DNA from: Actinomycetes bacterium
GTDB taxonomy: Bacteria; Actinomycetota; Thermoleophilia; RBG-16-64-13
Length of the DNA: 64,000 bases
Reading direction: 5' to 3'
Assembly: GCA_024637035.1 (NCBI GenBank)
Contig: JAGXFW010000015.1
Span: 62,001-126,000 of the forward strand
Shown here: piece by piece, positions 1 to 64,000 of the stretch
How positions within the stretch are numbered: position 1 is the first letter of the stretch
How the letters are laid out: each line of letters starts with the position of its first letter
Notes under the pieces: model-generated
Databases searched by the model: none
The model's input: the letters and a program-made list of their open reading frames with translations, nothing else
Told to the model about the DNA's origin: nothing
Made by a program: the position numbers and the translations under genes

Positions 1-2
1 CA

Positions 3-131
3 TGCCGCACCAAGGCGATCGTGAAGATGGGCCCGGACGAGCAGGCGATCGTCAAGCCCTCGGACTGCATGGGTTGCGGCGATTGCGTGGAGGAGTGCCC
101 GTACGGAGCCGTTTCCATGAAGGAGTCCTGA
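3..131 (+). CDS. 4Fe-4S ferredoxin-type protein, C-terminal end only
   Basis: The reading frame is open from the window edge to a TGA at 129-131, giving 42 residues of the C-terminus. It holds the cluster motif CMGCGDCVEECP, the CxxCxxCxxxC pattern of a bacterial-type [4Fe-4S] cluster. An earlier Cys (CRTKAIV) near the edge could be the last ligand of a preceding cluster, so the protein may carry two clusters. It ends 44 bases before the rhodanese genes and could be cotranscribed with them. What the rest of the protein is cannot be told from this window. Confidence 0.75.
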   Translation, partial: CRTKAIVKMGPDEQAIVKPSDCMGCGDCVEECPYGAVSMKES

Positions 132-175
132 CCGATATCGGCTGCAGGACACACAGCGAACCAGGAGTCAGATAG

Positions 176-511
176 ATGTTCAAGTTGTTCAGCCGTGAGC
201 CGCAGGGGTACACCGACCTATCCCCGGCCGATGTGAACGCGCGCATAGCAGCCGGCGGTGGCGTACAGCTCATCGACGTGCGCTCTCCGGGCGAGTTCTC
301 GCAGGGCCACATCCCCAAAGCGAAGTTGATACCGCTGAACGACCTTTCTCGCAGGCACCAAGAGCTGAAGAAGAGCGGGGACATAATCCTCTACTGCCTG
401 AGCGCCGCTCGAAGCAAGCGCGGAGCGCGACTCCTCGTAGAACTCGGATACGAGAACGTGTACAACATGGAGGGCGGTATCAGCCGCTGGCCCTTCGACG
501 TGAAGCGATGA
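176..511 (+). CDS. Rhodanese-like sulfurtransferase, cytoplasmic, single domain
   Basis: 111 aa. One complete rhodanese domain: the DVRSPGEFSQGHIPKA block at residues 34-49 and the active-site loop CLSAARS with the catalytic Cys at 74. There is no signal peptide or membrane segment, so it should act in the cytoplasm. Rhodaneses carry sulfane sulfur on the active-site Cys as a persulfide; the physiological donor and acceptor are unknown here. The start ATG follows an AGGAG site. The stop overlaps the next rhodanese start (ATGA), so the two are translationally coupled. The pair looks like a duplication in which the second copy was sent outside the membrane. Confidence 0.9.
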   Translation: MFKLFSREPQGYTDLSPADVNARIAAGGGVQLIDVRSPGEFSQGHIPKAKLIPLNDLSRRHQELKKSGDIILYCLSAARSKRGARLLVELGYENVYNMEGGISRWPFDVKR

Positions 512-906
512 CCTCTCGCGCGGCGGCACGCCGCGCCCTCGCCGCCCTTGCCGCAGTTGTCATCGTGGGAGCGGTTGCACTGCTCGCTTCTTGCGCCGGC
601 ACCTACACCACGATCAGCGCCGACACGGTGCGCGAACGGCTCGACTCCGGAGAGCGGGTGTTCCTGCTCGACGTTCGCACGCAGGGCGAGTTCGACTCGG
701 GCCATATCCCAGGGGCGGTCCTGATACCGGTGCAGCAGCTGAAGTCACGCATGGCGGAAGTGCCCAACGACCGCCCGATCATCGTCTACTGCCTCACCGC
801 GAGTAGGAGCGCCGAAGCAGCCGCGATGCTCAGCGCCGAGGGCTACAAGGACGTCTTCGACATGGCTCAAGGCATCCAAGCGTGGCGGGGAGCCGTCGAG
901 CGCTAG
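508..906 (+). CDS. Rhodanese-like lipoprotein
   Basis: 132 aa. An Arg-rich N-terminus, a hydrophobic stretch (about residues 9-27) and the lipobox LASC with Cys29 predict a lipoprotein anchored on the outer face of the membrane. The rest is a rhodanese domain with the DVRTQGEFDSGHIPGA block and active-site loop CLTASRS (Cys95). It overlaps the cytoplasmic rhodanese by 4 bases. An extracytoplasmic partner suggests handling of sulfane sulfur, thiosulfate or polysulfide on both sides of the membrane (inference). Its TAG stop (904-906) lies inside the left arm of the fold-back repeat that follows. Confidence 0.88.
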   Translation: MTSRAAARRALAALAAVVIVGAVALLASCAGTYTTISADTVRERLDSGERVFLLDVRTQGEFDSGHIPGAVLIPVQQLKSRMAEVPNDRPIIVYCLTASRSAEAAAMLSAEGYKDVFDMAQGIQAWRGAVER

Positions 907-1073
907 CAGGCTGTTGAAGAATGGACGCTTCGCTGTCAGGGCGCGATGGGCACGCGTGAGGCAAGGACGAGAGGGAGCGCTCGTAGCAGCGCTACGGGCG
1001 CAACCGAGGACGCCGTATCGCGCCGTCCAGTGCGTTCTGGCGGCCAAGGCTTCGATCTTCAACAGCCTGCTAG
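903..1073. repeat. Fold-back dispersed repeat, copy 1
   Basis: A 171-bp element with perfect 18-bp terminal inverted repeats: CTAGCAGGCTGTTGAAGA at 903-920 and its reverse complement at 1056-1073. Inside lie nested complementary blocks (GCTGTCAG/CTGGCGGC, the first with two T for C changes that keep G-U pairs; GGCGCGAT/ATCGCGCC) and a central GTAGC/GCTAC hairpin. Close copies lie at 14548-14710 and 44621-44790 in the same orientation, and half a copy at 14479-14547. It fills the gap between two convergent genes and contains the TAG stop of the rhodanese lipoprotein. No reading frame in it looks coding. It may act as a two-way terminator or a small non-autonomous mobile element. Confidence 0.85.
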
Positions 1074-1128
1074 GGCCGCAGCCCGCAGGAAGCGCAGCGC
1101 TCGGCGCGTAGACCGCTGGGAAGCCGCG

Positions 1129-2757
1129 TCAGACCTTGGCCGCGTCGGTGACCAGGCGGAGCAGGCGCTCCTGCGTGAGGGGCCCCTCGGCGGAATCGTC
1201 CACCACCGGCACACCGTTCAAGACGAGTCGCGGCACGCTGAGCACGTTGTGGAGCCGCGCGACCTCTGGGAAGTCGACCACGTTCACCATGTCGGCGGTC
1301 ACAGAGGGTCCGGCCATGGCAAACAGATGGGCGAGCCGAACCAGTTCAGGGCACCGAGGACACGTGGGGGTAGTCAGCACTTCGATGTGCACCGGCGTCG
1401 TCAGCGCCGAGAGAGCCTCGACCGTGCTCGGATCCAGACGCACGACGCCCGTAGAGAGCGCCAGCACGGCGTCGAGGAACGTGCCGAACTCGTAGCCGGA
1501 AGGTGTCCCGAAGAAGCGCACGCGGGCGACCGATCCATCCGCAGCCTTCAAGAGGGTGGCCGGGATCCGTGTGACCCCCATGCTCTCGGCCTCGGCCGAT
1601 CGGGTGCGGTAGTCATGCACGACGAGCGTCAGCTTGTCCGAAAGCGCGGCGAACTCCTGCACCAACCTGAGTGCGTCGTGACACGCGTCGCACGCGGGGA
1701 TCGGCACGCCGTCGACCGAGGGGGTCTGACCGAAGTGCACGATACTGACCGGGCTCACCAGCTTCTCCCCGAGGATGCGCGCCAGGTTCTCGCGGTCGGC
1801 CGCAGCTAGAGCCGGCGGCTCCTCTGCGACAGGCGGCTCCGCCGGGACAGCCAGCTCCTCCGAGGCCGGCGGACGCGCGCTCTCGCGCAGGTACCGCAAA
1901 GCATGCAACGCCGCCACCTGACCTTCGCCCACAGCCTTTGCGATCTGATACGGCTCTCCGGTCGCGTCCCCCGCTGCGAACACCCCGGGCACCGCGGTCG
2001 CCATCTGCCGGTCGACCGTCACGTGCCCCCCATCGACCACGATGCCCTCGACCAGATCACCGGGGGCGACGCTCGGCTTGTGCACGAACACGCCGTCGAC
2101 CAGCAGCGGGCCGCTCTTCAGCTGCACGGCGACCTTCCCATCCGTAGAGTACAGACGATCCGGGCGCTCTCGCGGCAGCACTTTCACGCTCTCCGGAAGG
2201 CTGGGCTCCCCGGCGTAGAGCGGCAGGTAGGTCACGGTGACGCCGAGCTCCTCGGCGAGCACCGAGGCCTCCTCCTCCCCGTCGGCAGTGTAGGCGATGT
2301 AGACCACCTCCCGCCCACCGAAGAGACGCCCGTCACAGTTGGCGCAGTAGCTCACCCCCCGCCCCACCAAGGCGTCCTCACCCTCGAGGTCGGTCAACCG
2401 GTGCACCCCGGTAGCGAGGACGACCGCCTTCGCGCGATACATCTCTCTGTCGGTGAACACGAGGAACTCATCGTCTTCGGCCATGATCTTCGAGGCCTTC
2501 TCACGCACGAGAGGCACCTCGAAGCGCTCGAGGTGTTCGAGGAACGCCTCGCCGAGTTGCTCTCCAGTGGCAAAGGTGAATCCCGGGTAGTTGGGCACGG
2601 CTGGAGCTTTGCCCGCCTTCGAGAATGGGGATTGCGAGTCGAGCACCAACACCGAGCGCTTGCGATTGGCGATGTTGATCGCGGCGGAGATGCCGGCCGG
2701 GCCGGCACCGATGACGACCACGTCGTAGTGAACGGATATCTGCGGGTCTGCGGGCAC
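1129..2757 (-). CDS. Thioredoxin-reductase-like flavoprotein with C-terminal double thioredoxin fold
   Basis: 542 aa. The N-terminal part (about 1-305) is a pyridine nucleotide-disulfide oxidoreductase: FAD site GAGPAG, redox pair CANC (Cys138/141), second FAD motif GVFAAGDAT. After an Ala/Pro/Glu-rich linker (about 305-322) come two thioredoxin-like folds, with pairs CDAC (356/359) and CPRC (466/469) and cis-Pro segments (RIPATLL, VPRLVL). AhpF has the same modules in reverse order, with the thioredoxin folds at the N-terminus. It probably passes NAD(P)H electrons through three dithiols to a protein or peroxide substrate. The start is GTG with GGAGG five bases upstream; a TTG four codons earlier is less likely. 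Confidence 0.85.
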   Translation of the reverse strand: MPADPQISVHYDVVVIGAGPAGISAAINIANRKRSVLVLDSQSPFSKAGKAPAVPNYPGFTFATGEQLGEAFLEHLERFEVPLVREKASKIMAEDDEFLVFTDREMYRAKAVVLATGVHRLTDLEGEDALVGRGVSYCANCDGRLFGGREVVYIAYTADGEEEASVLAEELGVTVTYLPLYAGEPSLPESVKVLPRERPDRLYSTDGKVAVQLKSGPLLVDGVFVHKPSVAPGDLVEGIVVDGGHVTVDRQMATAVPGVFAAGDATGEPYQIAKAVGEGQVAALHALRYLRESARPPASEELAVPAEPPVAEEPPALAAADRENLARILGEKLVSPVSIVHFGQTPSVDGVPIPACDACHDALRLVQEFAALSDKLTLVVHDYRTRSAEAESMGVTRIPATLLKAADGSVARVRFFGTPSGYEFGTFLDAVLALSTGVVRLDPSTVEALSALTTPVHIEVLTTPTCPRCPELVRLAHLFAMAGPSVTADMVNVVDFPEVARLHNVLSVPRLVLNGVPVVDDSAEGPLTQERLLRLVTDAAKV

Positions 2758-2855
2758 GGGTTCCTCCAAGAGGGGCGTTGCTTGAGGATACCCATGGCGG
2801 GGTGTTCCGGAAACGACCTCGCCACGCGCACGGACCCACTCCGGACCCCGAATGG

Positions 2856-2936
2856 CGAGACGCCGCCTGGGGGGAGGCAGCGTCTCGAGGTGCTAGCACA
2901 CCCATCGGCGCCGACGGCGCCGATGGGTGTGCTAGC
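2856..2936. terminator. Two strong hairpins after the hydrogenase operon
   Basis: The hairpin at 2892-2936 has a perfect 21-bp stem (2892-2912 pairs with 2916-2936) with a GAC loop. A second hairpin at 2856-2887 has an 8-bp outer stem (CGAGACGC/GCGTCTCG) and a GCC/GGC inner stem. They lie between the stop of the cytochrome b gene and the start of the flavoprotein gene, both on the minus strand. Neither has a clear T-tract, so termination may be factor-assisted, or the hairpin may protect the 3' end of the hydrogenase transcript. Confidence 0.6.
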
Positions 2937-2951
2937 GACTATGCGGAATGG

Positions 2952-3548
2952 TCACCCGCCCGCACGCTTCCAATAGTGGCCCGTGACCATCGCCCTTGTG
3001 TACTTGAGGGGTTGGGTCAGGATCAGGTAGACGTGCAAGATGCTGAACGAGATGAACACCCACGACAGGACGTAGTGCACCTGTCGCAGGGTCATGATGC
3101 CCCCTGCGGTGTTCACGACCACCGCGAGTTGCACGGGCCAGTAGAGCGCGAAGCCCACCACCGCCATGATCGCGGAGATACCGAACAGCACGAAATACGT
3201 GATGATCTGCAGCGGGTTGTACTTGCCGAACTCCGGCTTCGTGTCGGCCAGGAACAGGTAGTACTTGAGGGTCGCTCCGGTGCCCGCCATATTGCGGGGC
3301 GTGGGCCCGGCCGAGTTCCACTTGCCCGTCGCGAAGAACTGGTACACGTGGAACACGCCGACGAAGAAGAACACGTACATGTCGACGAAATGTACGAAGC
3401 GGGCCGTGCTCATGCTGCCGAACAGGTTGAACCCAGGGAAGTGGATCTGCAGGCCCGACAGCACGAGCAGGATCATGTTCACCAAGTGCACCCAGTGCAT
3501 GAACCGCTCGATGATGTCGTGCTTCCGTATGAGCTGCAGCTTCGCCAT
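2952..3548 (-). CDS. hyaC: [NiFe] hydrogenase cytochrome b subunit
   Basis: 198 aa. Di-haem cytochrome b of the HyaC/HydC type, with about four membrane helices. His residues suited to haem ligation occur in the first helix region (ERFMHWVHLVN), in FVHFVDMYVFFFVGVFHVYQ and near the C-terminus (VHYVLSWVFISFSILHVYL). It receives electrons from the distal Fe-S cluster of the small subunit and passes them to the quinone pool. The start ATG at 3548 (MAKLQLIRKHD) is 10 bases after the true end of the large subunit. A longer reading that begins at 3602 runs through the large-subunit tail in another frame and is rejected. Confidence 0.9.
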   Translation of the reverse strand: MAKLQLIRKHDIIERFMHWVHLVNMILLVLSGLQIHFPGFNLFGSMSTARFVHFVDMYVFFFVGVFHVYQFFATGKWNSAGPTPRNMAGTGATLKYYLFLADTKPEFGKYNPLQIITYFVLFGISAIMAVVGFALYWPVQLAVVVNTAGGIMTLRQVHYVLSWVFISFSILHVYLILTQPLKYTRAMVTGHYWKRAGG

Positions 3549-3558
3549 GATCACCGGC

Positions 3559-5196
3559 CTACTTGACGCGGAACTTGAGGATCTTGTTGCTCTTCGGTTC
3601 AATCACGTGAACCGAGCAAGCCATTCAGGGGTCGAAGGAGTGTAAGGTCCGCAGTACCTCCAGGGGCCGCTCCGGATCGGCGACCGGGGTGCCCACCAGT
3701 GCCTGCTCCACCGGGCCCCGCACGCGACCGTCACCGGCCCGCGGCGCGAAGTTCCAGCCCGAAGGCGTGATGATCTGGTAGTGCTTCACCAAGCCGTCCT
3801 CGAGCGTGGCCCAATGCGCCAGCGAACCGCGCGGCGCGTCCCAGCCGCTGAAACCCTGACCCGTGGGCTTGTCCGGCACAGGCGTGTAGAAGTTCATGTC
3901 GCCCGCCGCCATGTTCGCACGGAGTTGCGCGATGTAATCGAGGGTCTTGTCGCCCACGATCTTCACCTTGAGTACCCGAGCCGCGATACGGCCGAGGTTC
4001 GAGAGGAGCACCGCCGGGTTGCCCGCTTGGCCGACGGCGGTCAGGGTGTCGTTGATGAGCTTCTTGGCCGGATGGTCCGCCGGTCCGCCGAGATAGGCCA
4101 TGAGCATCTGGGCGAGCGGGCCCACTTCCACGGGGCCGCCCTTCAGGTGCGCGCTCTTCTCCCAAGCGTAGCGACCTTCACGGTCGATCTCTCCGATGCC
4201 TTCCTTCCCGGTGAAGTCCGGGCCGGTGATGCCCTCCCACGGATGCAGAGCACCTTCGTACTGCGTGTTCCAGGAACTCGTGACCCATTCGCGGACGTCG
4301 GCCTCGTGGTCCACCTGCTGCACGTTGAGATTACCGTCGAAGGCGCCGAAGATGCCGCCCCGCGGGAAGAGACGCTTGTACGGGTCCCCACCCTCGAGGT
4401 CTTCGTCGAGGACGCCCCAACTGAAGTAGTTGCCGTGGCCCTGACCGATGCCGGCCTGGTCGAGATAGAAGGGAGCGATCGCCAGAAGATCGGGCACCAG
4501 AGTGGCGTCGATGAAGCCCTTGACTTCACGCACTTTGGCTTCGAATTGATCGATCTGATCCTGGTGTGGCACCGACGAGAACCCGCCCGGTGGGGTCGAC
4601 ATCTGGTACGGGAACTTCCCGCCGAAGAGAGCCGACGCTTCCGAGGCGACTGCCTGCACCTTGATCGATTCGAGGTAGTGCGCGGCGAGTTGCAGATTGA
4701 GCTCGGGATCGAGGGCGTAGGCCGGGTGGTCCCAGTAGCCGCTCTCGAGGAAGCCGAGCTGCCCGGAGTCCACGAAGGCCTTGAGCCGCGTCTGCACGGC
4801 CTGCATCTGAGGCGACGAGGCCTTGGCCGAGAGCGCGCTCACCACGTTCACGTAGTCGAGCCCGTTCAGGATGTAGAACCACAGCACGTGGTCGTGCAGG
4901 AGCTGAGCGCACTCCAGGAGGTTGCGCATAAGACGTCCGTTCGGCGGCGGAGAGATCCCCGCCGCGTCCTCGAGCGCCATGGCGGAATTGTGACCGTGCG
5001 GAGTGGGACAGACCCCGCACACCCTGTGCGTGTAGTGCCACGCGTCCATCCAGGGCCGGTTCTCGACGATCATCTCGAGTCCACGGAACATGGTGCTCGT
5101 GGCCCAGGCATCGACGACCTTGCCGTTCTCCACCTCCACCTCGACGCGCAGGTGACCCTCTATGCGTGTGACCGGATCGATGACGACCTTGGCCAT
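3559..5196 (-). CDS. hyaB: [NiFeSe] hydrogenase large subunit, selenocysteine-containing (UGA at 3625-3627)
   Basis: 545 aa if UGA is read as Sec. The N-terminal nickel motif is RVCGVCPTPH (Cys60, Cys63). A conventional reading ends at ...LHSFDP, just before the obligatory C-terminal DPCxxCxxH motif. Reading through the UGA gives DP-U-MAC-SVH followed by 15 more residues to a TAG, so Sec524 takes the place of the first Cys of the pair, exactly where [NiFeSe] hydrogenases carry it. His530 is where the maturation protease would cut. A hairpin follows the UGA (separate entry). The small subunit ends directly upstream and the cytochrome b starts 10 bases downstream. No maturation protease or selABCD genes are in the window. 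Confidence 0.92.
3595..3622 (-). promoter_or_regulatory. SECIS-like hairpin of the hydrogenase
   Basis: On the coding strand, 7 perfect pairs CGGTTCA/TGAACCG (3608-3614 with 3595-3601) close the 6-base loop CGTGAT. The loop starts 17 bases after the UGA, within the range usual for bacterial SECIS elements read by SelB. Weak lower pairing (GCT/AGC) is possible. The hairpin codes for protein at the same time. Confidence 0.65.
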
Positions 5197-6303
5197 CTAC
5201 TCCTCCTTCTCTTCCGCGACCGTGCCGTCGGAGTTCTTGCCGAGACGGCCTTTCATCGCGCTGACCGCGAGGTGGGCGGCGATGGCGCCGCCGGTCGCCG
5301 CGGCCAGCCCGATGCCCACGCTATCCGCACCAACACGGATCCCGCCGAAGCCCGGCACGGCGATGCCAGGCATGGGGTGGTAGAAGTCCGTCAGTTCGTC
5401 CCAGAAATCCTTCTCACTGCAGCCGATGCACTGGCCGGTGCCGATGCACCAGTTGGCCCTGTTGTTCCAGAGAACAGTTGCGCAATCGGAGTACGTGTGC
5501 GGTCCGCGACACCCCATCTTGTATAGGCAGTAGCGCTCGTTCTCCTCGGGGCTGCCCAGGACCTCGACGAACCGCCCTTCGTCGAAATGGGCGCGGCGCG
5601 GGCACTCGTCGTGCACCCTGCGGCCGAAGAACATCTTGGGCCGGCGGAACTCGTCGACCTCGGGGAGCTTGCCGTAGGAGAGGAAGTAGCTGATGGTGCT
5701 GGTGACGTGGATGGGGTTGACCGGGCATGTAGGCAACTGAACCAGCTTGCCGGTGTCGATGCCCTCTTGCTCCATGAACGCCAGCATCCCCATGGCCCCG
5801 GTGGGATTGGGATGGGCGGCCTGCACGTTGCCGAAGGATGCGCAGTTGCCTACGGCGATCACGAGAGCAGCGTCGGTGAGTGCCTCACGTGCGATATCGA
5901 CCGAAGTACGACCGGCGATGGTCATGGCGCTCGGGATCTTGGTGGCCACCGAACCCTCGACCACTAGGACGTAGGCGCCTTTGTTGTCGGCCATCGACTG
6001 CTTGAGCTTCGCCTCCGCCTGATGCCCGGCTCCGGCCATGAGGGCCTCGTTGTACTCGAGGCTGATCATGTCAAGCACGATGTTCAAGAAGTCGGGGTAG
6101 CGGCTCTTCGAGAGGGACTCAGTGCAGCCCAGGCACTCCTGGAAATCAAGCCATATGACGGGCGGCCTCTTCGCCGCCTCCTCTAGGGCCTTGGCGATGC
6201 CGGGAACGGCCGCCTGGCCCAGGCCCATGGCCGCCGCCAAGCCGCCGCAGACTTTGAGGAAATCGCGCCGGGTGAGGCCGCGCGCAGCGAGGATGTCGAT
6301 CAC
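5197..6303 (-). CDS. hyaA: [NiFe] hydrogenase small subunit, Tat-exported, membrane-anchored
   Basis: 368 aa. The Tat signal TRRDFLK (residues 11-17) is followed by a short hydrophobic stretch. Proximal cluster ligands begin with ECLGC (Cys57/60); further ligands are in GNCASFGN, LPTCPVNP, HDECPRRAHF and the C-terminal CLYKMGCRGPH, CIGTGQCIGC blocks. A hydrophobic segment near residues 325-350 is the usual anchor. It carries electrons from the active site to cytochrome b. The start GTG overlaps the stop of a 34-codon frame upstream (GTGA). The stop is directly followed by the large-subunit ATG, whose AAGGAGGAG site lies inside this gene. The Tat signal implies that the enzyme faces outside and oxidises H2. 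Confidence 0.93.
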   Translation of the reverse strand: MIDILAARGLTRRDFLKVCGGLAAAMGLGQAAVPGIAKALEEAAKRPPVIWLDFQECLGCTESLSKSRYPDFLNIVLDMISLEYNEALMAGAGHQAEAKLKQSMADNKGAYVLVVEGSVATKIPSAMTIAGRTSVDIAREALTDAALVIAVGNCASFGNVQAAHPNPTGAMGMLAFMEQEGIDTGKLVQLPTCPVNPIHVTSTISYFLSYGKLPEVDEFRRPKMFFGRRVHDECPRRAHFDEGRFVEVLGSPEENERYCLYKMGCRGPHTYSDCATVLWNNRANWCIGTGQCIGCSEKDFWDELTDFYHPMPGIAVPGFGGIRVGADSVGIGLAAATGGAIAAHLAVSAMKGRLGKNSDGTVAEEKEE

Positions 6304-6404
6304 GACGCTCCCCCTTTGAACACTGCCCGTACGATGGCGGCCACTGTGGACCTGGCGGCGCTGCCGTACAGTGTCTTGAAGAACTCGAGACGGGTGATTC
6401 CCAA
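6300..6404 (-). CDS. Small ORF (34 aa) coupled to the hydrogenase small subunit
   Basis: A TTG start preceded by the strong site GGGGGAGGT opens 34 codons that end in a TGA overlapping the GTG start of the small subunit by 4 bases. The product begins MGITRLEFFKTLYGS and has an amphipathic to hydrophobic middle and a basic tail. The opening resembles the TRRDFLK Tat motif but has only one Arg. Site, length and overlap favour real translation, perhaps to couple ribosomes to the hydrogenase gene. No family recognised; it could be a leader peptide or an unrecognised accessory subunit. Confidence 0.5.
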   Translation of the reverse strand: MGITRLEFFKTLYGSAARSTVAAIVRAVFKGGAS

Positions 6405-6676
6405 GGTGCGACCTCCCCCTTCGCCCTACGTCGAAACGAACAATGCGCGGGAGACCGCACCAGCAGCAACTGAGGAGATAGGCAGGCCGCGCCCCCCGCG
6501 CCTAGCCAGGAAGATTGTATGGACCCTGGGCCTCGCGCGGTAGGTCTACTCGACGAACGCGAGGCGCAGACCGGATGAACGGTCTCTGTGGCCGCCGAAC
6601 GGTAGTGGAGAATCGCGGGGACCCCGCGTCCCGCGACCGCACAGGGGTCCGAGGGCGGGGCGCGATCCGTCGACGC
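6405..6676. other. Intergenic region upstream of the hydrogenase operon
   Basis: 272 bases with no convincing gene. It should hold the hydrogenase promoter and the end of the CcmH-like transcript. A compact hairpin CGCGGGG-A-CCCCGCG (about 6614-6628) could terminate the latter. No promoter can be assigned with confidence. Confidence 0.35.
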
Positions 6677-7237
6677 TCAGAGATCGAAGTGAGAGAGTTC
6701 CTCGTCGAGGCGAGAACGTAGGGGGTCCTGGTCCGAGGATGTGCCGCGGCCGCGCACCACAACGGTCGCGGGGATGGCCTCGGCACGACCGCCGCGCCAT
6801 CTGAGCGCGAGCACTACGATGCCCGCGACCCCGAGCACGATAACGAAGGCAGGTAGAACATAGGCGAGCAGGTTGAAGCCGGTCGCCCGGGGAGCGGCGA
6901 GGATCTCCTCACCGTACTGCGCGACGAAGGTGTCGAGCACCTCGCTTTCGCCCATGCCTTGAGCCACAAGGAGGCGCACCTGCGCCTTGAGCTGTTCGGC
7001 CGTCTCACTGTCGTGCACTGCGATAGTCTGGGTCCAGCAGCACGGAGAGATGAGCTTTCCATCGAGGTCGGAGGCCAGCGACAGCTGCTGCTGAGTCAGT
7101 TCGGCCGCGGATGCGGTTGCGGGGGCGCCAAGAGAGAACACGAGCAACGACGCGATGGCCACAAGCGTGGCCCACACCCGCGCATTCCTGGAGCCTGCCG
7201 CTGCATCATCCGCGCTTCGATCCGACTTGTCTCTCAT
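6677..7237 (-). CDS. CcmH/NrfF-like cytochrome c maturation protein, variant Cys-Cys motif
   Basis: 186 aa. A signal-anchor at about residues 20-46 precedes a CcmH-like domain with SPCCWTQT and the helical block ending VAQYGEEILAAP. A second membrane helix follows (LLAYVLPAFVIVLGVAGIVV), then a basic tail. Classical CcmH proteins have LRCxxCQ and handle the haem-binding cysteines of apocytochrome c; here the two Cys are adjacent. The start at 7237 has GGAGGT upstream; longer readings lack a site. It follows the trxA/selenoprotein/zinc-ribbon genes with a 90-base gap. The octahaem cytochrome at 17-18.8 kb is a possible client. No other ccm gene is in the window. Confidence 0.75.
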   Translation of the reverse strand: MRDKSDRSADDAAAGSRNARVWATLVAIASLLVFSLGAPATASAAELTQQQLSLASDLDGKLISPCCWTQTIAVHDSETAEQLKAQVRLLVAQGMGESEVLDTFVAQYGEEILAAPRATGFNLLAYVLPAFVIVLGVAGIVVLALRWRGGRAEAIPATVVVRGRGTSSDQDPLRSRLDEELSHFDL

Positions 7238-7326
7238 CTTCGCTACCTCCGCAACATCCGCCGTGGCCCGCGCGGGCCGAGAAGAATATGTCCGGGGGCC
7301 CCACGGGCCCCCATCGTTCAGTGCGC

Positions 7327-7545
7327 TCAGCCAAAGCCGCCGTGCGAACAGCCTGATGGCGGGGCGGAGGCGCACGCCACCGCGTCACGCGCTCCCATCG
7401 AGCCCATCATGAACCCGGTGAAGAGCTGCTCCACATCGGAACTGCCGCAGTCGGGGCACACGCGCTGCTGGTCTTTCAGGAAGCCCTGCACGAACACTTC
7501 GAACTGCCGCCCGCAGCCAGAGCACTTGAGATCATACGAAGCCAT
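7327..7545 (-). CDS. FmdB-type zinc-ribbon protein
   Basis: 72 aa. The N-terminus MASYDLKCSGCGRQFEV with the later CPDCGSS forms the paired CxxC zinc ribbon of the FmdB/CxxC_CxxC_SSSS family of putative regulatory proteins. The tail is Gly/Ser/Ala-rich with two more Cys and the ending SGCSHGGFG. It starts 2 bases after the stop of the selenoprotein gene, so the two are surely cotranscribed. Function is unknown; the redox neighbourhood suggests a zinc or redox switch (inference). Confidence 0.82.
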   Translation of the reverse strand: MASYDLKCSGCGRQFEVFVQGFLKDQQRVCPDCGSSDVEQLFTGFMMGSMGARDAVACASAPPSGCSHGGFG

Positions 7546-7547
7546 GT

Positions 7548-7874
7548 CTACAGGACCCCCAATACCTTGAACTCATTGACGATCCACGCGAACGACAGAG
7601 CCGCGGGCGACTTCACCGTATCGCCCACCAACACGAGCGGGACACCGCGGCCGAGTTCCACCGCCTCGGCCAAGGCGGGATACTCATTCAGGGCGGGGCT
7701 ATCGATATCGATGTAGCCCACACTCACGTGCTCGCCGTAGTCTTGCTGCAGGTAGCGGTTGATGTAGCCGACCGTCTCTTCCAGAGACAGAGGGGGCGCT
7801 CAGCCACCTCCGCGGCACGCATCGAACATGCGCGAGCCTGCGACGACCATCTCACCAGTCTTGACTGTACTCAT
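7548..7874 (-). CDS. YuzD-like thioredoxin-fold selenoprotein (UGA at 7800-7802)
   Basis: 108 aa when the in-frame UGA is read as Sec25. The frame is otherwise open from an ATG with a good GGAGGT site, 20 bases after trxA, to a TAG 2 bases before the zinc-ribbon gene, so it fills the operon slot exactly. The site reads ACRGGGU. Downstream, GYIDIDSP and VPLVLVGD match my memory of the YIDI and PLVLV blocks of Bacillus YuzD (DUF1462, thioredoxin fold), and the spacing from U to the first helix matches YuzD's second Cys. A hairpin follows the UGA. A thiol/selenol oxidoreductase working with the adjacent thioredoxin is likely. The alternative is a pseudogene with one stop, which the intact remainder argues against. 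Confidence 0.8.
7772..7802 (-). promoter_or_regulatory. SECIS-like hairpin of the YuzD-like selenoprotein
   Basis: On the coding strand CTGTCTCT (7783-7790) pairs with AGAGACGG (7772-7779) through seven Watson-Crick pairs and one G-U, closing a GGA loop. The loop starts 17 bases after the UGA, the same distance as in the hydrogenase gene. Confidence 0.62.
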
Positions 7875-7894
7875 AGTGCTGACCTCCTCGGACC

Positions 7895-8221
7895 TCAAGC
7901 GAGGCCGAACTCGCGCTCGTAGTCCTTCTGGCTACGCGCGCCGATAAGCTGCTGCTTGACCTTCCCACCTTCGAACAGGATCACGGTCGGGATGCTCATG
8001 ATGCCGAACTTGGCGGCGAGCTCCTGGTTCTCGTCAACGTTGACCTTGACGACTTTCGCCTTGCCTTCGTGTTCAGCGGCGAGTTTCTCGAGCACCGGCC
8101 CGACCATCTTGCACGGTCCGCACCAGGGAGCCCAGAAGTCGACTATCACCGAGCCGCCGGCCGCCAGTACAGCGGCGTCGAACGATTCAGCATTCAGATC
8201 CTCGACGATATCACTGCCCAT
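7895..8221 (-). CDS. trxA: Thioredoxin
   Basis: 108 aa, the usual length. Classical active site WAPWCGPCKM and cis-Pro segment MSIPTVILF. It reduces protein disulfides in the cytoplasm. The ATG at 8221 has an AAGGAGAGG site; longer readings upstream run through promoter DNA. It is the first gene of a tight cluster with the YuzD-like selenoprotein and the FmdB zinc ribbon, which may be its partners. A CsoR-like inverted repeat lies about 135 bases upstream. Confidence 0.97.
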   Translation of the reverse strand: MGSDIVEDLNAESFDAAVLAAGGSVIVDFWAPWCGPCKMVGPVLEKLAAEHEGKAKVVKVNVDENQELAAKFGIMSIPTVILFEGGKVKQQLIGARSQKDYEREFGLA

Positions 8222-8355
8222 GTCTCTTGCCTCTCCTTCTCTCGTTGCGTCCGGACGACCCTCCCCTGCTGAACGCCACGATACGAAGGTGGCCACAGGC
8301 GACACGTTGCCCGACATCTCGAACCTCGCCCGCGAACGGGACGTCCGGCCCGACG

Positions 8356-8372
8356 TATACCCAGAGGGGTAT
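8356..8372. promoter_or_regulatory. CsoR-family-like operator upstream of trxA
   Basis: ATACCC-AGAG-GGGTAT (8357-8362, 8367-8372) is a perfect 6-bp inverted repeat of the A/T-flanked G-tract type bound by CsoR/CstR/RcnR repressors. On the minus strand it lies between a TTGCTA and a TATACG that could be -35 and -10 boxes, although 15 bases is a short spacer. A csoR gene is 1.3 kb away. Control by copper or by persulfide is inferred. Confidence 0.5.
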
Positions 8373-8521
8373 TTTAGCAAGCGGGCCGATCACACACAAG
8401 GGAACCCGACAACCCGATGGTGCCCCCGAGGTGACACCCTCAGTCTACCCCCGTTCCGGGCGACCATAACAGACGGGGCGAGTCGTGTGTCGCGGCGCGC
8501 AGTCCGACAGCCAGGGTTCGG

Positions 8522-8536
8522 TATACTGCCGGCGTG
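8522..8536 (+). promoter_or_regulatory. Promoter -10 box, probable leaderless start
   Basis: TATACT at 8522-8527 ends six bases before the GTG start at 8534, and no ribosome site fits between. Transcription would begin at or next to the start codon, giving a leaderless mRNA. Confidence 0.5.
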
Positions 8537-9220
8537 ATCACCGAGCCCACGCCATCCGCACTGCAAGGACGCACCCCCGCTTCCGAACCGTCCCTCCATG
8601 CCACGAGCACGGCCCACTCGGGAGTCATCGGCGTGTGGCGGAGCCTCTCTCATCTGGTGGTCCGCACTCCGTGGATGGTTTGGACGCTCGTTGCGATCAA
8701 CCTGCTCAGTGCGGTCGCAGGCTACATCTATTGGTACGGGTCGGACATCCTGGCCGCGCCGATCTACCTGTGGCCCTTCGTGCCCGACAGTCCGTTCTCG
8801 GCGACCCTCTGGGCGCTCGCCCTCCTCGCCTTCCACTACCGCAGGCGCTGGGAGTTCCTCGGGCTCATGGCGGTCACGGGATGTATCAAGTACGGGTTGT
8901 GGACGGATTGGGTGTGGTTCACCAATGCGCTCTCAGGTGGACACTACTCGGTCCAAGCCATCGTCCTCAGCGCGAATCACTTCGCCATGGTGGCCGAAGG
9001 ACTCCTGCTGGTGCCCCTCCTGCGCCCACGGCTGCGCCACGTACTGTTCGTGGCGGCGTGGTACGGCTTCAACGACCTCATGGACTACGGGTTCGGCAGC
9101 CACCCGCGCGTGCCGAATCCCGAGGACATCGGGCTCATCACCGCATTCGCGATCGGTTCGACGGTAGCCTTGGTGCTGTGGTGGTCCGTTCGCGCCTATC
9201 GTTCGCGCCTATCGCGGTAG
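8534..9220 (+). CDS. DUF1405 (YpjA-like) integral membrane protein
   Basis: 228 aa. About seven hydrophobic segments follow a polar 40-residue N-terminus. The length, the opening TPWMVWTLVAINLLSAVAGY and the block CIKYGLWTDWVWF match the DUF1405 family, whose function is not known. It starts with GTG, probably from a leaderless transcript, and is divergent from the trxA operon. Its last codons contain a tandem 13-bp duplication (GTTCGCGCCTATC twice), so the very end of the protein has been rewritten by slippage. Confidence 0.85.
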   Translation: MITEPTPSALQGRTPASEPSLHATSTAHSGVIGVWRSLSHLVVRTPWMVWTLVAINLLSAVAGYIYWYGSDILAAPIYLWPFVPDSPFSATLWALALLAFHYRRRWEFLGLMAVTGCIKYGLWTDWVWFTNALSGGHYSVQAIVLSANHFAMVAEGLLLVPLLRPRLRHVLFVAAWYGFNDLMDYGFGSHPRVPNPEDIGLITAFAIGSTVALVLWWSVRAYRSRLSR

Positions 9221-9301
9221 AACGGCATTCGCGCTTGTCGGGGTAGGACGGCGGCATCACGACGACCCTCGCCGCATGAACCCGGGTGACCCCTTCAGAC
9301 A

Positions 9302-9511
9302 TCACTCTGCGACGGGGTAGCCTTCCTCGTCAAGGCGCGCAAGAACCTCAGACTCCGAACTGACAGACTCGTCGAAATCGACGTCCACTGATTTCTTGCC
9401 GATGTCCACAAGCACTCGCGAGACGCCTTCCATCTGGCCGAGGGCTCCCTCTATCGCGCGCTTGCAGTGCTCACAACTGACGTCGGGGACTGAATAGGTC
9501 TTCGCAGTCAT
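9302..9511 (-). CDS. copZ: Heavy-metal-associated domain protein, CopZ-like copper chaperone
   Basis: 69 aa, a single HMA domain. The metal site is DVSCEHCKRA (GMxCxxC-type, with Asp-Val-Ser for Gly-Met-Thr), and the protein ends EEGYPVAE as is typical. It binds Cu(I) in the cytoplasm and hands it to an exporter or regulator. The ATG has a GGAGAGG site. It is divergent from csoR across a 205-bp region, as expected for a copper-controlled pair. No CopA ATPase is in the window. Confidence 0.9.
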   Translation of the reverse strand: MTAKTYSVPDVSCEHCKRAIEGALGQMEGVSRVLVDIGKKSVDVDFDESVSSESEVLARLDEEGYPVAE

Positions 9512-9586
9512 ACGTGAACCTCTCCTCGAACCGGTGTTAGGGCAGGAACAGAGCCGACCGCGCTTTCGTCAGCGGGGCTCGATGTT

Positions 9587-9615
9587 GTATAGTACCCTAT
9601 ACCCCCCGGCCCTAT
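9587..9615. promoter_or_regulatory. Candidate CsoR operator/promoter between copZ and csoR
   Basis: GTATAG-TACC-CTATAC (9587-9602) is a perfect inverted repeat, overlapped by the C-tract ATACCCCCC (9599-9607). This fits the A/T-flanked G/C-tract sites of CsoR-family repressors, and the TATA-like boxes suggest that it overlaps promoter elements of one or both genes. Confidence 0.5.
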
Positions 9616-9716
9616 GCGGCGCACGGTGAAAGGGACGGGGTCGGGCATGCGCCCACGGTATTAGGACACGCCCACACGCGCGGTCGGCCCACCCTGAAGC
9701 GGGAAGAGAGCGGGAC

Positions 9717-10028
9717 ATGGCATCCTACATCGACGACAAGCCGAAGTTACTGGCACGCCTACGGCGCATCGAAGGCCAGGTGCGCGGGCTCCAGAGGATG
9801 ATCGACGAGGAGAAGTACTGCGTCGACGTGCTCACGCAGGTCTCGTCTGTCATGGCCGCGCTGCAGGGAGTCGGACTGATCGTTCTGGAGGATCACGTCC
9901 AGGGATGCGTGAGAGGCGCGATCACCAAGGGCGAGAACGCGGACGAGGCGGTCGCCGAACTGATCGAAGTCCTCCAGCGTTTCGTCAAGACAGGACCGGT
10001 CGCGCGGCACGAGATAGAACAAGCCTGA
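9717..10028 (+). CDS. csoR: Copper-sensing repressor CsoR
   Basis: 103 aa, all-helical CsoR/RcnR family (DUF156). The Cu(I) ligand set is complete: Cys35 (KYCVDV), then His60 and Cys64 (DHVQGCV), equivalent to the Cys-His-Cys site of Mycobacterium CsoR. Persulfide-sensing CstR lacks the His, so copper is the likelier signal. It opens with the helix LLARLRRIEGQVRGL. It has a ribosome site at GGGAAGAGAG. Likely targets are its own promoter with copZ and perhaps the trxA operon. Confidence 0.93.
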   Translation: MASYIDDKPKLLARLRRIEGQVRGLQRMIDEEKYCVDVLTQVSSVMAALQGVGLIVLEDHVQGCVRGAITKGENADEAVAELIEVLQRFVKTGPVARHEIEQA

Positions 10029-10050
10029 CGAAGCGAGTAGTCCCGACACG

Positions 10051-10066
10051 GGCCCGGCCACGGGCC
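10051..10066. terminator. Hairpin between convergent csoR and dtxR-family genes
   Basis: GGCCCG-GCCA-CGGGCC forms a 6-bp perfect stem in the 88-base gap between two converging genes. There is no T-tract, so the terminator role is tentative. Confidence 0.35.
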
Positions 10067-10116
10067 TGCGCGACGAGAGGCGCCCCGGTGGGGAGCGGCG
10101 CCCCCGCGCAACGAGA

Positions 10117-10809
10117 CTAGCCCTCGGTGGGCTCGTCCACTCGGTCCCCGTTGTCGGCGGGCTCGGTGACCCTCACGAGAAGACGCTCCGCCGCCGCCAA
10201 CCCCACAGAAACACGGACCCCTCCTACCATGGTCTCCACAGGGCCCTCTAGGGGAGCGTAGCCCAGCACGTCGATCTCGGCCCCGGGGGTCAAGCCGAGG
10301 CCCTCCACGTAGACGAGGAGCTCCTCGTCTTCGGCTTCGACACACTTGAGCACGGCCCGAGACCCCACGGGCGTGTCGCTGAGGCGCACGAGAACGTCTC
10401 CTTCTTCGCCCATGCCCGGGATCGGGTTGCCGTGAGGACACGTGGAGGGGTAGTCGAGCACCTGGGCCAGCCTCGCCTCGACCGCGGGAGAGATCACGTG
10501 CTCGAACTTACACGCCTCCTCATGCGCTTGAGACCACGGCATCCCAAGGATGTCGGTGAGTAGGCGCTCGGAGAGCCGATGGCGCCTGATGAGCACCTCG
10601 GCGGCTTCCCGCCCTGAGTCGGTGAGCACGATCTCCTTGTCCGGCTCGGTGACGACGAGTCCAGCCTTGCGCAGGCGGCGCAACATCTCGGTGACCGTGG
10701 GAGCGGACACGCCAAGATCTTCAGCCAGCCTCGCGGCGATCACCCTGCCACCGCGGAGGTTGAGCTTGTAGATGGACTCGAGGTACTCCTCGATGGCCTG
10801 GGTGGGCAC
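10117..10809 (-). CDS. DtxR/MntR-family metal-dependent transcriptional regulator
   Basis: 230 aa. The N-terminal winged helix-turn-helix (IEEYLESIYKLN ... VSAPTVTEMLRRLRKAGLV) is followed by the metal-binding and dimerisation domain with the HRLSERLL and HEEACKFEH blocks and CPHGNPIPG, then a C-terminal SH3/FeoA-like domain (about 150-220). These proteins repress or activate iron or manganese genes according to metal load. Which metal cannot be said from sequence alone. The GTG start has GGAGGAAG upstream. Confidence 0.9.
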   Translation of the reverse strand: MPTQAIEEYLESIYKLNLRGGRVIAARLAEDLGVSAPTVTEMLRRLRKAGLVVTEPDKEIVLTDSGREAAEVLIRRHRLSERLLTDILGMPWSQAHEEACKFEHVISPAVEARLAQVLDYPSTCPHGNPIPGMGEEGDVLVRLSDTPVGSRAVLKCVEAEDEELLVYVEGLGLTPGAEIDVLGYAPLEGPVETMVGGVRVSVGLAAAERLLVRVTEPADNGDRVDEPTEG

Positions 10810-11102
10810 GAGTCGACTTCCTCCTCCGGTAGCGGCCCACGCCGGTGAAGCGTGGGGGCATACGACTCCGACGGTCCACCGAAGTATATCAGCGGCATAT
10901 CCGCCGCAGCGGCCGATAGACGTCGGGGCACGCTATTGGCGGCGGCACGGAGGCCTCGGTGACATACCGGGGCCAACAGCCTGCACGTGTCGTGCGAACT
11001 TCCACTCAAGGTCGCCTCGTTCTCACCCGATAGAACGTGCAATCGGAGCGCCGTCACCCGGCGTGGGCTCGGAACAAGACGAAGACACCGATAGGGGGGC
11101 TC
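10810..11102. other. Intergenic region between divergent dtxR-family and small membrane protein genes
   Basis: 293 bases without a convincing gene. It must hold the promoters of both neighbours. An A/T-rich patch near 10882-10892 (GAAGTATATCA) is the most promoter-like part, but no operator can be named. Confidence 0.3.
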
Positions 11103-11237
11103 ATGAGAGCGAGGAACCATCATCCCGTTGTCGCGACGCAGGTCGCCGTGCCAAGACCTTTTGGTTTCGTGATGTTGGGCGTCACCGTGACCGCCGTCGT
11201 GCTGCTCGTGCTCGCGATGTGGTACTTCGCCATCTGA
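11103..11237 (+). CDS. Small single-pass membrane protein
   Basis: 44 aa. ATG preceded by the purine-rich AGGGGGG. A basic N-terminus (MRARNHHP) is followed by one hydrophobic helix, FGFVMLGVTVTAVVLLVLAM, ending WYFAI. Two terminator hairpins follow. No family recognised. Ribosome site, one clean helix and a following terminator support a real gene; the topology is probably N-in. Confidence 0.6.
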   Translation: MRARNHHPVVATQVAVPRPFGFVMLGVTVTAVVLLVLAMWYFAI

Positions 11238-11247
11238 CGACCTGCGT

Positions 11248-11315
11248 CCGTGCGCGGCTCCCACGGCCGCGCACGGAACGACTCTCTTGGAGGGCGGCCC
11301 CGCGGGGCCGCCCTC
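11248..11315 (+). terminator. Double hairpin terminator
   Basis: The first hairpin has an 11-bp stem (11248-11258 with 11266-11276). The second is a perfect 12-bp GC stem (11290-11301 with 11304-11315) followed by TTT. Together they separate the small membrane protein gene from the UPF0182 gene. Confidence 0.75.
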
Positions 11316-11488
11316 TTTCGTGAACGACCACGATCACCAGATCGGCGCCGACAGGGTAGACTAGGAGGCACGTAGCCGCCCGCACGTGGCGGCCCCGCGC
11401 GACCAACCGCGGTCCACTCGAACGTTCCAAGGAGGCCATCATAGCCCCGACAGGCGGTTTCGACGACAGACCCTCCAACGGCCCCAAG

Positions 11489-14410
11489 GTGCCCAAGACC
11501 GGCTCCCCTCTGCTCGACATGCTTCTGGGCTGGGTGAGCGCGCGAGCCCAAGGCTCGGGCGGAAACGCCGCAGGAGGAAGCGGCAAGAAGACCGGCGGCG
11601 GCGGACCAAGACGCAGACTGCCGATGGTACTCGCCTTCGCCGTGCCTGCCCTCTTCTTGGTCGTGATCCTCACGGCGAACTTCTACACCGAGCTTCTCTG
11701 GTACCGCGAAGTCGCGTTCGAGGGAGTGTTCTATACCCGCATCTGGGCGCGCCTCGGTCTGGGGGCCATCGGATGGATCGCGTTCGTGGCGATCTTCTTC
11801 TCGAACCTCTACCTTGCCCGCCGGCTCTCGCCGCGCATCCGTCTATCCGGCGTACAGGGACGGGACGACGTCCTGGAACTCGTCCCAACGCGGGACCGTT
11901 CGGTGACCAAAGTGATCCTCGCTGTCTCCCTGGCGCTCGGCTTCTTCTTCGCCGTGGGAGCCAGCGGCCTGTGGCAAGAGGTCCTCATGTTCATCAACCG
12001 GGCACCCTTCGGCTACGCAGACCCGGTGTTCGGAAGAGACGCCTCGTTCTTCGTCTTCACCCTGCCCCTCCTTGAGCGCGCGGTCTCATTCCTGAGCTTC
12101 GCCCTCTTCCTCACGCTCGCCGGCACCATCGGCGTCTACGTGTTCGATCGGGCCGTCGTGGCCGACGAGAAGCGAGGCTTCAGTCTCGCGCCGCACGTCA
12201 AGGGACACCTCTCGTCGCTGGCGGCGGTAGCCCTGCTCCTCAAGGCGGCGGACTACGCTCTGTCGGGGTGGGAGCTGGTCCTCTCCCCGCGCGGCGTGGT
12301 GTTCGGTGCCAGCTACACCGATGTGACCGCAGAGTTGCCGGTACTCAGGATCCTGGCGGTCGTCTCGGTGATCGCGGCGGCGATCCTCCTGGTGAACATC
12401 CACTATCGAGGCTGGAGACTCCCCATCGCGGCGGTCGGGCTACTGGTCGCGGTATGGTTGCTCGCGGGCCAGGTGTATCCGGCGGTGATCCAGCAGTGGC
12501 GCGTGTCTCCGAACGAGCTCGAGGCCGAGGCCCCCTACATAGAGCAGAACATCAAGGCCACCAGGTGGGCATTCGATCTGGACGGCGTCGCGACCCTTCC
12601 CTTCCCGGCGCAGCAGCAGCTGACGATGGCGGACATCGAGAACAACTCCAACACCATCGACAACATCCGTCTCTGGGATCCGAGGCCGCTCCTCGACGCC
12701 TACAAGCAGCTCCAGGGACTGCGCCCCTACTACGGGTTCCGAGACGTGGACATCGACAGATACGTGGTGGATGGCGCGCTACGGCAGGTCACTCTGGCGG
12801 CGCGCGAGTTCGAGGTGACCAAGCTCGACGCTCGCGCTCGCACCTGGGTGAACGAGCATCTCACCTACACGCACGGCTACGGTGCGGTGGTGAGCCGGGT
12901 GAACGGAGCCACCCGCGAGGGGCTGCCAGACTTCTTCGTGCAGGACATCCCACCACAGAGCACGTACCCGGAACTCACCATATCGAGAGCGGGCATCTAC
13001 TACGGTGAGGCCGGCAACGATTACGTGCTCGTGGGGACGACGGCCAAGGAATTCGACTACGGACGCGGCGGCGACAACGTGTTCAGCGAGTACGACGGCA
13101 AGGGCGGCGTGGGCGTGGGCACGTTCTGGCGTCGCGCGGCCTTCAGCATACGCATGGGTACGTTGAAACTCCTGCTCAGCGAGCAGTTCACCCCGGAATC
13201 GAAGATCTTGTTCAAGCGCACCATCACCGAGCGGGTGCGCGCGGTCGCCCCGTTCTTGGGCTTCGATCGCGACCCATACATGGTTATCAGAGACGACGGG
13301 ACGCTGGTTTGGATCTGGGATGCGTATACGTCTACCGACCGGTTCCCCTACTCCCAGCCTCACGGCTCGCTGAACTACCTGCGGAACTCGGTAAAGGTCG
13401 TTGTGGACGCCTTCGACGGCACGGTGACCTTCTACCAGATCGATCCCGACGACGCGATCGCGAAGACCCTGGGCCGGGTATACCCTGACCTCTTCACCCC
13501 CGGCGACCAGATGCCCGAAGATCTGCAAAGGCACCTGCGCTATCCAGAGGACCTCTTCACCATCCAGACCGCGGTGTTGAGCGTCTACCACATGCAGGAC
13601 CCGCAGGTGTTCTACAACAAGGAAGACGTATGGATGATCCCCACGGAGCTCTATGCGAGCGAGCAGATCTCCATGGTGCCGTACTACGTGATCATGGCGC
13701 TCCCCGGCGAAGAGAAGGAGGAGTTCCTTCTGCTGCAACCGTTCACCCCGGCGAACAAAGAGAACATGATCTCCTGGGTGGCCGCGAGGATGGACGGCGA
13801 CGCGTACGGAGACCTCGTGGTCTTCGAGTTCCCCAAAGACAGGATCTTCTACGGACCGGCGCAGATCGAGAAACGCATCTCGAACGACCCGCGCATCTCG
13901 GAACAACTCACCCTGTGGGATCAGGCGGGCAGCCAGGTGATCAGGGGCAACCTGCTCGTGGTTCCCGTGGAGGACTCGCTCCTCTACGTTGAGCCATTGT
14001 ACCTGCAGGCGTCGGGCGACAACCCGATCCCCGAACTCACTCGTGTGATCGTGAGCTACGAGAACCGCGTGGTGATGAACGAGACCCTGGCCGGTGGTCT
14101 GGCCGAGCTCTTCGGAGGCACAAGCGGCTCGAGCACCACCACGCCCGCCACCGGAGGCACCACCACGACAACGCTGCCCGGGGGGACCACGACCACGACG
14201 GCGCCGCCGGCGACCGGCACCACCACGACCACCATCCCAGGAACGGCCCTGCCCACCGACCCGGCCGAACTCGCGGCTCTTGCGCAGCAGTACTACGAGG
14301 CCGCCCTCGCCGCCCAACGCGGCGGAGACTGGGCCGAGTACGGGCGCATGATCACGGAACTGGGCCGAGTGCTCAATGCCCTCGAGAGCACCGCGAGCAC
14401 GCCCCAGTAG
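11489..14410 (+). CDS. UPF0182 family large membrane protein
   Basis: 973 aa from the GTG given here. About seven membrane helices in the first 320 residues (for example PMVLAFAVPALFLVVILTA) precede a large domain presumed external, the COG1615/UPF0182 layout. The C-terminus has a Thr-rich linker (TTTPATGGTTTTTLPGG and similar) and a helical tail. Function unknown; the family is typical of Actinobacteria and Cyanobacteria. The GTG lacks a ribosome site, whereas a perfect AAGGAGG (11429-11435) sits five bases before an in-frame ATA at 11441. The real protein may begin there, 16 residues longer. Confidence 0.9.
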   Translation: MPKTGSPLLDMLLGWVSARAQGSGGNAAGGSGKKTGGGGPRRRLPMVLAFAVPALFLVVILTANFYTELLWYREVAFEGVFYTRIWARLGLGAIGWIAFVAIFFSNLYLARRLSPRIRLSGVQGRDDVLELVPTRDRSVTKVILAVSLALGFFFAVGASGLWQEVLMFINRAPFGYADPVFGRDASFFVFTLPLLERAVSFLSFALFLTLAGTIGVYVFDRAVVADEKRGFSLAPHVKGHLSSLAAVALLLKAADYALSGWELVLSPRGVVFGASYTDVTAELPVLRILAVVSVIAAAILLVNIHYRGWRLPIAAVGLLVAVWLLAGQVYPAVIQQWRVSPNELEAEAPYIEQNIKATRWAFDLDGVATLPFPAQQQLTMADIENNSNTIDNIRLWDPRPLLDAYKQLQGLRPYYGFRDVDIDRYVVDGALRQVTLAAREFEVTKLDARARTWVNEHLTYTHGYGAVVSRVNGATREGLPDFFVQDIPPQSTYPELTISRAGIYYGEAGNDYVLVGTTAKEFDYGRGGDNVFSEYDGKGGVGVGTFWRRAAFSIRMGTLKLLLSEQFTPESKILFKRTITERVRAVAPFLGFDRDPYMVIRDDGTLVWIWDAYTSTDRFPYSQPHGSLNYLRNSVKVVVDAFDGTVTFYQIDPDDAIAKTLGRVYPDLFTPGDQMPEDLQRHLRYPEDLFTIQTAVLSVYHMQDPQVFYNKEDVWMIPTELYASEQISMVPYYVIMALPGEEKEEFLLLQPFTPANKENMISWVAARMDGDAYGDLVVFEFPKDRIFYGPAQIEKRISNDPRISEQLTLWDQAGSQVIRGNLLVVPVEDSLLYVEPLYLQASGDNPIPELTRVIVSYENRVVMNETLAGGLAELFGGTSGSSTTTPATGGTTTTTLPGGTTTTTAPPATGTTTTTIPGTALPTDPAELAALAQQYYEAALAAQRGGDWAEYGRMITELGRVLNALESTASTPQ

Positions 14411-14430
14411 GACCGGGAACCTCATGAGAC

Positions 14431-14460
14431 GACGAAGGCGCCCCCTCGGGCGCCTTCGTC
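14431..14460 (+). terminator. Terminator after the UPF0182 gene
   Basis: A perfect 13-bp stem (14431-14443 with 14448-14460) with a 4-base loop starts 20 bases after the stop codon. There is no T-tract; a half copy of the fold-back repeat follows. Confidence 0.65.
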
Positions 14461-14478
14461 ACACGCAACTTCAACTCG

Positions 14479-14547
14479 AGGACGCCGTATCGCGCTTGCC
14501 CAGTGGGTTCTGTGGGCCAAGGCTTCGCTTTTCACCGGCCTTCCAGA
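14479..14547. repeat. Fold-back dispersed repeat, partial copy (right half)
   Basis: The segment from GAGGACGCCGTATCGCGC to CGGCCTTCCAG matches the right half of the complete element just downstream, with several substitutions. It looks like the decayed remainder of a tandem or nested insertion. Confidence 0.7.
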
Positions 14548-14710
14548 GGTTGCTGAGAAGTGACGCCGCGCCGTCAGGGCGCGATGGGCGCGTGCGAGAC
14601 AAGGAGGCAGGAAGCGCCCGTAGCCGCCGCTACGGGCGCGACCGAGGACGCCGTATCGCGCCGCTCAGTGCGTTCTGGGGGCCAAGGCTTCGCTTCTCGG
14701 CGGCCTTCTA
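14548..14710. repeat. Fold-back dispersed repeat, copy 2 (diverged arms)
   Basis: The core matches copies 1 and 3. The central hairpin is a perfect 11-bp stem, GCGCCCGTAGC/GCTACGGGCGC, where the other copies have a mismatch or wobble. The outer arms differ from the other copies (TTGCTGAGAAG against CTTCTCGGCGG) but still pair, with three G-U pairs if read as RNA. The TAG stop of the molybdopterin-type subunit (14708-14710) lies at its right edge. It sits between convergent genes. Confidence 0.8.
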
Positions 14711-16972
14711 AAGGCCTTCCGGCACAACGGTCGACTCGGAGCCTTCGAGCGTGGCCAGGGCTTTTGACACGCCGGTGGGTTCGATGGTCACCCGGGTGAC
14801 GCCCCACGCCAGCTCGCCCTCGGCGCCGCTCACCGACTCGATGAGATCACCCACATTCGCCCCGCGGCCCGCCGCGTAGCGGCCGTACGCCCGGTAGCCC
14901 CCACCCAAGGGCATCGCGACGACGTCGGGCCCGATACCCCGGTACACGTAGATCGGCGCCTCGACCGATCCCACCGACGAAGTGACCCTGACGATGTCTC
15001 CGGTGGAAACTCCCAATCGTTCGGCCGAAGACGGCGCGATCTCGACCCAGGTGTCCCACATCACCGAGGTCATCGGGTCGGGCGTTTCGTGGAGCCAGGG
15101 TTGGTTCGCGTGGCGGCCGTCTCCGAGCGTGAGGGACACGAACGGTCGCAACAGGAATGTGCTCCCGTTCCCGGCCTGTTCCACCCCCGCATCTGCGGGC
15201 ACGGCCGTCGCCAATCCCGGCCGCACTGCCCGCGGTGCCGGCATTTCCGTGTCGGCCTGCGTCGCCCACCAACCGCCGTACTGTTGCCAGCGCGCCCAGA
15301 AGGCTTCCGGGTCCCCGGTGGTTATGGAGGCCTCTGTCCGTTCGCGCAAGCCGTCCACGGCGTCCTTCAGGCACGCCACCTCGTTCTCCCAGGGGAGCAC
15401 CTCCGCGACCCTGCCCCCCACGCCCTTGGCGGCGGCGAGTAGAACGTCCACGGGCGAGCGGGTGTCATGAAGCTGCCGCACCACCGGCTGTTGAGCACCT
15501 ACGATAGCCAACCCAGGGCCAGGTTGAGGTAGGTGGTACCCCCAGGTCTCGAGGTACGTGGGCGCGGGCAGGCGGAGGTGCGCCAGCGCCTCGCCCGTGT
15601 CGGTGGGGAACGACGAGAAGTCCACGATCAGGCCCACGTTGGCGGTCGCCTCCGCGAAGCCCGATGATGCCGGCAGGTCGTGCAATGGATCTCCATCGAG
15701 GACCAGGAGCACGTCCACAGAACCGGACCGCATATCGTCCATCGCCCTGGCCACCTCAGCGAACGTGGAGACGGTCTCGGTGGCGAGTATCGAGCCGGCG
15801 GGCTTGGCCGGCGACGCGGCCAGGGTGCTCTCGTGCGCCCCGGCCAGCAGGTTGAGCGCCATGACGGTGCGCATCGCGTCGGCCCCGTTCTGGGCGGCAC
15901 CCAGACCGCCGCCGGGGATCGCCAGGGGTGCCCGCGAGCCTCCGAAGACGCGGGCCAGCCGCACCAGTCGCTCGAAGGAGAGCCCGAGTTCGGCGGCGAG
16001 ACCGCGGGCATCCACGCCTTGGAACACGGCGTCCACACCAGCCGGCCGCGAGTCGGCCGCGAGCCCTTCATCGAGGATCACGCGTCCCAGGCAGAGCGCC
16101 ACATGGGCCTCACGGCCGGCTGGGACCGCCAACCACTCGTCGGCGCTGACACCCGTGGCGGAGAGTCGCGGCTCCACCTGGGCAAGATACCCGCGGGTGA
16201 CGCCACGGCCACGCCGCATCTCGCCGTAGGCCCTGCCGAAGTACACCGGCGAGAGCCAGGTGCCGAACAGGTCGGCAGAGAAGGAGATCACGACCTCGGC
16301 CGAGGCCAGATCGAAGAACGGCAGTCCCGCCGCCGTCGAGCCGTAGATCTCTCGGGCGACCGCATCGAGAGTCCCCGCGCCGTCGAGCGCCCGGTGTAGG
16401 TTCCAGACAAGCGGCCGAGCGTCGGTCTCCGCGGAGCCGGCATCCGAGCCGGCGCCGTCGAGGCCGGCAAGCAGACGCGCCGCCACGCCGTAGGTGTGGT
16501 CGGGGAGCTGGCCACCATATATCAGCACCGCCCCCGATCCAGGGCCGGAAGCCGCCGCGCTCAGCGCCTCCGTGAGGCGCTTCAGGCCATCGTCCCATGT
16601 GATCGACTGGAAGCTCTCGGTTGAGCCAGTGCGCGCCTGCGGACCGACCAGACGATCAGGGTTGTAGAGCGCCTGCAACCCGGCCTGCCCACGGGCGCAG
16701 AGCTTTCCTTGGTTCAGCGGGTGGCGGGGGTTGCCCTCGAGCTTGTGCGCTCGGCCTCCCATGGTAGATACCAGGATGCCGCATCCCGCCGGGCACTGCC
16801 GGCACAAGCTGGCGTACTGCGTGAAGACGCCGGCGAGTTCTTCCTCGGGAGAACGGAGGAACGGCACAAGCCTCTCCTCTGCGCGGTCGCCCCCGCAGCC
16901 GCTCAAGGCCAAGGCGGCGGAGAGCACACCCGCCTTCTTGAAGAAGTCCCTTCTACTCATCTCCGTGAACAC
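14708..16972 (-). CDS. actB: Alternative complex III ActB1-like molybdopterin-family subunit
   Basis: 754 aa. A Tat signal (SRRDFFKKAG) runs into a Cys (LSGCGG), so the protein could be exported by Tat and also lipidated. The first domain keeps four possible [4Fe-4S] ligands, CRQCPAGC and LCARG, and continues in the DMSO-reductase fold with a C-terminal beta-barrel domain. In alternative complex III this polypeptide has the fold without the pterin, and I see nothing that settles cofactor content here. It is the last gene of a five-gene operon, 21 bases after the octahaem cytochrome. In most ACIII complexes this part is fused to the ferredoxin part (ActB); here they are separate genes at opposite ends. 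Confidence 0.82.
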   Translation of the reverse strand: MFTEMSRRDFFKKAGVLSAALALSGCGGDRAEERLVPFLRSPEEELAGVFTQYASLCRQCPAGCGILVSTMGGRAHKLEGNPRHPLNQGKLCARGQAGLQALYNPDRLVGPQARTGSTESFQSITWDDGLKRLTEALSAAASGPGSGAVLIYGGQLPDHTYGVAARLLAGLDGAGSDAGSAETDARPLVWNLHRALDGAGTLDAVAREIYGSTAAGLPFFDLASAEVVISFSADLFGTWLSPVYFGRAYGEMRRGRGVTRGYLAQVEPRLSATGVSADEWLAVPAGREAHVALCLGRVILDEGLAADSRPAGVDAVFQGVDARGLAAELGLSFERLVRLARVFGGSRAPLAIPGGGLGAAQNGADAMRTVMALNLLAGAHESTLAASPAKPAGSILATETVSTFAEVARAMDDMRSGSVDVLLVLDGDPLHDLPASSGFAEATANVGLIVDFSSFPTDTGEALAHLRLPAPTYLETWGYHLPQPGPGLAIVGAQQPVVRQLHDTRSPVDVLLAAAKGVGGRVAEVLPWENEVACLKDAVDGLRERTEASITTGDPEAFWARWQQYGGWWATQADTEMPAPRAVRPGLATAVPADAGVEQAGNGSTFLLRPFVSLTLGDGRHANQPWLHETPDPMTSVMWDTWVEIAPSSAERLGVSTGDIVRVTSSVGSVEAPIYVYRGIGPDVVAMPLGGGYRAYGRYAAGRGANVGDLIESVSGAEGELAWGVTRVTIEPTGVSKALATLEGSESTVVPEGL

Positions 16973-16993
16973 GCAGTCTCCCTCGTCTCTCCG

Positions 16994-18757
16994 CTACTTG
17001 TGGCAGATCTGACAGTCGATGAGCCTCTGCTCGTCCGCCTGCTGCTTGTGGCAGCTGAGGCAGAACCCCATCGTATGGCGCACGACCCGCTTGGCGAGCG
17101 TCATAGAAGCCACATCCCCATGGCAGGTGGCACAATCGACCCCGGCCACCGCCACATGCGGTTGGTGGCTGAAGAACACGAAATCGGGGAGGTCGTACAC
17201 CCGCGGCCACGACACGATCCGCCCACCATCGAAGGCGTCGAGTACGGCCTGGGTAGCGGGCGTCTGGGTGGATATCCACCGGTGGCACCCCGCGCACAAC
17301 TCGAGAGCAGGCACGTCGGCGGACGGGCCGCGCGCGGCAGAGCTGTGGCAGAAGAGACAGGTGACGTCCCGGACTAGGTGCGCCTTGTGCGAGAAAGGAA
17401 TGGTCTCGTCGGGTGCGCCTACGGCGGTAGCACCCGCGGGTGAAGGCTCCTGCCAGCCGCGCAGGAGGTCGACCAACGCGGAGATCTCGTCGGCCGACAG
17501 GCGTCCGCTCCAGTTGGGCATGGCCGTCCCAGCCACCCCGTTCTCTATGACCCCGCGTACCATGGCGTCGCTGGATCCGGCGATGAACGTGCTCGGCTTC
17601 AAGCGCGGACCGATACCGCCCGACCCATCGACTCCGTGGCAGCCGAGGCAGTTGGCGCTGAAGACCTTCTGCCCCAACGCCCGTGCCGCCACCCCGCCGC
17701 CCGAGGTGGTCGTAGTGGCGCCCTGGACCGTGGTGGTGGTCGGGGAGAGCGTGGTGCCGGTCGTCTGAGTGGTCGTCGTGGTGGCGCCTGCGACCGTCGT
17801 GGTGGTCTCGCGGAGCCTGCTGGTGGGATCCTCGAGCGCCGACGGTCCCTGCGCTTGGAGTTGCTTCAGCAATGCAGCCAGATCGTCGAGATCCCGCTCG
17901 GACAGGCGACCCCCGAACGAAGGCATGCCGAGAGCGGGGCGTCCCGCCTGGAGTAGCGACTTGATCTCACCCAGAGAGGCTTCGCTCAACAGACTCGACG
18001 GGTGGAGCGAAGAGCCCAAGGCCCCCTGGCCGGAAGGTCCATGACACGAGGCACACTGCACCCCGAACAGTTGGGCGCCGCGCAGGATGGCGGAGTCCGC
18101 CGCGGGTGGGGTCCCGCCGTCGCCTTGTTCACGCACGTAGTTGACCAGATGCCACCGCTCCTCGACTGACATCCTAGAAGCCAGAGGCGGCATCCGCCCA
18201 AAGCCCCTGGAAATCGCGAGGAACACGTCGCCGTCGACCAGCGAATCGATGACATCGGCCAGGTTCGGAGGCGGCGGAGTGAACAGCTCGCCTACCTTGC
18301 CCGGAGGTCCGCCCGCGGCTACCTCACCGTGACACGGCGCGCAGAAGACGGCGTAGCCCCGACCCCCTCGCTCGACGGACGCGGCGGTGCGCGTGACCGG
18401 ATTGGCCGGAGATCCGACACCGGGCATCACGTCAGGCCCCTGGAACGGCACGGCCTCGTCGGGAGCGGACCCGCGTGGAGGTTCCACGTAGCCCACGCTC
18501 CGTTGTCGGCCCATCTCGTTCCCCACGTCGACCCAACACCCGGTGAACAGCTGAGCCACCAGCACCACCAGCACGGCCAAGACGACAACGCCGAGTAGGC
18601 CGATCAGCAGGCGACGCTGCCGCCGCGAGCCGGCGGAGCCTTCCGAGCCCCGGGTTGCCGCGCCCATGTCCGAGGGCGGCCCGTCGGGCCCGTCGGGCTC
18701 GCGCGCACCGGGATCGGGAGTGCCGTATGTCTGGGTGCCTGCGGTCTCGTCGCTCAT
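16994..18757 (-). CDS. Octahaem cytochrome c: three monohaem domains fused to an ActA-like pentahaem domain
   Basis: 587 aa. The N-terminal membrane anchor (LLIGLLGVVVLAVLVVLVAQ) is followed by eight CxxCH sites: CAPCH, CASCH and CLGCH, each in a class I cytochrome c domain, then CLFCH, CAGCH, CATCH, CLSCH and CQICH, the last five residues from the C-terminus. A Thr-rich linker precedes the third domain. ActA (pentahaem) and ActE (monohaem) are separate proteins in known complexes, so this looks like a fusion with the ActE part triplicated. It should carry electrons from quinol oxidation to an outside acceptor or oxidase. It overlaps actD by 4 bases. Confidence 0.85.
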   Translation of the reverse strand: MSDETAGTQTYGTPDPGAREPDGPDGPPSDMGAATRGSEGSAGSRRQRRLLIGLLGVVVLAVLVVLVAQLFTGCWVDVGNEMGRQRSVGYVEPPRGSAPDEAVPFQGPDVMPGVGSPANPVTRTAASVERGGRGYAVFCAPCHGEVAAGGPPGKVGELFTPPPPNLADVIDSLVDGDVFLAISRGFGRMPPLASRMSVEERWHLVNYVREQGDGGTPPAADSAILRGAQLFGVQCASCHGPSGQGALGSSLHPSSLLSEASLGEIKSLLQAGRPALGMPSFGGRLSERDLDDLAALLKQLQAQGPSALEDPTSRLRETTTTVAGATTTTTQTTGTTLSPTTTTVQGATTTTSGGGVAARALGQKVFSANCLGCHGVDGSGGIGPRLKPSTFIAGSSDAMVRGVIENGVAGTAMPNWSGRLSADEISALVDLLRGWQEPSPAGATAVGAPDETIPFSHKAHLVRDVTCLFCHSSAARGPSADVPALELCAGCHRWISTQTPATQAVLDAFDGGRIVSWPRVYDLPDFVFFSHQPHVAVAGVDCATCHGDVASMTLAKRVVRHTMGFCLSCHKQQADEQRLIDCQICHK

Positions 18758-19275
18758 GCGCTCTCACCCTGATCGGGTAGGGGTTCCGCACCATGGGCCT
18801 CGAGCGCCGACCGCACGCGAGAGGCGACGAGGTCGGGTGGCAGATCGACCACCACGAAGACCTCCCCCACACTCACTCCCTCGAAGTAGGGCCGGCGCGG
18901 GCCACGCCCGCGCGTCTCCAGCATGAACCCGAGCGCGGTGGCCACGACGATGCCGAACATGGTGAGCTCGTAGATGATGATGAAGTTCGGTGGCGACACG
19001 CGGGTGACCTCGCCGCCCACGAGCAGCGGGTAGAGGAAGAGCGTTCCGACCGAGAAGAACACGCCGGCGAGCAGACCGACCACGAGACCGGCGGCGGTCC
19101 AACGCAGCACCTTGGTCGCGCGCATCTGGCCGCCGAGCACGCTCTCGGGCAGAGGCAGGTCGGAGAGCACCTCGATGCACTCCCGCGGCACTCCCGCCTC
19201 GCGCAGAGCCTTCAGCGCCGAGGCCACGCCGCGCTCTCCGTCGACCCGGGCGGATACGAACCCGTTGCCTTTCAC
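18754..19275 (-). CDS. actD: ActD-like subunit (DUF3341)
   Basis: 173 aa. The DUF3341 pattern: a soluble N-terminal part with a LREAGVPRECIEVLSDLPLP segment, then two membrane helices (LVVGLLAGVFFSVGTLFLYP and NFIIIYELTMFGIVVATALG), then a soluble tail. It is a membrane subunit of alternative complex III with no cofactor of its own. It overlaps its neighbours by 4 bases on each side, so the operon is translationally coupled. Confidence 0.87.
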   Translation of the reverse strand: MKGNGFVSARVDGERGVASALKALREAGVPRECIEVLSDLPLPESVLGGQMRATKVLRWTAAGLVVGLLAGVFFSVGTLFLYPLLVGGEVTRVSPPNFIIIYELTMFGIVVATALGFMLETRGRGPRRPYFEGVSVGEVFVVVDLPPDLVASRVRSALEAHGAEPLPDQGESA

Positions 19276-20837
19276 GATGCGCCTCCCCGGACGGCGGACC
19301 CCGTGGCTCCCGTCGCGGCCGTTGTGCCGGTGGCGAGGGGCGGAACGTCCGTCTCGGCCTCGACCAGCCCTTCACGACGCCAACGGTCGACCCGCCAGCC
19401 CTCCTTGACCTCCCAGAGAGAGATCAGCGGCAGGGCCTTCGAGAACAAGACATAGAGCAGCGCGAAGGCGGCGAACGTCGCCGTGGCGATGGCGATCTCG
19501 GGCCATTGAGGAGTGTATGAGCCCCAGTCATACGAAAGCGAATTGATCCGGGGCGACGTGACGATGAGGAAGCGCTCGATCCACATGCCAACGTTCACGA
19601 GCAAACTGATGACCAACATCGCCGGCATCGACGTGCGCACCCTGCGGAACCACAGGAACAGGAAAGGAACGAGCACGTTGACCACCATCATGGTCCAGAA
19701 GAGCACAGCGGAATGGCCCGCCACATGTTCGTGCTGGATCAGCTTCGCCACGGTGCTGCCGCCGTACCAGTCGGTGAGGAACCCCGCCCAGAACATGTAG
19801 AACCAGATCACCGACACCGCGAGCAGCACCTTCCCCAGACGATCGAAGTGCCGCAGCGTGACGTAGTCATCGAGCTTGAGCGAACGGCGCACCAGTACCA
19901 GCACGGTGATGAGCGCCGCCATGCCCGAGTAGATGGCGCCGATGACGAAATACGGGCCGAACACCGTGCTGCGCCAGCCTTCCACGAGCGTCATGCCGAA
20001 GTCCCACGAGACGATGGTGTGCACGCTCACCGCGATCGGGATCACCACGATGGTGAACACCCTCATCGCCACGTGAAGCCGATGCCACTGCTGCTGCGTG
20101 CCGCGCCAGCCGAACGAAAGGAGGCCGTAGATGCGGCGCCTGAGGCCGCGCGTGCGGTCGCGCGCCGTGGCGAGGTCGGGTATCAGCGGGAGCAGGAGGA
20201 AGAGAGAACTCGCCGTGATGTAGGTGAGGATCGCGAGTAGGTCCCACATCAGCGCCGACCGGAAGTTCGGCCAGAGCCCACGCTCGTTCGGCACGGGGAT
20301 CATCCAGTAGAAGCGCCAGTTCCGACCCAGGTGGATGATCGGGAACAGCCCGCCGATCATGAGAGCGAAGAGCGTCATGGCTTCCGCCGCCCTGGTGAGC
20401 GGCATACGCCATTCGACCTTCAGCACCCGCAGGATGGCCGACACCAGTGTGCCCGCGTGACTGATGCCGATCCAGAACACGAAGCTCGCGATATAGAAGC
20501 CCCAGAAGACCGGGCGGTTGAGGCCCGTGACCCCGATGCCCTTGTAGATCTGCCAGCCGAAGGCGAACGCTCCGAACGCCACCACAGAACCCAGGAATCC
20601 CACGAGCAGCAGGTAGCGGATGCTGATGCTCTCCATCGCGCCGAACACGCGGGCGTCCAGATCGCGATCGAGGGCGCGCAGATCGCTTTCGGTGAGGGCC
20701 GGGGTGGTCTTGACGCCGGCCGCCTCAAAAGCCAGAGCGGCCTCTTCCGGGGTCGGGCCGGTCGACGTCGCCTTCGACGGGTCGCCTGCGCCCTTCGCCC
20801 CCGGTGTGCCCCGCTCAGACATCCAGGCCGCCCTCAC
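19272..20837 (-). CDS. actC: ActC-like NrfD/PsrC-family quinol-interacting membrane subunit
   Basis: 521 aa. After a soluble N-terminus of about 75 residues there are about ten membrane helices of the NrfD family, including FWGFYIASFVFWIGISHAGT and WDFGMTLVEGWRSTVFGPYF, close in pattern to ActC. It provides the quinol site and perhaps a proton path. It overlaps the ferredoxin subunit by 23 bases and actD by 4. Confidence 0.9.
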   Translation of the reverse strand: MRAAWMSERGTPGAKGAGDPSKATSTGPTPEEAALAFEAAGVKTTPALTESDLRALDRDLDARVFGAMESISIRYLLLVGFLGSVVAFGAFAFGWQIYKGIGVTGLNRPVFWGFYIASFVFWIGISHAGTLVSAILRVLKVEWRMPLTRAAEAMTLFALMIGGLFPIIHLGRNWRFYWMIPVPNERGLWPNFRSALMWDLLAILTYITASSLFLLLPLIPDLATARDRTRGLRRRIYGLLSFGWRGTQQQWHRLHVAMRVFTIVVIPIAVSVHTIVSWDFGMTLVEGWRSTVFGPYFVIGAIYSGMAALITVLVLVRRSLKLDDYVTLRHFDRLGKVLLAVSVIWFYMFWAGFLTDWYGGSTVAKLIQHEHVAGHSAVLFWTMMVVNVLVPFLFLWFRRVRTSMPAMLVISLLVNVGMWIERFLIVTSPRINSLSYDWGSYTPQWPEIAIATATFAAFALLYVLFSKALPLISLWEVKEGWRVDRWRREGLVEAETDVPPLATGTTAATGATGSAVRGGAS

Positions 20838-21498
20838 GCTTCAGGTAGACCACCGACGGCTCGGTGTTGAACGCCTCCAGTAAGCGGAAGCCCCGACGAC
20901 TCGCCATAAGACGCGAGACTTGGGAATCGGGGTCTGCGGCATCTCCGAACACCAATGCCCCGGGCGGACACGTCTGCACGCATGCCGGCATGATCTCGCC
21001 GTCGGCTATGGGTCGATCCTCGACTCGGGCGCGCTCGCGCACGCGTCTGATGCGCTGCACGCAGAACGTGCACTTCTCCATGATGCCCACGCTGCGCACG
21101 GTGACATCGGGGTTCAGCTGCTGTTCGAGTGGAGAGGGGAACTGAGGGGCGAAGAAGTTGAAGACCCTGGCCTTGTAGGGGCAGTTGTGGGCACAGTAGC
21201 GGGTGCCGATGCAGCGGTTGTACACCTGACTGTTCAACCCGTCCTCGGAGTGCACCGACGCGAAGACCGGGCACACGGGCTCGCAGGGAGCCTTGTCGCA
21301 CTGCTGGCACATCACCGGCACGAACTGAGCGCGGGCTTCGGGATACACCCCTTCGTCCCAGTAGCGCTCGATGCGGATCCAGTGCTGGGCGCGGCCCATT
21401 GCCGCCATCTCCTCACCCACGATCCCCACGTTGTTCTCGGCGAGGCAGGCTACCGCGCAGGCCTGACAGCCGGTGCAGACATCGAGGTCTACCACCAT
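20815..21498 (-). CDS. ActB2-like ferredoxin subunit with four Fe-S cluster sites
   Basis: 227 aa from the ATG given here. Four Cys groups of the NrfC/DmsB/PsrB type: CTGCQACAVAC, CQQCDKAPCEPVC, CIGTRYCAHNC and CTFC...CVQTC. It shuttles electrons between the quinol-oxidising membrane subunit and the cytochrome part. It is the first gene of the operon. The family usually has RxxM just before VDLDxCTGC; here the codons before the ATG read TTRWA in frame. An ATA at 21532-21534 with GGGAGG five bases upstream would start a 239-aa form with no stop between. Confidence 0.88.
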   Translation of the reverse strand: MVVDLDVCTGCQACAVACLAENNVGIVGEEMAAMGRAQHWIRIERYWDEGVYPEARAQFVPVMCQQCDKAPCEPVCPVFASVHSEDGLNSQVYNRCIGTRYCAHNCPYKARVFNFFAPQFPSPLEQQLNPDVTVRSVGIMEKCTFCVQRIRRVRERARVEDRPIADGEIMPACVQTCPPGALVFGDAADPDSQVSRLMASRRGFRLLEAFNTEPSVVYLKREGGLDV

Positions 21499-21638
21499 GG
21501 CCCAACGCGTCGTCTGGTCAGACTCAGACCCTATATCCGCCTCCCATCACATCGGATGATCAGAAGCGTACCATCCGGTCGCCGAACGGGCTGTTCGTAC
21601 CCGGAAGACCCGGGAGCAAACCACCCCGGATCGGTTGC

Positions 21639-22784
21639 TCACGTGGGCTCCCGAGGCACTCTCCCCGCGAACTCCGGGCCGGTGGCCGAAAGAAGCGCGA
21701 ACACTTCTCCGATATCCTCGAGCGAGACCATGCCTACGAACCGTCCCTCCTCGACGATGGGCATGACCCGAGAACCCGAGCTCTGCATGCGCTGGAACGC
21801 GTCATATACCGAGTCCGTAAGACGGCCGGTGGGAACGTCCACCCGCATGGCCTCGGACACAGGGAACTCGGGCCCATGCCGACCCAGAAGGGATATGAGC
21901 CGATCGCGCGTGACCACACCGAGCACGGAGCCATCAGGGGCCACAACGGGGAAGTCGGCCTGGTACGTGTGGAAGAGGCGAGCCGCCAGATCTCCTATGC
22001 TCTGCTCGGGCGACGCGGTCTGGATGTGTACGTTCACCGCCTTGGCGACCAGCAGATCATCCAGAACGCCCTTCATCTCGTCCCCTCTGCCCTCCGCCTG
22101 CGCGCCGAAAAAGATGAACACCGCCACCACCACCATCATGATGCCGCCGCCGAACACGCCGAGCAGACCCAGCCCGACCGCGAACACCTGACCCGTGCCC
22201 ACCGCGACGCGCGTGGCCTTGGCTCGGCCCATGCGCATCGCGAGGATGGAACGGAACACGCGCCCCCCGTCCATCGGGAACGCGGGAAGCAGGTTGAACA
22301 CGGCCAACATCACGTTCACGAACAAGAGGTACAGGTAGGCACCCTGAAAGCCGGGAGCCAAAAGGGCGTCGGAGAGCCTGCCGAAGTCGCTGAACAGCGA
22401 CGTGTCGACGAGCAGGGGAGCGAGCGCAGCCATGACCAGCCCCAAAGCCACGTTGGACGCGGGCCCGGCCACGGCGACCAGGAGCTCCTGCCGGGGCTCG
22501 CGCGGCATCTCTTCCATCGCGGCCATGCCGCCGATCGGCAACAGGGTGATGTCGCGAACCCCCACTCCGAACCGCCGAGCCACAAGAGAGTGGGTGAGTT
22601 CGTGCATGACGACCAGGGCGAACAGCAGCACCACCAGCACCACTCCGTAGAGGGCGCCGTAGATCCCTCCGGGTTCACGCGCGGCGCCCCACACGTACGC
22701 GAAGTAGGCCACGATGAAGAAGAACGTGGCGTGCACCCGCACGTCGATTCCAAAGGCACGGAATATCCTGTAGGACCATCGCAT
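21639..22784 (-). CDS. M50 family site-2-type metalloprotease with CBS pair
   Basis: 381 aa. Zinc motif HELTH in a membrane segment, plus the second site NLLPAFPMDGGRV. About six membrane helices, then two CBS domains (about 235-360). This is the SpoIVFB/Rip-like group that cuts membrane-bound anti-sigma factors or other substrates inside the membrane, with CBS domains that probably sense a nucleotide. The start at 22784 (MRWSYRIFRAFGIDVRVH) matches the usual family start; a longer reading adds 47 atypical residues. It is divergent from hsp20-lon. Confidence 0.9.
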   Translation of the reverse strand: MRWSYRIFRAFGIDVRVHATFFFIVAYFAYVWGAAREPGGIYGALYGVVLVVLLFALVVMHELTHSLVARRFGVGVRDITLLPIGGMAAMEEMPREPRQELLVAVAGPASNVALGLVMAALAPLLVDTSLFSDFGRLSDALLAPGFQGAYLYLLFVNVMLAVFNLLPAFPMDGGRVFRSILAMRMGRAKATRVAVGTGQVFAVGLGLLGVFGGGIMMVVVAVFIFFGAQAEGRGDEMKGVLDDLLVAKAVNVHIQTASPEQSIGDLAARLFHTYQADFPVVAPDGSVLGVVTRDRLISLLGRHGPEFPVSEAMRVDVPTGRLTDSVYDAFQRMQSSGSRVMPIVEEGRFVGMVSLEDIGEVFALLSATGPEFAGRVPREPT

Positions 22785-22939
22785 CGTCCGTTCAGCGTCC
22801 CCCGAGTTCGAAGACCACAAACAGCCGGGTCGCGGTTTGCACACCGCGCTCTTGGGCACTATCGTAGTGAAACGTCCATGGACCTTCCGTCGCCAAGCAC
22901 GGGGACGGGCGAACGCCAAGCCCATCGAGGAGACCGCAC

Positions 22940-23467
22940 GTGAACCCCCGGGACAAGAACGAGCCTCCGAGCTTTCGTCGACTGCAGAACGAGGTGGACC
23001 GCATGTTCTTGGAGCTCATGGGCGCGAACCGCGTCGTCGGTCGAGGGCAGAGTGCGTTCAGGCCGAACGTGGATGTGTACTACTGCAAGTCGGAGGGCGC
23101 CATGATCGCGCGCCTCGAACTCGGCGGTGTCGATCCGGCCTCCGTGGACCTCGAGGTGGAGGAGCGAGTGCTCCGGATCCGCGGACACCGAGTTGACTAC
23201 GGGCACCGGGACAAGGTGTACCAGCAGATGGAGATAGCCTACGGCCCGTTCGAACGCCGGGTGCTGCTGCCCGTGGAGGTCGATCCCGCGCGGGCCACCG
23301 CGCACTACCATCACGGGTTCCTGGAGATCTCCCTGCCGGTGACCGAACGCGGTGGCAGCAAGCGCATCCCCATCGTCAACAAAGACGCTGAGGCCGATGC
23401 CGGCGGCGGGCCCGGAGACATGCGCCCACGCGTCGAACGGGCCGAGTCTGAGGGAGTCGACGAATGA
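22940..23467 (+). CDS. Hsp20/alpha-crystallin small heat shock protein
   Basis: 175 aa. The alpha-crystallin domain runs from about residue 35 (PNVDVYYCKSEGAMIARLEL) to 135 (HGFLEISLPV), with an acidic, Gly-rich tail that lacks an obvious IXI motif except KRIPIVN. It holds unfolding proteins for refolding. The GTG start has GGAG upstream. It overlaps lon by 4 bases, so chaperone and protease are made together. Confidence 0.92.
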   Translation: MNPRDKNEPPSFRRLQNEVDRMFLELMGANRVVGRGQSAFRPNVDVYYCKSEGAMIARLELGGVDPASVDLEVEERVLRIRGHRVDYGHRDKVYQQMEIAYGPFERRVLLPVEVDPARATAHYHHGFLEISLPVTERGGSKRIPIVNKDAEADAGGGPGDMRPRVERAESEGVDE

Positions 23468-26085
23468 GCTCCGACGATCAGAGAACCGACATGGAACCCG
23501 CAGCCACCCCCACTGCCGAGAGCGAGACGGAGACGGTCGAGCCCATCGAGGAGGCCGCACCCGTCCGGCAGCCACAACCCGGCACACCCGAGGCCACGCC
23601 GACTCCATCGACCCTCCCGATCCTGCCCCTCAAGGAGACCGTGGTGTTCCCGGACACCATGATGCCGCTCGCCGTGGGGCAACCCCGCTCGGTGCGTCTT
23701 ATCGACGACGTGCTGATCAAGGACAAACTCGTGGGGCTCGTCGCCGTGCGCGACGAGGAGGTCGAGCACCCCGGGCCCGAAGATGTCTATTCCGTGGGCA
23801 CGCTCGCTGTAGTGCAGAAGATGATCAAGGCGCCGGACGGCACGTTGCGCATCATCGTACAGGGCGTGCGCCGCATCGGGATCGAACAGTACACCTCCCT
23901 CGAGCCGTACCTGATGGCGAACGTGGTGGATCTTCCAGATGTGCTGGAGGAGTCGAAGGAACTCAACGCGCTCCAACGGAACCTCGTGTCGGTATATACG
24001 AAGATCGTTCAGTTGGTGCCGTACCTGCCTGAAGAACTCGAGATGGCTGCGGTCAACATCGAAGACCCTGCCGCCCTCGGCTACTTCATGGCCTCGACGA
24101 TGCGCCTCAAGACCGAAGACAAGCAGGAGCTCTTGGAGCAGGTGGAGGTAGCCAAACGACTGCGCCGTCTGACCGAGATCATGAGTGCTGAGCTCGAGGT
24201 GCTGGAACTCGGCACCAAGATCCAGGACCAGGTCACCTCGGAGATGGAGAAGACGCAGCGCGAGTACTACCTGCGCCAGCAGCTCAAGGCCATCCAAGAG
24301 GAGCTCGGCGAATCCGATGAGGGCATGGCCGAGGTGAACGAGCTGCGCAACAGCATCGACGAAGCTGAGTTGCCCGAAGACGTGGAGAAACAGGCCCGAC
24401 GGGAGCTGGACCGCCTCGCGAAGCTGCCTTCCGCCGCCGCGGAGTACGGAGTGATCCGCACCTACCTCGACTGGATCCTGTCTCTTCCGTGGAACGTCCT
24501 CACCGAGGACAACCTGGACATCCCACACGCCCGCGAGGTGCTCGACGAGGACCACTACGACCTCGAAGACGTCAAAGACCGCATCCTCGAGTTCCTCGCG
24601 GTGCAGAAGCTCAAGGAACAGCCCAGCGCCCCGATCCTCTGCTTCGCCGGACCTCCCGGCGTCGGCAAGACCAGCCTGGGGCAGAGCATCGCACGGGCCC
24701 TCGGCCGCAAGTTCATTCGTATCAGCGTCGGAGGCGTGCGCGACGAATCGGAGATCCGCGGCCACCGCCGTACCTACGTGGGGGCCATGCCGGGCACGAT
24801 AATCCGTGCCTTGCGCGACGCCGAGAGCAACAACCCGGTGTTCATGATCGACGAGATCGACAAGATGGGGGCCGACTGGCGCGGTGACCCCTCCAGCGCG
24901 ATGCTGGAGGTACTCGACCCCGAGCAGCACGACACCTTCCGCGATCACTACCTCGACCTTCCCTACGACCTCTCACGGGTGATGTTCATCACGACGGCGA
25001 ACATGCTCGACACCATCCCGGGGCCTCTGCGCGACCGCATGGAGATCATCCCCTTGTCGGGTTACACGGAGGAAGAGAAGCTCCACATCGCGCGGCAGTA
25101 CCTCATCCCCCGCCAGCTGGAGCGGCACGGATTGAAGCCCGGCCAGCTCAAGTACACCGACGCGGCAGTGAGTGCGATCATCCAGGGGTACACGCGGGAG
25201 GCCGGCGTGCGGAACCTGGAACGCGAGATCGGCAAGGTGGCGCGCAAGTTCGCGCGCCTGGTGGCAGAGGAGTCTCGCAAGAGTATGACCGTCGGGGTCG
25301 GCGAGGTGCGGGAACTCCTCGGGAATCAGAAGTTGTTCCGCGAGTCGAAGAGGCGCACGAGCGACCCCGGGGTCTCGACGGGGCTGGCCTGGACCCCCGC
25401 CGGCGGCGACATCCTCTTCATCGAGGCGAGAGCCATGCACGGCACGGGCAAGCTCACCCTCACTGGGCAACTTGGCGACGTGATGAAGGAATCGGCTCAG
25501 GCCGCCCTCACCCACATCCGCAGCATCGCCCCGGCCATGGGCATAGACACCGACTTCTTCCAGAAGAACGACCTGCATGTACACGTGCCCGCGGGTGCCA
25601 CTCCCAAGGACGGCCCCTCGGCCGGTGTCGCCATGACCACGGCGCTCGCCAGCCTGATCACCGGCCGCCCGGTGGACGCCGATGTCGCCATGACCGGCGA
25701 GGTGACCCTTACCGGCCAGGTGCTGCCAGTGGGCGGCATCAAGGAGAAGGTGATCGCCGCACGCCAGGCCGGTATCAAGAAGGTCTTCCTTCCCGATCGC
25801 AACAGGGCCGACGTGTCCGAGATCAAGGACGACGTGATCAAGGACATGAAGTTCGTCTACGTGAATCATGTGTCCGAGGTGATCGCGGAGGCCCTGGAGA
25901 AGGCTGACAACGGTGACGGCGCGAAACGCGCTGCGGGCGCCGCGAAGGCCGCCGCGAAGGCCGCCCCGAAGGGCGCCCCGAAGGCCGCCGCAACGACGAA
26001 GGGCGCCCCGAAGCCGGCGAAGAGCGCACCCGCGACCAAGGGACCGAAGCCGGCCGCCACCCGAGGTGGCAAGAAGGCAGGTTGA
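23464..26085 (+). CDS. lon: ATP-dependent protease Lon with histone-H1-like tail
   Basis: 873 aa. The N-terminal substrate domain starts near residue 45 (LPILPLKETVVFPDTMMPL). AAA+ Walker A is GPPGVGKTS (about 398-406). The proteolytic domain has the catalytic Ser in PKDGPSAG (about 717) and Lys in GGIKEKV (about 760). It degrades misfolded and regulatory proteins. Beyond the normal end near residue 820 comes a roughly 50-residue tail rich in Ala, Lys and Pro with AAK/AAPKGAPK repeats, like bacterial histone H1-type tails. Lon binds DNA in several bacteria, so the tail may strengthen that (inference). Confidence 0.97.
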   Translation: MSSDDQRTDMEPAATPTAESETETVEPIEEAAPVRQPQPGTPEATPTPSTLPILPLKETVVFPDTMMPLAVGQPRSVRLIDDVLIKDKLVGLVAVRDEEVEHPGPEDVYSVGTLAVVQKMIKAPDGTLRIIVQGVRRIGIEQYTSLEPYLMANVVDLPDVLEESKELNALQRNLVSVYTKIVQLVPYLPEELEMAAVNIEDPAALGYFMASTMRLKTEDKQELLEQVEVAKRLRRLTEIMSAELEVLELGTKIQDQVTSEMEKTQREYYLRQQLKAIQEELGESDEGMAEVNELRNSIDEAELPEDVEKQARRELDRLAKLPSAAAEYGVIRTYLDWILSLPWNVLTEDNLDIPHAREVLDEDHYDLEDVKDRILEFLAVQKLKEQPSAPILCFAGPPGVGKTSLGQSIARALGRKFIRISVGGVRDESEIRGHRRTYVGAMPGTIIRALRDAESNNPVFMIDEIDKMGADWRGDPSSAMLEVLDPEQHDTFRDHYLDLPYDLSRVMFITTANMLDTIPGPLRDRMEIIPLSGYTEEEKLHIARQYLIPRQLERHGLKPGQLKYTDAAVSAIIQGYTREAGVRNLEREIGKVARKFARLVAEESRKSMTVGVGEVRELLGNQKLFRESKRRTSDPGVSTGLAWTPAGGDILFIEARAMHGTGKLTLTGQLGDVMKESAQAALTHIRSIAPAMGIDTDFFQKNDLHVHVPAGATPKDGPSAGVAMTTALASLITGRPVDADVAMTGEVTLTGQVLPVGGIKEKVIAARQAGIKKVFLPDRNRADVSEIKDDVIKDMKFVYVNHVSEVIAEALEKADNGDGAKRAAGAAKAAAKAAPKGAPKAAATTKGAPKPAKSAPATKGPKPAATRGGKKAG

Positions 26086-26127
26086 GATCGAAGCCGTGAC
26101 GCACCGCCTGCCGGACGCGCGATCGAG

Positions 26128-27591
26128 GTGAAGCGTCCGCCAGGCCGCGCACCCGTGACCCTCATCCGGGTGTCGGAGAACGTGTGGGAGATCCCCGCCA
26201 CCGGCGGCATGCGGGTGCCCGGCCGCGTCTACACCGACGAAACCTCGGCCGGCCGGCTGGCCTCCGACCCCTGCCTCGACCAAGTGCGCAACGTGGCCCA
26301 CCTGCCCGGCATCGAAGGGTACTCGCTGGCGATGCCCGACATGCACTTGGGCTACGGCTTCCCCATAGGCGGCGTCGGCGCATTCAGGGTGAAGGACGGG
26401 GTGATCTCCCCGGGCGGCGTGGGTTACGACATCAACTGTGGCGTGCGCCTGCTGGCTACCGACCTGGACGCAGCCGACATCACCGGGAAGACCGAGCGGC
26501 TGGCTGACCGACTCTTCAGCGATGTGCCCTCCGGTGTCGGCTCGCACGGCGCCATCGAGCGACTCACCGCCCCGGCACTCAGTCGACTGATGGTGCGAGG
26601 TGCGGCATGGGCTGTGGAACAAGGCTTCGGTGAAGGGGCCGACCTCGAACACACCGAGGCCGGCGGAGCCCTGCCCGAAGCCGACCCCGACGCGGTGAGC
26701 GAGCGCGCGTTCGCGCGCGGCCTGGATCAGGTGGGCACTCTCGGATCGGGCAACCACTTCCTCGAGATCCAGGTGGTCGATCAGGTGTTCGACCGGGAGG
26801 CGGCGACCGCCTACGGCCTGCACGAGGGGCAGCTGACCGTGATGATCCACTGCGGCTCGCGGGGATTCGGCCACCAGGTGTGCGACGACTACCTGGAGGT
26901 GATGGCGGCGGCCTCAGTCCGCTACGGCATCGAGTTGCCCGACCGCCAGTTGGCATGCGCGCCGGTGGACTCGCCCGAAGGCCGCCGATATCTGGGCGCC
27001 ATGGCGTGCGCGGCGAACTACGCGTGGGCGAACCGCCAGATGATCATGCACCTCACTGGAGAGTCGATGCAGAAGGCACTCGGCCTCTCGCCGCGCTCCC
27101 TCGGCCTGCGCCTGGTGTACGACGTGGCCCACAACATCGCCAAGATCGAGACACACGTATCCGGCGAGCGGAACCTTGAGTTGTGCGTGCATAGAAAGGG
27201 TGCGACCCGGGCGTTCGGCCCCGGTCACCCCGAGGTCCCGCCGACCTACCGGGGCGTCGGGCAACCCGTGCTGACACCAGGCGATATGGGCACCGCCTCC
27301 TACGTCTGCCGTGGGACAGAGAAAGCCATGCGTCAGACCTTCGGATCGACGTGTCACGGAGCAGGGCGGGCGATGAGTCGCGCACAGGCGCTCAAGCGGG
27401 CGAAGGGTCGCGACATCAGCCGGGAACTCGCGGCTGTCGGCGTCGTGGTGCGGACTCAGGGCCGCAAGACCCTCATGGAAGAGATGCCCGAGGCATACAA
27501 GGATATCCACGAAGTGGTGGATGTCATGGATCGGACGGGAGTGTCCCCGCGCGTAGCCCGCCTGCGGCCGCTGGCCGTCGTCAAAGGTTGA
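26128..27591 (+). CDS. rtcB: RtcB family RNA ligase
   Basis: 487 aa. RtcB joins RNA 2',3'-cyclic phosphate or 3'-phosphate ends to 5'-OH ends using GTP and Mn. Family signatures: GYDINCGVRLL with the metal Cys, HCGSRGFGHQ, and the guanylylation region GSTCHGAGRAMSR with its His. Start GTG, with only a weak ribosome site. It follows lon by 42 bases and may share its transcript. Possible roles are repair of RNA cut by toxins or stress nucleases. Convergent with the next gene. Confidence 0.95.
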   Translation: MKRPPGRAPVTLIRVSENVWEIPATGGMRVPGRVYTDETSAGRLASDPCLDQVRNVAHLPGIEGYSLAMPDMHLGYGFPIGGVGAFRVKDGVISPGGVGYDINCGVRLLATDLDAADITGKTERLADRLFSDVPSGVGSHGAIERLTAPALSRLMVRGAAWAVEQGFGEGADLEHTEAGGALPEADPDAVSERAFARGLDQVGTLGSGNHFLEIQVVDQVFDREAATAYGLHEGQLTVMIHCGSRGFGHQVCDDYLEVMAAASVRYGIELPDRQLACAPVDSPEGRRYLGAMACAANYAWANRQMIMHLTGESMQKALGLSPRSLGLRLVYDVAHNIAKIETHVSGERNLELCVHRKGATRAFGPGHPEVPPTYRGVGQPVLTPGDMGTASYVCRGTEKAMRQTFGSTCHGAGRAMSRAQALKRAKGRDISRELAAVGVVVRTQGRKTLMEEMPEAYKDIHEVVDVMDRTGVSPRVARLRPLAVVKG

Positions 27592-27601
27592 CGATCGACA
27601 A

Positions 27602-28096
27602 TCAGGCCGTGGTGCCGCCGCCGGGTCCTTGAGTGGGCGCGGGCGAGAACGAGTCAGCGCACGAGAGGCGATCTGACGCTGCGCGCCTGAGGCGTGAGGC
27701 CTCCGAAGGAAGGTGCTCACTCAACTTCGAGAACAACTCGGGGGGGACGCGCTCGCGCACCACGTCCATCACGGCATTGACGGCCCTGGTCGCTTCGTCC
27801 CTCGCAGGGTACTGCCCGGCCTGCATGACGGCGTCGGCAAGACCTTCCATCTCCTGACGCACCGCGCGACTCTTGCTCACGAGCAGGTCACGCGTAGAGA
27901 CCCTCAACTGAGAATCGGTGCGGGCCCCGCGGCGATGACCGGCGGTGCGCTCCATCGCCTTGACCGCCACGTCCCAACCGATGTGACGCAGGTCGATGAT
28001 CCGACCGGCGAAACGCTTCCATGCGGGACCCTCGCCGCGCGAAAGGTACCGCAAGTCATCCAAACGGGAACGAGTGCTGTTCGATCCGTGCCCCAT
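27602..28096 (-). CDS. DUF2267-like protein
   Basis: 164 aa. The C-terminal half (RAVNAVMDVVRERVPPELFSKLSEHLP) resembles the DUF2267 helical repeat; the N-terminal half is basic (about 1-60) with no recognised domain. The start at 28096 has AAGGAGGTG upstream; a start 8 codons earlier would include that site and is rejected. Function unknown; probably cytoplasmic. Confidence 0.6.
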   Translation of the reverse strand: MGHGSNSTRSRLDDLRYLSRGEGPAWKRFAGRIIDLRHIGWDVAVKAMERTAGHRRGARTDSQLRVSTRDLLVSKSRAVRQEMEGLADAVMQAGQYPARDEATRAVNAVMDVVRERVPPELFSKLSEHLPSEASRLRRAASDRLSCADSFSPAPTQGPGGGTTA

Positions 28097-28154
28097 GCCG
28101 AACACCTCCTTCAATCTCATGATACATGACCCTCCCCGGCACGGGAGAGCACGC

Positions 28155-29504
28155 TCAGTGGCTACCGTACCTGGTCACACGGAACCGGTAGAGACGATAC
28201 CCATCTGCCTTCGGATCGATGCGACCCTTCTGACAGGTGATACGGAATTGCTGCTCCGCTGTGTCCACTCCCGGGAGGTCGGGCAGCAGGAGCGCCTGCC
28301 GCCCGTCGTCGGTTCTCACTATCAACCCGTACTGGGAGGGGTCGAGGTCATCCACCGCGGCCACCTCCTCGGGTTCACCAAGGACATCCACCGCCACCTT
28401 GAGACCGAGCAGCTCGTGCAAGGCGAGCGGCGGGAAGCGCGGATCGCGCGTCGCCGCACTCACCGCGCTGAGAACGACCTCCTCGGCCAGCGACGGCTGT
28501 GTCGGCGCGACCGTGCCGACGCAGCCTCGTAGACTCCCATCCGGTCGGTGCAGCGAGACGAACACACCCGCGGGCGCCCCCGAGACTGAGGACGGCAGGG
28601 AGGGCTCCACCGCGCCCTCACCGCGCACGTGACCCTCGGCCGCCCGCCGCGCCAGAGCGACCAGCGGGTGTTCGGCTGGCGGGTGTTCCGGGGCGGCGGC
28701 ACGGATCCCCATGTCGGCCACCAGGTAACCCACTCCGAAGGGGCCCTCGTACGAGAGCACCTCCGGCTCGAAGTCCCTGCCCTCCAACACGCCGAACATG
28801 GTGAACAACGAGCGCAGGCCGCACTCACCGGCCTCCCGTACCAGGTCCCGCGGCATCGCAAGAAGAGCATCGACATCCGCCGAGCCCACGGCATCGACCA
28901 CGGCGCGATCGAAATCCGCCCCGCGCGGGCTGTAGCCGGCCGGGGCGCCCGGGATGAGACGATGGCTCATATCGCCGCTCGCCACGAAGAGCACCCTCTC
29001 CTGGTGGTCGTCGATCGCCGAAGCGACGGCCCGCCCGAACGCCACGTGCACCTCTGATCCGAGGTAGCTGAAACTGAGCACTACCAACTTCGGGCTCTTG
29101 GACGTGCCCGGGAAGAGCAGAGCGAGCGGCACCAACACACCGTGGTCCAGATCGACATGCCGCCCGGTCGCGAACACCCGCACCGGGACACCGGAGGACT
29201 CGGCGGCGTGCCGGATCGACCCTGCAAGCTCGAACTCTCCGCTCGCCTTGAATCCGACATCCGGCGCCCCGAAGGACCGGAACGTGCCTGCGTGTTCCTC
29301 CGCCGCGCTCACCCCCATGAACGACCGATCGAGAGGCGCGTGCGGGGACATGATCACGACCGTGTCCGGCTCGAGCAACGTGGTCCGCTCCGCCAGAAGG
29401 CGCATGGCATCGGCGGTCGCCTTCGCCTCGGCGATCTTCCCACCTCCCACCCCAGGGATGAGAAGGGGTGGATGCGGGGTCACGAAACAGCCTATGAGGC
29501 TCAC
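28155..29504 (-). CDS. AmmeMemoRadiSam proteins B and A fused (Memo plus AMMECR1)
   Basis: 449 aa. Residues 1-265 are a Memo-like domain of the class III extradiol dioxygenase superfamily (VTPHPPLLIPG, MSPHAPLDRS, ASGDMSHRL with presumed metal His). Residues about 275-449 are an AMMECR1 domain (LRGCVGTVAPTQP, DPRFPPL). Partners of this radical SAM system are often separate or fused exactly like this. The GTG start overlaps the stop of the radical SAM gene (GTGA). The reaction and substrate of this three-part system are not established to my knowledge. Confidence 0.9.
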   Translation of the reverse strand: MSLIGCFVTPHPPLLIPGVGGGKIAEAKATADAMRLLAERTTLLEPDTVVIMSPHAPLDRSFMGVSAAEEHAGTFRSFGAPDVGFKASGEFELAGSIRHAAESSGVPVRVFATGRHVDLDHGVLVPLALLFPGTSKSPKLVVLSFSYLGSEVHVAFGRAVASAIDDHQERVLFVASGDMSHRLIPGAPAGYSPRGADFDRAVVDAVGSADVDALLAMPRDLVREAGECGLRSLFTMFGVLEGRDFEPEVLSYEGPFGVGYLVADMGIRAAAPEHPPAEHPLVALARRAAEGHVRGEGAVEPSLPSSVSGAPAGVFVSLHRPDGSLRGCVGTVAPTQPSLAEEVVLSAVSAATRDPRFPPLALHELLGLKVAVDVLGEPEEVAAVDDLDPSQYGLIVRTDDGRQALLLPDLPGVDTAEQQFRITCQKGRIDPKADGYRLYRFRVTRYGSH

Positions 29505-30559
29505 TCGCCCTCCCTGTTCTCGGGCTGAAGGAAGACGCCGGCGATGCGGGCCCCGCATGCGCCGCACGAGTCACCACGGAGTCGCGCCCCCCTCGTGCGG
29601 AACCCGGCGCGCTCGATCACCACCGCCCCGCACTCGGGACACGACGTCGACTCAGACCCGCCCCCCGGGACGTTGCCGGCGTACACGTAGTGCAGACCCT
29701 CCTGTTTCCCGATCGCAACGGCCCTCTCGATGGTCGCCACGGGAGTGGGAGGTCGATCGAGAAGCTGGAACGAAGGATGGAAACGAGAGACGTGCCACGG
29801 GATATTCGGATCGATGCCGGCCAGAAAGCCCGCGATGGCGCGCAGTTCGTCGTCGCCGTCGTTCAGACCTGGGATCACGAGTGTGGTCACTTCCACCCAC
29901 ACCCCCATGTCCACGAGTTGCCGGATCGAGCGCAGCACGGGGGAGAGTCGGGCGCCTACGTACGTTCGATAGAAATCATCGTCGAACGACTTCAAGTCGA
30001 CGTTGGCGGCGTGCAGATACGGCCGGACGAGGTCGAGAGCATCCGGCGTCATATAGCCGTTCGTGACGAAGACGTTCATGAGCCCAGCGTCCACCGCCGG
30101 CTCCGCGCACGCAAGAGCGTACTCGAGGTAGACCGTGGGCTCGGTGTACGTGTACGAGATAGAGGAGCAGCCCGTCTCGATGGCCTGTGCGACCACCTCT
30201 TCGGGAGGGAATCGACTCCCGCGGATGGGCCCACTATCCAGAGGCATCTGGCTGATATCGGAGTTCTGGCAGAACGAACATCTGAAGTTGCACCCGACGG
30301 TGGCGATCGAGAACGAGGTGCTCGCCGGCAGGAAGTGGAAGAGCGGCTTCTTCTCTATCGGATCCACGGCCGCGGAGATCGCGCAGCCGAACGTGAGGGC
30401 ACGCAGCTCGCCGCCGCGGTTCTCGCGGATCCCGCAGAGACCTCGGTCACCCGAATCGATTCGACAGTGGTGAGCGCAGAGGGAGCAGAGCACCGACAGG
30501 TCTCGCTCGCGCGGCTCCCACAGAACCGCAGGGACGGAAACCTCGTCGCATTGGGTCAT
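29501..30559 (-). CDS. amrS: AmmeMemoRadiSam system radical SAM enzyme
   Basis: 352 aa. Radical SAM cluster motif CNFRCSFCQN after an N-terminal Cys-rich block (CSLCAHHCRI ... CGI) of the PflA-like AmrS type. The C-terminus has another zinc-like pair (CPECGAVV, CGACGARI). It makes a 5'-deoxyadenosyl radical for an unknown modification with the fused Memo/AMMECR1 protein that overlaps it. The start at 30559 (MTQCDEVS) has a GAGGT site. Confidence 0.92.
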   Translation of the reverse strand: MTQCDEVSVPAVLWEPRERDLSVLCSLCAHHCRIDSGDRGLCGIRENRGGELRALTFGCAISAAVDPIEKKPLFHFLPASTSFSIATVGCNFRCSFCQNSDISQMPLDSGPIRGSRFPPEEVVAQAIETGCSSISYTYTEPTVYLEYALACAEPAVDAGLMNVFVTNGYMTPDALDLVRPYLHAANVDLKSFDDDFYRTYVGARLSPVLRSIRQLVDMGVWVEVTTLVIPGLNDGDDELRAIAGFLAGIDPNIPWHVSRFHPSFQLLDRPPTPVATIERAVAIGKQEGLHYVYAGNVPGGGSESTSCPECGAVVIERAGFRTRGARLRGDSCGACGARIAGVFLQPENREGE

Positions 30560-30694
30560 CGCTACCTCACCGCACGACGCTTCAGCAGCTGCCACCCTCG
30601 AGTCGAAGGCGACACGACCACCGTACCCGCGGCGGACCCGATCCAACCGGTGCGGGGTCGCCGCGAGATCAGTGCGCCGAACCCACGGGGCGAC

Positions 30695-31444
30695 TCACCC
30701 CCGCAGAACACCTCTCAGCTTGTCGGCTCCCACCCGGGCCAAGAACCAGTGAGCAAGGAGTTCCGTGCGGAGGGTGCGGGAGCGGATCGGCCGACCGTGT
30801 CGAAGCACTTCGACAACATCGTCTCGGCTCGGCATCCGTTCGACCTCGATGACGGCCCGCCCCACTTCTCCCTTGTAGTGCGCATCGCTGCCGGCCCCCA
30901 AGGCGCGGCCTGTGCGAGTGGCAAGCTGGAGGGCCTTCGCGTCGAAGCCGGCCCGGAGGCTCCTGCCATTGGCGACCTCGATCACGTCGGCAAGAAGAGC
31001 GGCGCGCTCGCGCATCTCGGGCCGGATCGTCGCTCGCCGCACCGAGTCGAACGGGTGGGGCAGATACACGATGCCCCCCTGCTCCCGGATGGCGCGAACG
31101 CTCTCCTCCAGACTCGACCCCGAGGGGATCTCTCGTGAGAGGTAGAGACCTATGATCTCGCCGACTTCGGTGAAGACCTCCTGCCCGCAGATCACCTGAG
31201 GCAAGGCGGGGTCTTCAGCGGCCAACGCCGCGCATTCCAAACCGCCCCGTATCGTGCCGTGATCGGTGACTCCAACGCATGCGATACCCCGCTCCGCGGC
31301 CGTCTTCAGCAGCTCGGCAGGAGTAAGGATTCCGTCGTGGGAATGATGGGTGTGATTGTGGAGATCGAGCAGGAACCCGGATCGACCCCGGGGTGCTTGA
31401 CGGCTCGAGACCTCTGGGTCACCCAATGGTGTGGGGCAGCTCAC
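30695..31444 (-). CDS. PHP-domain metal-dependent phosphoesterase
   Basis: 249 aa. PHP motifs in order: DLHNHTHHSHDG (metal His/Asp), GVTDHGTI, a Glu in CGQEVFTE, YLPHPFD, and GAGSDAHYKGE near the end. These enzymes hydrolyse phosphoesters such as histidinol phosphate, nucleotides or pAp; the substrate is not clear. Start GTG, site weak. It is in the same direction as the AmmeMemoRadiSam genes with a 135-base gap. Confidence 0.87.
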   Translation of the reverse strand: MSCPTPLGDPEVSSRQAPRGRSGFLLDLHNHTHHSHDGILTPAELLKTAAERGIACVGVTDHGTIRGGLECAALAAEDPALPQVICGQEVFTEVGEIIGLYLSREIPSGSSLEESVRAIREQGGIVYLPHPFDSVRRATIRPEMRERAALLADVIEVANGRSLRAGFDAKALQLATRTGRALGAGSDAHYKGEVGRAVIEVERMPSRDDVVEVLRHGRPIRSRTLRTELLAHWFLARVGADKLRGVLRG

Positions 31445-31480
31445 GACCGCTTCTCAGGCCGCCACGGCCTGGGCGTGAGC

Positions 31481-31681
31481 TCAGACAGGTGGGAAGGTGC
31501 CCGGCGCACGCCGGCGGCGGCGATCGCGAAGGACCCGTTGGCCGCCGTGGTCCTGGTCGGTGCGACGCTCACTCGAACGGCGGTCGAGGATGACCTCGAC
31601 GCCTTCTACGTTCTCGAATCTCTTCCTGAACTCCTCGAAGTACGTCTCTTCGAGTTCAGGCGGGATGACGTAGTAGATCAT
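31481..31681 (-). CDS. Hypothetical protein, 66 aa
   Basis: ATG at 31681 with GGGGGA upstream. The sequence starts MIYYVIPPELEETYFEEFRK and has a strongly acidic-aromatic first half, then a basic Arg-rich half (VILDRRSSERR, RDRRRRRAPG). No family assigned. The VxxDRRxxERR pattern is shared by many short proteins that accompany signalling genes, but that is only a resemblance. Divergent from the PASTA protein. Confidence 0.65.
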   Translation of the reverse strand: MIYYVIPPELEETYFEEFRKRFENVEGVEVILDRRSSERRTDQDHGGQRVLRDRRRRRAPGTFPPV

Positions 31682-31857
31682 GTCTTTCCCCCGGCCCGAC
31701 GACATTGAGGTCGCCGCGCACGATGCGGCCGACACTGCGCAACAGACACGGCAATAATAGTGCCTATCCGCCCCGAGAGGAAGACCAAGACCGCCCGACC
31801 GTGTGCTACCCTGGGCCGCTGAGAGCCCGATGTCGCAACGAGCCCCGGGGAGAGATC

Positions 31858-33024
31858 GTGCCCGTATCCCCTGAACTGGACCTCCCTCACCGCCGCCCAC
31901 TGCGCGGCTACCTTCTGTTCGCCGTGATCGCCGCGATCGTGCTGGCGGGGGGCATCGCCCTGCTTGTGGCCACGACGCGCTCCGAGGATGTGACCACGCC
32001 CTCGCTTCTTGGGTCGACACTGGCCGAGGCGGTCTCCAAGGCCGAGGCCGTGGGCCTCGGGCTTGTGGCGCCCGAGGGTGCCGACGACCCTGCGATCGTG
32101 ATCGTGAGCCAGGAGCCCGGCCCGGGTGCGGTGGTGCGACGTGGCACGGTCATACGGGTCGTGGTGGCGGCGCCGCCCCCCATGGTGCTTGTGCCCGATC
32201 TGCTGGGGCTGACCCCCGAGGAGGCACAAGTCGCTCTTGAGTCTGCCGGACTACGCTTGGCCGCGGTGCGCTCCGACCCCGACCCCGGCGGCACGCCGGG
32301 ATCGGTGACCCGCCAGGAACCCCAGGTTGGCAGCGAACTGCCCTCCGGAGGTTCGGTGCACGTGTGGGTGGCGGCGGCGGCGAGCAGCACGGTGCCCGAC
32401 CTCTCGGGCATGACGAAGGCAGAGGCCGAGTCCGCCGCCGCCGCCGCCGACCTTTCCATCCGCTTCCTTGGCGAGGTCACCGACGAAGTGCTCCCCGGCC
32501 TCGTGTTCAAGCAATCGCCGAGTGGAGGGGCCCGAATGGCACCGGGGTCTTCGATCGTCGCGGTGATCAACGGGGCGTCTTCCGCTGAGGTCGATCCAGG
32601 CACGAACGGCGATGCGCCGAACGCCTCCCCGCCACAGATATTCCAGGTGCTCACAGCCACCTACAGCTTCCCGGTGCTCTACCCCACGGTGATGCCGGCA
32701 GGCCTCGCCCCCGTGGCCGGCGGCAGCAATCCGGCCCACCGGGCGAGCGCGGCCGGAGGCCAGGGGTTCGAGGTGACATACGTAGATCCCGCCCGCCCCG
32801 ATGTGGGCCTCTCACTCATGCAGGGCGACTGGTTCGATCCAGGTCTCGACGGAGCCACCACCGTCGACGTCAACGGCATCCCGGGTAGTCTTGGGATCTC
32901 GGGCCGATCGGTCGTTGTGGTGTGGACCGGCTCAGCAACGACCTACGCGGTGTCCGCCGTCGGACTCGACGAGGCCGAGGTCCTAGCGATAGCGGCTGGT
33001 CTTCGACCGATGCCGAAGCCATGA
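31858..33024 (+). CDS. Membrane-anchored protein with three PASTA domains
   Basis: 388 aa. One N-terminal helix (LLFAVIAAIVLAGGIALLVA) then three PASTA domains at about residues 40-100, 105-170 and 173-235 (each with a VPDLxGxTxxEA-type start), then a 145-residue C-terminal domain that I do not recognise. PASTA domains bind muropeptides or partner proteins outside the cell. The next gene is a PASTA kinase, so this could be its extracellular partner or co-receptor. The GTG start has GGGGAGAG. Confidence 0.85.
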   Translation: MPVSPELDLPHRRPLRGYLLFAVIAAIVLAGGIALLVATTRSEDVTTPSLLGSTLAEAVSKAEAVGLGLVAPEGADDPAIVIVSQEPGPGAVVRRGTVIRVVVAAPPPMVLVPDLLGLTPEEAQVALESAGLRLAAVRSDPDPGGTPGSVTRQEPQVGSELPSGGSVHVWVAAAASSTVPDLSGMTKAEAESAAAAADLSIRFLGEVTDEVLPGLVFKQSPSGGARMAPGSSIVAVINGASSAEVDPGTNGDAPNASPPQIFQVLTATYSFPVLYPTVMPAGLAPVAGGSNPAHRASAAGGQGFEVTYVDPARPDVGLSLMQGDWFDPGLDGATTVDVNGIPGSLGISGRSVVVVWTGSATTYAVSAVGLDEAEVLAIAAGLRPMPKP

Positions 33025-33123
33025 TATCCCCGGGCCGCGGCCTACGGCGGCAGGAACAACCTGCGCTGCGGCGAAGAAGAGACACGAGCCTGCAGGGCCA
33101 ACCCTCATCCTCAGATAGAGGCC

Positions 33124-35028
33124 ATGCCTGACCCCCTACCACCAAGACGACCCGCCGACACGAGAGCATCGTCACCACCGTCGAGTGCATCTGATGGACT
33201 CGGTCGCGGCCTGACGCCGCCCCGCGACAGGCCGAAAGCGGAACGATCTCCGGGCTCACCTCCCGGGGAGCCATCGGCAGGATCCTCTCCCGAGGTGGAA
33301 CTCTACCAAGATCGCTACATACTGGGGCCGGTGCTCGGTCGCGGAGGCACGTGCGCCGTGTACAGAGCATGGGACCCACGTCTGCACCGACACGTGGCGA
33401 TAAAGCGCCTCGAACCTCCCATGAGCGAAGACGAGCACACCCGTGCCCGCTTCGAGAGAGAGGGTCGCGCGATAGCCCGGCTCTCCCACCCGAACCTCGT
33501 CACCCTGATAGACCGGGGCTCGTCGGAGACCGAGGACTACTTGGTCTTCGAATACGTCGAAGGGCGATCTCTGCGCGATCTGATCAAGAACACCGGCCCC
33601 CTGGAGGCGCGAGACGCCGGCCAGATCGCCGGCCAGATCGCCTCCGGCCTCGCGCACGCCCACCTGAACGGGATCGTCCACCGCGACGTGAAGCCGCAGA
33701 ACATCCTGCTCGATGCCGAGGGAAGAGCCAAGCTCACCGACTTCGGCATCGCCACAGGGGAAGAGTGGACGAAGGTCACGCGGGAGGGGTCGATCGTCGG
33801 GAGCAGCCGCTACATGTCGCCGGAGCAGGTGCAGGGCCGCCCGGTGGACCAGCGCAGCGACCTCTACTCCCTCGGTATCGTGTTCTACGAGATGGTCACC
33901 GGCGGACCTCCCTTCCAGGGTCAATCACTGGCTGAAGTCGGCCGCCAACACGTACGGGTGCCGCCGCAGCCACCGAGCGAACTGATTCCCGAGCTGTCGG
34001 CCAACGTGGAGCGAGTGATCCTGCGCTGCCTGGAGAAGCTGCCCGAGAACCGCTTCCAATCGGCGGACGAACTGGTCGGCGCGCTCGTGGGACTCGATCT
34101 ATTCCGTCAGACACGATCGGCGGGCGGCCTCATCGGCGGTCTGCGCAGGGCGCAACGCAGCACGAAGGAGCACGACGCAGAAAGCGGCGCGTGGGTGCCG
34201 CCCCCGGGGACCCAAGCCCCACCGCCACCCGTATCCGTGGCCTACATCGACATGCCTCCGAGCACATCGAGCACGCAGTCGACAGCACGGCGACGCTCTG
34301 AAGTCATGCGCGAGCGTCGCGAGCGTCGGCGCAGCGGAGTGTCGAGACGCACCTTGGGGATCGCGGGTCTTGTCGTGGTGGGACTCGTGGCCGGATGGTT
34401 CTTCCTGGCCCGTGGACCCGCGGCACCCGACCTCGTGGGCGGCTCGCTCGATAAGGCCAACACCGCGGCCGAGGAAGCCGGGCTGAGAGTAGAAGTGGTG
34501 GAGCAGGTGCTCTCGCTCGACGATGAGCCGGGCACGGTACTCGCGCAGGAACCCGCGGCCGGAGACCGGGGAGGCGGGGGTGTGATCCAGCTCACCGTGA
34601 CCCGAGAACCTATCCCCGTGAAGGTCGATACGGTCGATGACTACGACCCAGAGGGCGACGACAGCGAGCGACCCGAGCTACTGGAGCAGTTGATCGACGG
34701 CAACGACACCACGGGGTGGACGACCGAACTCTACCGCAACGCGGACTTCGGCGGACTCCCGAAGACCGGAGTAGGGATCACGTTCGTGCTCGATGCTCCA
34801 GCTACGGTGATGGAAGTGCTCGCGCACAGCACCGGATGGCTGGCCGAGGTGCAGGCAGTCGCGGGTGACGGCACGGTCACGGCGATGGGCACGCTCGACG
34901 GCCTCCAACGCCAGACACTCGCGTTCGAACAGCCGGTCTCCTCTGGGCGGATCTGGATCACACATCTCGCAGCCGGGGAGAGCGAGCGCTTCCAGGTGCA
35001 GCTCTCCGAGATCCGCTTCTACCGCTGA
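33124..35028 (+). CDS. PASTA Ser/Thr protein kinase with C-terminal discoidin-like domain
   Basis: 634 aa. A disordered Pro/Ser-rich N-terminus (1-60), then a Hanks-type kinase: P-loop LGRGGTCAVY, Lys94 in VAIK, catalytic HRDVKPQN, DFG, APE-like SPEQ. The membrane helix (TLGIAGLVVVGLVAGWFFL) is at about residues 410-430. Outside lie one PASTA domain and a beta-sandwich like the discoidin/galactose-binding fold (about 510-634). It probably senses wall or glycan ligands and controls growth. A single PASTA unit is fewer than in PknB. Confidence 0.92.
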   Translation: MPDPLPPRRPADTRASSPPSSASDGLGRGLTPPRDRPKAERSPGSPPGEPSAGSSPEVELYQDRYILGPVLGRGGTCAVYRAWDPRLHRHVAIKRLEPPMSEDEHTRARFEREGRAIARLSHPNLVTLIDRGSSETEDYLVFEYVEGRSLRDLIKNTGPLEARDAGQIAGQIASGLAHAHLNGIVHRDVKPQNILLDAEGRAKLTDFGIATGEEWTKVTREGSIVGSSRYMSPEQVQGRPVDQRSDLYSLGIVFYEMVTGGPPFQGQSLAEVGRQHVRVPPQPPSELIPELSANVERVILRCLEKLPENRFQSADELVGALVGLDLFRQTRSAGGLIGGLRRAQRSTKEHDAESGAWVPPPGTQAPPPPVSVAYIDMPPSTSSTQSTARRRSEVMRERRERRRSGVSRRTLGIAGLVVVGLVAGWFFLARGPAAPDLVGGSLDKANTAAEEAGLRVEVVEQVLSLDDEPGTVLAQEPAAGDRGGGGVIQLTVTREPIPVKVDTVDDYDPEGDDSERPELLEQLIDGNDTTGWTTELYRNADFGGLPKTGVGITFVLDAPATVMEVLAHSTGWLAEVQAVAGDGTVTAMGTLDGLQRQTLAFEQPVSSGRIWITHLAAGESERFQVQLSEIRFYR

Positions 35029-35050
35029 TCGCCGCGGCGCCCGAAGCCGG

Positions 35051-37567
35051 CTACTCCCATGCCGGAGTGAACTCACCTACAGCCGAGCGCACGTAGGGCA
35101 TCCAGGCCAAGGCGACGAGCTTCACGTCGATGTCGCTCTTGCGAGGTTTGACCGCGAACGTGTCGAGATTCTCGCTGAGGCTGTCCATCTTCGACTCGAG
35201 GGCGGCCACCTCTTCTTCGAACGTGGCGCTCAGCGCGAGCTTGTCCTTGTTCTTCGCCTCGACGGTCTCCTTGGCGCGCCCCACGTCGCCGGCTTGATCC
35301 AAGCTGCGGCCTACCCCCCGGGCCGCCGTCGTGGCTCGGCCGAGAGTGGTCGCGCTCAATGCCTTGCGCCCCGTGAACGCGCCCAACAGGGTCGCACCGA
35401 GTGAGACCACGGTCTGGAGTTTGGCGCCCTTGGCCTGTTCCTCCTCGCGGCCGACCGTCTGCTCGGCCTTGCGGATGCTCTCGTCGATCCTGGCCAGCTT
35501 CCCGGTGTACTTCTCGCGCAGCTCCTGCGTGAGCGCGTCGCGTCGCTCCCTGGCCGCCTGCTGCAGTCGCACCCGGAAGTCGCCCTCGCTCTCCCCCGGC
35601 TGGGAGATGAGCTTGAGTTCGGCGCTCTTCTTCAACTCGAGCACCTCGTTCCGGTAGAGCCAGGCCGCGAACTCCTTGTTCCACGACTTGTAGCTGTCGG
35701 CCTGGCTCGCCGAAGAGGGCAGCGGGGCGAAGGAGGCCGCGGGGTCGGGTTCGCGCTCCAGATCGTCCACGGGGATCGAGAGAGCCTCAGCTGCCGCCCA
35801 GTCCATCGACCCGACCACGTCGCGCACCGGGAGGAACACCGACACCGGCTTGCCGAACGTGCCCTCGATCTTGTCGTCGACGAAATGTACCGCGGCAGCG
35901 CCGAGAAGCGCGGGTTTGTACACGAGGTCGCCCGCGCCCCCACGGACCGGCACGAACAACTCGGTGACATCGGGGGGAAGGAGCGGCCTGGTCGCGGAGC
36001 CGGCGCCCATCGATCCCGGCGCGGCGGTCTCGGGGGTCGGGGATAGAGCAGCCGGCACCGACGGTGGCGCCGCGGCCGCCGCGCTCGCGTCCTGCGGAGC
36101 GACCGGCGCGACGGGCTGAGGGGCTGCGGCGGCGGCTGGGATCGCCGCATGCGCGGCCCTCACCGGGTCGACCAGAGTCTTGATCTGGCTGCGCGTGAGT
36201 GGTCCCCGTAGGTACGACATGGCCCAGCGCGTGTGGAAGACGACCGGCCCGTCTTCGTGCGTGTTGTACATGAGGAACACCCGGTTGCCCAGACCAGCGA
36301 GAGTCTGCTCCATGGCGCCCTTGTCGAAGCCGCCCGCGCCTGCCGCCGCGCCTTCGAGGCCCTCCAGCACTCGGGCCTTGTCGCGCTCGGTCTGGAGCCG
36401 GCCGATGAACCACGTGCCGGTGTTGGCGAGGCCCTTGTAGTCCAGATCCACGGGGTTCTGAGTCGCGAGCACGATGCCGACCCCGTACGCCCGCGCCTGC
36501 TTCAGAAGCGTGAGCAGGGGCTTCTTGGAGGGGGGCTCGGCCACGGGCGGGAAGTAGCCAAAGATCTCGTCCATGTATATGAGGGCACGCAGGCTGCTCG
36601 TGCCCGGCTGGGACCGAACCCACCCGAGGATCTCGTTCAGCAGGAGCGACACGATGAACATGCGCTCCGTGTCGGAGAGGTGGGCGATGGAGATGATCGA
36701 GACCCGGGGCTTCCCTTCGGCTGTGTACAACAGTCGCCCCACGTCGAGGGCGTCTCCCTCGAGCCAGGCCTGGAAGCTCGGGGCCGCCAGGAGGTTGTTG
36801 AGCCGCATCGCCAACTCGTTCCGCTCCTTCGGCGGGTAGAAGTTGTCGATGTCGAGCACGCCTACCTTGGTCACAGGCGGCTTCTGGATCTGGTGTATCA
36901 GCGAGCCCAGATCGAGATCGAGACCCGCGCTCCACGCTTGGTTGAACAGAGTGGAGAGGAGGATGTGCTCCCGGCTCTGAATGGGGTCGGCGTCGATGCC
37001 CAGAAGGGCGAGCAGGCTGGTGGATGCCGTGCTGACCCGATCGCGCAGCAGTTCTTCGTCCCCGAGGACGGCTGGACCTGGAGCCGAGAACGACTTCAGC
37101 ACCGAGAGAGGGAGGCCCGCGTTGCTGCCCGGAGTGTAGACGCTGAACTCCGCGGCCTCGCGAAGGCGCCGGATGCGCGCGCCGTCCTGACCCCAGTCGG
37201 CCAGCCCCTTCGTCCAGAGTTCGGCCTGTTGTTGGGCGAACTCGTCGGGTGTGAGGTTCTTGCGGGCGGCGTCGTCCTCGTTCACCCAGGGCCTGAAATC
37301 CGCTGCCTCCAGGTCGGGGAACGTCAGCAGGAGGTTTGGCAGGTCACCCTTGGGATCGATGATGATCGCGGGGATGCCGTCGATGGCGGCCTCTTCGAGA
37401 AGGCCGATACAGAGACCGGTCTTGCCGCTGCCCGTCATACCCACGCAGACGGCATGCGTCACCAGGTCCTTGGAGTCGTACAGCAAGACGTCGTCCTGCA
37501 CCTCACCCTTCGCGAGATCGTACTCGCGCCCCAGGTAGAACACGCCGAGCTTCTCGAAATCCTCCAC
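35051..37567 (-). CDS. HerA/VirB4-like ATP-binding protein with coiled-coil C-terminus
   Basis: 838 aa. Walker A is GMTGSGKTGLC near residue 42 and Walker B LIYMDEIFG near 330; a sensor segment (VLATQNPVD) follows. An Ala/Pro-rich linker (about 480-530) leads to a charged coiled-coil domain at 650-830. HerA-type ATPases translocate DNA or remodel complexes; no NurA nuclease or conjugation genes are near, so the role is open. The GTG start has GGGAGG; the longer reading by 18 residues is less likely. Confidence 0.82.
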   Translation of the reverse strand: MEDFEKLGVFYLGREYDLAKGEVQDDVLLYDSKDLVTHAVCVGMTGSGKTGLCIGLLEEAAIDGIPAIIIDPKGDLPNLLLTFPDLEAADFRPWVNEDDAARKNLTPDEFAQQQAELWTKGLADWGQDGARIRRLREAAEFSVYTPGSNAGLPLSVLKSFSAPGPAVLGDEELLRDRVSTASTSLLALLGIDADPIQSREHILLSTLFNQAWSAGLDLDLGSLIHQIQKPPVTKVGVLDIDNFYPPKERNELAMRLNNLLAAPSFQAWLEGDALDVGRLLYTAEGKPRVSIISIAHLSDTERMFIVSLLLNEILGWVRSQPGTSSLRALIYMDEIFGYFPPVAEPPSKKPLLTLLKQARAYGVGIVLATQNPVDLDYKGLANTGTWFIGRLQTERDKARVLEGLEGAAAGAGGFDKGAMEQTLAGLGNRVFLMYNTHEDGPVVFHTRWAMSYLRGPLTRSQIKTLVDPVRAAHAAIPAAAAAPQPVAPVAPQDASAAAAAPPSVPAALSPTPETAAPGSMGAGSATRPLLPPDVTELFVPVRGGAGDLVYKPALLGAAAVHFVDDKIEGTFGKPVSVFLPVRDVVGSMDWAAAEALSIPVDDLEREPDPAASFAPLPSSASQADSYKSWNKEFAAWLYRNEVLELKKSAELKLISQPGESEGDFRVRLQQAARERRDALTQELREKYTGKLARIDESIRKAEQTVGREEEQAKGAKLQTVVSLGATLLGAFTGRKALSATTLGRATTAARGVGRSLDQAGDVGRAKETVEAKNKDKLALSATFEEEVAALESKMDSLSENLDTFAVKPRKSDIDVKLVALAWMPYVRSAVGEFTPAWE

Positions 37568-37633
37568 GCCTTCCCTCCCACTCACCGTTTCGTGGCTCTT
37601 AGTCTTGCCATCGGGGCGCACCTGCGAAACGCC

Positions 37634-37764
37634 TGACCCGTCATGGCGACCTCGTCAGGGAGGGCGACCCCGTCAGTACGACCCCGCCAATGCGACCCCG
37701 TCAAGGCGACCCCGTCAAGGCGACCCCTAGTCAGTACGACCCCGTCAGTGTATCGCCGTCAAGG
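37634..37764. repeat. Degenerate 14-bp tandem repeat array
   Basis: About nine units of the form CGACCCCGTCAAGG, with variants ending GTA, ATG and GTG, run head to tail between the HerA-like gene and moxR. Two central units are identical; the others carry substitutions or short insertions. It occupies the upstream region of the moxR operon, so it may be regulatory or merely slippage-prone. Confidence 0.8.
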
Positions 37765-37827
37765 GTGGGGAACATCATGTCGATAGTAGGTATCACAGGC
37801 AACTCCAAGAGAGTGGAGCAGTCACGT

Positions 37828-38745
37828 ATGAACAAGCCTCTCGAGCGCGTCCTCGACGCCGTGGGCCGCGTCGTGCTTGGAAAAGACCAGGTGATCCGTC
37901 TTGCGATGACCACCGTCCTTGCCAAAGGGCACCTGCTTCTCGAGGATATCCCTGGCATCGGCAAGACGACGCTCGCCCTCGCCCTCGCGCGCACGCTCGG
38001 GCTGCAATTCGGCCGGATCCAGTTCACCAGCGACCTCCTCCCGGCCGACATCACCGGCACCTCCGTCTTCGACACCCGAGACCAGACCTTCACGTTCCGC
38101 CCCGGCCCCATCTTCCGGCAGGTGGTGCTGGCAGACGAGGTGAACCGAGCCACCCCTCGCACGCAGAGCGCCTTGCTAGAGGCCATGGGCGAGGGACAGG
38201 TATCGGTGGAAGGCACCACGTACCGCCTGAAGGAGCCGTTCCTCGTGGTAGCGACTCAGAACCCCATCGAACAGTACGGCACGTTCCCGTTGCCGGAGTC
38301 GCAGCTCGACCGGTTCTTCATGTCGCTTCGCATGGACTATCCCGCGAGGGGCATGGAAAAGGAGTTGCTCACGCGCCTGGATAGCCGCAAACGCCTGCAG
38401 ACGCTCATGCCCGCCATCTCGCTGCAAGAACTGCAGGACGCGCAGGAACGGGTGCGGCTCATCAAGACCTCCGACGCCCTGCTCGAGTACGTGCTGGATA
38501 TCGTGTGGGCCACTCGGCGCTCGGAGAAGCTCGTGATGGGAGTCTCCCCGCGCGGAGCCGAGGCCACGGTGTTGGCCGCGAAGGCCTGGGCTCTTCTCGC
38601 CGGCCGTGACTACTGCATACCCGAGGACGTGCAGGCCATCGCTCCGGCCGTCATGCGCCACCGTCTCGTGACGCGGGGCGAGTTCGCCAACGTAAGGCGG
38701 GAACAAGTGGTGGAGGAGCTCATCAAGACGGTGCCGATCCCCTGA
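37828..38745 (+). CDS. MoxR-family AAA+ ATPase
   Basis: 305 aa from this ATG (322 from an in-frame ATG at 37777, also possible). Walker A EDIPGIGKTTLA, Walker B VVLADEVNRA, arginine finger region SALLEAMGEGQV. MoxR ATPases act as chaperones that activate metal- or complex-bearing proteins, often with a von Willebrand protein. Here the partners are a DUF58 protein (21 bases downstream) and a transglutaminase-like membrane protein, the standard MoxR-DUF58-TgpA cluster. Confidence 0.92.
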   Translation: MNKPLERVLDAVGRVVLGKDQVIRLAMTTVLAKGHLLLEDIPGIGKTTLALALARTLGLQFGRIQFTSDLLPADITGTSVFDTRDQTFTFRPGPIFRQVVLADEVNRATPRTQSALLEAMGEGQVSVEGTTYRLKEPFLVVATQNPIEQYGTFPLPESQLDRFFMSLRMDYPARGMEKELLTRLDSRKRLQTLMPAISLQELQDAQERVRLIKTSDALLEYVLDIVWATRRSEKLVMGVSPRGAEATVLAAKAWALLAGRDYCIPEDVQAIAPAVMRHRLVTRGEFANVRREQVVEELIKTVPIP

Positions 38746-38766
38746 CCGGGAGGGGCCTCCCCGCCC

Positions 38767-39663
38767 ATGCAACGACCGATCCGCTTCAAGCGCATACGGG
38801 TGAGGATCACCCGATCCGGCTGGCTCTACATCGGCCTGACCTTGTTCGTGGGCGCAGCCGCCGTGAACTCGGCGAACAACCTCCTCTACCTGATCACCGC
38901 GGGCTTGCTGGCGCTCATGTCGCTCTCGGGCATGATCGCTCACCAGGCCTTGCGCGGCCTCGAACTCGGGGTGACCCCGCCGCGCGAATGGTTCGCCGGA
39001 CAGCAACTCGCCCTGAAGCTCACCGTGACGAACACCAGGAAGCGTCTACCTTCGTTCCTCCTCAACATCGCAGCGGGCGGCGAAGAGATGCTTCTGCCCG
39101 AAGTGCCCGCCCGTGACCAGGCCGAGGGGCTCCTTCCCTTCAGGTTCGAGCGCCGCGGCATCCACCCGCTGGGCGACGTGGTGATCACTTCGTCGTTCCC
39201 GTTCGCCTTCTTCCACCGTGGAGGCACCCTGCCCCTCGCGTGCGACGTGGTGGTGTATCCGGCGCCGCTGGTGCCTGACCGCACCGACTTCTACTCCCAC
39301 ATGGGAGCTGAGGCGGGGGTGGATTCGTGGCGGCTCGGCGTAGGGGGCGACTTCAGAGGCACCCGCGCCTACTCCGACGGCGACTCGCGCACCCGCATCA
39401 ATTGGAAGGCCTGGGCCCGCCTGGGCAGCCTGGTGGTGAACGAGTTCGAGGAGGAGTCCGCTCCCCCGCTCCTTCTCTCGCTCGACAGCGTCCCCGGGCC
39501 TACGATCGAACACCGGCTCAGCCAACTGACCGGACTCGTGCTCGAGGCCCACCGCTACGGCCGCCGCGTGGGTCTCGACCTCCCCGGACAGACCATCGAG
39601 CCCGGATCCGGCATCAATCATCGGCAGCGCCAGTTGCGGGCCTTGGCGCTCTTCCAGGGCTGA
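38767..39663 (+). CDS. DUF58 family membrane protein
   Basis: 298 aa. Two N-terminal helices (GWLYIGLTLFVGAAAVNSAN and LLYLITAGLLALMSLSGM), then a beta-rich segment and the conserved DUF58 block DFRGTRAYSDGDSRTRINWKA (about 195-215), which marks the family. It probably has a vWA-like fold at the membrane. It acts with the MoxR ATPase upstream. The next gene starts 8 bases after its stop. Confidence 0.9.
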   Translation: MQRPIRFKRIRVRITRSGWLYIGLTLFVGAAAVNSANNLLYLITAGLLALMSLSGMIAHQALRGLELGVTPPREWFAGQQLALKLTVTNTRKRLPSFLLNIAAGGEEMLLPEVPARDQAEGLLPFRFERRGIHPLGDVVITSSFPFAFFHRGGTLPLACDVVVYPAPLVPDRTDFYSHMGAEAGVDSWRLGVGGDFRGTRAYSDGDSRTRINWKAWARLGSLVVNEFEEESAPPLLLSLDSVPGPTIEHRLSQLTGLVLEAHRYGRRVGLDLPGQTIEPGSGINHRQRQLRALALFQG

Positions 39664-39671
39664 CGGGCGCG

Positions 39672-41615
39672 ATGCGAGCCGACCGCCTCAGCATCTTCTT
39701 GACCTACGGGATGGCCGCGCTGGGCGTGCTGCCGATGCTCCTCTACGTGTCACCCGTCTACGCGTTGCTGCTGGCCATTCTGGTGGGAGTAGGACTCACG
39801 TGGGACCTCACCGAGCGTCACCCGCTCTCCAGTTGGCTCATCAACATACTCGTGGTGCTGGGGCTCATCGTGGCGGTGGGGACGCCCGCCGTCGGGGGGC
39901 CGATCGCCAGGCTCCTGTCGGGGTCGGTCGTGCTGATGGGCGCCAAGCTTCTCACTCCGAAGGTCGCCCGAGACATGTTGCAGGTGATGCTCCTCAGTCT
40001 CGTGCTGCTCATCGGTTCGGCCATGATCTCGGTGAGCGCCACCTTCGGACCGCTCTTCTTGGGATACCTCGCGCTGTGCACACTGACCCTCCTTTGGCTG
40101 CCGTTCGGCACGACGCTCGGTCGTCGGATGGTCCCACGGGCCACACTGAAGAGGGTGGGGAGCGTGGGTCTGGTGCTCATGGTGGGTTGTCTGCCCTTCG
40201 TGTTGCTCTTCTTCGTCGGGCTCCCCCGCACGCAGGCCCCGATATGGCGTGGGGCGGCGAACATGGGAACCGAGGTGACCGGGTTCTCCGACAGCGTGAG
40301 TCTTGGCTCCGTGAGTCGGATAGCGCAGAGCCCCGCGATCGCGTTCCGGGCCGAGCTTCCCGAACACAAGGGCCCGTTGCTCCCTGCGCCCTACTGGCGC
40401 GGGTTGGTGCTGGAGAACGCTGACGGCTTCTCCTGGACACAGCGCGACCCGCTCCCCGAGGAGACACTCCCGCAGAGACTCGCGTCGGCTGGACCCGCAT
40501 CCCTCATCTCGCAGGTCATCTACCTCGAGCCCCATGGCGAGAAGACGCTGTTCGGTCTCGACCGGGTCGTCCGCGCCGACGACGACACCCTGGGCTCGCA
40601 GTTCGTGTACGACGGAGCGGTACAGTCGACGCGCGCCGTCACACGTCGAATGCTCTATCGCGTGTCCTCTGACACCTCTCCGTATTCAGCCGTAGCACCC
40701 AGCGCGCTGACGCTGGCCGCCAACCTCACCGTGCCGTCCGGACTCCCGCCCATCGTTGCCCAGACCGCCGGTGACGTGGTGGGTGGCGAACGAGACCCGT
40801 ATCGCATCACCCAACTGCTGCTCGACCACTTCGCGCAAGGCGACTACACGTACGCGCTGCGCAGCCCCGAAGGGGAGGGGCATCCTCTCAAGCTGTTCTT
40901 GGAGCAGAAGGTCGGGTACTGCGAGTACTTCGCCTCGACCATGGCCCTGATGCTCCGCATGGAGGGTGTGCCGGCGCGGGTGGTGGCGGGATACCTTGGA
41001 GGTGACTACAACACCGCGGGTGACTACTACCTGGTGCGCCAGCTCTCCGCGCACACCTGGGTGGAGGCGTACATCCCCGGACAGGGCTGGCTGCGCGTGG
41101 ACCCGACGCCGCCGGGCCAAGGCCCGGCGGCACCCGGGGTCGTCGAGACCCCTTCGCGCGCCTTCATGCTGCTGGACTGGGCGCGGCTGCGCTGGCAGGC
41201 TCTTGTGCTCGGGTACGATCTCGGCATGCAGACCGCGCTCTTCGCGTCGGTGGCCGCGGCGCTTGCGGCTCCACTCAAGATGCGCTTCGATGTGGACGGC
41301 CTGGGCGACATCGCCGCGCTTCTGCTGCTCGTCACAGCCCTCCTGGCCGCGGCCCTTCTCTGGCGCCGTGGTTCGAGAGAGGGCGAAGAAGCGGCGCTCT
41401 ACGCGAGACTGCTCCGCCGATTGCGTCGGCGGGGCCTCGATCGGGATCCCGCGGAGGGACCCCGGGACTTCGCGGCGCGCGCCGCTCAGGCCCTTCCCGC
41501 CGGCGCCGCCTCGATAGAAGGGATCACGGTCGTCTACCTGGACGCCCGCTATGGTGGGCGATCGGCGGACCGTGAAGTGGTACAGCGGCTCGAGCGTTCC
41601 TTGAAGGACGTCTAG
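39672..41615 (+). CDS. Transglutaminase-like membrane protein (TgpA/DUF3488 type)
   Basis: 647 aa. About six helices at the N-terminus, a periplasm-side transglutaminase-like domain with Cys in KVGYCEYFASTMALMLR, His in LSAHTWVEAYIPG and Asp in WLRVDPTPP, one more helix near 545 and a C-terminal DUF4129-like tail (LDRDPAEGPRDFAARA). It likely works as a protease or transpeptidase-like enzyme in the cell envelope with MoxR and DUF58. The long reading from 39327 overlaps DUF58 in the wrong frame and is rejected. Confidence 0.9.
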   Translation: MRADRLSIFLTYGMAALGVLPMLLYVSPVYALLLAILVGVGLTWDLTERHPLSSWLINILVVLGLIVAVGTPAVGGPIARLLSGSVVLMGAKLLTPKVARDMLQVMLLSLVLLIGSAMISVSATFGPLFLGYLALCTLTLLWLPFGTTLGRRMVPRATLKRVGSVGLVLMVGCLPFVLLFFVGLPRTQAPIWRGAANMGTEVTGFSDSVSLGSVSRIAQSPAIAFRAELPEHKGPLLPAPYWRGLVLENADGFSWTQRDPLPEETLPQRLASAGPASLISQVIYLEPHGEKTLFGLDRVVRADDDTLGSQFVYDGAVQSTRAVTRRMLYRVSSDTSPYSAVAPSALTLAANLTVPSGLPPIVAQTAGDVVGGERDPYRITQLLLDHFAQGDYTYALRSPEGEGHPLKLFLEQKVGYCEYFASTMALMLRMEGVPARVVAGYLGGDYNTAGDYYLVRQLSAHTWVEAYIPGQGWLRVDPTPPGQGPAAPGVVETPSRAFMLLDWARLRWQALVLGYDLGMQTALFASVAAALAAPLKMRFDVDGLGDIAALLLLVTALLAAALLWRRGSREGEEAALYARLLRRLRRRGLDRDPAEGPRDFAARAAQALPAGAASIEGITVVYLDARYGGRSADREVVQRLERSLKDV

Positions 41616-41627
41616 CCGCCGCTCAGG

Positions 41628-41712
41628 TGCCGCAGCCGACGCCCAGGTGCCGCGGGCAGAACCCGTCGCGGCGGCCGGAACCCCGTCGCGGCGGTCTACA
41701 CTCCGATGCCGC
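41628..41712. repeat. Three short near-tandem duplications after the transglutaminase gene
   Basis: The 97-base gap contains three pairs: CAGGTGCCGC twice, CCGTCGCGGCGG twice and CTACACYCCGATGCCG twice. The last pair overlaps the stop of the ykoDC fusion, so the true stop may have been copied. It looks like repeated slippage or local duplication. Confidence 0.7.
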
Positions 41713-44604
41713 CTACACCCCGATGCCGAAGCGCGTCACCCCGGCCAGGCGTAGCACCAGGATCAGTCCCGCGGGCACCGCGATGCCCAGCACCAAGAAC
41801 ACCCAGTCGGCCGCGACCACCTGTGACCGTGTGCGATAGGTGCGGGGCCCCGCGCCGAACGCACGGGCGTCCATAGCGATGGCCACCCGCCCCGCGCGTC
41901 GCACCGCCCCCGCGAGCAGTGGGATGGCGTACCGCCAGGTGCGCCGCGTCGCTCCCAAGAGCCCGCCACCCTTCGGAACGCCACGCACCCGGTGTGCCGC
42001 CTTGATGAGCCCATACTCGTAGGTGAGCAGAGGCAGCATGCGATATCCCACCATGGTGCCGAACACCAGCCGCTCGTCGAGCCTCACCTGGTGCACCAGG
42101 CTGAGCAGTAGGTCGCCGGCATCGGTCGTGCGCACGAACACCACGGAGAACACGGCGAACGCAAGGAGGCGGAACGTAAGCGAGGCGGCGGTCGACAGGG
42201 CCACTTCGGTCACCCGTATCGGGCCGAGCACCAAGAGAGTCGGAGACACGTCGTTCAAGCGATTGAACAGGATGTTGGCCACGAAGACGCCCACACCCGC
42301 AACGAGAAGAGGCGCGACGGCGCGGGCCACGGACCAAGGGGTCAGACCGCCCAGCACGCTGCCCACCACCAGACCGAGCGCAAGGAAGGCCGCCGGAGTG
42401 TAGGGATCGAACACCGCCGTCAGCATGAGCGACACGAGCAGCAGTACCGCGAGCTTGAGGGCCGGGTTCCGCCGCGCGAGGTACCGGTCGAGCGCGGAGC
42501 CCGGGGCTGCGGAGCCTTGCGCTGCGGAACCTTCCCCAGCGGAGCCCGGGGCTGCGTAGGCGCCCGCCGCAGAAGTGCCTGCGGCCGGTCGCAGACCACC
42601 CGCGACACTCGCACTCGGGTCGGGCCTCCCGGTCGGAGGGGTAGGGTCGGGCCCTGTCGCCGCGCTGGGCGTCGGAGCATTCGCGCCATCCACAGAGTCG
42701 CCCGGAAGACCCGCCGCCAGCAGAAGATCCGCTGGCGCGACGAAGTCATTCTCGACCGCGTGGAGGTCGCGCAGGAGCCCGCCCAGCTCGCCCATCGCCG
42801 GTAGAGCAAGGCCGGCGCGACGCAGGAGTGCTTCATCTTGGAAGAGCCGAGAGGGCGGTCCGTGGAACGCAACGGCACCCTGGATCAGCACTACCACGCT
42901 GTCGGCGTGCTCGGCCACCAGACGCATGTCATGAGTGACGATGAGCATCGTGCGGCGCTCGAGGGCGCTCTGCTCCACGAGCGTGCCGACCAGTCGGTCC
43001 GCCTGCCGTCTGTCCTGGCCGAAGGTGGGTTCGTCGAGCACGAGCACCGACTGGCCCCTGATGAGCATGGCCGCCACGCTCAATCGCCGCTTCTGTCCCT
43101 GGCTCAGCGTGAACGGGCCGGCGTCGGCGAGTTCCGACAGTCCGAAGCGATCCAGCCACGAGTCCACCAATGCGGCGTGTGCCACCTCGGACGGCCCCAG
43201 GGACGAGCGCTGGGTGAGGCTGAACACGAGCTCGCCCCGGACGGTACCGGTGACGAACTGGTGTTCTGGGTTCTGGAACACGTGACCCACCCTAGCGAAG
43301 CGAGCTCGCTCTTCGATGGAACAGGCGTCCATACCGCCGAGGAACACGCTCCCCGGTGCCGCCGGCAGCACCCCGGAGATCAGGCCGGCGAGAGTGCTCT
43401 TCCCCGCTCCGTTGGCCCCCACGATCGCGGTGACCTGGGCCTCCGGGATGGCGAGAGTGACGGCGTCGAGCGCAGGCGACCCGGACGTGTCGTAGCTGTA
43501 GGTGAGGTCGCGTACCTCGATCGCGGGTGGTCCGGGAGGCTCCGGTGGATCGGACCCGCCCGCCGACTCGTCGGGGGCGCGAGGTTCATCGGGGACGCGG
43601 GGTTCACCCGGGTCACGAGGTTCACCCGGGTCACGAGGTTCGCGGAGCGCGAAAAGCAATCCGGGAGTCTTCGCCAGCGTGGCGGCCGTCTCAGCGACGG
43701 TGAGAGGTCGATCCGGCACGAGCCAACCGCGCTCCTTCAGGGCCAGCACGAGCTCGGTGGTCTGTGGCCTCCAGACCCCGGCTGCCACTAGTTCGGCGCT
43801 ACGCTCGTAGAAGGCCTCGCGTGGGTCGCCCCTGAACAGCACGCGGCCACAGGCATCCAGCACCAGCACCGAGTCGATCCACTCGACCAACTCGTCGAGT
43901 CGATGCTCGATGACGATGAGGGTGTGGCCTCCGTCTCGCGCCATCCCACGCAGATGACGGAACAGGTCGACTGCGCCGGCCGGATCCAGATTCGCCGAGG
44001 GCTCGTCGAGCACGATCACCTGGGGGCCCATGGCCAGCACCGAGGCGAGGGCCACCCGCTGCTTCTCGCCACCGGACAGGGTGGTGAGCTGTCGTGCGTC
44101 GAAGCCCACCAGGCCGACCGCGGCCAAGGCGCGTCGAGATGCTTCCGCGATCCTCTCGGGGGGCGCCGCCAAGCTCTCCAGGCCGAACGCCACCTCGTCG
44201 GCAACCGTGAGCGTGGCGAACTGCGACTCGGGATCCTGGAAGACCAGGCCCACGTCACGGGCAAGACGGGGCACATCGCTCTCTTCCACGATCAGACGGC
44301 CCACCTGCACGATCCCCTCGTACTCTCCCTCGACGACGTGCGGGATCAGTCCGTCGAGACAGAGCGTCAGCGTACTCTTGCCCGATCCACTCGGGCCGAG
44401 CACCAGCACCGTCTCCCCGGGGGCGACCTCGAAGCTCACCTCCCGCAGGGCGGGGTCGCGCCGCTCTGCGTAGCGGAACGTGAGGTCGCGCGCGCGTATT
44501 CGCGGCGGGCCGGTGAAGGTGCGCGATGAATGGCGAGCCTCACCGGAGAGCTTCGTCGCTCCCGCAGCCGCCTCACCTGCCCCCGTCCGAGGAGCATCGC
44601 TCAA
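41713..44604 (-). CDS. ykoD: Fused ECF transporter for thiamine precursors: two ATPase domains plus EcfT (YkoD-YkoC fusion)
   Basis: 963 aa. First ABC domain (about 28-290): GPSGSGKST, signature LSGGEKQ, Walker B VIVLDEP. A linker of EPRDPG-like repeats (about 325-355), then a second ABC domain (about 360-590): GANGAGKST, signature LSQGQKR, LVLDEP. After an Ala/Gly/Ser-rich linker comes the EcfT membrane part (about 690-963) with coupling motifs VRG and DARAFG. Separate A, A' and T proteins are usual; a triple fusion is uncommon. The neighbours ykoE, ykoF and thiamine pyrophosphokinase and the TPP riboswitch define the substrate as thiamine or its pyrimidine precursor. Confidence 0.93.
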   Translation of the reverse strand: MSDAPRTGAGEAAAGATKLSGEARHSSRTFTGPPRIRARDLTFRYAERRDPALREVSFEVAPGETVLVLGPSGSGKSTLTLCLDGLIPHVVEGEYEGIVQVGRLIVEESDVPRLARDVGLVFQDPESQFATLTVADEVAFGLESLAAPPERIAEASRRALAAVGLVGFDARQLTTLSGGEKQRVALASVLAMGPQVIVLDEPSANLDPAGAVDLFRHLRGMARDGGHTLIVIEHRLDELVEWIDSVLVLDACGRVLFRGDPREAFYERSAELVAAGVWRPQTTELVLALKERGWLVPDRPLTVAETAATLAKTPGLLFALREPRDPGEPRDPGEPRVPDEPRAPDESAGGSDPPEPPGPPAIEVRDLTYSYDTSGSPALDAVTLAIPEAQVTAIVGANGAGKSTLAGLISGVLPAAPGSVFLGGMDACSIEERARFARVGHVFQNPEHQFVTGTVRGELVFSLTQRSSLGPSEVAHAALVDSWLDRFGLSELADAGPFTLSQGQKRRLSVAAMLIRGQSVLVLDEPTFGQDRRQADRLVGTLVEQSALERRTMLIVTHDMRLVAEHADSVVVLIQGAVAFHGPPSRLFQDEALLRRAGLALPAMGELGGLLRDLHAVENDFVAPADLLLAAGLPGDSVDGANAPTPSAATGPDPTPPTGRPDPSASVAGGLRPAAGTSAAGAYAAPGSAGEGSAAQGSAAPGSALDRYLARRNPALKLAVLLLVSLMLTAVFDPYTPAAFLALGLVVGSVLGGLTPWSVARAVAPLLVAGVGVFVANILFNRLNDVSPTLLVLGPIRVTEVALSTAASLTFRLLAFAVFSVVFVRTTDAGDLLLSLVHQVRLDERLVFGTMVGYRMLPLLTYEYGLIKAAHRVRGVPKGGGLLGATRRTWRYAIPLLAGAVRRAGRVAIAMDARAFGAGPRTYRTRSQVVAADWVFLVLGIAVPAGLILVLRLAGVTRFGIGV

Positions 44605-44620
44605 CTCAGACCTCCATCGC

Positions 44621-44790
44621 CTAGAAGGCTGTTGAAGACTGGACGCTTCGCCGCCAGGGCGCGATGGGCACGCGTGAGACGAGGATGCAGGGAGCGCTCG
44701 TAGCAGCGCTACGTGCGCGACCGAGGACGCCGTATCGCGCCGTCCAGTGCGTTCTGGCGGCCAAGGCTTCGATCTTCAACAGCCTCCTAG
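44621..44790. repeat. Fold-back dispersed repeat, copy 3 (inside the thiamine operon)
   Basis: 170 bp. Arms CTAGAAGGCTGTTGAAGA (44621-44638) and the matching 44773-44790 differ at one pair. Nested pairs are GCCGCCAG/CTGGCGGC (44650-44657, 44754-44761), GGCGCGAT/ATCGCGCC (44658-44665, 44734-44741) and a central 11-base stem with one mismatch (44694-44704, 44708-44718). The TAG stop of ykoE (44787-44789) is inside the right arm. It separates ykoE from its ATPase/EcfT partner, so it must be read through or else sets their ratio. Confidence 0.87.
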
Positions 44791-45422
44791 TCCGTACGAT
44801 TCCGTTCGCGCGATATGCCCAGCCCGCTGAGCGCCCCGGTGCCGGCCAACGCATCACCCGCGAGCTTCGAGATGACGCCGCCCAGCAAGGCTCCACTGAT
44901 CGCGACCAAGACCGCTCCAACGACGATACTGCCGATCGAGTAGGCTTCCCAGTACCCGTAGAGGAAGCTGTCGAGAACGATGCTCGCTACGCCGGCAAGC
45001 GCGCCGGCCAGCATCAGGATCGGTGTGGAGTAGACACGATAGCGAAGGCCCGCGAACACGGCCTCGGCGGCGACTCCCTGCACCAGACCACTCAGGAGAA
45101 CGGCCGCGCCCCATTGGCTCACCAGCACCATGCTGACGAACGCCGCCACCAGTTCCCCCACCACCGCCGCCCCAGGGCGCCGGATCACATAGGGCACGAG
45201 CAACCCCCCGATCATCCACACCCCCACCAGCGCGTAGCTCGCCGGGAACGGTATCGCCGCGAACGCGGTGGCATACAGGAGCCCCCACGTCCAGAACACC
45301 ACGCCCACCGCCACCGAGAGCACCGCGGCCACCACGATCTCGCGCGTGGTCCACGCGGCAGACCAAGTGCCTGCGGCAGAAGTGCCTTTCGGATTCGCCG
45401 TCTCTTCCGTTCTCAACCTCAT
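44787..45422 (-). CDS. ykoE: YkoE-like ECF substrate-binding membrane protein (thiamine/HMP)
   Basis: 211 aa. About six membrane helices; the block FWTWGLLYATAFAAIPFPAS and the rest match the YkoE S-component type. It binds the thiamine precursor and works with the fused YkoD/YkoC protein downstream. Its start overlaps ykoF by 4 bases (ATGA). Its stop is inside fold-back repeat copy 3. Confidence 0.9.
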   Translation of the reverse strand: MRLRTEETANPKGTSAAGTWSAAWTTREIVVAAVLSVAVGVVFWTWGLLYATAFAAIPFPASYALVGVWMIGGLLVPYVIRRPGAAVVGELVAAFVSMVLVSQWGAAVLLSGLVQGVAAEAVFAGLRYRVYSTPILMLAGALAGVASIVLDSFLYGYWEAYSIGSIVVGAVLVAISGALLGGVISKLAGDALAGTGALSGLGISRERNRTD

Positions 45423-45826
45423 CGTCCTTTCGTATGGGCAGACCCGGATGAGTCCGGGTTCTCACCTGGAGGTGCCGTGGATGCCAGTGACGCCGCATCG
45501 ACGCGGGTGGATTGGATGTGTGCCACGAGTTCGTCGTCGGGCACCCCGGTGGTCAGCGTGGCGACCATGACCGTCCCTCCACTCGCGCGCGCAGCCGCGA
45601 ATGCCGAGCGCAAGGCCGCGAAGACCTGATCCTCGGGGCCCTCCAAGAAGGTGCTCAGCCGTCCCACGGTGACCGGGAGTCCGGTAGAGGCAGCCGCGGA
45701 GATTGCGTCCTGGATGGGCGCATGGATGTCGGATTGGGTCAGCGGATAGACGGAGAACTGGCAGCCCGTGGTTTCCGGCTGATCGGTCGTGCCTCCGTCA
45801 CCGGGCGCGCGATCATCATCGGTCAT
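45419..45826 (-). CDS. ykoF: YkoF-like thiamine/HMP-binding protein, single-repeat form
   Basis: 135 aa. Bacillus YkoF has two ACT-like repeats in about 200 residues; this protein has only one recognisable repeat (CQFSVYPL to MVATLTTGVPDDE, residues about 22-115), so it would need to dimerise to form the same fold. It starts at 45826 with AAGGAGA and overlaps the pyrophosphokinase gene by 11 bases. It binds thiamine or hydroxymethylpyrimidine in the cytoplasm; its exact job in transport is not known. Confidence 0.85.
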   Translation of the reverse strand: MTDDDRAPGDGGTTDQPETTGCQFSVYPLTQSDIHAPIQDAISAAASTGLPVTVGRLSTFLEGPEDQVFAALRSAFAAARASGGTVMVATLTTGVPDDELVAHIQSTRVDAASLASTAPPGENPDSSGSAHTKGR

Positions 45827-46493
45827 GGGATTCTCCTTCGGGATGGTGCACGATGTCTTCGGGCCGGTGCACGATGACGAGAAGGCGGCCTTCGCCATGT
45901 CTCACCCGGGCGTGTCGGTCGAGCAGTTCGTTGCTCACTCCCCGGGCGGCGCCTTGGTGCAGCGAGCCCCCTCGCAACGGATAGCGCAGTCCCTCGGTAT
46001 CGATATCGTGAACCGACGGCGTGAGGGGGAGCAGAGAGACGATGTCGCCGGGTTCGCCCTCGATGGCGACATCATTGCGGGCCAGACGTACCTCGTGACT
46101 GCCGTCGACCATGCGCACGTCGACGTGTTCGAGCCAGTCCGCGGCGAGCAGGAGGAGTCCCGCGACCAGGTGATCGAGACGAGGGCCGCCGAGCGCTCCG
46201 AGAAGGGTGATGCGATCCGCCCCCCGGTCGACGGCCAGGCGAAGCGCGACTTCGGTGTCGGTCTCGTCCTTCTCGACCGGGAGCACGTGCGTCTCCACGC
46301 CCTCGGCTTCGAGCGCACGCCAGGTGGACTCGGCCACCGAGTCCATGTCGCCCACGAGCAGATGAGGCCGCAGCCCGACAGCTCTGATGGCGTCGGCGCC
46401 GCTGTCCGCCGCGATCAGGAGATCGGCGGACGCCAGCAGGGTGGGGTCGAGTGGTCCGCCGAGGGTCGCTCCGCCTACGATCACTGCGTGCAC
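45816..46493 (-). CDS. thiN: Thiamine pyrophosphokinase
   Basis: 225 aa. Key motifs: AVIVGGATL at the start, AADSGAD, GDMDSV and KDETDTEVAL. It makes thiamine pyrophosphate from thiamine and ATP. The GTG start at 46493 (VHAVIVGG) has GGAGGAG nine bases upstream; an ATG six codons earlier would put that site inside the gene. First gene of the operon, directly after the TPP riboswitch and its terminator. Transport and activation of thiamine are thus in one feedback-controlled unit. Confidence 0.93.
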   Translation of the reverse strand: MHAVIVGGATLGGPLDPTLLASADLLIAADSGADAIRAVGLRPHLLVGDMDSVAESTWRALEAEGVETHVLPVEKDETDTEVALRLAVDRGADRITLLGALGGPRLDHLVAGLLLLAADWLEHVDVRMVDGSHEVRLARNDVAIEGEPGDIVSLLPLTPSVHDIDTEGLRYPLRGGSLHQGAARGVSNELLDRHARVRHGEGRLLVIVHRPEDIVHHPEGESHDR

Positions 46494-46556
46494 GATGACA
46501 TGCTCCTCCATCCACGACACGGGCACCGCCGCCGCGGGGAGGACTCCCTCGAACGA

Positions 46557-46586
46557 GAAAAGGCGCGCACCAATGATGCCGCGCCT
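46557..46586 (-). terminator. Intrinsic terminator of the TPP riboswitch
   Basis: On the minus strand AGGCGCG pairs with CGCGCCT across a 12-base loop, followed at once by TTTT (46558-46561). It lies between the aptamer and thiN, so ligand binding would favour termination. Confidence 0.75.
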
Positions 46587-46599
46587 CGGGCGTACGAGT

Positions 46600-46695
46600 A
46601 ACCAGTGCTTCCCTTCGCTGGCATTACCCAGATCAGGTTCGCAGGGTCAGTGGTCGAGCCACACTCTCAGCGCCGAGCGCTCCCCTAGCAGGGTC
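46600..46695 (-). ncRNA. TPP riboswitch (THI element)
   Basis: On the minus strand the aptamer core is plain: CTAGGGGAGCGC at the 5' side, CTGAGAGTG, then GACCCTGCGAACCTGATCTG, GGTAATGCCAGCGAAGGGAA. These are the conserved THI-box blocks. The element precedes thiN and the ykoFEDC genes and controls them by transcription termination. Confidence 0.95.
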
Positions 46696-46750
46696 CGCGT
46701 CGCCGGCATGGGCCCTCGCGGACCGACCGGCGTTCGCCTACCGGATGTAG

Positions 46751-46756
46751 AGTATA
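46751..46756 (-). promoter_or_regulatory. Probable -10 box of the thiamine operon
   Basis: TATACT on the minus strand would start transcription near 46744, about 50 bases before the aptamer. No clear -35 box is seen. A GGTCCGCG/CGCGGACC hairpin (46692-46724) lies in the leader ahead of the aptamer. Confidence 0.4.
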
Positions 46757-46812
46757 CCTGTTGGTGGCGCCGGATGGGCGCCCGTCGCACAGCCCCCGGC
46801 CCGGGCGGCCTC

Positions 46813-48894
46813 CTACTTCGCGAGGCCCAAGGTGGCCGCGACGCCACGGTGGTCCGACGCCGTGCCCGTGGTGACTCGCACGTCGGCGAGTGGGCCCTGC
46901 TCCGGTGGGAGCAGGTCGGGCGTGACCCAGACGTAGTCGATGCGCTCGATCGGATCGTCCGACGGGAAAGTGAAGCCGGGCGACACTCCCGCCTCCGCCA
47001 GCACTTCCACGAGGCCGGCCTGCCGCAGCATCTCGATCTCCCGGTCGCCGGGGCGCCCGTTCATATCGCCCATGACAACCGTGCGCGCTGCACCTCCCCA
47101 GACCCGCAGCATCTCCTCGGACTCCAGCACGCGCACCGGTCCGCCGTCATCCGGGTGGTGATAGTGGGTCGCGATCACCCGAAGGGAGCCCTCGTCGCCC
47201 ACGGTGAGTGAGACATCGATGAGCCCCCGTCGCAGCAGCAAGTCTTCAGTGGGCAGCGGGAGTAGCACCTCGGACTCGATGGGAAGCCGGGTGAGCACGG
47301 CGTTCCCCCACAACGGCCCCGCGGTCGGACCGTACACCGGCACCATGCCGAGTCGCCCCGAGAGCCAGCCGAGCATGTCGACAGACCCATTGATCACCCA
47401 ACCGCGCGACACCTCCTGGAGCGCTAGCACATCGGGGTCTTCTGCCTGGATGGTGCGCGCCAGCGCTTCGAGATCGAGCCGGCCGTCGGTGGCGAACCCG
47501 TTGTGCAGGTTGTAGTTCATCACCCGCACCCCGTCCCCCGCCGGCCCGCCCGCCGTCATCGGGCGCTCGAGCAGATAGGCCTGACCCAAGGACACGACAC
47601 CGAGCGCCAGGACCAGAGCGAGAGGGGCCGACACGACGAGCGGCGAGACCGGATGTGGCGGTGCCGCCACACGGGAGACGCCTGCCGCGCTCGCGGGGAC
47701 TCGCCCCAAGCCCAGCACCGCCCAGAGGGCGCAGGCAGCGAGCATCAGGGCCGCCGCCACCGGGATCAGGTCCGCCGAGAAGGGCAACGCTATGTCATAT
47801 CCCGAGTAGGCCAGGAAGAGTAGCGCGACGAACACCACCATGCCCGCGCCGTGCACCAGGGAGAGCTGGGCTTTGGGCCCTGCGCCTCCGCGGCCGGCCG
47901 CCCGGCGATCGCCCGGCTGCTTGGGTGTCGATGAGGGCCCGCCCGAGACGGAGCCGACCACCACCGCGACCATGATGGCGAGGGCCGCCTGGCCGACGAC
48001 CAACTGCAGCACCGCCGCCATGCCCGTCGGACCCGGCACCGCCATGCTCAGCACGAGCACCACGCCGGCCACCGACACCAGGGCCGCCGCCTGCGCCCGG
48101 CGTATCGCCGGCCTGGCGGCCTCATGCGTGTCGCACTGGGAGCCCGCGACAGACCCCAGGAGAGGCGCCGACTCGGAAACCAACACGAGCCCGAGCACGT
48201 GCGCCGCCAGCGTGAGGAGCGCCGCGGTGGGCAGGAACAGGTCGGTGAGGGCGGCCGTCCGCGCCACGTTCTGGAACACCAACATCTGCAAGGCTAGGGC
48301 CGGCCCCACCGCCAGCCACGGCCCCGCTCTCCCGCACGAACCCACTCCACCACCCTGGTCCCGACCGCGTACGGAATAGAGCAGGTAGCCGATGATCGCG
48401 GCCAGAACAGCCACCGTGACCGTCGCCCGCGTGCCGCCGCGCCACGCGAGGTCGTAGGTGAGAAGAACTCCGTTCAATCCCGTGTCGAGAGCCAGGCCAA
48501 GAAGCAGGGCCGTCGCCGAACGCAGCGCGGGCAGGAACAGCACGAAGAGCAGGGCTCCGGCCATCGCCAAGCCCAGATCCACGAAGGGGTCCCCGGTCCA
48601 GAGTTGCAGCGCCAGGCGCACTAACGCCAGACCCCCGGCCGTGAACACCATCAGGCGCCGGGTGCCCAACGCCCGCTGAAGTGGGCCCACGAGGAACGCT
48701 CCGGCGAAGAGCGCCAGGGCCACCACTCCGAGGTGAGTGGCCTGCAGACCCGCGCGATCGCGGAGCACGTACACCAGCAACGGCAGGAGCACACGAAGCA
48801 TCTGCATGCCGAACATCACGACAAGCGCGGGCAGTAGGACATCGGCTCCGAAGCCCTCCACATCGACCCGACTTCGCCGTGTCGTCTGGTCCAC
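46813..48894 (-). CDS. Membrane protein with C-terminal endonuclease/exonuclease/phosphatase domain
   Basis: 693 aa. About fourteen hydrophobic helices (1-440) followed by an EEP domain (about 455-690): MNYNLHNG, DVLALQEVSRGW, HYHHPDD, GDMNGRP, RIDYVWV and ASDHRGV are the family metal and catalytic blocks. Such fusions could cleave a lipid-linked phosphodiester or extracellular DNA. The soluble domain is probably outside, but topology is not certain. I do not recognise a named family. Confidence 0.82.
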   Translation of the reverse strand: MDQTTRRSRVDVEGFGADVLLPALVVMFGMQMLRVLLPLLVYVLRDRAGLQATHLGVVALALFAGAFLVGPLQRALGTRRLMVFTAGGLALVRLALQLWTGDPFVDLGLAMAGALLFVLFLPALRSATALLLGLALDTGLNGVLLTYDLAWRGGTRATVTVAVLAAIIGYLLYSVRGRDQGGGVGSCGRAGPWLAVGPALALQMLVFQNVARTAALTDLFLPTAALLTLAAHVLGLVLVSESAPLLGSVAGSQCDTHEAARPAIRRAQAAALVSVAGVVLVLSMAVPGPTGMAAVLQLVVGQAALAIMVAVVVGSVSGGPSSTPKQPGDRRAAGRGGAGPKAQLSLVHGAGMVVFVALLFLAYSGYDIALPFSADLIPVAAALMLAACALWAVLGLGRVPASAAGVSRVAAPPHPVSPLVVSAPLALVLALGVVSLGQAYLLERPMTAGGPAGDGVRVMNYNLHNGFATDGRLDLEALARTIQAEDPDVLALQEVSRGWVINGSVDMLGWLSGRLGMVPVYGPTAGPLWGNAVLTRLPIESEVLLPLPTEDLLLRRGLIDVSLTVGDEGSLRVIATHYHHPDDGGPVRVLESEEMLRVWGGAARTVVMGDMNGRPGDREIEMLRQAGLVEVLAEAGVSPGFTFPSDDPIERIDYVWVTPDLLPPEQGPLADVRVTTGTASDHRGVAATLGLAK

Positions 48895-49174
48895 GTCGCC
48901 CTCCCCCGCTCGGTGTCGTCAGGCCGCGGCTCGGCCGAACGGCTCAAGGATATCCCGGCAGCGCACCTCGGTGGGGACCGTTGAAGAGTCGGCGATCGGC
49001 CGACGCGCCGCCACCCGGGGAAACCGCCGGCCCTCGAACGCCTACCGATCGCAAGGCGCACGCATAGCTCAGGCCGAATCCTGGTATCTGAAGGTATCGG
49101 ACATCATGAGCATGCGCGCGGCTGGGATGCCCGCGATCACGACGCACGCAAGCCACCAGCAGTTGGAGGACATC
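48895..49174. other. Divergent promoter region
   Basis: 280 bases between the EEP membrane protein and SDR genes. No gene or operator is recognised. GGTATCTGAAGGTATC (49082-49097) has a repeated GGTATC spaced 10 bases apart, which could bind a regulator. Confidence 0.25.
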
Positions 49175-49897
49175 ATGAACGACGCACCCGCACACGACCT
49201 CACCGACAAGGTGGTGCTCGTCACCGGCGCCACGGGCGGCATCGGCCGTGTGCTCACCCCCATGCTCGTCGCGGCCCGCGCCAAGGTGGTGCTCGTGTCG
49301 CGGCAGCACGACCGGCTCGAGGATCTCGCCGCCTCCGTGGGCGTCCCCGATACACACTGCCTGCTGAAGGACACCGATCTGCGCGACCCGGCTCAGGCCC
49401 GAGAGATGGTCGCCGACGTGATCACCTGCTTCGGCGGGATCGACGTGGTGGTGAACCTCATCGGCAACTGGGCCCCGGGCAAGGTGGCCGACACCAGCGA
49501 CGAAGTGTGGGCCGAACAGCTCGGCTCCAACCTGTACACCGTGTTCCACGTGTTGCGGGAGGCGGTTCCGCACATGACCGAGGGTGGCGTCATCGTGAAC
49601 GCCGGCAACGCGGAGCCCGTCGAGGGCAAGGGCGGCCAACTAGCCTACGCCGTCGCCAAGGGCGGGGTGCACACACTCACGCGCAGCCTCGCCCTGGAGC
49701 TGAAGCCGCGGGGCATCCGCGTGAACGCGATCCTGCCCCGGAACGTGGACACGCCCGGGAACCGCGCCCTCCAGCCCGACGCCGATCCGAGTGGCTGGCC
49801 CAGCGCGGAAGAAGTTGCCCAGGTGATCATGCTCCTGATCTCCCCCGGTGCCGGCGTGGTCTCCGGCGCGCTGGTGCCTGTGCGCGGGAAGTCGTAA
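49175..49897 (+). CDS. Short-chain dehydrogenase/reductase
   Basis: 240 aa. Rossmann motif TGATGGIGR, NAG in IVNAGNA, and the YAVAK catalytic pair (YxxxK). The usual catalytic Ser before Tyr is not obvious: the segment reads NAGNAEPVEGKGGQLAYAVAK, with no Ser in the normal place, so activity needs checking. It uses NAD(P)H. The ATG has TTGGAGGA upstream. No neighbour hints at its substrate. Confidence 0.87.
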   Translation: MNDAPAHDLTDKVVLVTGATGGIGRVLTPMLVAARAKVVLVSRQHDRLEDLAASVGVPDTHCLLKDTDLRDPAQAREMVADVITCFGGIDVVVNLIGNWAPGKVADTSDEVWAEQLGSNLYTVFHVLREAVPHMTEGGVIVNAGNAEPVEGKGGQLAYAVAKGGVHTLTRSLALELKPRGIRVNAILPRNVDTPGNRALQPDADPSGWPSAEEVAQVIMLLISPGAGVVSGALVPVRGKS

Positions 49898-50040
49898 GGC
49901 GCCAAGCCGGGTGACGCGGCGGCGAGGGCGATGCGCCCGCCCGGCGACTTGGCCGGCGGTTGACGCCGTGCGCTCCGGCCGGCTCTCCCCGGAGCCCTCG
50001 CGGGGCGCCGTCCATTCGTGACGCTCCCGCGCCCCTCTGC

Positions 50041-50046
50041 TAGAAT
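50041..50046 (+). promoter_or_regulatory. Probable promoter of the tRNA pair
   Basis: TGCTAGAAT (50038-50046) is an extended -10 box. GTGACG at 50018-50023, 17 bases upstream, is a weak -35. It lies about 80 bases before tRNA-Ser. Confidence 0.4.
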
Positions 50047-50128
50047 ACGCGGACGCGTGGGGCATTCGCCCGCCGAAGAGCTTCACGCGGGGCGACACAC
50101 CCTTCCAGAGGGACGCCGCCCAGAGCAA

Positions 50129-50223
50129 GGAGAAGTGGCCGAGCCGGCTGAAGGCGCTCGCCTGCTAAGCGAGTGTAGGAGTTTAAGCTCCTACCGAGGG
50201 TTCGAATCCCTCCTTCTCCGCCA
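50129..50223 (+). tRNA. tRNA-Ser (GCT)
   Basis: Acceptor stem GGAGAAG/CTTCTCC with discriminator G and encoded CCA (50221-50223). Anticodon loop CTGCTAA gives GCT, which reads AGC/AGU. A long variable arm (TGTAGGAGTTTAAGCTCCTACC) confirms the serine type. T-loop GGTTCGAATCC present. Confidence 0.97.
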
Positions 50224-50227
50224 TGTT

Positions 50228-50301
50228 GCGCCTGTAGCTCAGCTGGATAGAGCGTTGGTCTACGAAACCAAAGGTCATGGGTTCGAATCCCGTCAGGCGC
50301 G
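50228..50301 (+). tRNA. tRNA-Arg (ACG)
   Basis: Acceptor GCGCCTG/CAGGCGC, D-arm AGCTCAGCTGGATAGAGC, anticodon arm TTGGT-CTACGAA-ACCAA with anticodon ACG (A34 is deaminated to inosine by TadA, also in this window), T-loop GGTTCGAATCC. CCA is not encoded. It starts 4 bases after the serine tRNA. Confidence 0.97.
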
Positions 50302-50312
50302 CTACAGGAGAA

Positions 50313-50337
50313 AGCCCCGCATCTGCGGGGCTTTTTC
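50313..50337 (+). terminator. Terminator of the tRNA operon
   Basis: AGCCCCGC-ATCT-GCGGGGCT followed by TTTTC: a clean rho-independent terminator 12 bases after tRNA-Arg. Confidence 0.92.
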
Positions 50338-50509
50338 TGTTGCCCCTCTTTCCCGCCCGGGTCGGAGGATGCCTAGTCGGCCACGGTGACAGCCACAGCA
50401 GCGATGTCCAGCGACCGGTATTCTGGTCGTGGAAGGTCGTGGGACCCAATACCTTCGAGGGAGGCTCAGCGTCGTCGCCTTTCGGAACTGCAGAAGCATC
50501 TCCACGAGC

Positions 50510-50835
50510 TTGCGACGGATCTTCTTTGAGTCGACCGGTCATGTGGTGACCAGGGAGCGGCTCCAGGCCCGCGGACACACGGGCAGGATCACCATCATCA
50601 AGGACTACCTGGCCCAGGTGTGACCGCAGTTCCTGGCTGCGAAGACGTATCAGCGGACCACGTACCTCCCCGGCGAGATCGGACAGATCGACTGGTGGCA
50701 TCTGCCGATCGGCGTGCCCGTGGGCCAGCAGGTGACGCGGAAGATGTTCGGGCTCGTCCTCACCCTGCCACACTCCGCCGCGCACACCTGCTTCTTCACT
50801 CACCACAAGACCCGGAGACGAGGCTCGTGGCCTGC
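50510..50835 (+). pseudogene. Decayed IS21-family IstA transposase fragment
   Basis: One frame reads RERLQARGHTGRITIIKDYL, then TGA (50621-50623), then resumes with FLAAKTYQRTTYLPGEIGQI, DWWHLPIGVPVGQQVTRKMF, GLVLTLPHSAAHTCFF. These are IstA-type blocks including the DWW of the catalytic core. The frame has a nonsense codon and then degenerates, and no IstB ATPase or terminal repeats are present. A remnant next to tRNA genes. Confidence 0.75.
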
Positions 50836-51014
50836 GACCACACCCCCGGGCCCACGTTCCCTGTACCTGTTGGCTTGCCCCTCGTCCTGCCTGTGATCCA
50901 CCCGTAAACCCGGTGAGATTGTGCCATTGACACACAACCCTTCTTGCCTCACAATGCATCATCCGTGCATCCGTTGTCGTGGGGGGGGAAGTCACGCTGA
51001 AATACGCAAAGGCG

Positions 51015-51110
51015 ATGACGGCTGCTTTCATACTCGCAGTCGCGCTCGCGCTCTCGGTGGCAGGAGTGGCCTTGGCCGCAGAGACTTCGGGTACGGCCTC
51101 GAGGTCGTGA
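51015..51110 (+). pseudogene. Signal-peptide remnant of a secreted protein
   Basis: 31 codons: MTAAFILAVALALSVAGVAL followed by AAETSG and an early TGA; an in-frame CTG six codons upstream has a G-rich site. It looks like a signal peptide whose mature part is lost. Another frame just downstream reads VNQLLELKEHGQLK before a TAG, perhaps from the same broken gene. The stretch 51111-51367 holds no other gene. Confidence 0.4.
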
Positions 51111-51367
51111 ACCAACTCCTCGAACTCAAGGAACATGGCCAACTCAAGTAGCTCGGCACGCACGGCACTCCCTCGGCGTACGGGGTCGAACACCTAGCCG
51201 AGGACGCGGTTCATCGGGGAGTTCGACTTTGTTCCGCTGCGCACCGGCAGCTCGTGTTGCGTTCTTGTCCGACCGGTCCCCGCAGGCTTCCTATCGCGGT
51301 TCGAACTTCCGAGCTGCGAGTTCGGTTTGTGTTGGAGAACAGACAAAGCTCTTCGAGAGGAAGTGAG

Positions 51368-54300
51368 ATGGGCGCGAGTCAGGGTCGTTCTGGTCGGGGC
51401 GGTAGATTCCTCTGGTTCCTCGTGAGCATTGCGCTCTTGACTGCTTTGACGCCTGTGACTCATGTTGCGGCCGAGGCTGAACTGGTCACTGCGAACGCCG
51501 GCCAAGACGCGGAAGTCGACGCGTATGAGATCGCCTCTCTCATCGGTGCCGGCACCACCACCACCGGTGAGGTAGTGAGCTTCCACTGGCGGCAAGTCAG
51601 TGGAAGCTCGGTCACCATCGCGTCGCCGGATGCGGCAACAACGACATTTGTGGCGCCAGCTGTCGACGACCTGACGGACCTCACCTTCGAGCTGGAGGTC
51701 CGGGCCGGCAACCTCATCGCCAGCGACGACGTGAAGATCACCGTTCTCCCCAACCCCGATCCTCCCGTAGAGCGCCTGAACCAGTCGCCGTATTCGAGGG
51801 CCGGCAATCCGTCCATGGACAAGAGCGACGGACGTGTGTACGCGGTGTGGAGTGACGCTGGGGCCACCTACTTCGCGCGCCGCGATGTCGGCGAGGGCAC
51901 GTTCGGGCAACCGATGCAGATCCTCGATCCCAACACGCAGGCGTACTGGGTGCAGTCGGCACCGCAAGTAGCGGCGCGGGGAGCCACGGTGTATGTCGCC
52001 TTCGAGGCCTTCTTCAACCACAGTTCACCCTCGGGCAACGTCTGGGCCACCGAGGTCGTGCTGGCGACGAGCACGGACCACGGTGCGAGCTTCACGACGC
52101 GGCGCCTGACTCCCACTGATGACGACTACGCGGCTCACTCACCCAAGCTGGCGATAGCTGATGACGGCCGGATCTACCTCGTGTACAGGCTGCAGACACT
52201 CACGGGCATGAGCGGTGAGATGAGGGCGCAGTCGTTGGTGTGGGATGGCTCGGCGGCGACTGCGCAGGACCTGGACGGATACGTGCCCTCGTCGGGAGAC
52301 GTCTACGACGTCGAGACCTCGGGCGACCGGGCCGGTGTCGTGTACCAGGCGGGCAGGCAGGTCCGGCTGCGCACCTTCAAGCGCGGCGCGATCATCGGTG
52401 ACAACCCGGTCAACGATGAGGGAACGGCCCGGAACCCGAAGATCGCCGGGCTCCCTGGTCTCATGGCCGTCGCCTGGGAACAGGAGCTCAGCAGACCTGG
52501 TCCCGCCGGAAGTGGTGTCACGCACGAGGTTCTGGTCCGCTTCGTTGGGAATGACGGCTCACTCTACTCCACCACGAACATCAGTCTCTCGCCCGACGTC
52601 GACTCGACCGAGCTCGAGCTGGCCGCCTTCGGCCAGACCTTCGCGATCGGCTGGTTGGAGGGCAATCTGGAGTCCTCGCCGTACCGGACTCTTCGAGTGG
52701 CCTCAACCGGCCAAGTTGGCACGGCCAACTTCTACGAGTTCTACGAGCCGTCCGATCTTGCGCGGATCCAAGGAGCGCCCGGCCAGGAGAAGCGCCGGCT
52801 CGCGATCTCCGGCGATGCGACGAGTATGCACGTGGCGTGGAGCAACACCGAGCCCGGCGTCGCACGACGCCAGATCTACCTCGCGCAGAGTTCGGATGCG
52901 GGCCTGACCTTCACCAAGCGCAAGCAGATAAGCGACGCCGCTGTCGGCTGCTTCGACGCGGTCATCGAGACAGTGGACGGGATCTGGTCCTCCCTCTGGA
53001 CCAGCGGCGAGTCGTGGTATCTGACCCAGCGCGTCGGCACGATCCAAGCTCGGAGTGGTGGATTCGCTCACGACATCGCGGTCACCGGCGTGCAGATCGT
53101 TCAGGCGCCCTATGGCTCCACACAACTCGTCCAGTCGCACAGCACCGCGGTGCGGGCCTTGGTCTTCAACGGCAACGCCACCACCCAGACCGTGAACGTC
53201 AGACTCGAATTGACCTACGGATACAAGGGCCGGGACGACCAGGTCGTTGTCCGTGAGTCGGCCGAACAGATTCCTGCGGCTTCGACCTCCGAGCTGTTCC
53301 TGCCCGAGCCCTTGTTGCTCCAAGACTCTGAGTACGTGAGCGCGAAGGTCACCGTCGCGCCGGTCGATGCGACGGCCAACGACAGCGAAAGCAACGACTC
53401 GATCCAGACGCCTCGACTTCGCGTCTGGAAGACTCAGGAGATCAAGGTGGGCTACTCGCCGCTCAATCTCCCAGGCGACACCACCATGACGGCAGAGCAG
53501 GTGGCCGCATGGTCCGCAGCCTCTCACGGCCTCGTCGAGGCGATGTTCCCCGTGGTCAAAACGTTTGGACGGTCGTCTGAAGTGTTGCCGTCGATCATCT
53601 CCTCGGCAACGCTCGCTACGGGAGGTGCGCTGACGAGGGTGCCCGAAGACTCGACTGACCCTACACTCACCGAAGATCAGTTGGTCGCCATTTGGCAAGA
53701 CCTCGCGAAAGCGGCGAGGCTCTCACATTTGGATATGGTCGTCGGCATCACCGATCAGGACTTCTTTGCCAAGCGGATGGAGAAGAGCTACCTCGGCCTG
53801 GCGCCGTGGACGGTACCTCCGGCCGACCACTACCCAGCGGGCTTGCTGCGGCGGTCCGAGGCGGGCAAGGCCACCGTCCCGCACGAGATAGCGCACACCT
53901 ACGGTCTGGTGAACGGCCCCTACATGGGGCAGGGGCTCCTGGAGCAACCCGGCATCACGCAGGAGAACCTCAGAGCGCACACCGGTATCCGCGCACCGGG
54001 CTACTCGCCGTTTAGGCAGAAGAGCTTCCCTGCCGTCACGTGGGACTTCATGCATCCGTTCGGTGCGTCGGACAATCCGCGATGGATCAGTGCTCCGATG
54101 TGGGACACACTGGTCGACATCTTCAAGCGGGCGGTCCAAGATCCGCCGGTCATCGTCCTGTCCGGCCAGATCACAGCGGACGATACCGTCACGCTGGACA
54201 CGTGGTACCGGATGGACTCGGTGCTCGACCGGGAACTGGGTGATCCTGGCGCCCTGACGATCGAGTACCGCGACGCGGGCGGCGACGCCATCGCCCAGAC

Positions 54301-57300
54301 GGGATTCGATCCGGCGTTCGGCACGACTGGATGGAACGAGTCGCCCTCGTCGGTGGCGCCGTTCATGTTGCGGGTTCCCGACGTGCCCGGTACTGCCTCG
54401 ATAGCACTCATGCGCGGCACGACGGTTCTCGCCGAGCGAGTGGTCTCGGCGAACTCACCGACCGCCAACGTGGTCTTCCCGAACGGCGGGGAGACCCTCA
54501 CCGCTGGCGAACCGGTGACGATCAGCTGGAACACCAACGACGCCGACTCAGACCCGGTTGAGTCCTCGGTCTTGCTGAGCACGGATGGGGGCGCGAGCTG
54601 GCATGCGCTCGCGATCGATACCACCGAGCAATCGGTCAGCTTCACGCCTTCCAAGTCCGACGTGAGCGAGACCGCACTGATAAAGGTCATGTCGAGCGAT
54701 GGGATAAACACCAGCGAGGACCGCTCTGACGCGGTCTTCAGCATCCGGCCCAAGACGGTGCCTCTCGCGAGTTATGGCGAGCCGGTGCTCCAAGCGGCGA
54801 TCAGCGAGTTCGGCTTGCCGGTGGGAGATGACGGCGTCCCGAGCATGGCCGTGAGCGGGTCGCGGGTCTACAAGATCCGCTACGTCCCCCAGCACACCGA
54901 GAACAGCGTCACGATCCCGGCCCGCGTCTACCTCGACGAGAGCACTGATGGCGGCGCGACCTTCACCACTCATCATCTCTCACAGTTCGATGGGACGAGC
55001 GTGGCCGACTCGGGCGTCAGAATGCTTGCGTTCGCCGCGTCGGGTCAGGATGTCTACCTCGTATACATAGACGCGTACCTGGCGATCACCGTCAGCCACG
55101 ACGGCGGCTCCACCTGGGACTCGCCGCAGCAGGCCCACCCCGGCGCGGCGATCACCAACTTCAAGCAGTTGCTCGTGTCGGGTCAGGACGCCTCGATGGT
55201 GTTCTTGACCTCCCGCACCGGTGCCGACGAGAACGTCGAAGTCGTGAGCTCTCATGACCGCGGGCGGACCCTTGAGGCGCCGGTCACGCTCATGAGCAGG
55301 GTTTTCAACCCCTACGGACACTTGTGGGCAGACGCCTGTGTCGAAGGTGACCGGCTCAACGTGGTCGCCTACGACGAAGTCACGAACAACAGCACGAGCC
55401 CGCCCTCGCTCAAGTCGACAGGATTCACGGTCTTCACGAGCATCGACGCCGGTCGCAACTGGCTCGACCCCACGACCGTGGACACCGAGGACAATATCGA
55501 CTCCCTCGAGGCGGTGCCCGACGGTGACGACCTCCACATCAAGTACGAGGCTCCACGGGAGCCGGCGACCATGCCGGTCCACATGGTATCGAGCCATGAC
55601 GGAGGCCTGAGCTTTGGTGAGCCGCATACTCTCAGCAACACGCCTCGGCCATTCCGACGCGCATTCGCTGCTGCCGACGGTGGCACCGTCGCCGTCCAAT
55701 GGGATACCGGCACCGAACTGAGCGCCACGGATCCGGTTCGCATCATGATGGCGGTGAGTCGTGACGGCGGCGATACCTACGGGTCGCCCCAGGACATCAC
55801 GCACCAGTTCGGCATCGACAATCCCACCGCGTTTCCCACGACCTCCAGCAGAGGGGTCCAGGTGAGCGGCAACAACATCTACGGGCTGTGGGTCGGCGCG
55901 CTCGGCGACCCCAAGAACGGCGTCGAGTACGTCACCCACAGCATCCTTCGCGTAAGCACGGACTTCGGCGAGACCTGGAACACGCCCCGAGACCTGTGCA
56001 ACACGACGTCGGGCACGTACAGGCGTCACGGAGCCCCTCTGTGGGCCGCGGGCGACGATTTCCAGGCTGTGGGCCCTGACCTGTACTACGTCTGGCTGGG
56101 GCGGGATGAAGCGGCATCTCCTACTTGGCAGAGGTACTCCTTGGAGTTCCGTCGTGGCACGGGCGCGTCCGGCGGCGGGATAGGCGTCGATGCGGGTGCG
56201 GATCAGGATGCCGTCGAAGGCGGCGTCGTCGGGATCTTCGCCACGTACTCCGGGGCGTCGCAGACATCCACTCCGACCGCCCTCATCGATTGGGGTGACG
56301 GTGCGGCCGTCCCGGCCGACATCATCGTCTCGGCCGACAGCGGAGTCGTTTCCGGGACGCACACCTACACCTCGGCGGGCAACTACGCGGTCCGAGTCAC
56401 CGTGACCGACGATGACGGCGTGGTGGGTGTGGACGATGCACGCGTAGCGGTGGCGAACGCTCCGCCGACGGTCTCACCGCCCGCGCCGCTTCCCCGTCCG
56501 ACGGCGGGGCAAGCGTTCGCGCTCAACGACGTTCCCTTCAGCGATCCTGGTTCCGGCGAGACGTTCTCGGCGACCGTGGATTGGGGCGACGGAGAGGCCT
56601 CGACAGCGACGGTTTCCGTTTCGCCGTTCGAAGGGCTTGAGGACGGTACGTACGGCACGGTCCATGCGGAGCACACCTACGCTCGACCCGGCACGTACGA
56701 AGTCAGGGTGACGGTCTCCGACGGCGAGGACTCGTCGGACACGACGATGTCTATCACGGCGGTCGCCAACGAGGCGCCCGTTGCCGCCGCAGGCGGGCCG
56801 TACGAGGTGGCAGAAGGGTCGCCTGTCGATCTTGACGGTTCCGAGTCCTCGGACCCCGACGACGACAGCTTGTCGTATCGGTGGAAGGCGGCCGGTCGAA
56901 CGATCGGCGGCATCGGCTACTTCTCGCCGTGGTCGGAGGTCGTGTTCGCTGACGACTACGACGGCTCGATCGAGCTGTCGGTGGCCGATGGCAATGGCGG
57001 TGTGGATGACGACGCGGCGACGCTCCGCGTGACCAACGTGCCGCCGGCCTTCTTCGAGATCGCTTCGCGCCATGTGGTCGTGGCTCTAGGAGAATCGGTA
57101 GAGGTCACAGCGGCATTCATGGACGCCGGACGCCTCGATACTCATGAAGTCGTCTTCGACTGGGGCGACGGTTCGACGAGCACCGCATCGGTCGACGAGA
57201 CGCAAGGTACCGGCACCGCGCGGGGGACACACGTCTACACCGCCAGTGATACCTACACGGTCACCGCACGGGTGACAGACGACGACGGCGCATCGGGTGA

Positions 57301-58489
57301 GACGACGTTCGCGCTCGAAGTCGAGATCCTCAACCGTCCGCCTGTCGCTGCTGACCGGGTGGTGTCCACCACGGCGGGCAGCGCCATCGCGGTCACTCTG
57401 ACAGCGACCGACCCTGACGGCGATACCCTGACCTGGCTGGGCGTACCGGTTGTCGCGCCCACATCGGGAACGCTCGCTGGCACCGCGCCCGACCTGGTCT
57501 ATACGCCGAAGCCGGGCTTCGTCGGTACTGACGTGTTCGCCTTCCAAGTCTCCGATGGACGAAGCGGTACGGATGTGGCGCGCGTGACGGTCAACGTCAC
57601 GCCTTCAATCCACTACACCACTCTGCGCGGCCAGGACCGCTACGAGACCGCCATCTTGGTCTCCAGGCGCTCCTATCCCGGGACGGCTGTGGCGGCGATC
57701 CTCGTCAAAGGGGATGACTTCCCCGACGCCCTATCATCGGCGCCGCTGGCTCGCGCGCTGAATGCCCCCCTCCTCCTCACCCCCTCGACCGGGCTCTCGG
57801 CAGCGGTCGGGGCTGAATTGCGGCGGCTGAAACCGCAGAAGGTGTACGTCATCGGCCTTCCCGCGGCCCTGGACGCCCAAGTGAAGGCCGCCGTGCCCGG
57901 ATTGGTCCCCACCGTCATCCGCGGGCTCGACCGCTACGACACCGCCCGGCTGGTGGCCGAGGAACTGAAGACCAAGCTCGGGGCTCGTACGAAAGTGGTC
58001 GTAGCTCCCGGGGACAGCTTCCCCGACGCCCTGGCCGTGGCACCGCTCGCCGCCGCAAAGGGCTGGCCGATCCTGCTGACTCCTCAGAGCGGCACGACCA
58101 CCCCCACCCCCACCCTGACCGCCCTCGCGAGTCTCGGCGCCACTCAGGCCCTGATGGTGGGCACCTGGAACGCCCCGCCTGGGGTCACCCCCACCTTCCT
58201 GGTGGGGGTGAACCGCTACAACACGTGCGGCCTCATCGCGGACTACGCCGTCGGCCAGGGTCTCTCCTACGGTCATCTAGCCTTCACCGTCGGGGAGAAG
58301 TTCCCCGACGCCTTGGCCGCGGCCCCCTACTTGGCTCAAGACCAAGGGCTCATCTTCCTGACCACCTCGGCCAGTGTGCCCTTCCCCACCTCGGCGCGCA
58401 TCCGGTCCCACAAGGCATCCCTCGACATAGTGGACTTCATCGGGCTGCCGAGTGGAGTAGTGACCCAGGTGAAGGGGCTCATGGAGTAG
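51368..58489 (+). CDS. Giant secreted surface protein with BNR-like repeats, HExxH segment, PKD domains and three CWB2 repeats
   Basis: 2373 aa. Signal peptide FLWFLVSIALLTALTPVTHVA. Residues about 40-130 are an Ig/PKD-like domain. Two blocks (about 150-560 and 1140-1590) have sialidase-like Asp-box sequences (SHDGGSTWDS, STDGGASWHA and similar). HEIAHTYGLVNGPYMGQG near residue 839 is a possible zinc protease site. PKD domains with HTYTSAGNYAVRVTV-type strands lie at about 1600-2070. Three CWB2 repeats near 2080-2373 (GQDRYETAILVSRRSYPG and so on) should bind wall-linked polymer. The ATG has a GAGAGGAAG site. Likely adhesive or degradative; the substrate is not known. Confidence 0.88.
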   Translation: MGASQGRSGRGGRFLWFLVSIALLTALTPVTHVAAEAELVTANAGQDAEVDAYEIASLIGAGTTTTGEVVSFHWRQVSGSSVTIASPDAATTTFVAPAVDDLTDLTFELEVRAGNLIASDDVKITVLPNPDPPVERLNQSPYSRAGNPSMDKSDGRVYAVWSDAGATYFARRDVGEGTFGQPMQILDPNTQAYWVQSAPQVAARGATVYVAFEAFFNHSSPSGNVWATEVVLATSTDHGASFTTRRLTPTDDDYAAHSPKLAIADDGRIYLVYRLQTLTGMSGEMRAQSLVWDGSAATAQDLDGYVPSSGDVYDVETSGDRAGVVYQAGRQVRLRTFKRGAIIGDNPVNDEGTARNPKIAGLPGLMAVAWEQELSRPGPAGSGVTHEVLVRFVGNDGSLYSTTNISLSPDVDSTELELAAFGQTFAIGWLEGNLESSPYRTLRVASTGQVGTANFYEFYEPSDLARIQGAPGQEKRRLAISGDATSMHVAWSNTEPGVARRQIYLAQSSDAGLTFTKRKQISDAAVGCFDAVIETVDGIWSSLWTSGESWYLTQRVGTIQARSGGFAHDIAVTGVQIVQAPYGSTQLVQSHSTAVRALVFNGNATTQTVNVRLELTYGYKGRDDQVVVRESAEQIPAASTSELFLPEPLLLQDSEYVSAKVTVAPVDATANDSESNDSIQTPRLRVWKTQEIKVGYSPLNLPGDTTMTAEQVAAWSAASHGLVEAMFPVVKTFGRSSEVLPSIISSATLATGGALTRVPEDSTDPTLTEDQLVAIWQDLAKAARLSHLDMVVGITDQDFFAKRMEKSYLGLAPWTVPPADHYPAGLLRRSEAGKATVPHEIAHTYGLVNGPYMGQGLLEQPGITQENLRAHTGIRAPGYSPFRQKSFPAVTWDFMHPFGASDNPRWISAPMWDTLVDIFKRAVQDPPVIVLSGQITADDTVTLDTWYRMDSVLDRELGDPGALTIEYRDAGGDAIAQTGFDPAFGTTGWNESPSSVAPFMLRVPDVPGTASIALMRGTTVLAERVVSANSPTANVVFPNGGETLTAGEPVTISWNTNDADSDPVESSVLLSTDGGASWHALAIDTTEQSVSFTPSKSDVSETALIKVMSSDGINTSEDRSDAVFSIRPKTVPLASYGEPVLQAAISEFGLPVGDDGVPSMAVSGSRVYKIRYVPQHTENSVTIPARVYLDESTDGGATFTTHHLSQFDGTSVADSGVRMLAFAASGQDVYLVYIDAYLAITVSHDGGSTWDSPQQAHPGAAITNFKQLLVSGQDASMVFLTSRTGADENVEVVSSHDRGRTLEAPVTLMSRVFNPYGHLWADACVEGDRLNVVAYDEVTNNSTSPPSLKSTGFTVFTSIDAGRNWLDPTTVDTEDNIDSLEAVPDGDDLHIKYEAPREPATMPVHMVSSHDGGLSFGEPHTLSNTPRPFRRAFAAADGGTVAVQWDTGTELSATDPVRIMMAVSRDGGDTYGSPQDITHQFGIDNPTAFPTTSSRGVQVSGNNIYGLWVGALGDPKNGVEYVTHSILRVSTDFGETWNTPRDLCNTTSGTYRRHGAPLWAAGDDFQAVGPDLYYVWLGRDEAASPTWQRYSLEFRRGTGASGGGIGVDAGADQDAVEGGVVGIFATYSGASQTSTPTALIDWGDGAAVPADIIVSADSGVVSGTHTYTSAGNYAVRVTVTDDDGVVGVDDARVAVANAPPTVSPPAPLPRPTAGQAFALNDVPFSDPGSGETFSATVDWGDGEASTATVSVSPFEGLEDGTYGTVHAEHTYARPGTYEVRVTVSDGEDSSDTTMSITAVANEAPVAAAGGPYEVAEGSPVDLDGSESSDPDDDSLSYRWKAAGRTIGGIGYFSPWSEVVFADDYDGSIELSVADGNGGVDDDAATLRVTNVPPAFFEIASRHVVVALGESVEVTAAFMDAGRLDTHEVVFDWGDGSTSTASVDETQGTGTARGTHVYTASDTYTVTARVTDDDGASGETTFALEVEILNRPPVAADRVVSTTAGSAIAVTLTATDPDGDTLTWLGVPVVAPTSGTLAGTAPDLVYTPKPGFVGTDVFAFQVSDGRSGTDVARVTVNVTPSIHYTTLRGQDRYETAILVSRRSYPGTAVAAILVKGDDFPDALSSAPLARALNAPLLLTPSTGLSAAVGAELRRLKPQKVYVIGLPAALDAQVKAAVPGLVPTVIRGLDRYDTARLVAEELKTKLGARTKVVVAPGDSFPDALAVAPLAAAKGWPILLTPQSGTTTPTPTLTALASLGATQALMVGTWNAPPGVTPTFLVGVNRYNTCGLIADYAVGQGLSYGHLAFTVGEKFPDALAAAPYLAQDQGLIFLTTSASVPFPTSARIRSHKASLDIVDFIGLPSGVVTQVKGLME

Positions 58490-58743
58490 CACGCAGCCGA
58501 GCCGATCACAGACAGCTCCGCCTCCACTTCTGAGTTTCCGGGCCCAGGAGCGGGGGCGGGTTCGTCTTGTGACACTCGCGCGTGGGGGCGTCACCTCGTC
58601 TCCACTACGAACGGGACCACGTGCGGTCATGGTCCTCCATCCAGCGATCGAGGGCCTCTTGGGCCTCGAGTGCGAGGTTCGACGAGTGACCCAAGCGACC
58701 CGAACCGCATCCATTGCACCAGTGCGTGTCACCGGGAACTCTG

Positions 58744-58771
58744 TTGACTCGCTCGCTCCCTTAGATATATT
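58744..58771 (+). promoter_or_regulatory. Sigma-70-type promoter of the lipoprotein gene
   Basis: TTGACT (58744-58749), 16 bases, TATATT (58766-58771): the best consensus promoter in the window, 43 bases before the ATG of the lipoprotein. The rest of the 58490-58814 gap shows nothing else. Confidence 0.75.
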
Positions 58772-58814
58772 GTCAGGCTACCGACACACGCGGCCAGACC
58801 GGAGGAAACGCGCC

Positions 58815-59441
58815 ATGAGGATGAGACTGTTCGCCGCCTGCCTGCTCTTTGCCGTTCCCGCGTTCGCGGGCTGCTCCTCGGAGGCCACCACCACGACCGC
58901 CCAGGGCGTCCAAACAGCCACGACCGCCGAACAGACCGCCACCACCGCCGAACAGACCGCCACGACCACCCCCGCCGATGAGCCGACCACCACGACCGCG
59001 GCGGCGCCCGCCACGATCTCATTGCCCGACGGATGGACCATGACGGACGCCCTCTCGGCAGACGACGTTGGTGCTATCACCGGCGAGACCATGACGTACT
59101 TCCCTGAGGCGGCGAGCGCCGCACAGAACGGGAAGCCGCAGGGCAGCTACCTTGCGACCGGGAAGGACGGGTCCAAGATCCGCTTCTCGGCCGATGTCCA
59201 GGGCGGCGAGGGGGAGTTCGAGAAGATCAAGCAGTTCGCCGAGGCAGGCAGCGTCGAGGAGGTGAGCGGTGTGGGCGACAAAGCGTATGTCTGCGCCTTC
59301 TCGGCGACAGACCACGGTATCGTCGCCCTGCAAGGCGAAGTGGTGATCAGGATCGACTGGAACCCTTCCGTGTACACCGCCGACAAGGCAGAGTTCGGAC
59401 CGCAGTTGGCCGGAGCCTTGCTCGACAACATATTCCAGTAG
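58815..59441 (+). CDS. Lipoprotein of unknown function with Thr-rich linker
   Basis: 208 aa. Lipobox AFAGC at residues 15-19 after a short hydrophobic stretch. A linker rich in Thr/Ala with repeated TATTAEQ (about 22-65), then a 140-residue domain (ISLPDGWTMTDALSADDVGA ... DNIFQ) that I do not assign to a family; it looks like a small alpha/beta domain. GGAGGA precedes the ATG and a strong promoter is upstream. Probably wall-associated outside the membrane. Confidence 0.8.
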   Translation: MRMRLFAACLLFAVPAFAGCSSEATTTTAQGVQTATTAEQTATTAEQTATTTPADEPTTTTAAAPATISLPDGWTMTDALSADDVGAITGETMTYFPEAASAAQNGKPQGSYLATGKDGSKIRFSADVQGGEGEFEKIKQFAEAGSVEEVSGVGDKAYVCAFSATDHGIVALQGEVVIRIDWNPSVYTADKAEFGPQLAGALLDNIFQ

Positions 59442-59458
59442 CGCCACCGGGCGCGTAG

Positions 59459-59521
59459 TCAGTACCCCATCGGCGGGATGAGCGGCATCTCGCGCACGGT
59501 CAGGGTCTTCTCCAGGTTCAG
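59459..59521 (-). pseudogene. Remnant of the C-terminus of an oligopeptide-binding protein
   Basis: On the minus strand 20 codons and a TGA read LNLEKTLTVREMPLIPPMGY, close to the end of the neighbouring chimera (LEKKLTVDEMPVIPLYWF). It lies directly after that gene and has no start, so it is what is left of a tandem copy. Confidence 0.65.
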
Positions 59522-59554
59522 AGAGATGCTATGTCAAATGCGGGCAGCCGGGGG

Positions 59555-61240
59555 CTAGAACCAGTACAGCGGGATCACCGGCATCTCGTCCACCGTGAGC
59601 TTCTTCTCAAGACCCGTGTAGAGCACCCATCGTTCCGCATCGGTCATAGGACCGAGCGCATCCTTCAGACCCTGGTCGTATGCGGCGTCGGACCAACCCG
59701 TCCAATTGAACTCCGACCCGCTTCCGAAGAGGTCGAAGAAGTTGACTGCATCGTAGTAGTCGGCCACCCATCCCATCCGGTACACCATGAACTGGCCTGG
59801 ATCAGAGTTGAGGAGATCCATGTACTCTTGCCAATCGATGGACCTCAGTCTGGTCTTCACCCCGATAGCATTCCACTGCTGCGCGACCTTCTGCGCGATC
59901 GCCTGATGGCTCGGACTAGTGTTGAACGCTATCTCGATTTCTGGAAGGCCGATCCCACCGGGGTATCCAGCTGCGACGAGAAGGCTCTTGGCTAGAGCCA
60001 CCTGGGCCGTGGGCTTCAAGTAGTCTTGACGATAGAAGTCGAATCCGGGCATGGCGGGTGGCGCGAAGCTCGTCGCCGGCAGCAACCTCGCGGGGTCAGT
60101 CACCACGGAGATGATTTTCGTGCGATCGACGGCAAGCGCCAGAGCCTGACGCACCTTCACGTTGTCGAAAGGGGGCTTGTTGACGTTGAAACAGTAGTAG
60201 TAGGTCATGACGTGCTGGCACACGCGCGTCAAGTTCCAGATGACTTCGTCGGACACGCCCACGGCCTCGATGTTCTTGATCGAGCCGGCGGCGGCGTCGA
60301 GTCGATCGACGATGTCCTGCGGAAGCTCCGCCGAGCGGGAGAGCAGCAGGATCCCCATGCTCTTGGCCAGATACGGACCTACGACAAGGGCGTCGGGGTA
60401 GTTCTCACCTGTAGCCACCGCCGTGAGTTCGAGGGAGAGGCCTTGGCTGACAGCGTAGTCACAGATCCGGGCGCAGGTGTTGTAGCGGTCTGTGCCGACG
60501 ATGGAGACGACCTGCGACGGAGGCAAAGGCTTGACGTAGGTGCCCACCACGAGGGCCTTGGTGACACCGAGCGCTTGGATCTTCTGGCTCGTCACCACGG
60601 GCAGGGGACCCGCCTGCGGAGTCAGGAGAATGGCCCAGCCCTTCGCGGCCGCCAACGGGGCCACAGAAAGGGCGTCGGGGAACTTGTCCCCAGAGGCCAG
60701 GACGACCTGGGGGACGCCCCCGTTCTTCGTATTCAGTTCGTCGGCCAGCATAGCGGCGGTGTGATAGCGGTCGGTACCGACCACAGACACGATGGGGATT
60801 CCGGGTAGGAGTGCACTGACCTGGTTCCTCACCGCCACCGGCAGACCGATGAAGAAGACCTTCGTGGGGCCAAGCCGCGTGAGCTCATACCTGACCGCGT
60901 CGGTCAACCCTGAAGTGGGGGTCAGGATGACGGGGCCATCGTAGGCTGCGGCGAGGGGCGCGGCGGCGAGCGCGTCGGGGAAGTTGTCGCCCTTCACGAG
61001 AAAGACCGTGGCCGCCCCTCCCGGGTAGGCCTTCTGCGAGACCAAGATGGCGGTGTCGTAGCGGTCGCTTCCGACGATCTCCGTGATGGTGGGCTCACTC
61101 GCGAGAGCCGCGCCCGGTGTCAGCAAGAGGAGCACGACCGGCAGCGTCAGAAGCATCCGAAGCCGCGCGTAGCGTCGTACGGAGTGGCGCTCGACAGCGC
61201 CCCCCTTCAGGCCGCGTGAACCCACCGCACGTAGTCCCAC
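59555..61240 (-). CDS. Chimeric surface protein: three CWB2 repeats joined to C-terminal half of an OppA-like binding protein
   Basis: 561 aa. Signal peptide (RMLLTLPVVLLLLTPGAALA), three CWB2 repeats (about 50-330: GSDRYDTAILVSQKAYPGG, GTDRYHTAAMLAD, GTDRYNTCARICDYA), then from about residue 340 the second half of an SBP_bac_5 protein (YYYCFNVNKPPFDNVKVRQA, ALALAVDRTKI and on to WYTGLEKK-type end). A complete binding protein needs its first domain too, which is missing here. Hence either a recombination product or a genuine domain swap. The GTG start has GGGAGGT. A decayed second copy of its end lies downstream. Confidence 0.85.
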   Translation of the reverse strand: MGLRAVGSRGLKGGAVERHSVRRYARLRMLLTLPVVLLLLTPGAALASEPTITEIVGSDRYDTAILVSQKAYPGGAATVFLVKGDNFPDALAAAPLAAAYDGPVILTPTSGLTDAVRYELTRLGPTKVFFIGLPVAVRNQVSALLPGIPIVSVVGTDRYHTAAMLADELNTKNGGVPQVVLASGDKFPDALSVAPLAAAKGWAILLTPQAGPLPVVTSQKIQALGVTKALVVGTYVKPLPPSQVVSIVGTDRYNTCARICDYAVSQGLSLELTAVATGENYPDALVVGPYLAKSMGILLLSRSAELPQDIVDRLDAAAGSIKNIEAVGVSDEVIWNLTRVCQHVMTYYYCFNVNKPPFDNVKVRQALALAVDRTKIISVVTDPARLLPATSFAPPAMPGFDFYRQDYLKPTAQVALAKSLLVAAGYPGGIGLPEIEIAFNTSPSHQAIAQKVAQQWNAIGVKTRLRSIDWQEYMDLLNSDPGQFMVYRMGWVADYYDAVNFFDLFGSGSEFNWTGWSDAAYDQGLKDALGPMTDAERWVLYTGLEKKLTVDEMPVIPLYWF

Positions 61241-61400
61241 AACGAGACCTCCCTGAGTCGATGGCGCCAGAGCGTTCGTTCGGAAACGTACGCTACAACG
61301 CCGCCATCATGTTCTTCTCGCGGAAGCGTGTCAAGCGGACGGTCGAGGTGCCCCAGGAGCGCTCAGGCGGAAGTTTCGATTGACCTCATGTCGAGAGCAT

Positions 61401-61424
61401 CTCGTGCGCGAGGAAGCGCACGAG
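61401..61424. terminator. Hairpin between CWB2 genes
   Basis: CTCGTGCGC-GAGGAA-GCGCACGAG: a perfect 9-bp stem 22 bases beyond the stop of the deacetylase gene (minus strand), so a likely terminator. The rest of 61241-61445 holds no convincing gene. Confidence 0.6.
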
Positions 61425-61445
61425 TTCAGGTGGATCGCAACCCCA

Positions 61446-63389
61446 TCAGGGCCGGAAGCGCTGCCACATCGTGGCCTCGATCACCCCGAGGCCACCGACG
61501 ATGTCCACGGTGTCGAGCGAGGCGGCCCGGGCGTCGAGAAGGTCGAGGATGGGCCGCGGGAGGCCATCAGGCAGCGTGAGCAGAAGGACGCCCTGGCGCG
61601 CGGCCAGGTGCGGGCCCACCACCAAGGCGTCGGGGTAGTTCTGCCCCGTGGCCAGTGCGACGTGGGCGAACGACGACCCGCGACCCTCGGCGTACGCCGC
61701 GATCAGAGCACTGGTGTGATAGCGATCGGTGCCTACCTTGGAGATGACGTCGGTCACGGAGGGCGGCGGCTTCACGTAGGTGCCCACCACGAGCGCCGAC
61801 GTCGCGCCCAGGGCGTCGAAGGCGGTCGCCGTGACGGGAGGCAGCGGCCCCGCCTGAGGCGTGAGGAGCACAGGCCAGCCTTGCGCCGCCGCCAGGGGAG
61901 CCACCGAGAGGGCGTCGGGGAACGAGTCGCCCGAGGCGAGCACCACGGTGTCGACAGGTCCGATCTTCGCCACCAGCTCGGCGGCGAGCAACCCGGCGGT
62001 GTCGTAGCGGTTGGCGCCACGCACGGTGCGGATCTCGGCGCCGGGCACGACCGCCTCGATGCCGGCCCTCACTCCCTCAGCGAGGCCCACGAAGTAGAGG
62101 ACATCGGGGTCGAGGCGCGCGAGTTCCTCCCCCACCTCGCGCGTGATCCCCGCGGACGGCGTGAGAATCACGGGCCCTCCGTAGGCCGCGGCGAGCGGCG
62201 CGGCGGCGAGGGCATCAGGGTAGTCGTCGCCCTTCACCAGCACCACGGTGGACGCGCCGGTCGGATGGCCCGCCCGGGATACGAGTATCGCGGTCTCGTA
62301 GCGGTCGCGTCCGAAGAACGTACGGTACGCGGGAAGGGCTGCGGGGTCGTGGGTGAAGGTGGCGGCCACCGAATACGACATGCCCACGCGGCCGCCAGTA
62401 TCCGTGGCCCGCGCCTTCAGCTTCACCGGGGTGGACCCCGGCGCGAAGGGCACCAGGTAGCTCCAGGTCGTGAGGTACGTGCCCTTGCCCGTGAGGATCG
62501 CGGCGGGCTTCCAGGTGGCCCCGTCGTCCAGCAAGACCTCGACCTTGGCGATGGCGGCTCCCGGCGCGCCGCCCTGCGCCGACCCCTGCACGAGATGCGA
62601 GCTACTGACAATCGTGGTCCCCGCCAAGGGTGAGCCGATCGAAACCCTGGGGATCGGGGGCGGGATGTTCATCAACTCCGAGACCGTGACCAGTTCGTAG
62701 CCGCGCGCCCGAAGGCCGGTGATGATGCCCGGCAGGGCAGCGGCGGTGTTGGCCGCGGTGAGGTGCATGAGCACGATGGAGCCTCTGTGAGCATGGCTGA
62801 GCACGTGGTTGGTGAGGTAGCTCGAGGAGTACCCGCGCCAGTCGTTGGTGTCGACATCCCAGAGCACCACATAGCGGAAACCCTCGGCCCCAGCCGCCTC
62901 GATGACTCGGGAGTTCACGGCTCCGTATGGCGGACGGTGAAGGGGGGCTGTTGTGCCGCCGGTCTGCGCGCGATACCGATCGGTACCTCCGCCGATCTCG
63001 TAGAGCAGGCTCCCCCAGGAGAGCCTCGTGAGGATGGCGTGCGACATAGAGTGGTCGCCCACCTCGAACCCGCCCGCGAGGATCGCGCGGCTGATGTCGG
63101 GGTATGCCGACACACCGTCCCCGGTGAGGAACATGGTGGCTTTCGCATCGTACTGCCGCAAGACACTGATGATGCGGAGCGCGCGCGAAGTGTTGTAGTT
63201 GTCGTCGAAGGTGAGAGCGATGCGGGGGAGGTCGCTGGGGCCGCTTCGTATCGAAGTGGCGGCGGAAGCCGAGGCGGCCGCGCTCAGTGTCCAAGCGGCG
63301 CCAATGAAGATCGCCACGAGCGTCAGACACATGCGCCGCACCATCGGAAGCCGGCCACCGGGTCTCGGGAGGAATGACATGGCGCCCAT
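61446..63389 (-). CDS. Secreted polysaccharide deacetylase with Ig-like domain and three CWB2 repeats
   Basis: 647 aa. Signal peptide (MCLTLVAIFIGAAWTLSAAA). NodB-homology deacetylase at about 55-245: TFDDNYN (metal Asp), HSMSH (metal His pair), RPPYGAVN, and SIVLMHLTA with the catalytic His. An Ig-like domain (VSIGSPLAGTTIVSSSHLV and on, about 255-350) and three CWB2 repeats (GRDRYETAILVSRAGHPTG and so on) follow. It could deacetylate peptidoglycan or a wall polymer, protecting against lysozyme. The start is one of two ATGs (63389, 63380); neither has a good ribosome site. Confidence 0.9.
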   Translation of the reverse strand: MGAMSFLPRPGGRLPMVRRMCLTLVAIFIGAAWTLSAAASASAATSIRSGPSDLPRIALTFDDNYNTSRALRIISVLRQYDAKATMFLTGDGVSAYPDISRAILAGGFEVGDHSMSHAILTRLSWGSLLYEIGGGTDRYRAQTGGTTAPLHRPPYGAVNSRVIEAAGAEGFRYVVLWDVDTNDWRGYSSSYLTNHVLSHAHRGSIVLMHLTAANTAAALPGIITGLRARGYELVTVSELMNIPPPIPRVSIGSPLAGTTIVSSSHLVQGSAQGGAPGAAIAKVEVLLDDGATWKPAAILTGKGTYLTTWSYLVPFAPGSTPVKLKARATDTGGRVGMSYSVAATFTHDPAALPAYRTFFGRDRYETAILVSRAGHPTGASTVVLVKGDDYPDALAAAPLAAAYGGPVILTPSAGITREVGEELARLDPDVLYFVGLAEGVRAGIEAVVPGAEIRTVRGANRYDTAGLLAAELVAKIGPVDTVVLASGDSFPDALSVAPLAAAQGWPVLLTPQAGPLPPVTATAFDALGATSALVVGTYVKPPPSVTDVISKVGTDRYHTSALIAAYAEGRGSSFAHVALATGQNYPDALVVGPHLAARQGVLLLTLPDGLPRPILDLLDARAASLDTVDIVGGLGVIEATMWQRFRP

Positions 63390-63460
63390 GGTACCGACGC
63401 CGAAGACAATACGGAAGACCTTCCGCCCAGACCCGGCTCGGAGGCCCGCCTTCCCTCTGT

Positions 63461-63476
63461 TAGACTCGGGTTCATG
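63461..63476 (+). promoter_or_regulatory. -10 box of tadA, probable leaderless mRNA
   Basis: TAGACT (63461-63466) ends seven bases before the ATG of tadA, and no ribosome site lies between, as for the DUF1405 gene. Confidence 0.45.
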
Positions 63477-63935
63477 GTCGACCCTACCGAGACCCACGAA
63501 CGGCACATGCGTTTGGCGCTGGACGAGGCGCGGGCAGCCGGTGAGCGCGGTGAGGTGCCGGTGGGAGCGGTGCTGGTACAGGCCGGCACGGTGATCGCCA
63601 CCAGGGGTAATGAGCGCGAGGCACGCAACGACCCCACGGCCCACGCGGAGCTCCTCGTGCTGCGCGACGCGGCCGCCATCCTCGGGGGCTGGCGCGTTCT
63701 CGACGCGACAATGTACGTTACCCTGGAGCCTTGCCCCATGTGCGCCGGTGCCTTGGTGCAGGCTCGGGTGGCCCGGCTGGTGTACGGCGCCGCCGACCCG
63801 AAGGCCGGCGCGGCCGGGTCGTTGTTCGATCTCACCGCGGACCCAAGACTGAACCACACGGTCGAAGTGACGCGCGGCGTGCTGGCAGACGAAGCTGGGG
63901 AGTTGTTGAGAAGGTTTTTCGCTTCCCGGCGGTGA
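63474..63935 (+). CDS. tadA: tRNA(Arg) adenosine-34 deaminase TadA
   Basis: 153 aa. Zinc deaminase motifs HAE (in TAHAELLVLRDAA) and PCPMC. It turns A34 of tRNA-Arg(ACG) to inosine; that very tRNA is encoded at 50228-50301. The protein ends in the basic RRFFASRR, usual for TadA. The ATG is probably the first base of its mRNA. Divergent from the deacetylase gene. Confidence 0.95.
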   Translation: MVDPTETHERHMRLALDEARAAGERGEVPVGAVLVQAGTVIATRGNEREARNDPTAHAELLVLRDAAAILGGWRVLDATMYVTLEPCPMCAGALVQARVARLVYGAADPKAGAAGSLFDLTADPRLNHTVEVTRGVLADEAGELLRRFFASRR

Positions 63936-64000
63936 ACTAGTGGGAGACAACCCGTCTAGCGGGTCCTCGCCCTACCGCTGCGGGGCCCAAGGTATCGCGA
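63936..64000. other. End of window after tadA
   Basis: 65 bases. GGGTCCTCGC and GCGGGGCCC (63959-63990) could pair with G-U pairs. In several Gram-positive genomes the SRP RNA gene follows tadA, but too little is visible to call it. Confidence 0.2.

Follow-up and report, generated by a model that had tools for sequence, protein, structure and literature searches.

Is the UGA codon inside a short frame between a thioredoxin gene and a zinc-ribbon gene read as selenocysteine (Sec), and if so, what kind of protein results? The question is raised by positions 7548–7874 of the window, which here means the whole 64,000-nt stretch of Thermoleophilia DNA that was analysed. An earlier sequence-only reading had proposed a YuzD-like selenoprotein at this place. 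It described a frame with one in-frame UGA and its own ribosome site, fitting between trxA and the zinc-ribbon gene (fmdB). The coordinates are right, and the strand, which that reading omitted, is the minus strand (Table 1). The trxA stop lies 20 nt upstream, the fmdB ATG follows 2 nt downstream, and the GAGGAGG sequence stands 8 nt 5′ of the ATG. Translation from 7874 to 7548 with UGA as U gives MSTVKTGEMVVAGSRMFDACRGGGUAPPLSLEETVGYINRYLQQDYGEHVSVGYIDIDSPALNEYPALAEAVELGRGVPLVLVGDTVKSPAALSFAWIVNEFKVLGVL*, where codon 25 is the sole in-frame UGA and the ACRGGGU of the earlier reading is recovered. The ORF containing trxA (7895–8380) scores 119 bits with TIGR01068 (cut-off 96.8).

Table 1. Positions of the predicted selenoprotein genes, their signals and flanking genes in the window
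Feature	Position	Strand	Basis or remark
trxA, thioredoxin with WCGPC, first gene of the trio	7895..8221	(-)	TIGR01068
GAGGAGG ribosome-binding site of the selenoprotein gene	7883..7889	(-)	read from sequence
DUF1462-like thioredoxin-fold selenoprotein gene (predicted)	7548..7874	(-)	108 aa, Sec25; homologue alignments and predicted fold
UGA codon for Sec25 (predicted)	7800..7802	(-)	U in the 30 Sec-type rows of A3 and in all 24 genome-scan matches
SECIS hairpin (predicted), CUGUCUCU-GGA-AGAGACGG	7772..7790	(-)	8 pairs; apical loop 17 nt after UGA
fmdB, zinc-ribbon protein, 75 aa, ...SGCSHGGFG-U-A-H-stop (Sec proposed)	7318..7545	(-)	TIGR02605, 43.6 bits (cut-off 31.3)
UGA for proposed C-terminal Sec of FmdB	7327..7329	(-)	next in-frame stop TGA 7318-7320
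SECIS-like hairpin of fmdB, UGGGGGCCC-GUG-GGGCCCCCG	7293..7313	(-)	past the final stop; bSECIS criteria
CcmH-like gene, downstream context	6677..7237	(-)	PF03918, E=1.8e-20
[NiFe] hydrogenase small/large subunit and cytochrome b operon	2952-6303	(-)	3′ of the selenoprotein operon, same strand

Evidence for selenocysteine at UGA25

A homologue was found in 20 of 61 relatives' genomes, and all 21 copies contain exactly one TGA at identities down to 33%; in their alignment (A1) the TGA falls in a single column in 20 of 20 sequences. Sampling of 399 genomes of the class yielded 28 copies in 27 genomes, each again with exactly one TGA, in only two families, f1 (that of the window) and f6. About 85,000 genomes were then scanned with a motif pattern accepting TGA, TGC or TGT at the Sec site. 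The 24 matches all have TGA and are all members of the selenoprotein family. A Cys-only pattern had one match in the genome contig collection, which is unrelated and not a Cys relative, and the plasmid collection gave no match to the family. Because the scan pattern was built on the family's own motif, diverged Cys homologues could have escaped it, and two such distant relatives do exist (L062 and L066). The earlier reading had advised looking for homologues with Cys at this position: in f1 and f6 every relative found has UGA there and none has Cys, which was seen in the two distant relatives. Homologues carrying neither residue, which it had named as counter-evidence, were not encountered; the site is occupied by Sec, or by Cys in distant members.

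The bases 3′ of the UGA are also conserved at the level of codons. Codons just past it are frozen (Ser TCT 25/25, Leu CTG 25/25, Glu GAA 22/25, Glu GAG 25/25), whereas the invariant Pro two codons past the UGA uses all four of its codons. TCT, the codon of Ser30, accounts for 10% of Ser codons at other places in the family's genes. The frozen bases pair into a hairpin whose loop, GGA or GGC, lies 17 nt past the UGA (20 nt in the distant family f25, described below). Among 27 distinct sequences, 98.6% of the hairpin cells are paired against 86.4% in shuffles, 29 cells against 11.4 are changed on both sides, and the covariation score is 0.463 against 0.219; none of 500 shuffles was as high on these three measures. 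The shuffle control leaves relatedness in. The control that removes it, sliding the pairing partner, abolishes the signal. The same eight pairs are recovered independently by RNAalifold. Published bSECIS criteria place the hairpin 16–37 nt after the UGA and ask for G in the first two positions of its loop (PMC13188914). They are passed by 24 of 30 selenoprotein sequences compared with 7.4% of synonymous randomisations; the other six fail the energy limit.

The decoding genes are present in the window's genome, as the earlier reading required: tRNA-Sec (C26:51100), selA (C26:23240), selB (C26:24690) and selD (C7:14250). SelB scores above the cut-off in 18 of 20 carrier genomes. One of the two exceptions, G004 (76% complete), has tRNA-Sec. 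In the other, G007 (320 contigs, 93% complete, 7% contaminated), neither SelB nor tRNA-Sec was found. G007 has both the selenoprotein and a Sec-type fmdB despite the lack of detected sel genes. As a separate observation, selD of the window's genome (G000:C7:14250-15176, L117) contains an in-frame TGA and reads SHGSGUACK, so that SelD itself is a Sec protein.

An in-frame UGA with coding conservation on both sides, a SECIS hairpin, and a genome with SelA, SelB, SelD and tRNA-Sec, by which a bacterial selenoprotein is recognised, are thus all found. The invariant UGA, the covarying SECIS and the complete sel gene set support the prediction that 7548–7874 encodes a selenoprotein, and judged from the sequences this UGA-containing frame is far beyond chance. 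Gene callers had been expected to miss it. An automatic annotation by the standard code would indeed end at the UGA and cut the gene short, which is the point in favour of an ordinary stop. Nevertheless, the same UGA recurs in all copies across many genera with the protein conserved on either side and a covarying SECIS, and distant relatives have Cys at the site, and it is extremely improbable that the codon is an ordinary stop, a sequencing error, a decayed codon or Trp. Decoding as Trp was rejected since genes of the same operon, and relatives' copies of the selenoprotein gene, terminate in UGA.

Relation to DUF1462 and the thioredoxin fold

The resemblance to YuzD/DUF1462 put forward by the sequence-only reading stands as homology, but not as strict membership of PF07315. 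With Sec written as Cys or X, the window protein matched nothing in Pfam or NCBIfam, and the NCBIfam selenoprotein models did not match the family at E up to 1. PF07315 did not match the window protein, and the best of the 20 A1 members reached E=0.0086. A PDB search with the window protein alone, or with A1, found nothing meaningful. The connection comes from a search of the phylum with A1, which detected distant UGA relatives in families f47 (L063–L065, CFSGGUGPSW) and f25 (L067 and L068, CGFGUGSYG), and the distant Cys relatives L062 (CNICGS) and L066 (CNCSCG). PF07315 matches six of these seven distant relatives at E ≤0.1. The f47 relatives and L062 exceed the Pfam gathering cut-off, L063 with 34.9 bits (cut-off 25; E=2e-8) and L062 barely, while the window protein does not. 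The profile check that had been recommended for the masked 108-aa product is therefore blank for the window protein alone and positive through its distant relatives. Because the window protein fails the Pfam model, it is named DUF1462-like.

A1 aligns with the distant set A4 at 99.1% probability in hhalign. Of the 32 rows in the joint alignment A3, 30 have U at the Sec position and two have Cys; all 32 share Pro79, the predicted cis-Pro. The A3 profile has as its best PDB match 1xg8, a solved DUF1462 protein (E=3.1e-5, over 11–105), and the Sec column falls on the second Cys of its CASC, where the earlier reading had placed it by spacing. AlphaFold on A3 gave a model of pLDDT 89.2 and pTM 0.81 with the order strand-helix-strand-helix-strand-strand-helix, which is the thioredoxin order; the loop that holds Sec25, just before helix 31–46, is modelled with lower confidence (block 59). 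Ranked by E-value, a Foldseek search of the PDB with the model is led by thioredoxins (2e-3; no match falls below 1e-3). By TM-score, 1xg8 leads the 50 matches listed, with 0.59. The fold is also like that of thioredoxin itself (TM about 0.45–0.50), although neither a match to the PF00085 family nor WCxxC is found. DUF1462 and ArsD have both been assigned to the thioredoxin-like clan (PMC3091736). Profile-level homology together with a shared fold supports, from alignments and modelling, the relation of the selenoprotein to DUF1462/YuzD through more distant selenoprotein relatives.

Compared with DUF1462/YuzD (PF07315; 1xg8 is S. aureus SA0798), the family has a thioredoxin-like fold, a similar length, the YIDI block and the conserved Pro before the third strand. 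It differs in having Sec for Cys, and in a first Cys that is missing or stands farther off, the spacing being C-x4-U in the window protein and C-x3-U in f6. The remark of the earlier reading that CRGGGU departs from CxxC was correct, and the first Cys is not conserved: the window protein shares Cys20 with most relatives, but L018, L019 and L020 have Thr or Trp there. Sec must therefore be able to work without Cys20, and a CxxU-like internal pair is not the rule. Thioredoxin-like selenoproteins with UxxC or CxxU likewise have a thioredoxin fold whose first long helix is preceded by a loop with a redox Sec, but both motifs are absent here and the Cys is not conserved. ArsD (PF06953) shares the thioredoxin fold. 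The window protein does not match its profile, whereas distant relatives show weak similarity below the cut-off.

NCBIfam (June 2026) holds neither a model for this selenoprotein family nor one for a Sec-specific FmdB. The 2026 catalogue lists 119 selenoprotein families (PMC13188914), and neither the DUF1462-like selenoprotein nor the FmdB tail family discussed below was found in it. A literature search on DUF1462/YuzD selenoproteins, Sec in Thermoleophilia and Sec in FmdB gave nothing relevant except a marine FmdB CxxU report; Haft and Tolstoy 2025 lay outside the comparison. We regard the DUF1462-like selenoprotein as a new family within a fold group that is already known, next to which a second, so far hidden selenoprotein appears to be encoded. 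It would extend the catalogue of about 119 families by one, from Thermoleophilia and their relatives, in which selenoproteins have been little studied, and would bring Sec into the uncharacterised group of thioredoxin-fold proteins to which YuzD belongs. The lack of exchange between Sec and Cys is uncommon among bacterial selenoproteins. Within f1 and f6 no change from Sec to Cys is seen, which suggests that the chemistry needs selenium.

Two further observations concern DUF1462-like proteins beyond the carrier families. L063–L065, L067 and L068 (neighbourhoods L089–L091, L094 and L095) are DUF1462-like selenoproteins outside the window's class. In genome G105, which has the second-position Sec form L068, another DUF1462-like frame around 1500–1760 on the minus strand (L122) reads VPSGURSCISASGDKEF, with UGA at the first motif position (UxxC).

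The FmdB tail as a candidate second selenoprotein

The sequence-only reading overlooked a possible Sec tail in the next gene of the operon. Its product exceeds the TIGR02605 cut-off and has the two CxxC pairs of an FmdB zinc ribbon. In f1, 16 of 16 fmdB genes end GF(G/S)-TGA-(A/G)-x-stop, with the stop at codon +3, and the same tail is present in four genomes of the family with SelB but without the upstream selenoprotein. Similarly, the orthologous fmdB of f3 and f6 genomes with SelB ends TGA-Gly-stop in 8 of 8 (stop at codon +2). In SelB-negative genomes (f2, and G009 of f1, where tRNA-Sec is missing as well) FmdB has a tail with Cys, for instance CGCGGH, CCGGACGGH or CCNCGGLN, and no such TGA tail; the exception is an f2 paralogue (L148) with TGA-Pro-stop, by chance.

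Hairpins 3′ of fmdB carry G-U in the apical loop (GUG, GUU, CGUGC, GGUC, GUA) on very different stems. Of the 24 Sec-type genes (window, L069–L079, L124–L127, L130, L132, L134, L138, L140, L143, L144 and L150), 19 have a hairpin that passes the bSECIS criteria, compared with 1 of 11 from SelB-negative genomes and 12–14% of shuffles; since the genomes are related, these counts, like those of the tails, do not amount to independent trials. A UGA-x-stop or UGA-x-x-stop ending with a SECIS is thus confined to Sec-decoding genomes, except for the carrier G007, which has no detectable sel genes. From these patterns fmdB appears to encode a second selenoprotein with a C-terminal tail, GFG-U-A-H-stop. 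Where the final stop after such a TGA is itself a TGA, as in the window, we infer from the loop spacing, which favours the first TGA, that this one is Sec.

Two simpler accounts of the 3′ end were rejected. The tandem stop is not mere back-up termination, since tail and hairpin track SelB, and an intrinsic terminator is not the sole cause of the hairpin, since the G-U apical loop recurs while the stems differ. It is possible that the hairpin has a double role and also serves as a terminator.

An FmdB-family selenoprotein is known from the marine Global Ocean Sampling data, with Sec in a CxxU motif (PMC2398784). It belongs to the same zinc-ribbon family, but in the protein described here the metal-binding Cys are intact and Sec would lie in the C-terminal tail. 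The UXX-star selenoproteins (NF041114 and NF041211) similarly have Sec two residues before the stop, and NF041211 is listed with GxGU, but neither model matches the FmdB protein. The tail would represent a selenoprotein class that gene finders do not flag, because the loss is limited to the last two or three residues. It would also make the function of the widespread FmdB zinc ribbons, as redox partners of TrxA, directly testable.

Neighbourhoods and possible functions

In f1 the trio trxA-selenoprotein-fmdB is kept at every carrier locus whose contig reaches far enough. The neighbourhood that the earlier reading expected in homologues therefore holds wherever it can be seen in f1, while the f6 copies are placed elsewhere. 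The CcmH-like gene and the [NiFe] hydrogenase operon stay with the selenoprotein operon in six f1 loci, including that of the window. The four f1 genomes with SelB that lack the selenoprotein have trxA and fmdB, so that the selenoprotein is not essential to this pair. Moreover, trxA is upstream of fmdB in 7 of 10 loci of SelB-negative f2 genomes; the adjacency of FmdB and TrxA is therefore older and broader than the selenoprotein. The selenoprotein gene of f6 (L080–L087) has a same-strand ThiI/MnmA-like PP-loop gene with an NFACT-R_2 domain upstream, and at most of these loci a 2-thiouracil desulfurase (DUF523) gene is upstream as well. The Sec-type fmdB of f6 is elsewhere in the genome and is followed by trxA on the same strand. 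TrxA is thus not a universal neighbour of the selenoprotein. In f47 and f25 a small ferredoxin gene precedes the selenoprotein gene.

The computational support extends over Sec decoding, the fold, the Sec position, the operon, and the linkage of the selenoprotein and FmdB to trxA. From these we infer TrxA as the reductant, Sec25 as the attacking selenolate, cooperation with FmdB, and the substrate class. The reading that we favour, at slightly better than even chances, is that the selenoprotein is a small cytoplasmic thioredoxin-fold selenol oxidoreductase, dependent on TrxA and acting with TrxA and FmdB. UGA25 would be decoded by SelB and tRNA-Sec by use of the SECIS hairpin 17 nt downstream. 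Sec25, taking the place of the second Cys in the DUF1462 CxxC, would sit in the active-site loop that joins the first strand to the first long helix, and would face the region of the conserved cis-Pro79. Its selenolate would attack an oxidised substrate, which may be a disulfide, a persulfide or a peroxide. The oxidised selenium would then be reduced by Cys20, or by the thiols of the neighbouring TrxA in relatives without Cys20. The FmdB zinc ribbon with its Gly-Phe-Gly-Sec-Ala-His tail is probably a second TrxA-linked partner in the same unit. Three facts weigh against an oxidoreductase of this kind: the position of the f6 gene beside ThiI/MnmA-like and 2-thiouracil desulfurase genes and away from trxA, the four f1 genomes with SelB that have trxA and fmdB without the selenoprotein, and the carrier G007, which shows neither SelB nor tRNA-Sec.

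Tentatively, and with the odds against it, trxA, the DUF1462-like selenoprotein and the Sec-tailed FmdB could form a dedicated selenium redox unit. TrxA would feed electrons to both selenoproteins, and FmdB, its Sec tail being mobile after the model of the tail of mammalian thioredoxin reductase, would possibly be a redox-controlled zinc-ribbon regulator. Such a two-selenoprotein system, if real, would be new. Poorly known soil and subsurface bacteria seem to possess an undescribed selenium-based redox unit beside thioredoxin.

Alternatively, Sec25 may accept sulfur as a selenenyl-sulfide and pass it to a tRNA-thiolating enzyme or another acceptor, TrxA serving only for regeneration. The tRNA-thiolation context in f6, where the PP-loop gene with NFACT-R_2 and mostly the 2-thiouracil desulfurase gene share the strand, makes such a sulfur or selenium carrier the main rival to the oxidoreductase, and the three relatives without any Cys before Sec would suit a carrier that needs a single residue. 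Nevertheless, the f1, f47 and f25 genes have no tRNA-thiolation neighbours nearby, and we consider this function unlikely.

We give a still smaller chance to a function akin to that of ArsD, with the protein carrying a metal or metalloid and its selenolate binding As(III), Hg or a similar soft ion. The weak similarity of distant relatives to ArsD (PF06953, E=0.0059) points in this direction, as does, by eye, the position of the Cys relative L066 next to an apparent arsenite methyltransferase gene and ArsR-like regulators. ArsD, however, requires three Cys for metal binding. These three are absent here, where the protein has one Cys and one Sec, or Sec alone in three relatives, nor were arsenic genes noticed around the window copy. 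A selenium peroxidase of GPx or peroxiredoxin type with TrxA as electron donor would fit the lone Sec, the thioredoxin fold and the adjacent trxA, but it is the least probable of these functions, since no similarity to either family was found, the typical active-site motifs are absent, and the best-scoring relatives are DUF1462 proteins and thioredoxins. At the locus of the Cys relative (L066, neighbourhood L093), whose motif reads CNCSCGGYGC, other probable arsenic genes were also recognised by eye.
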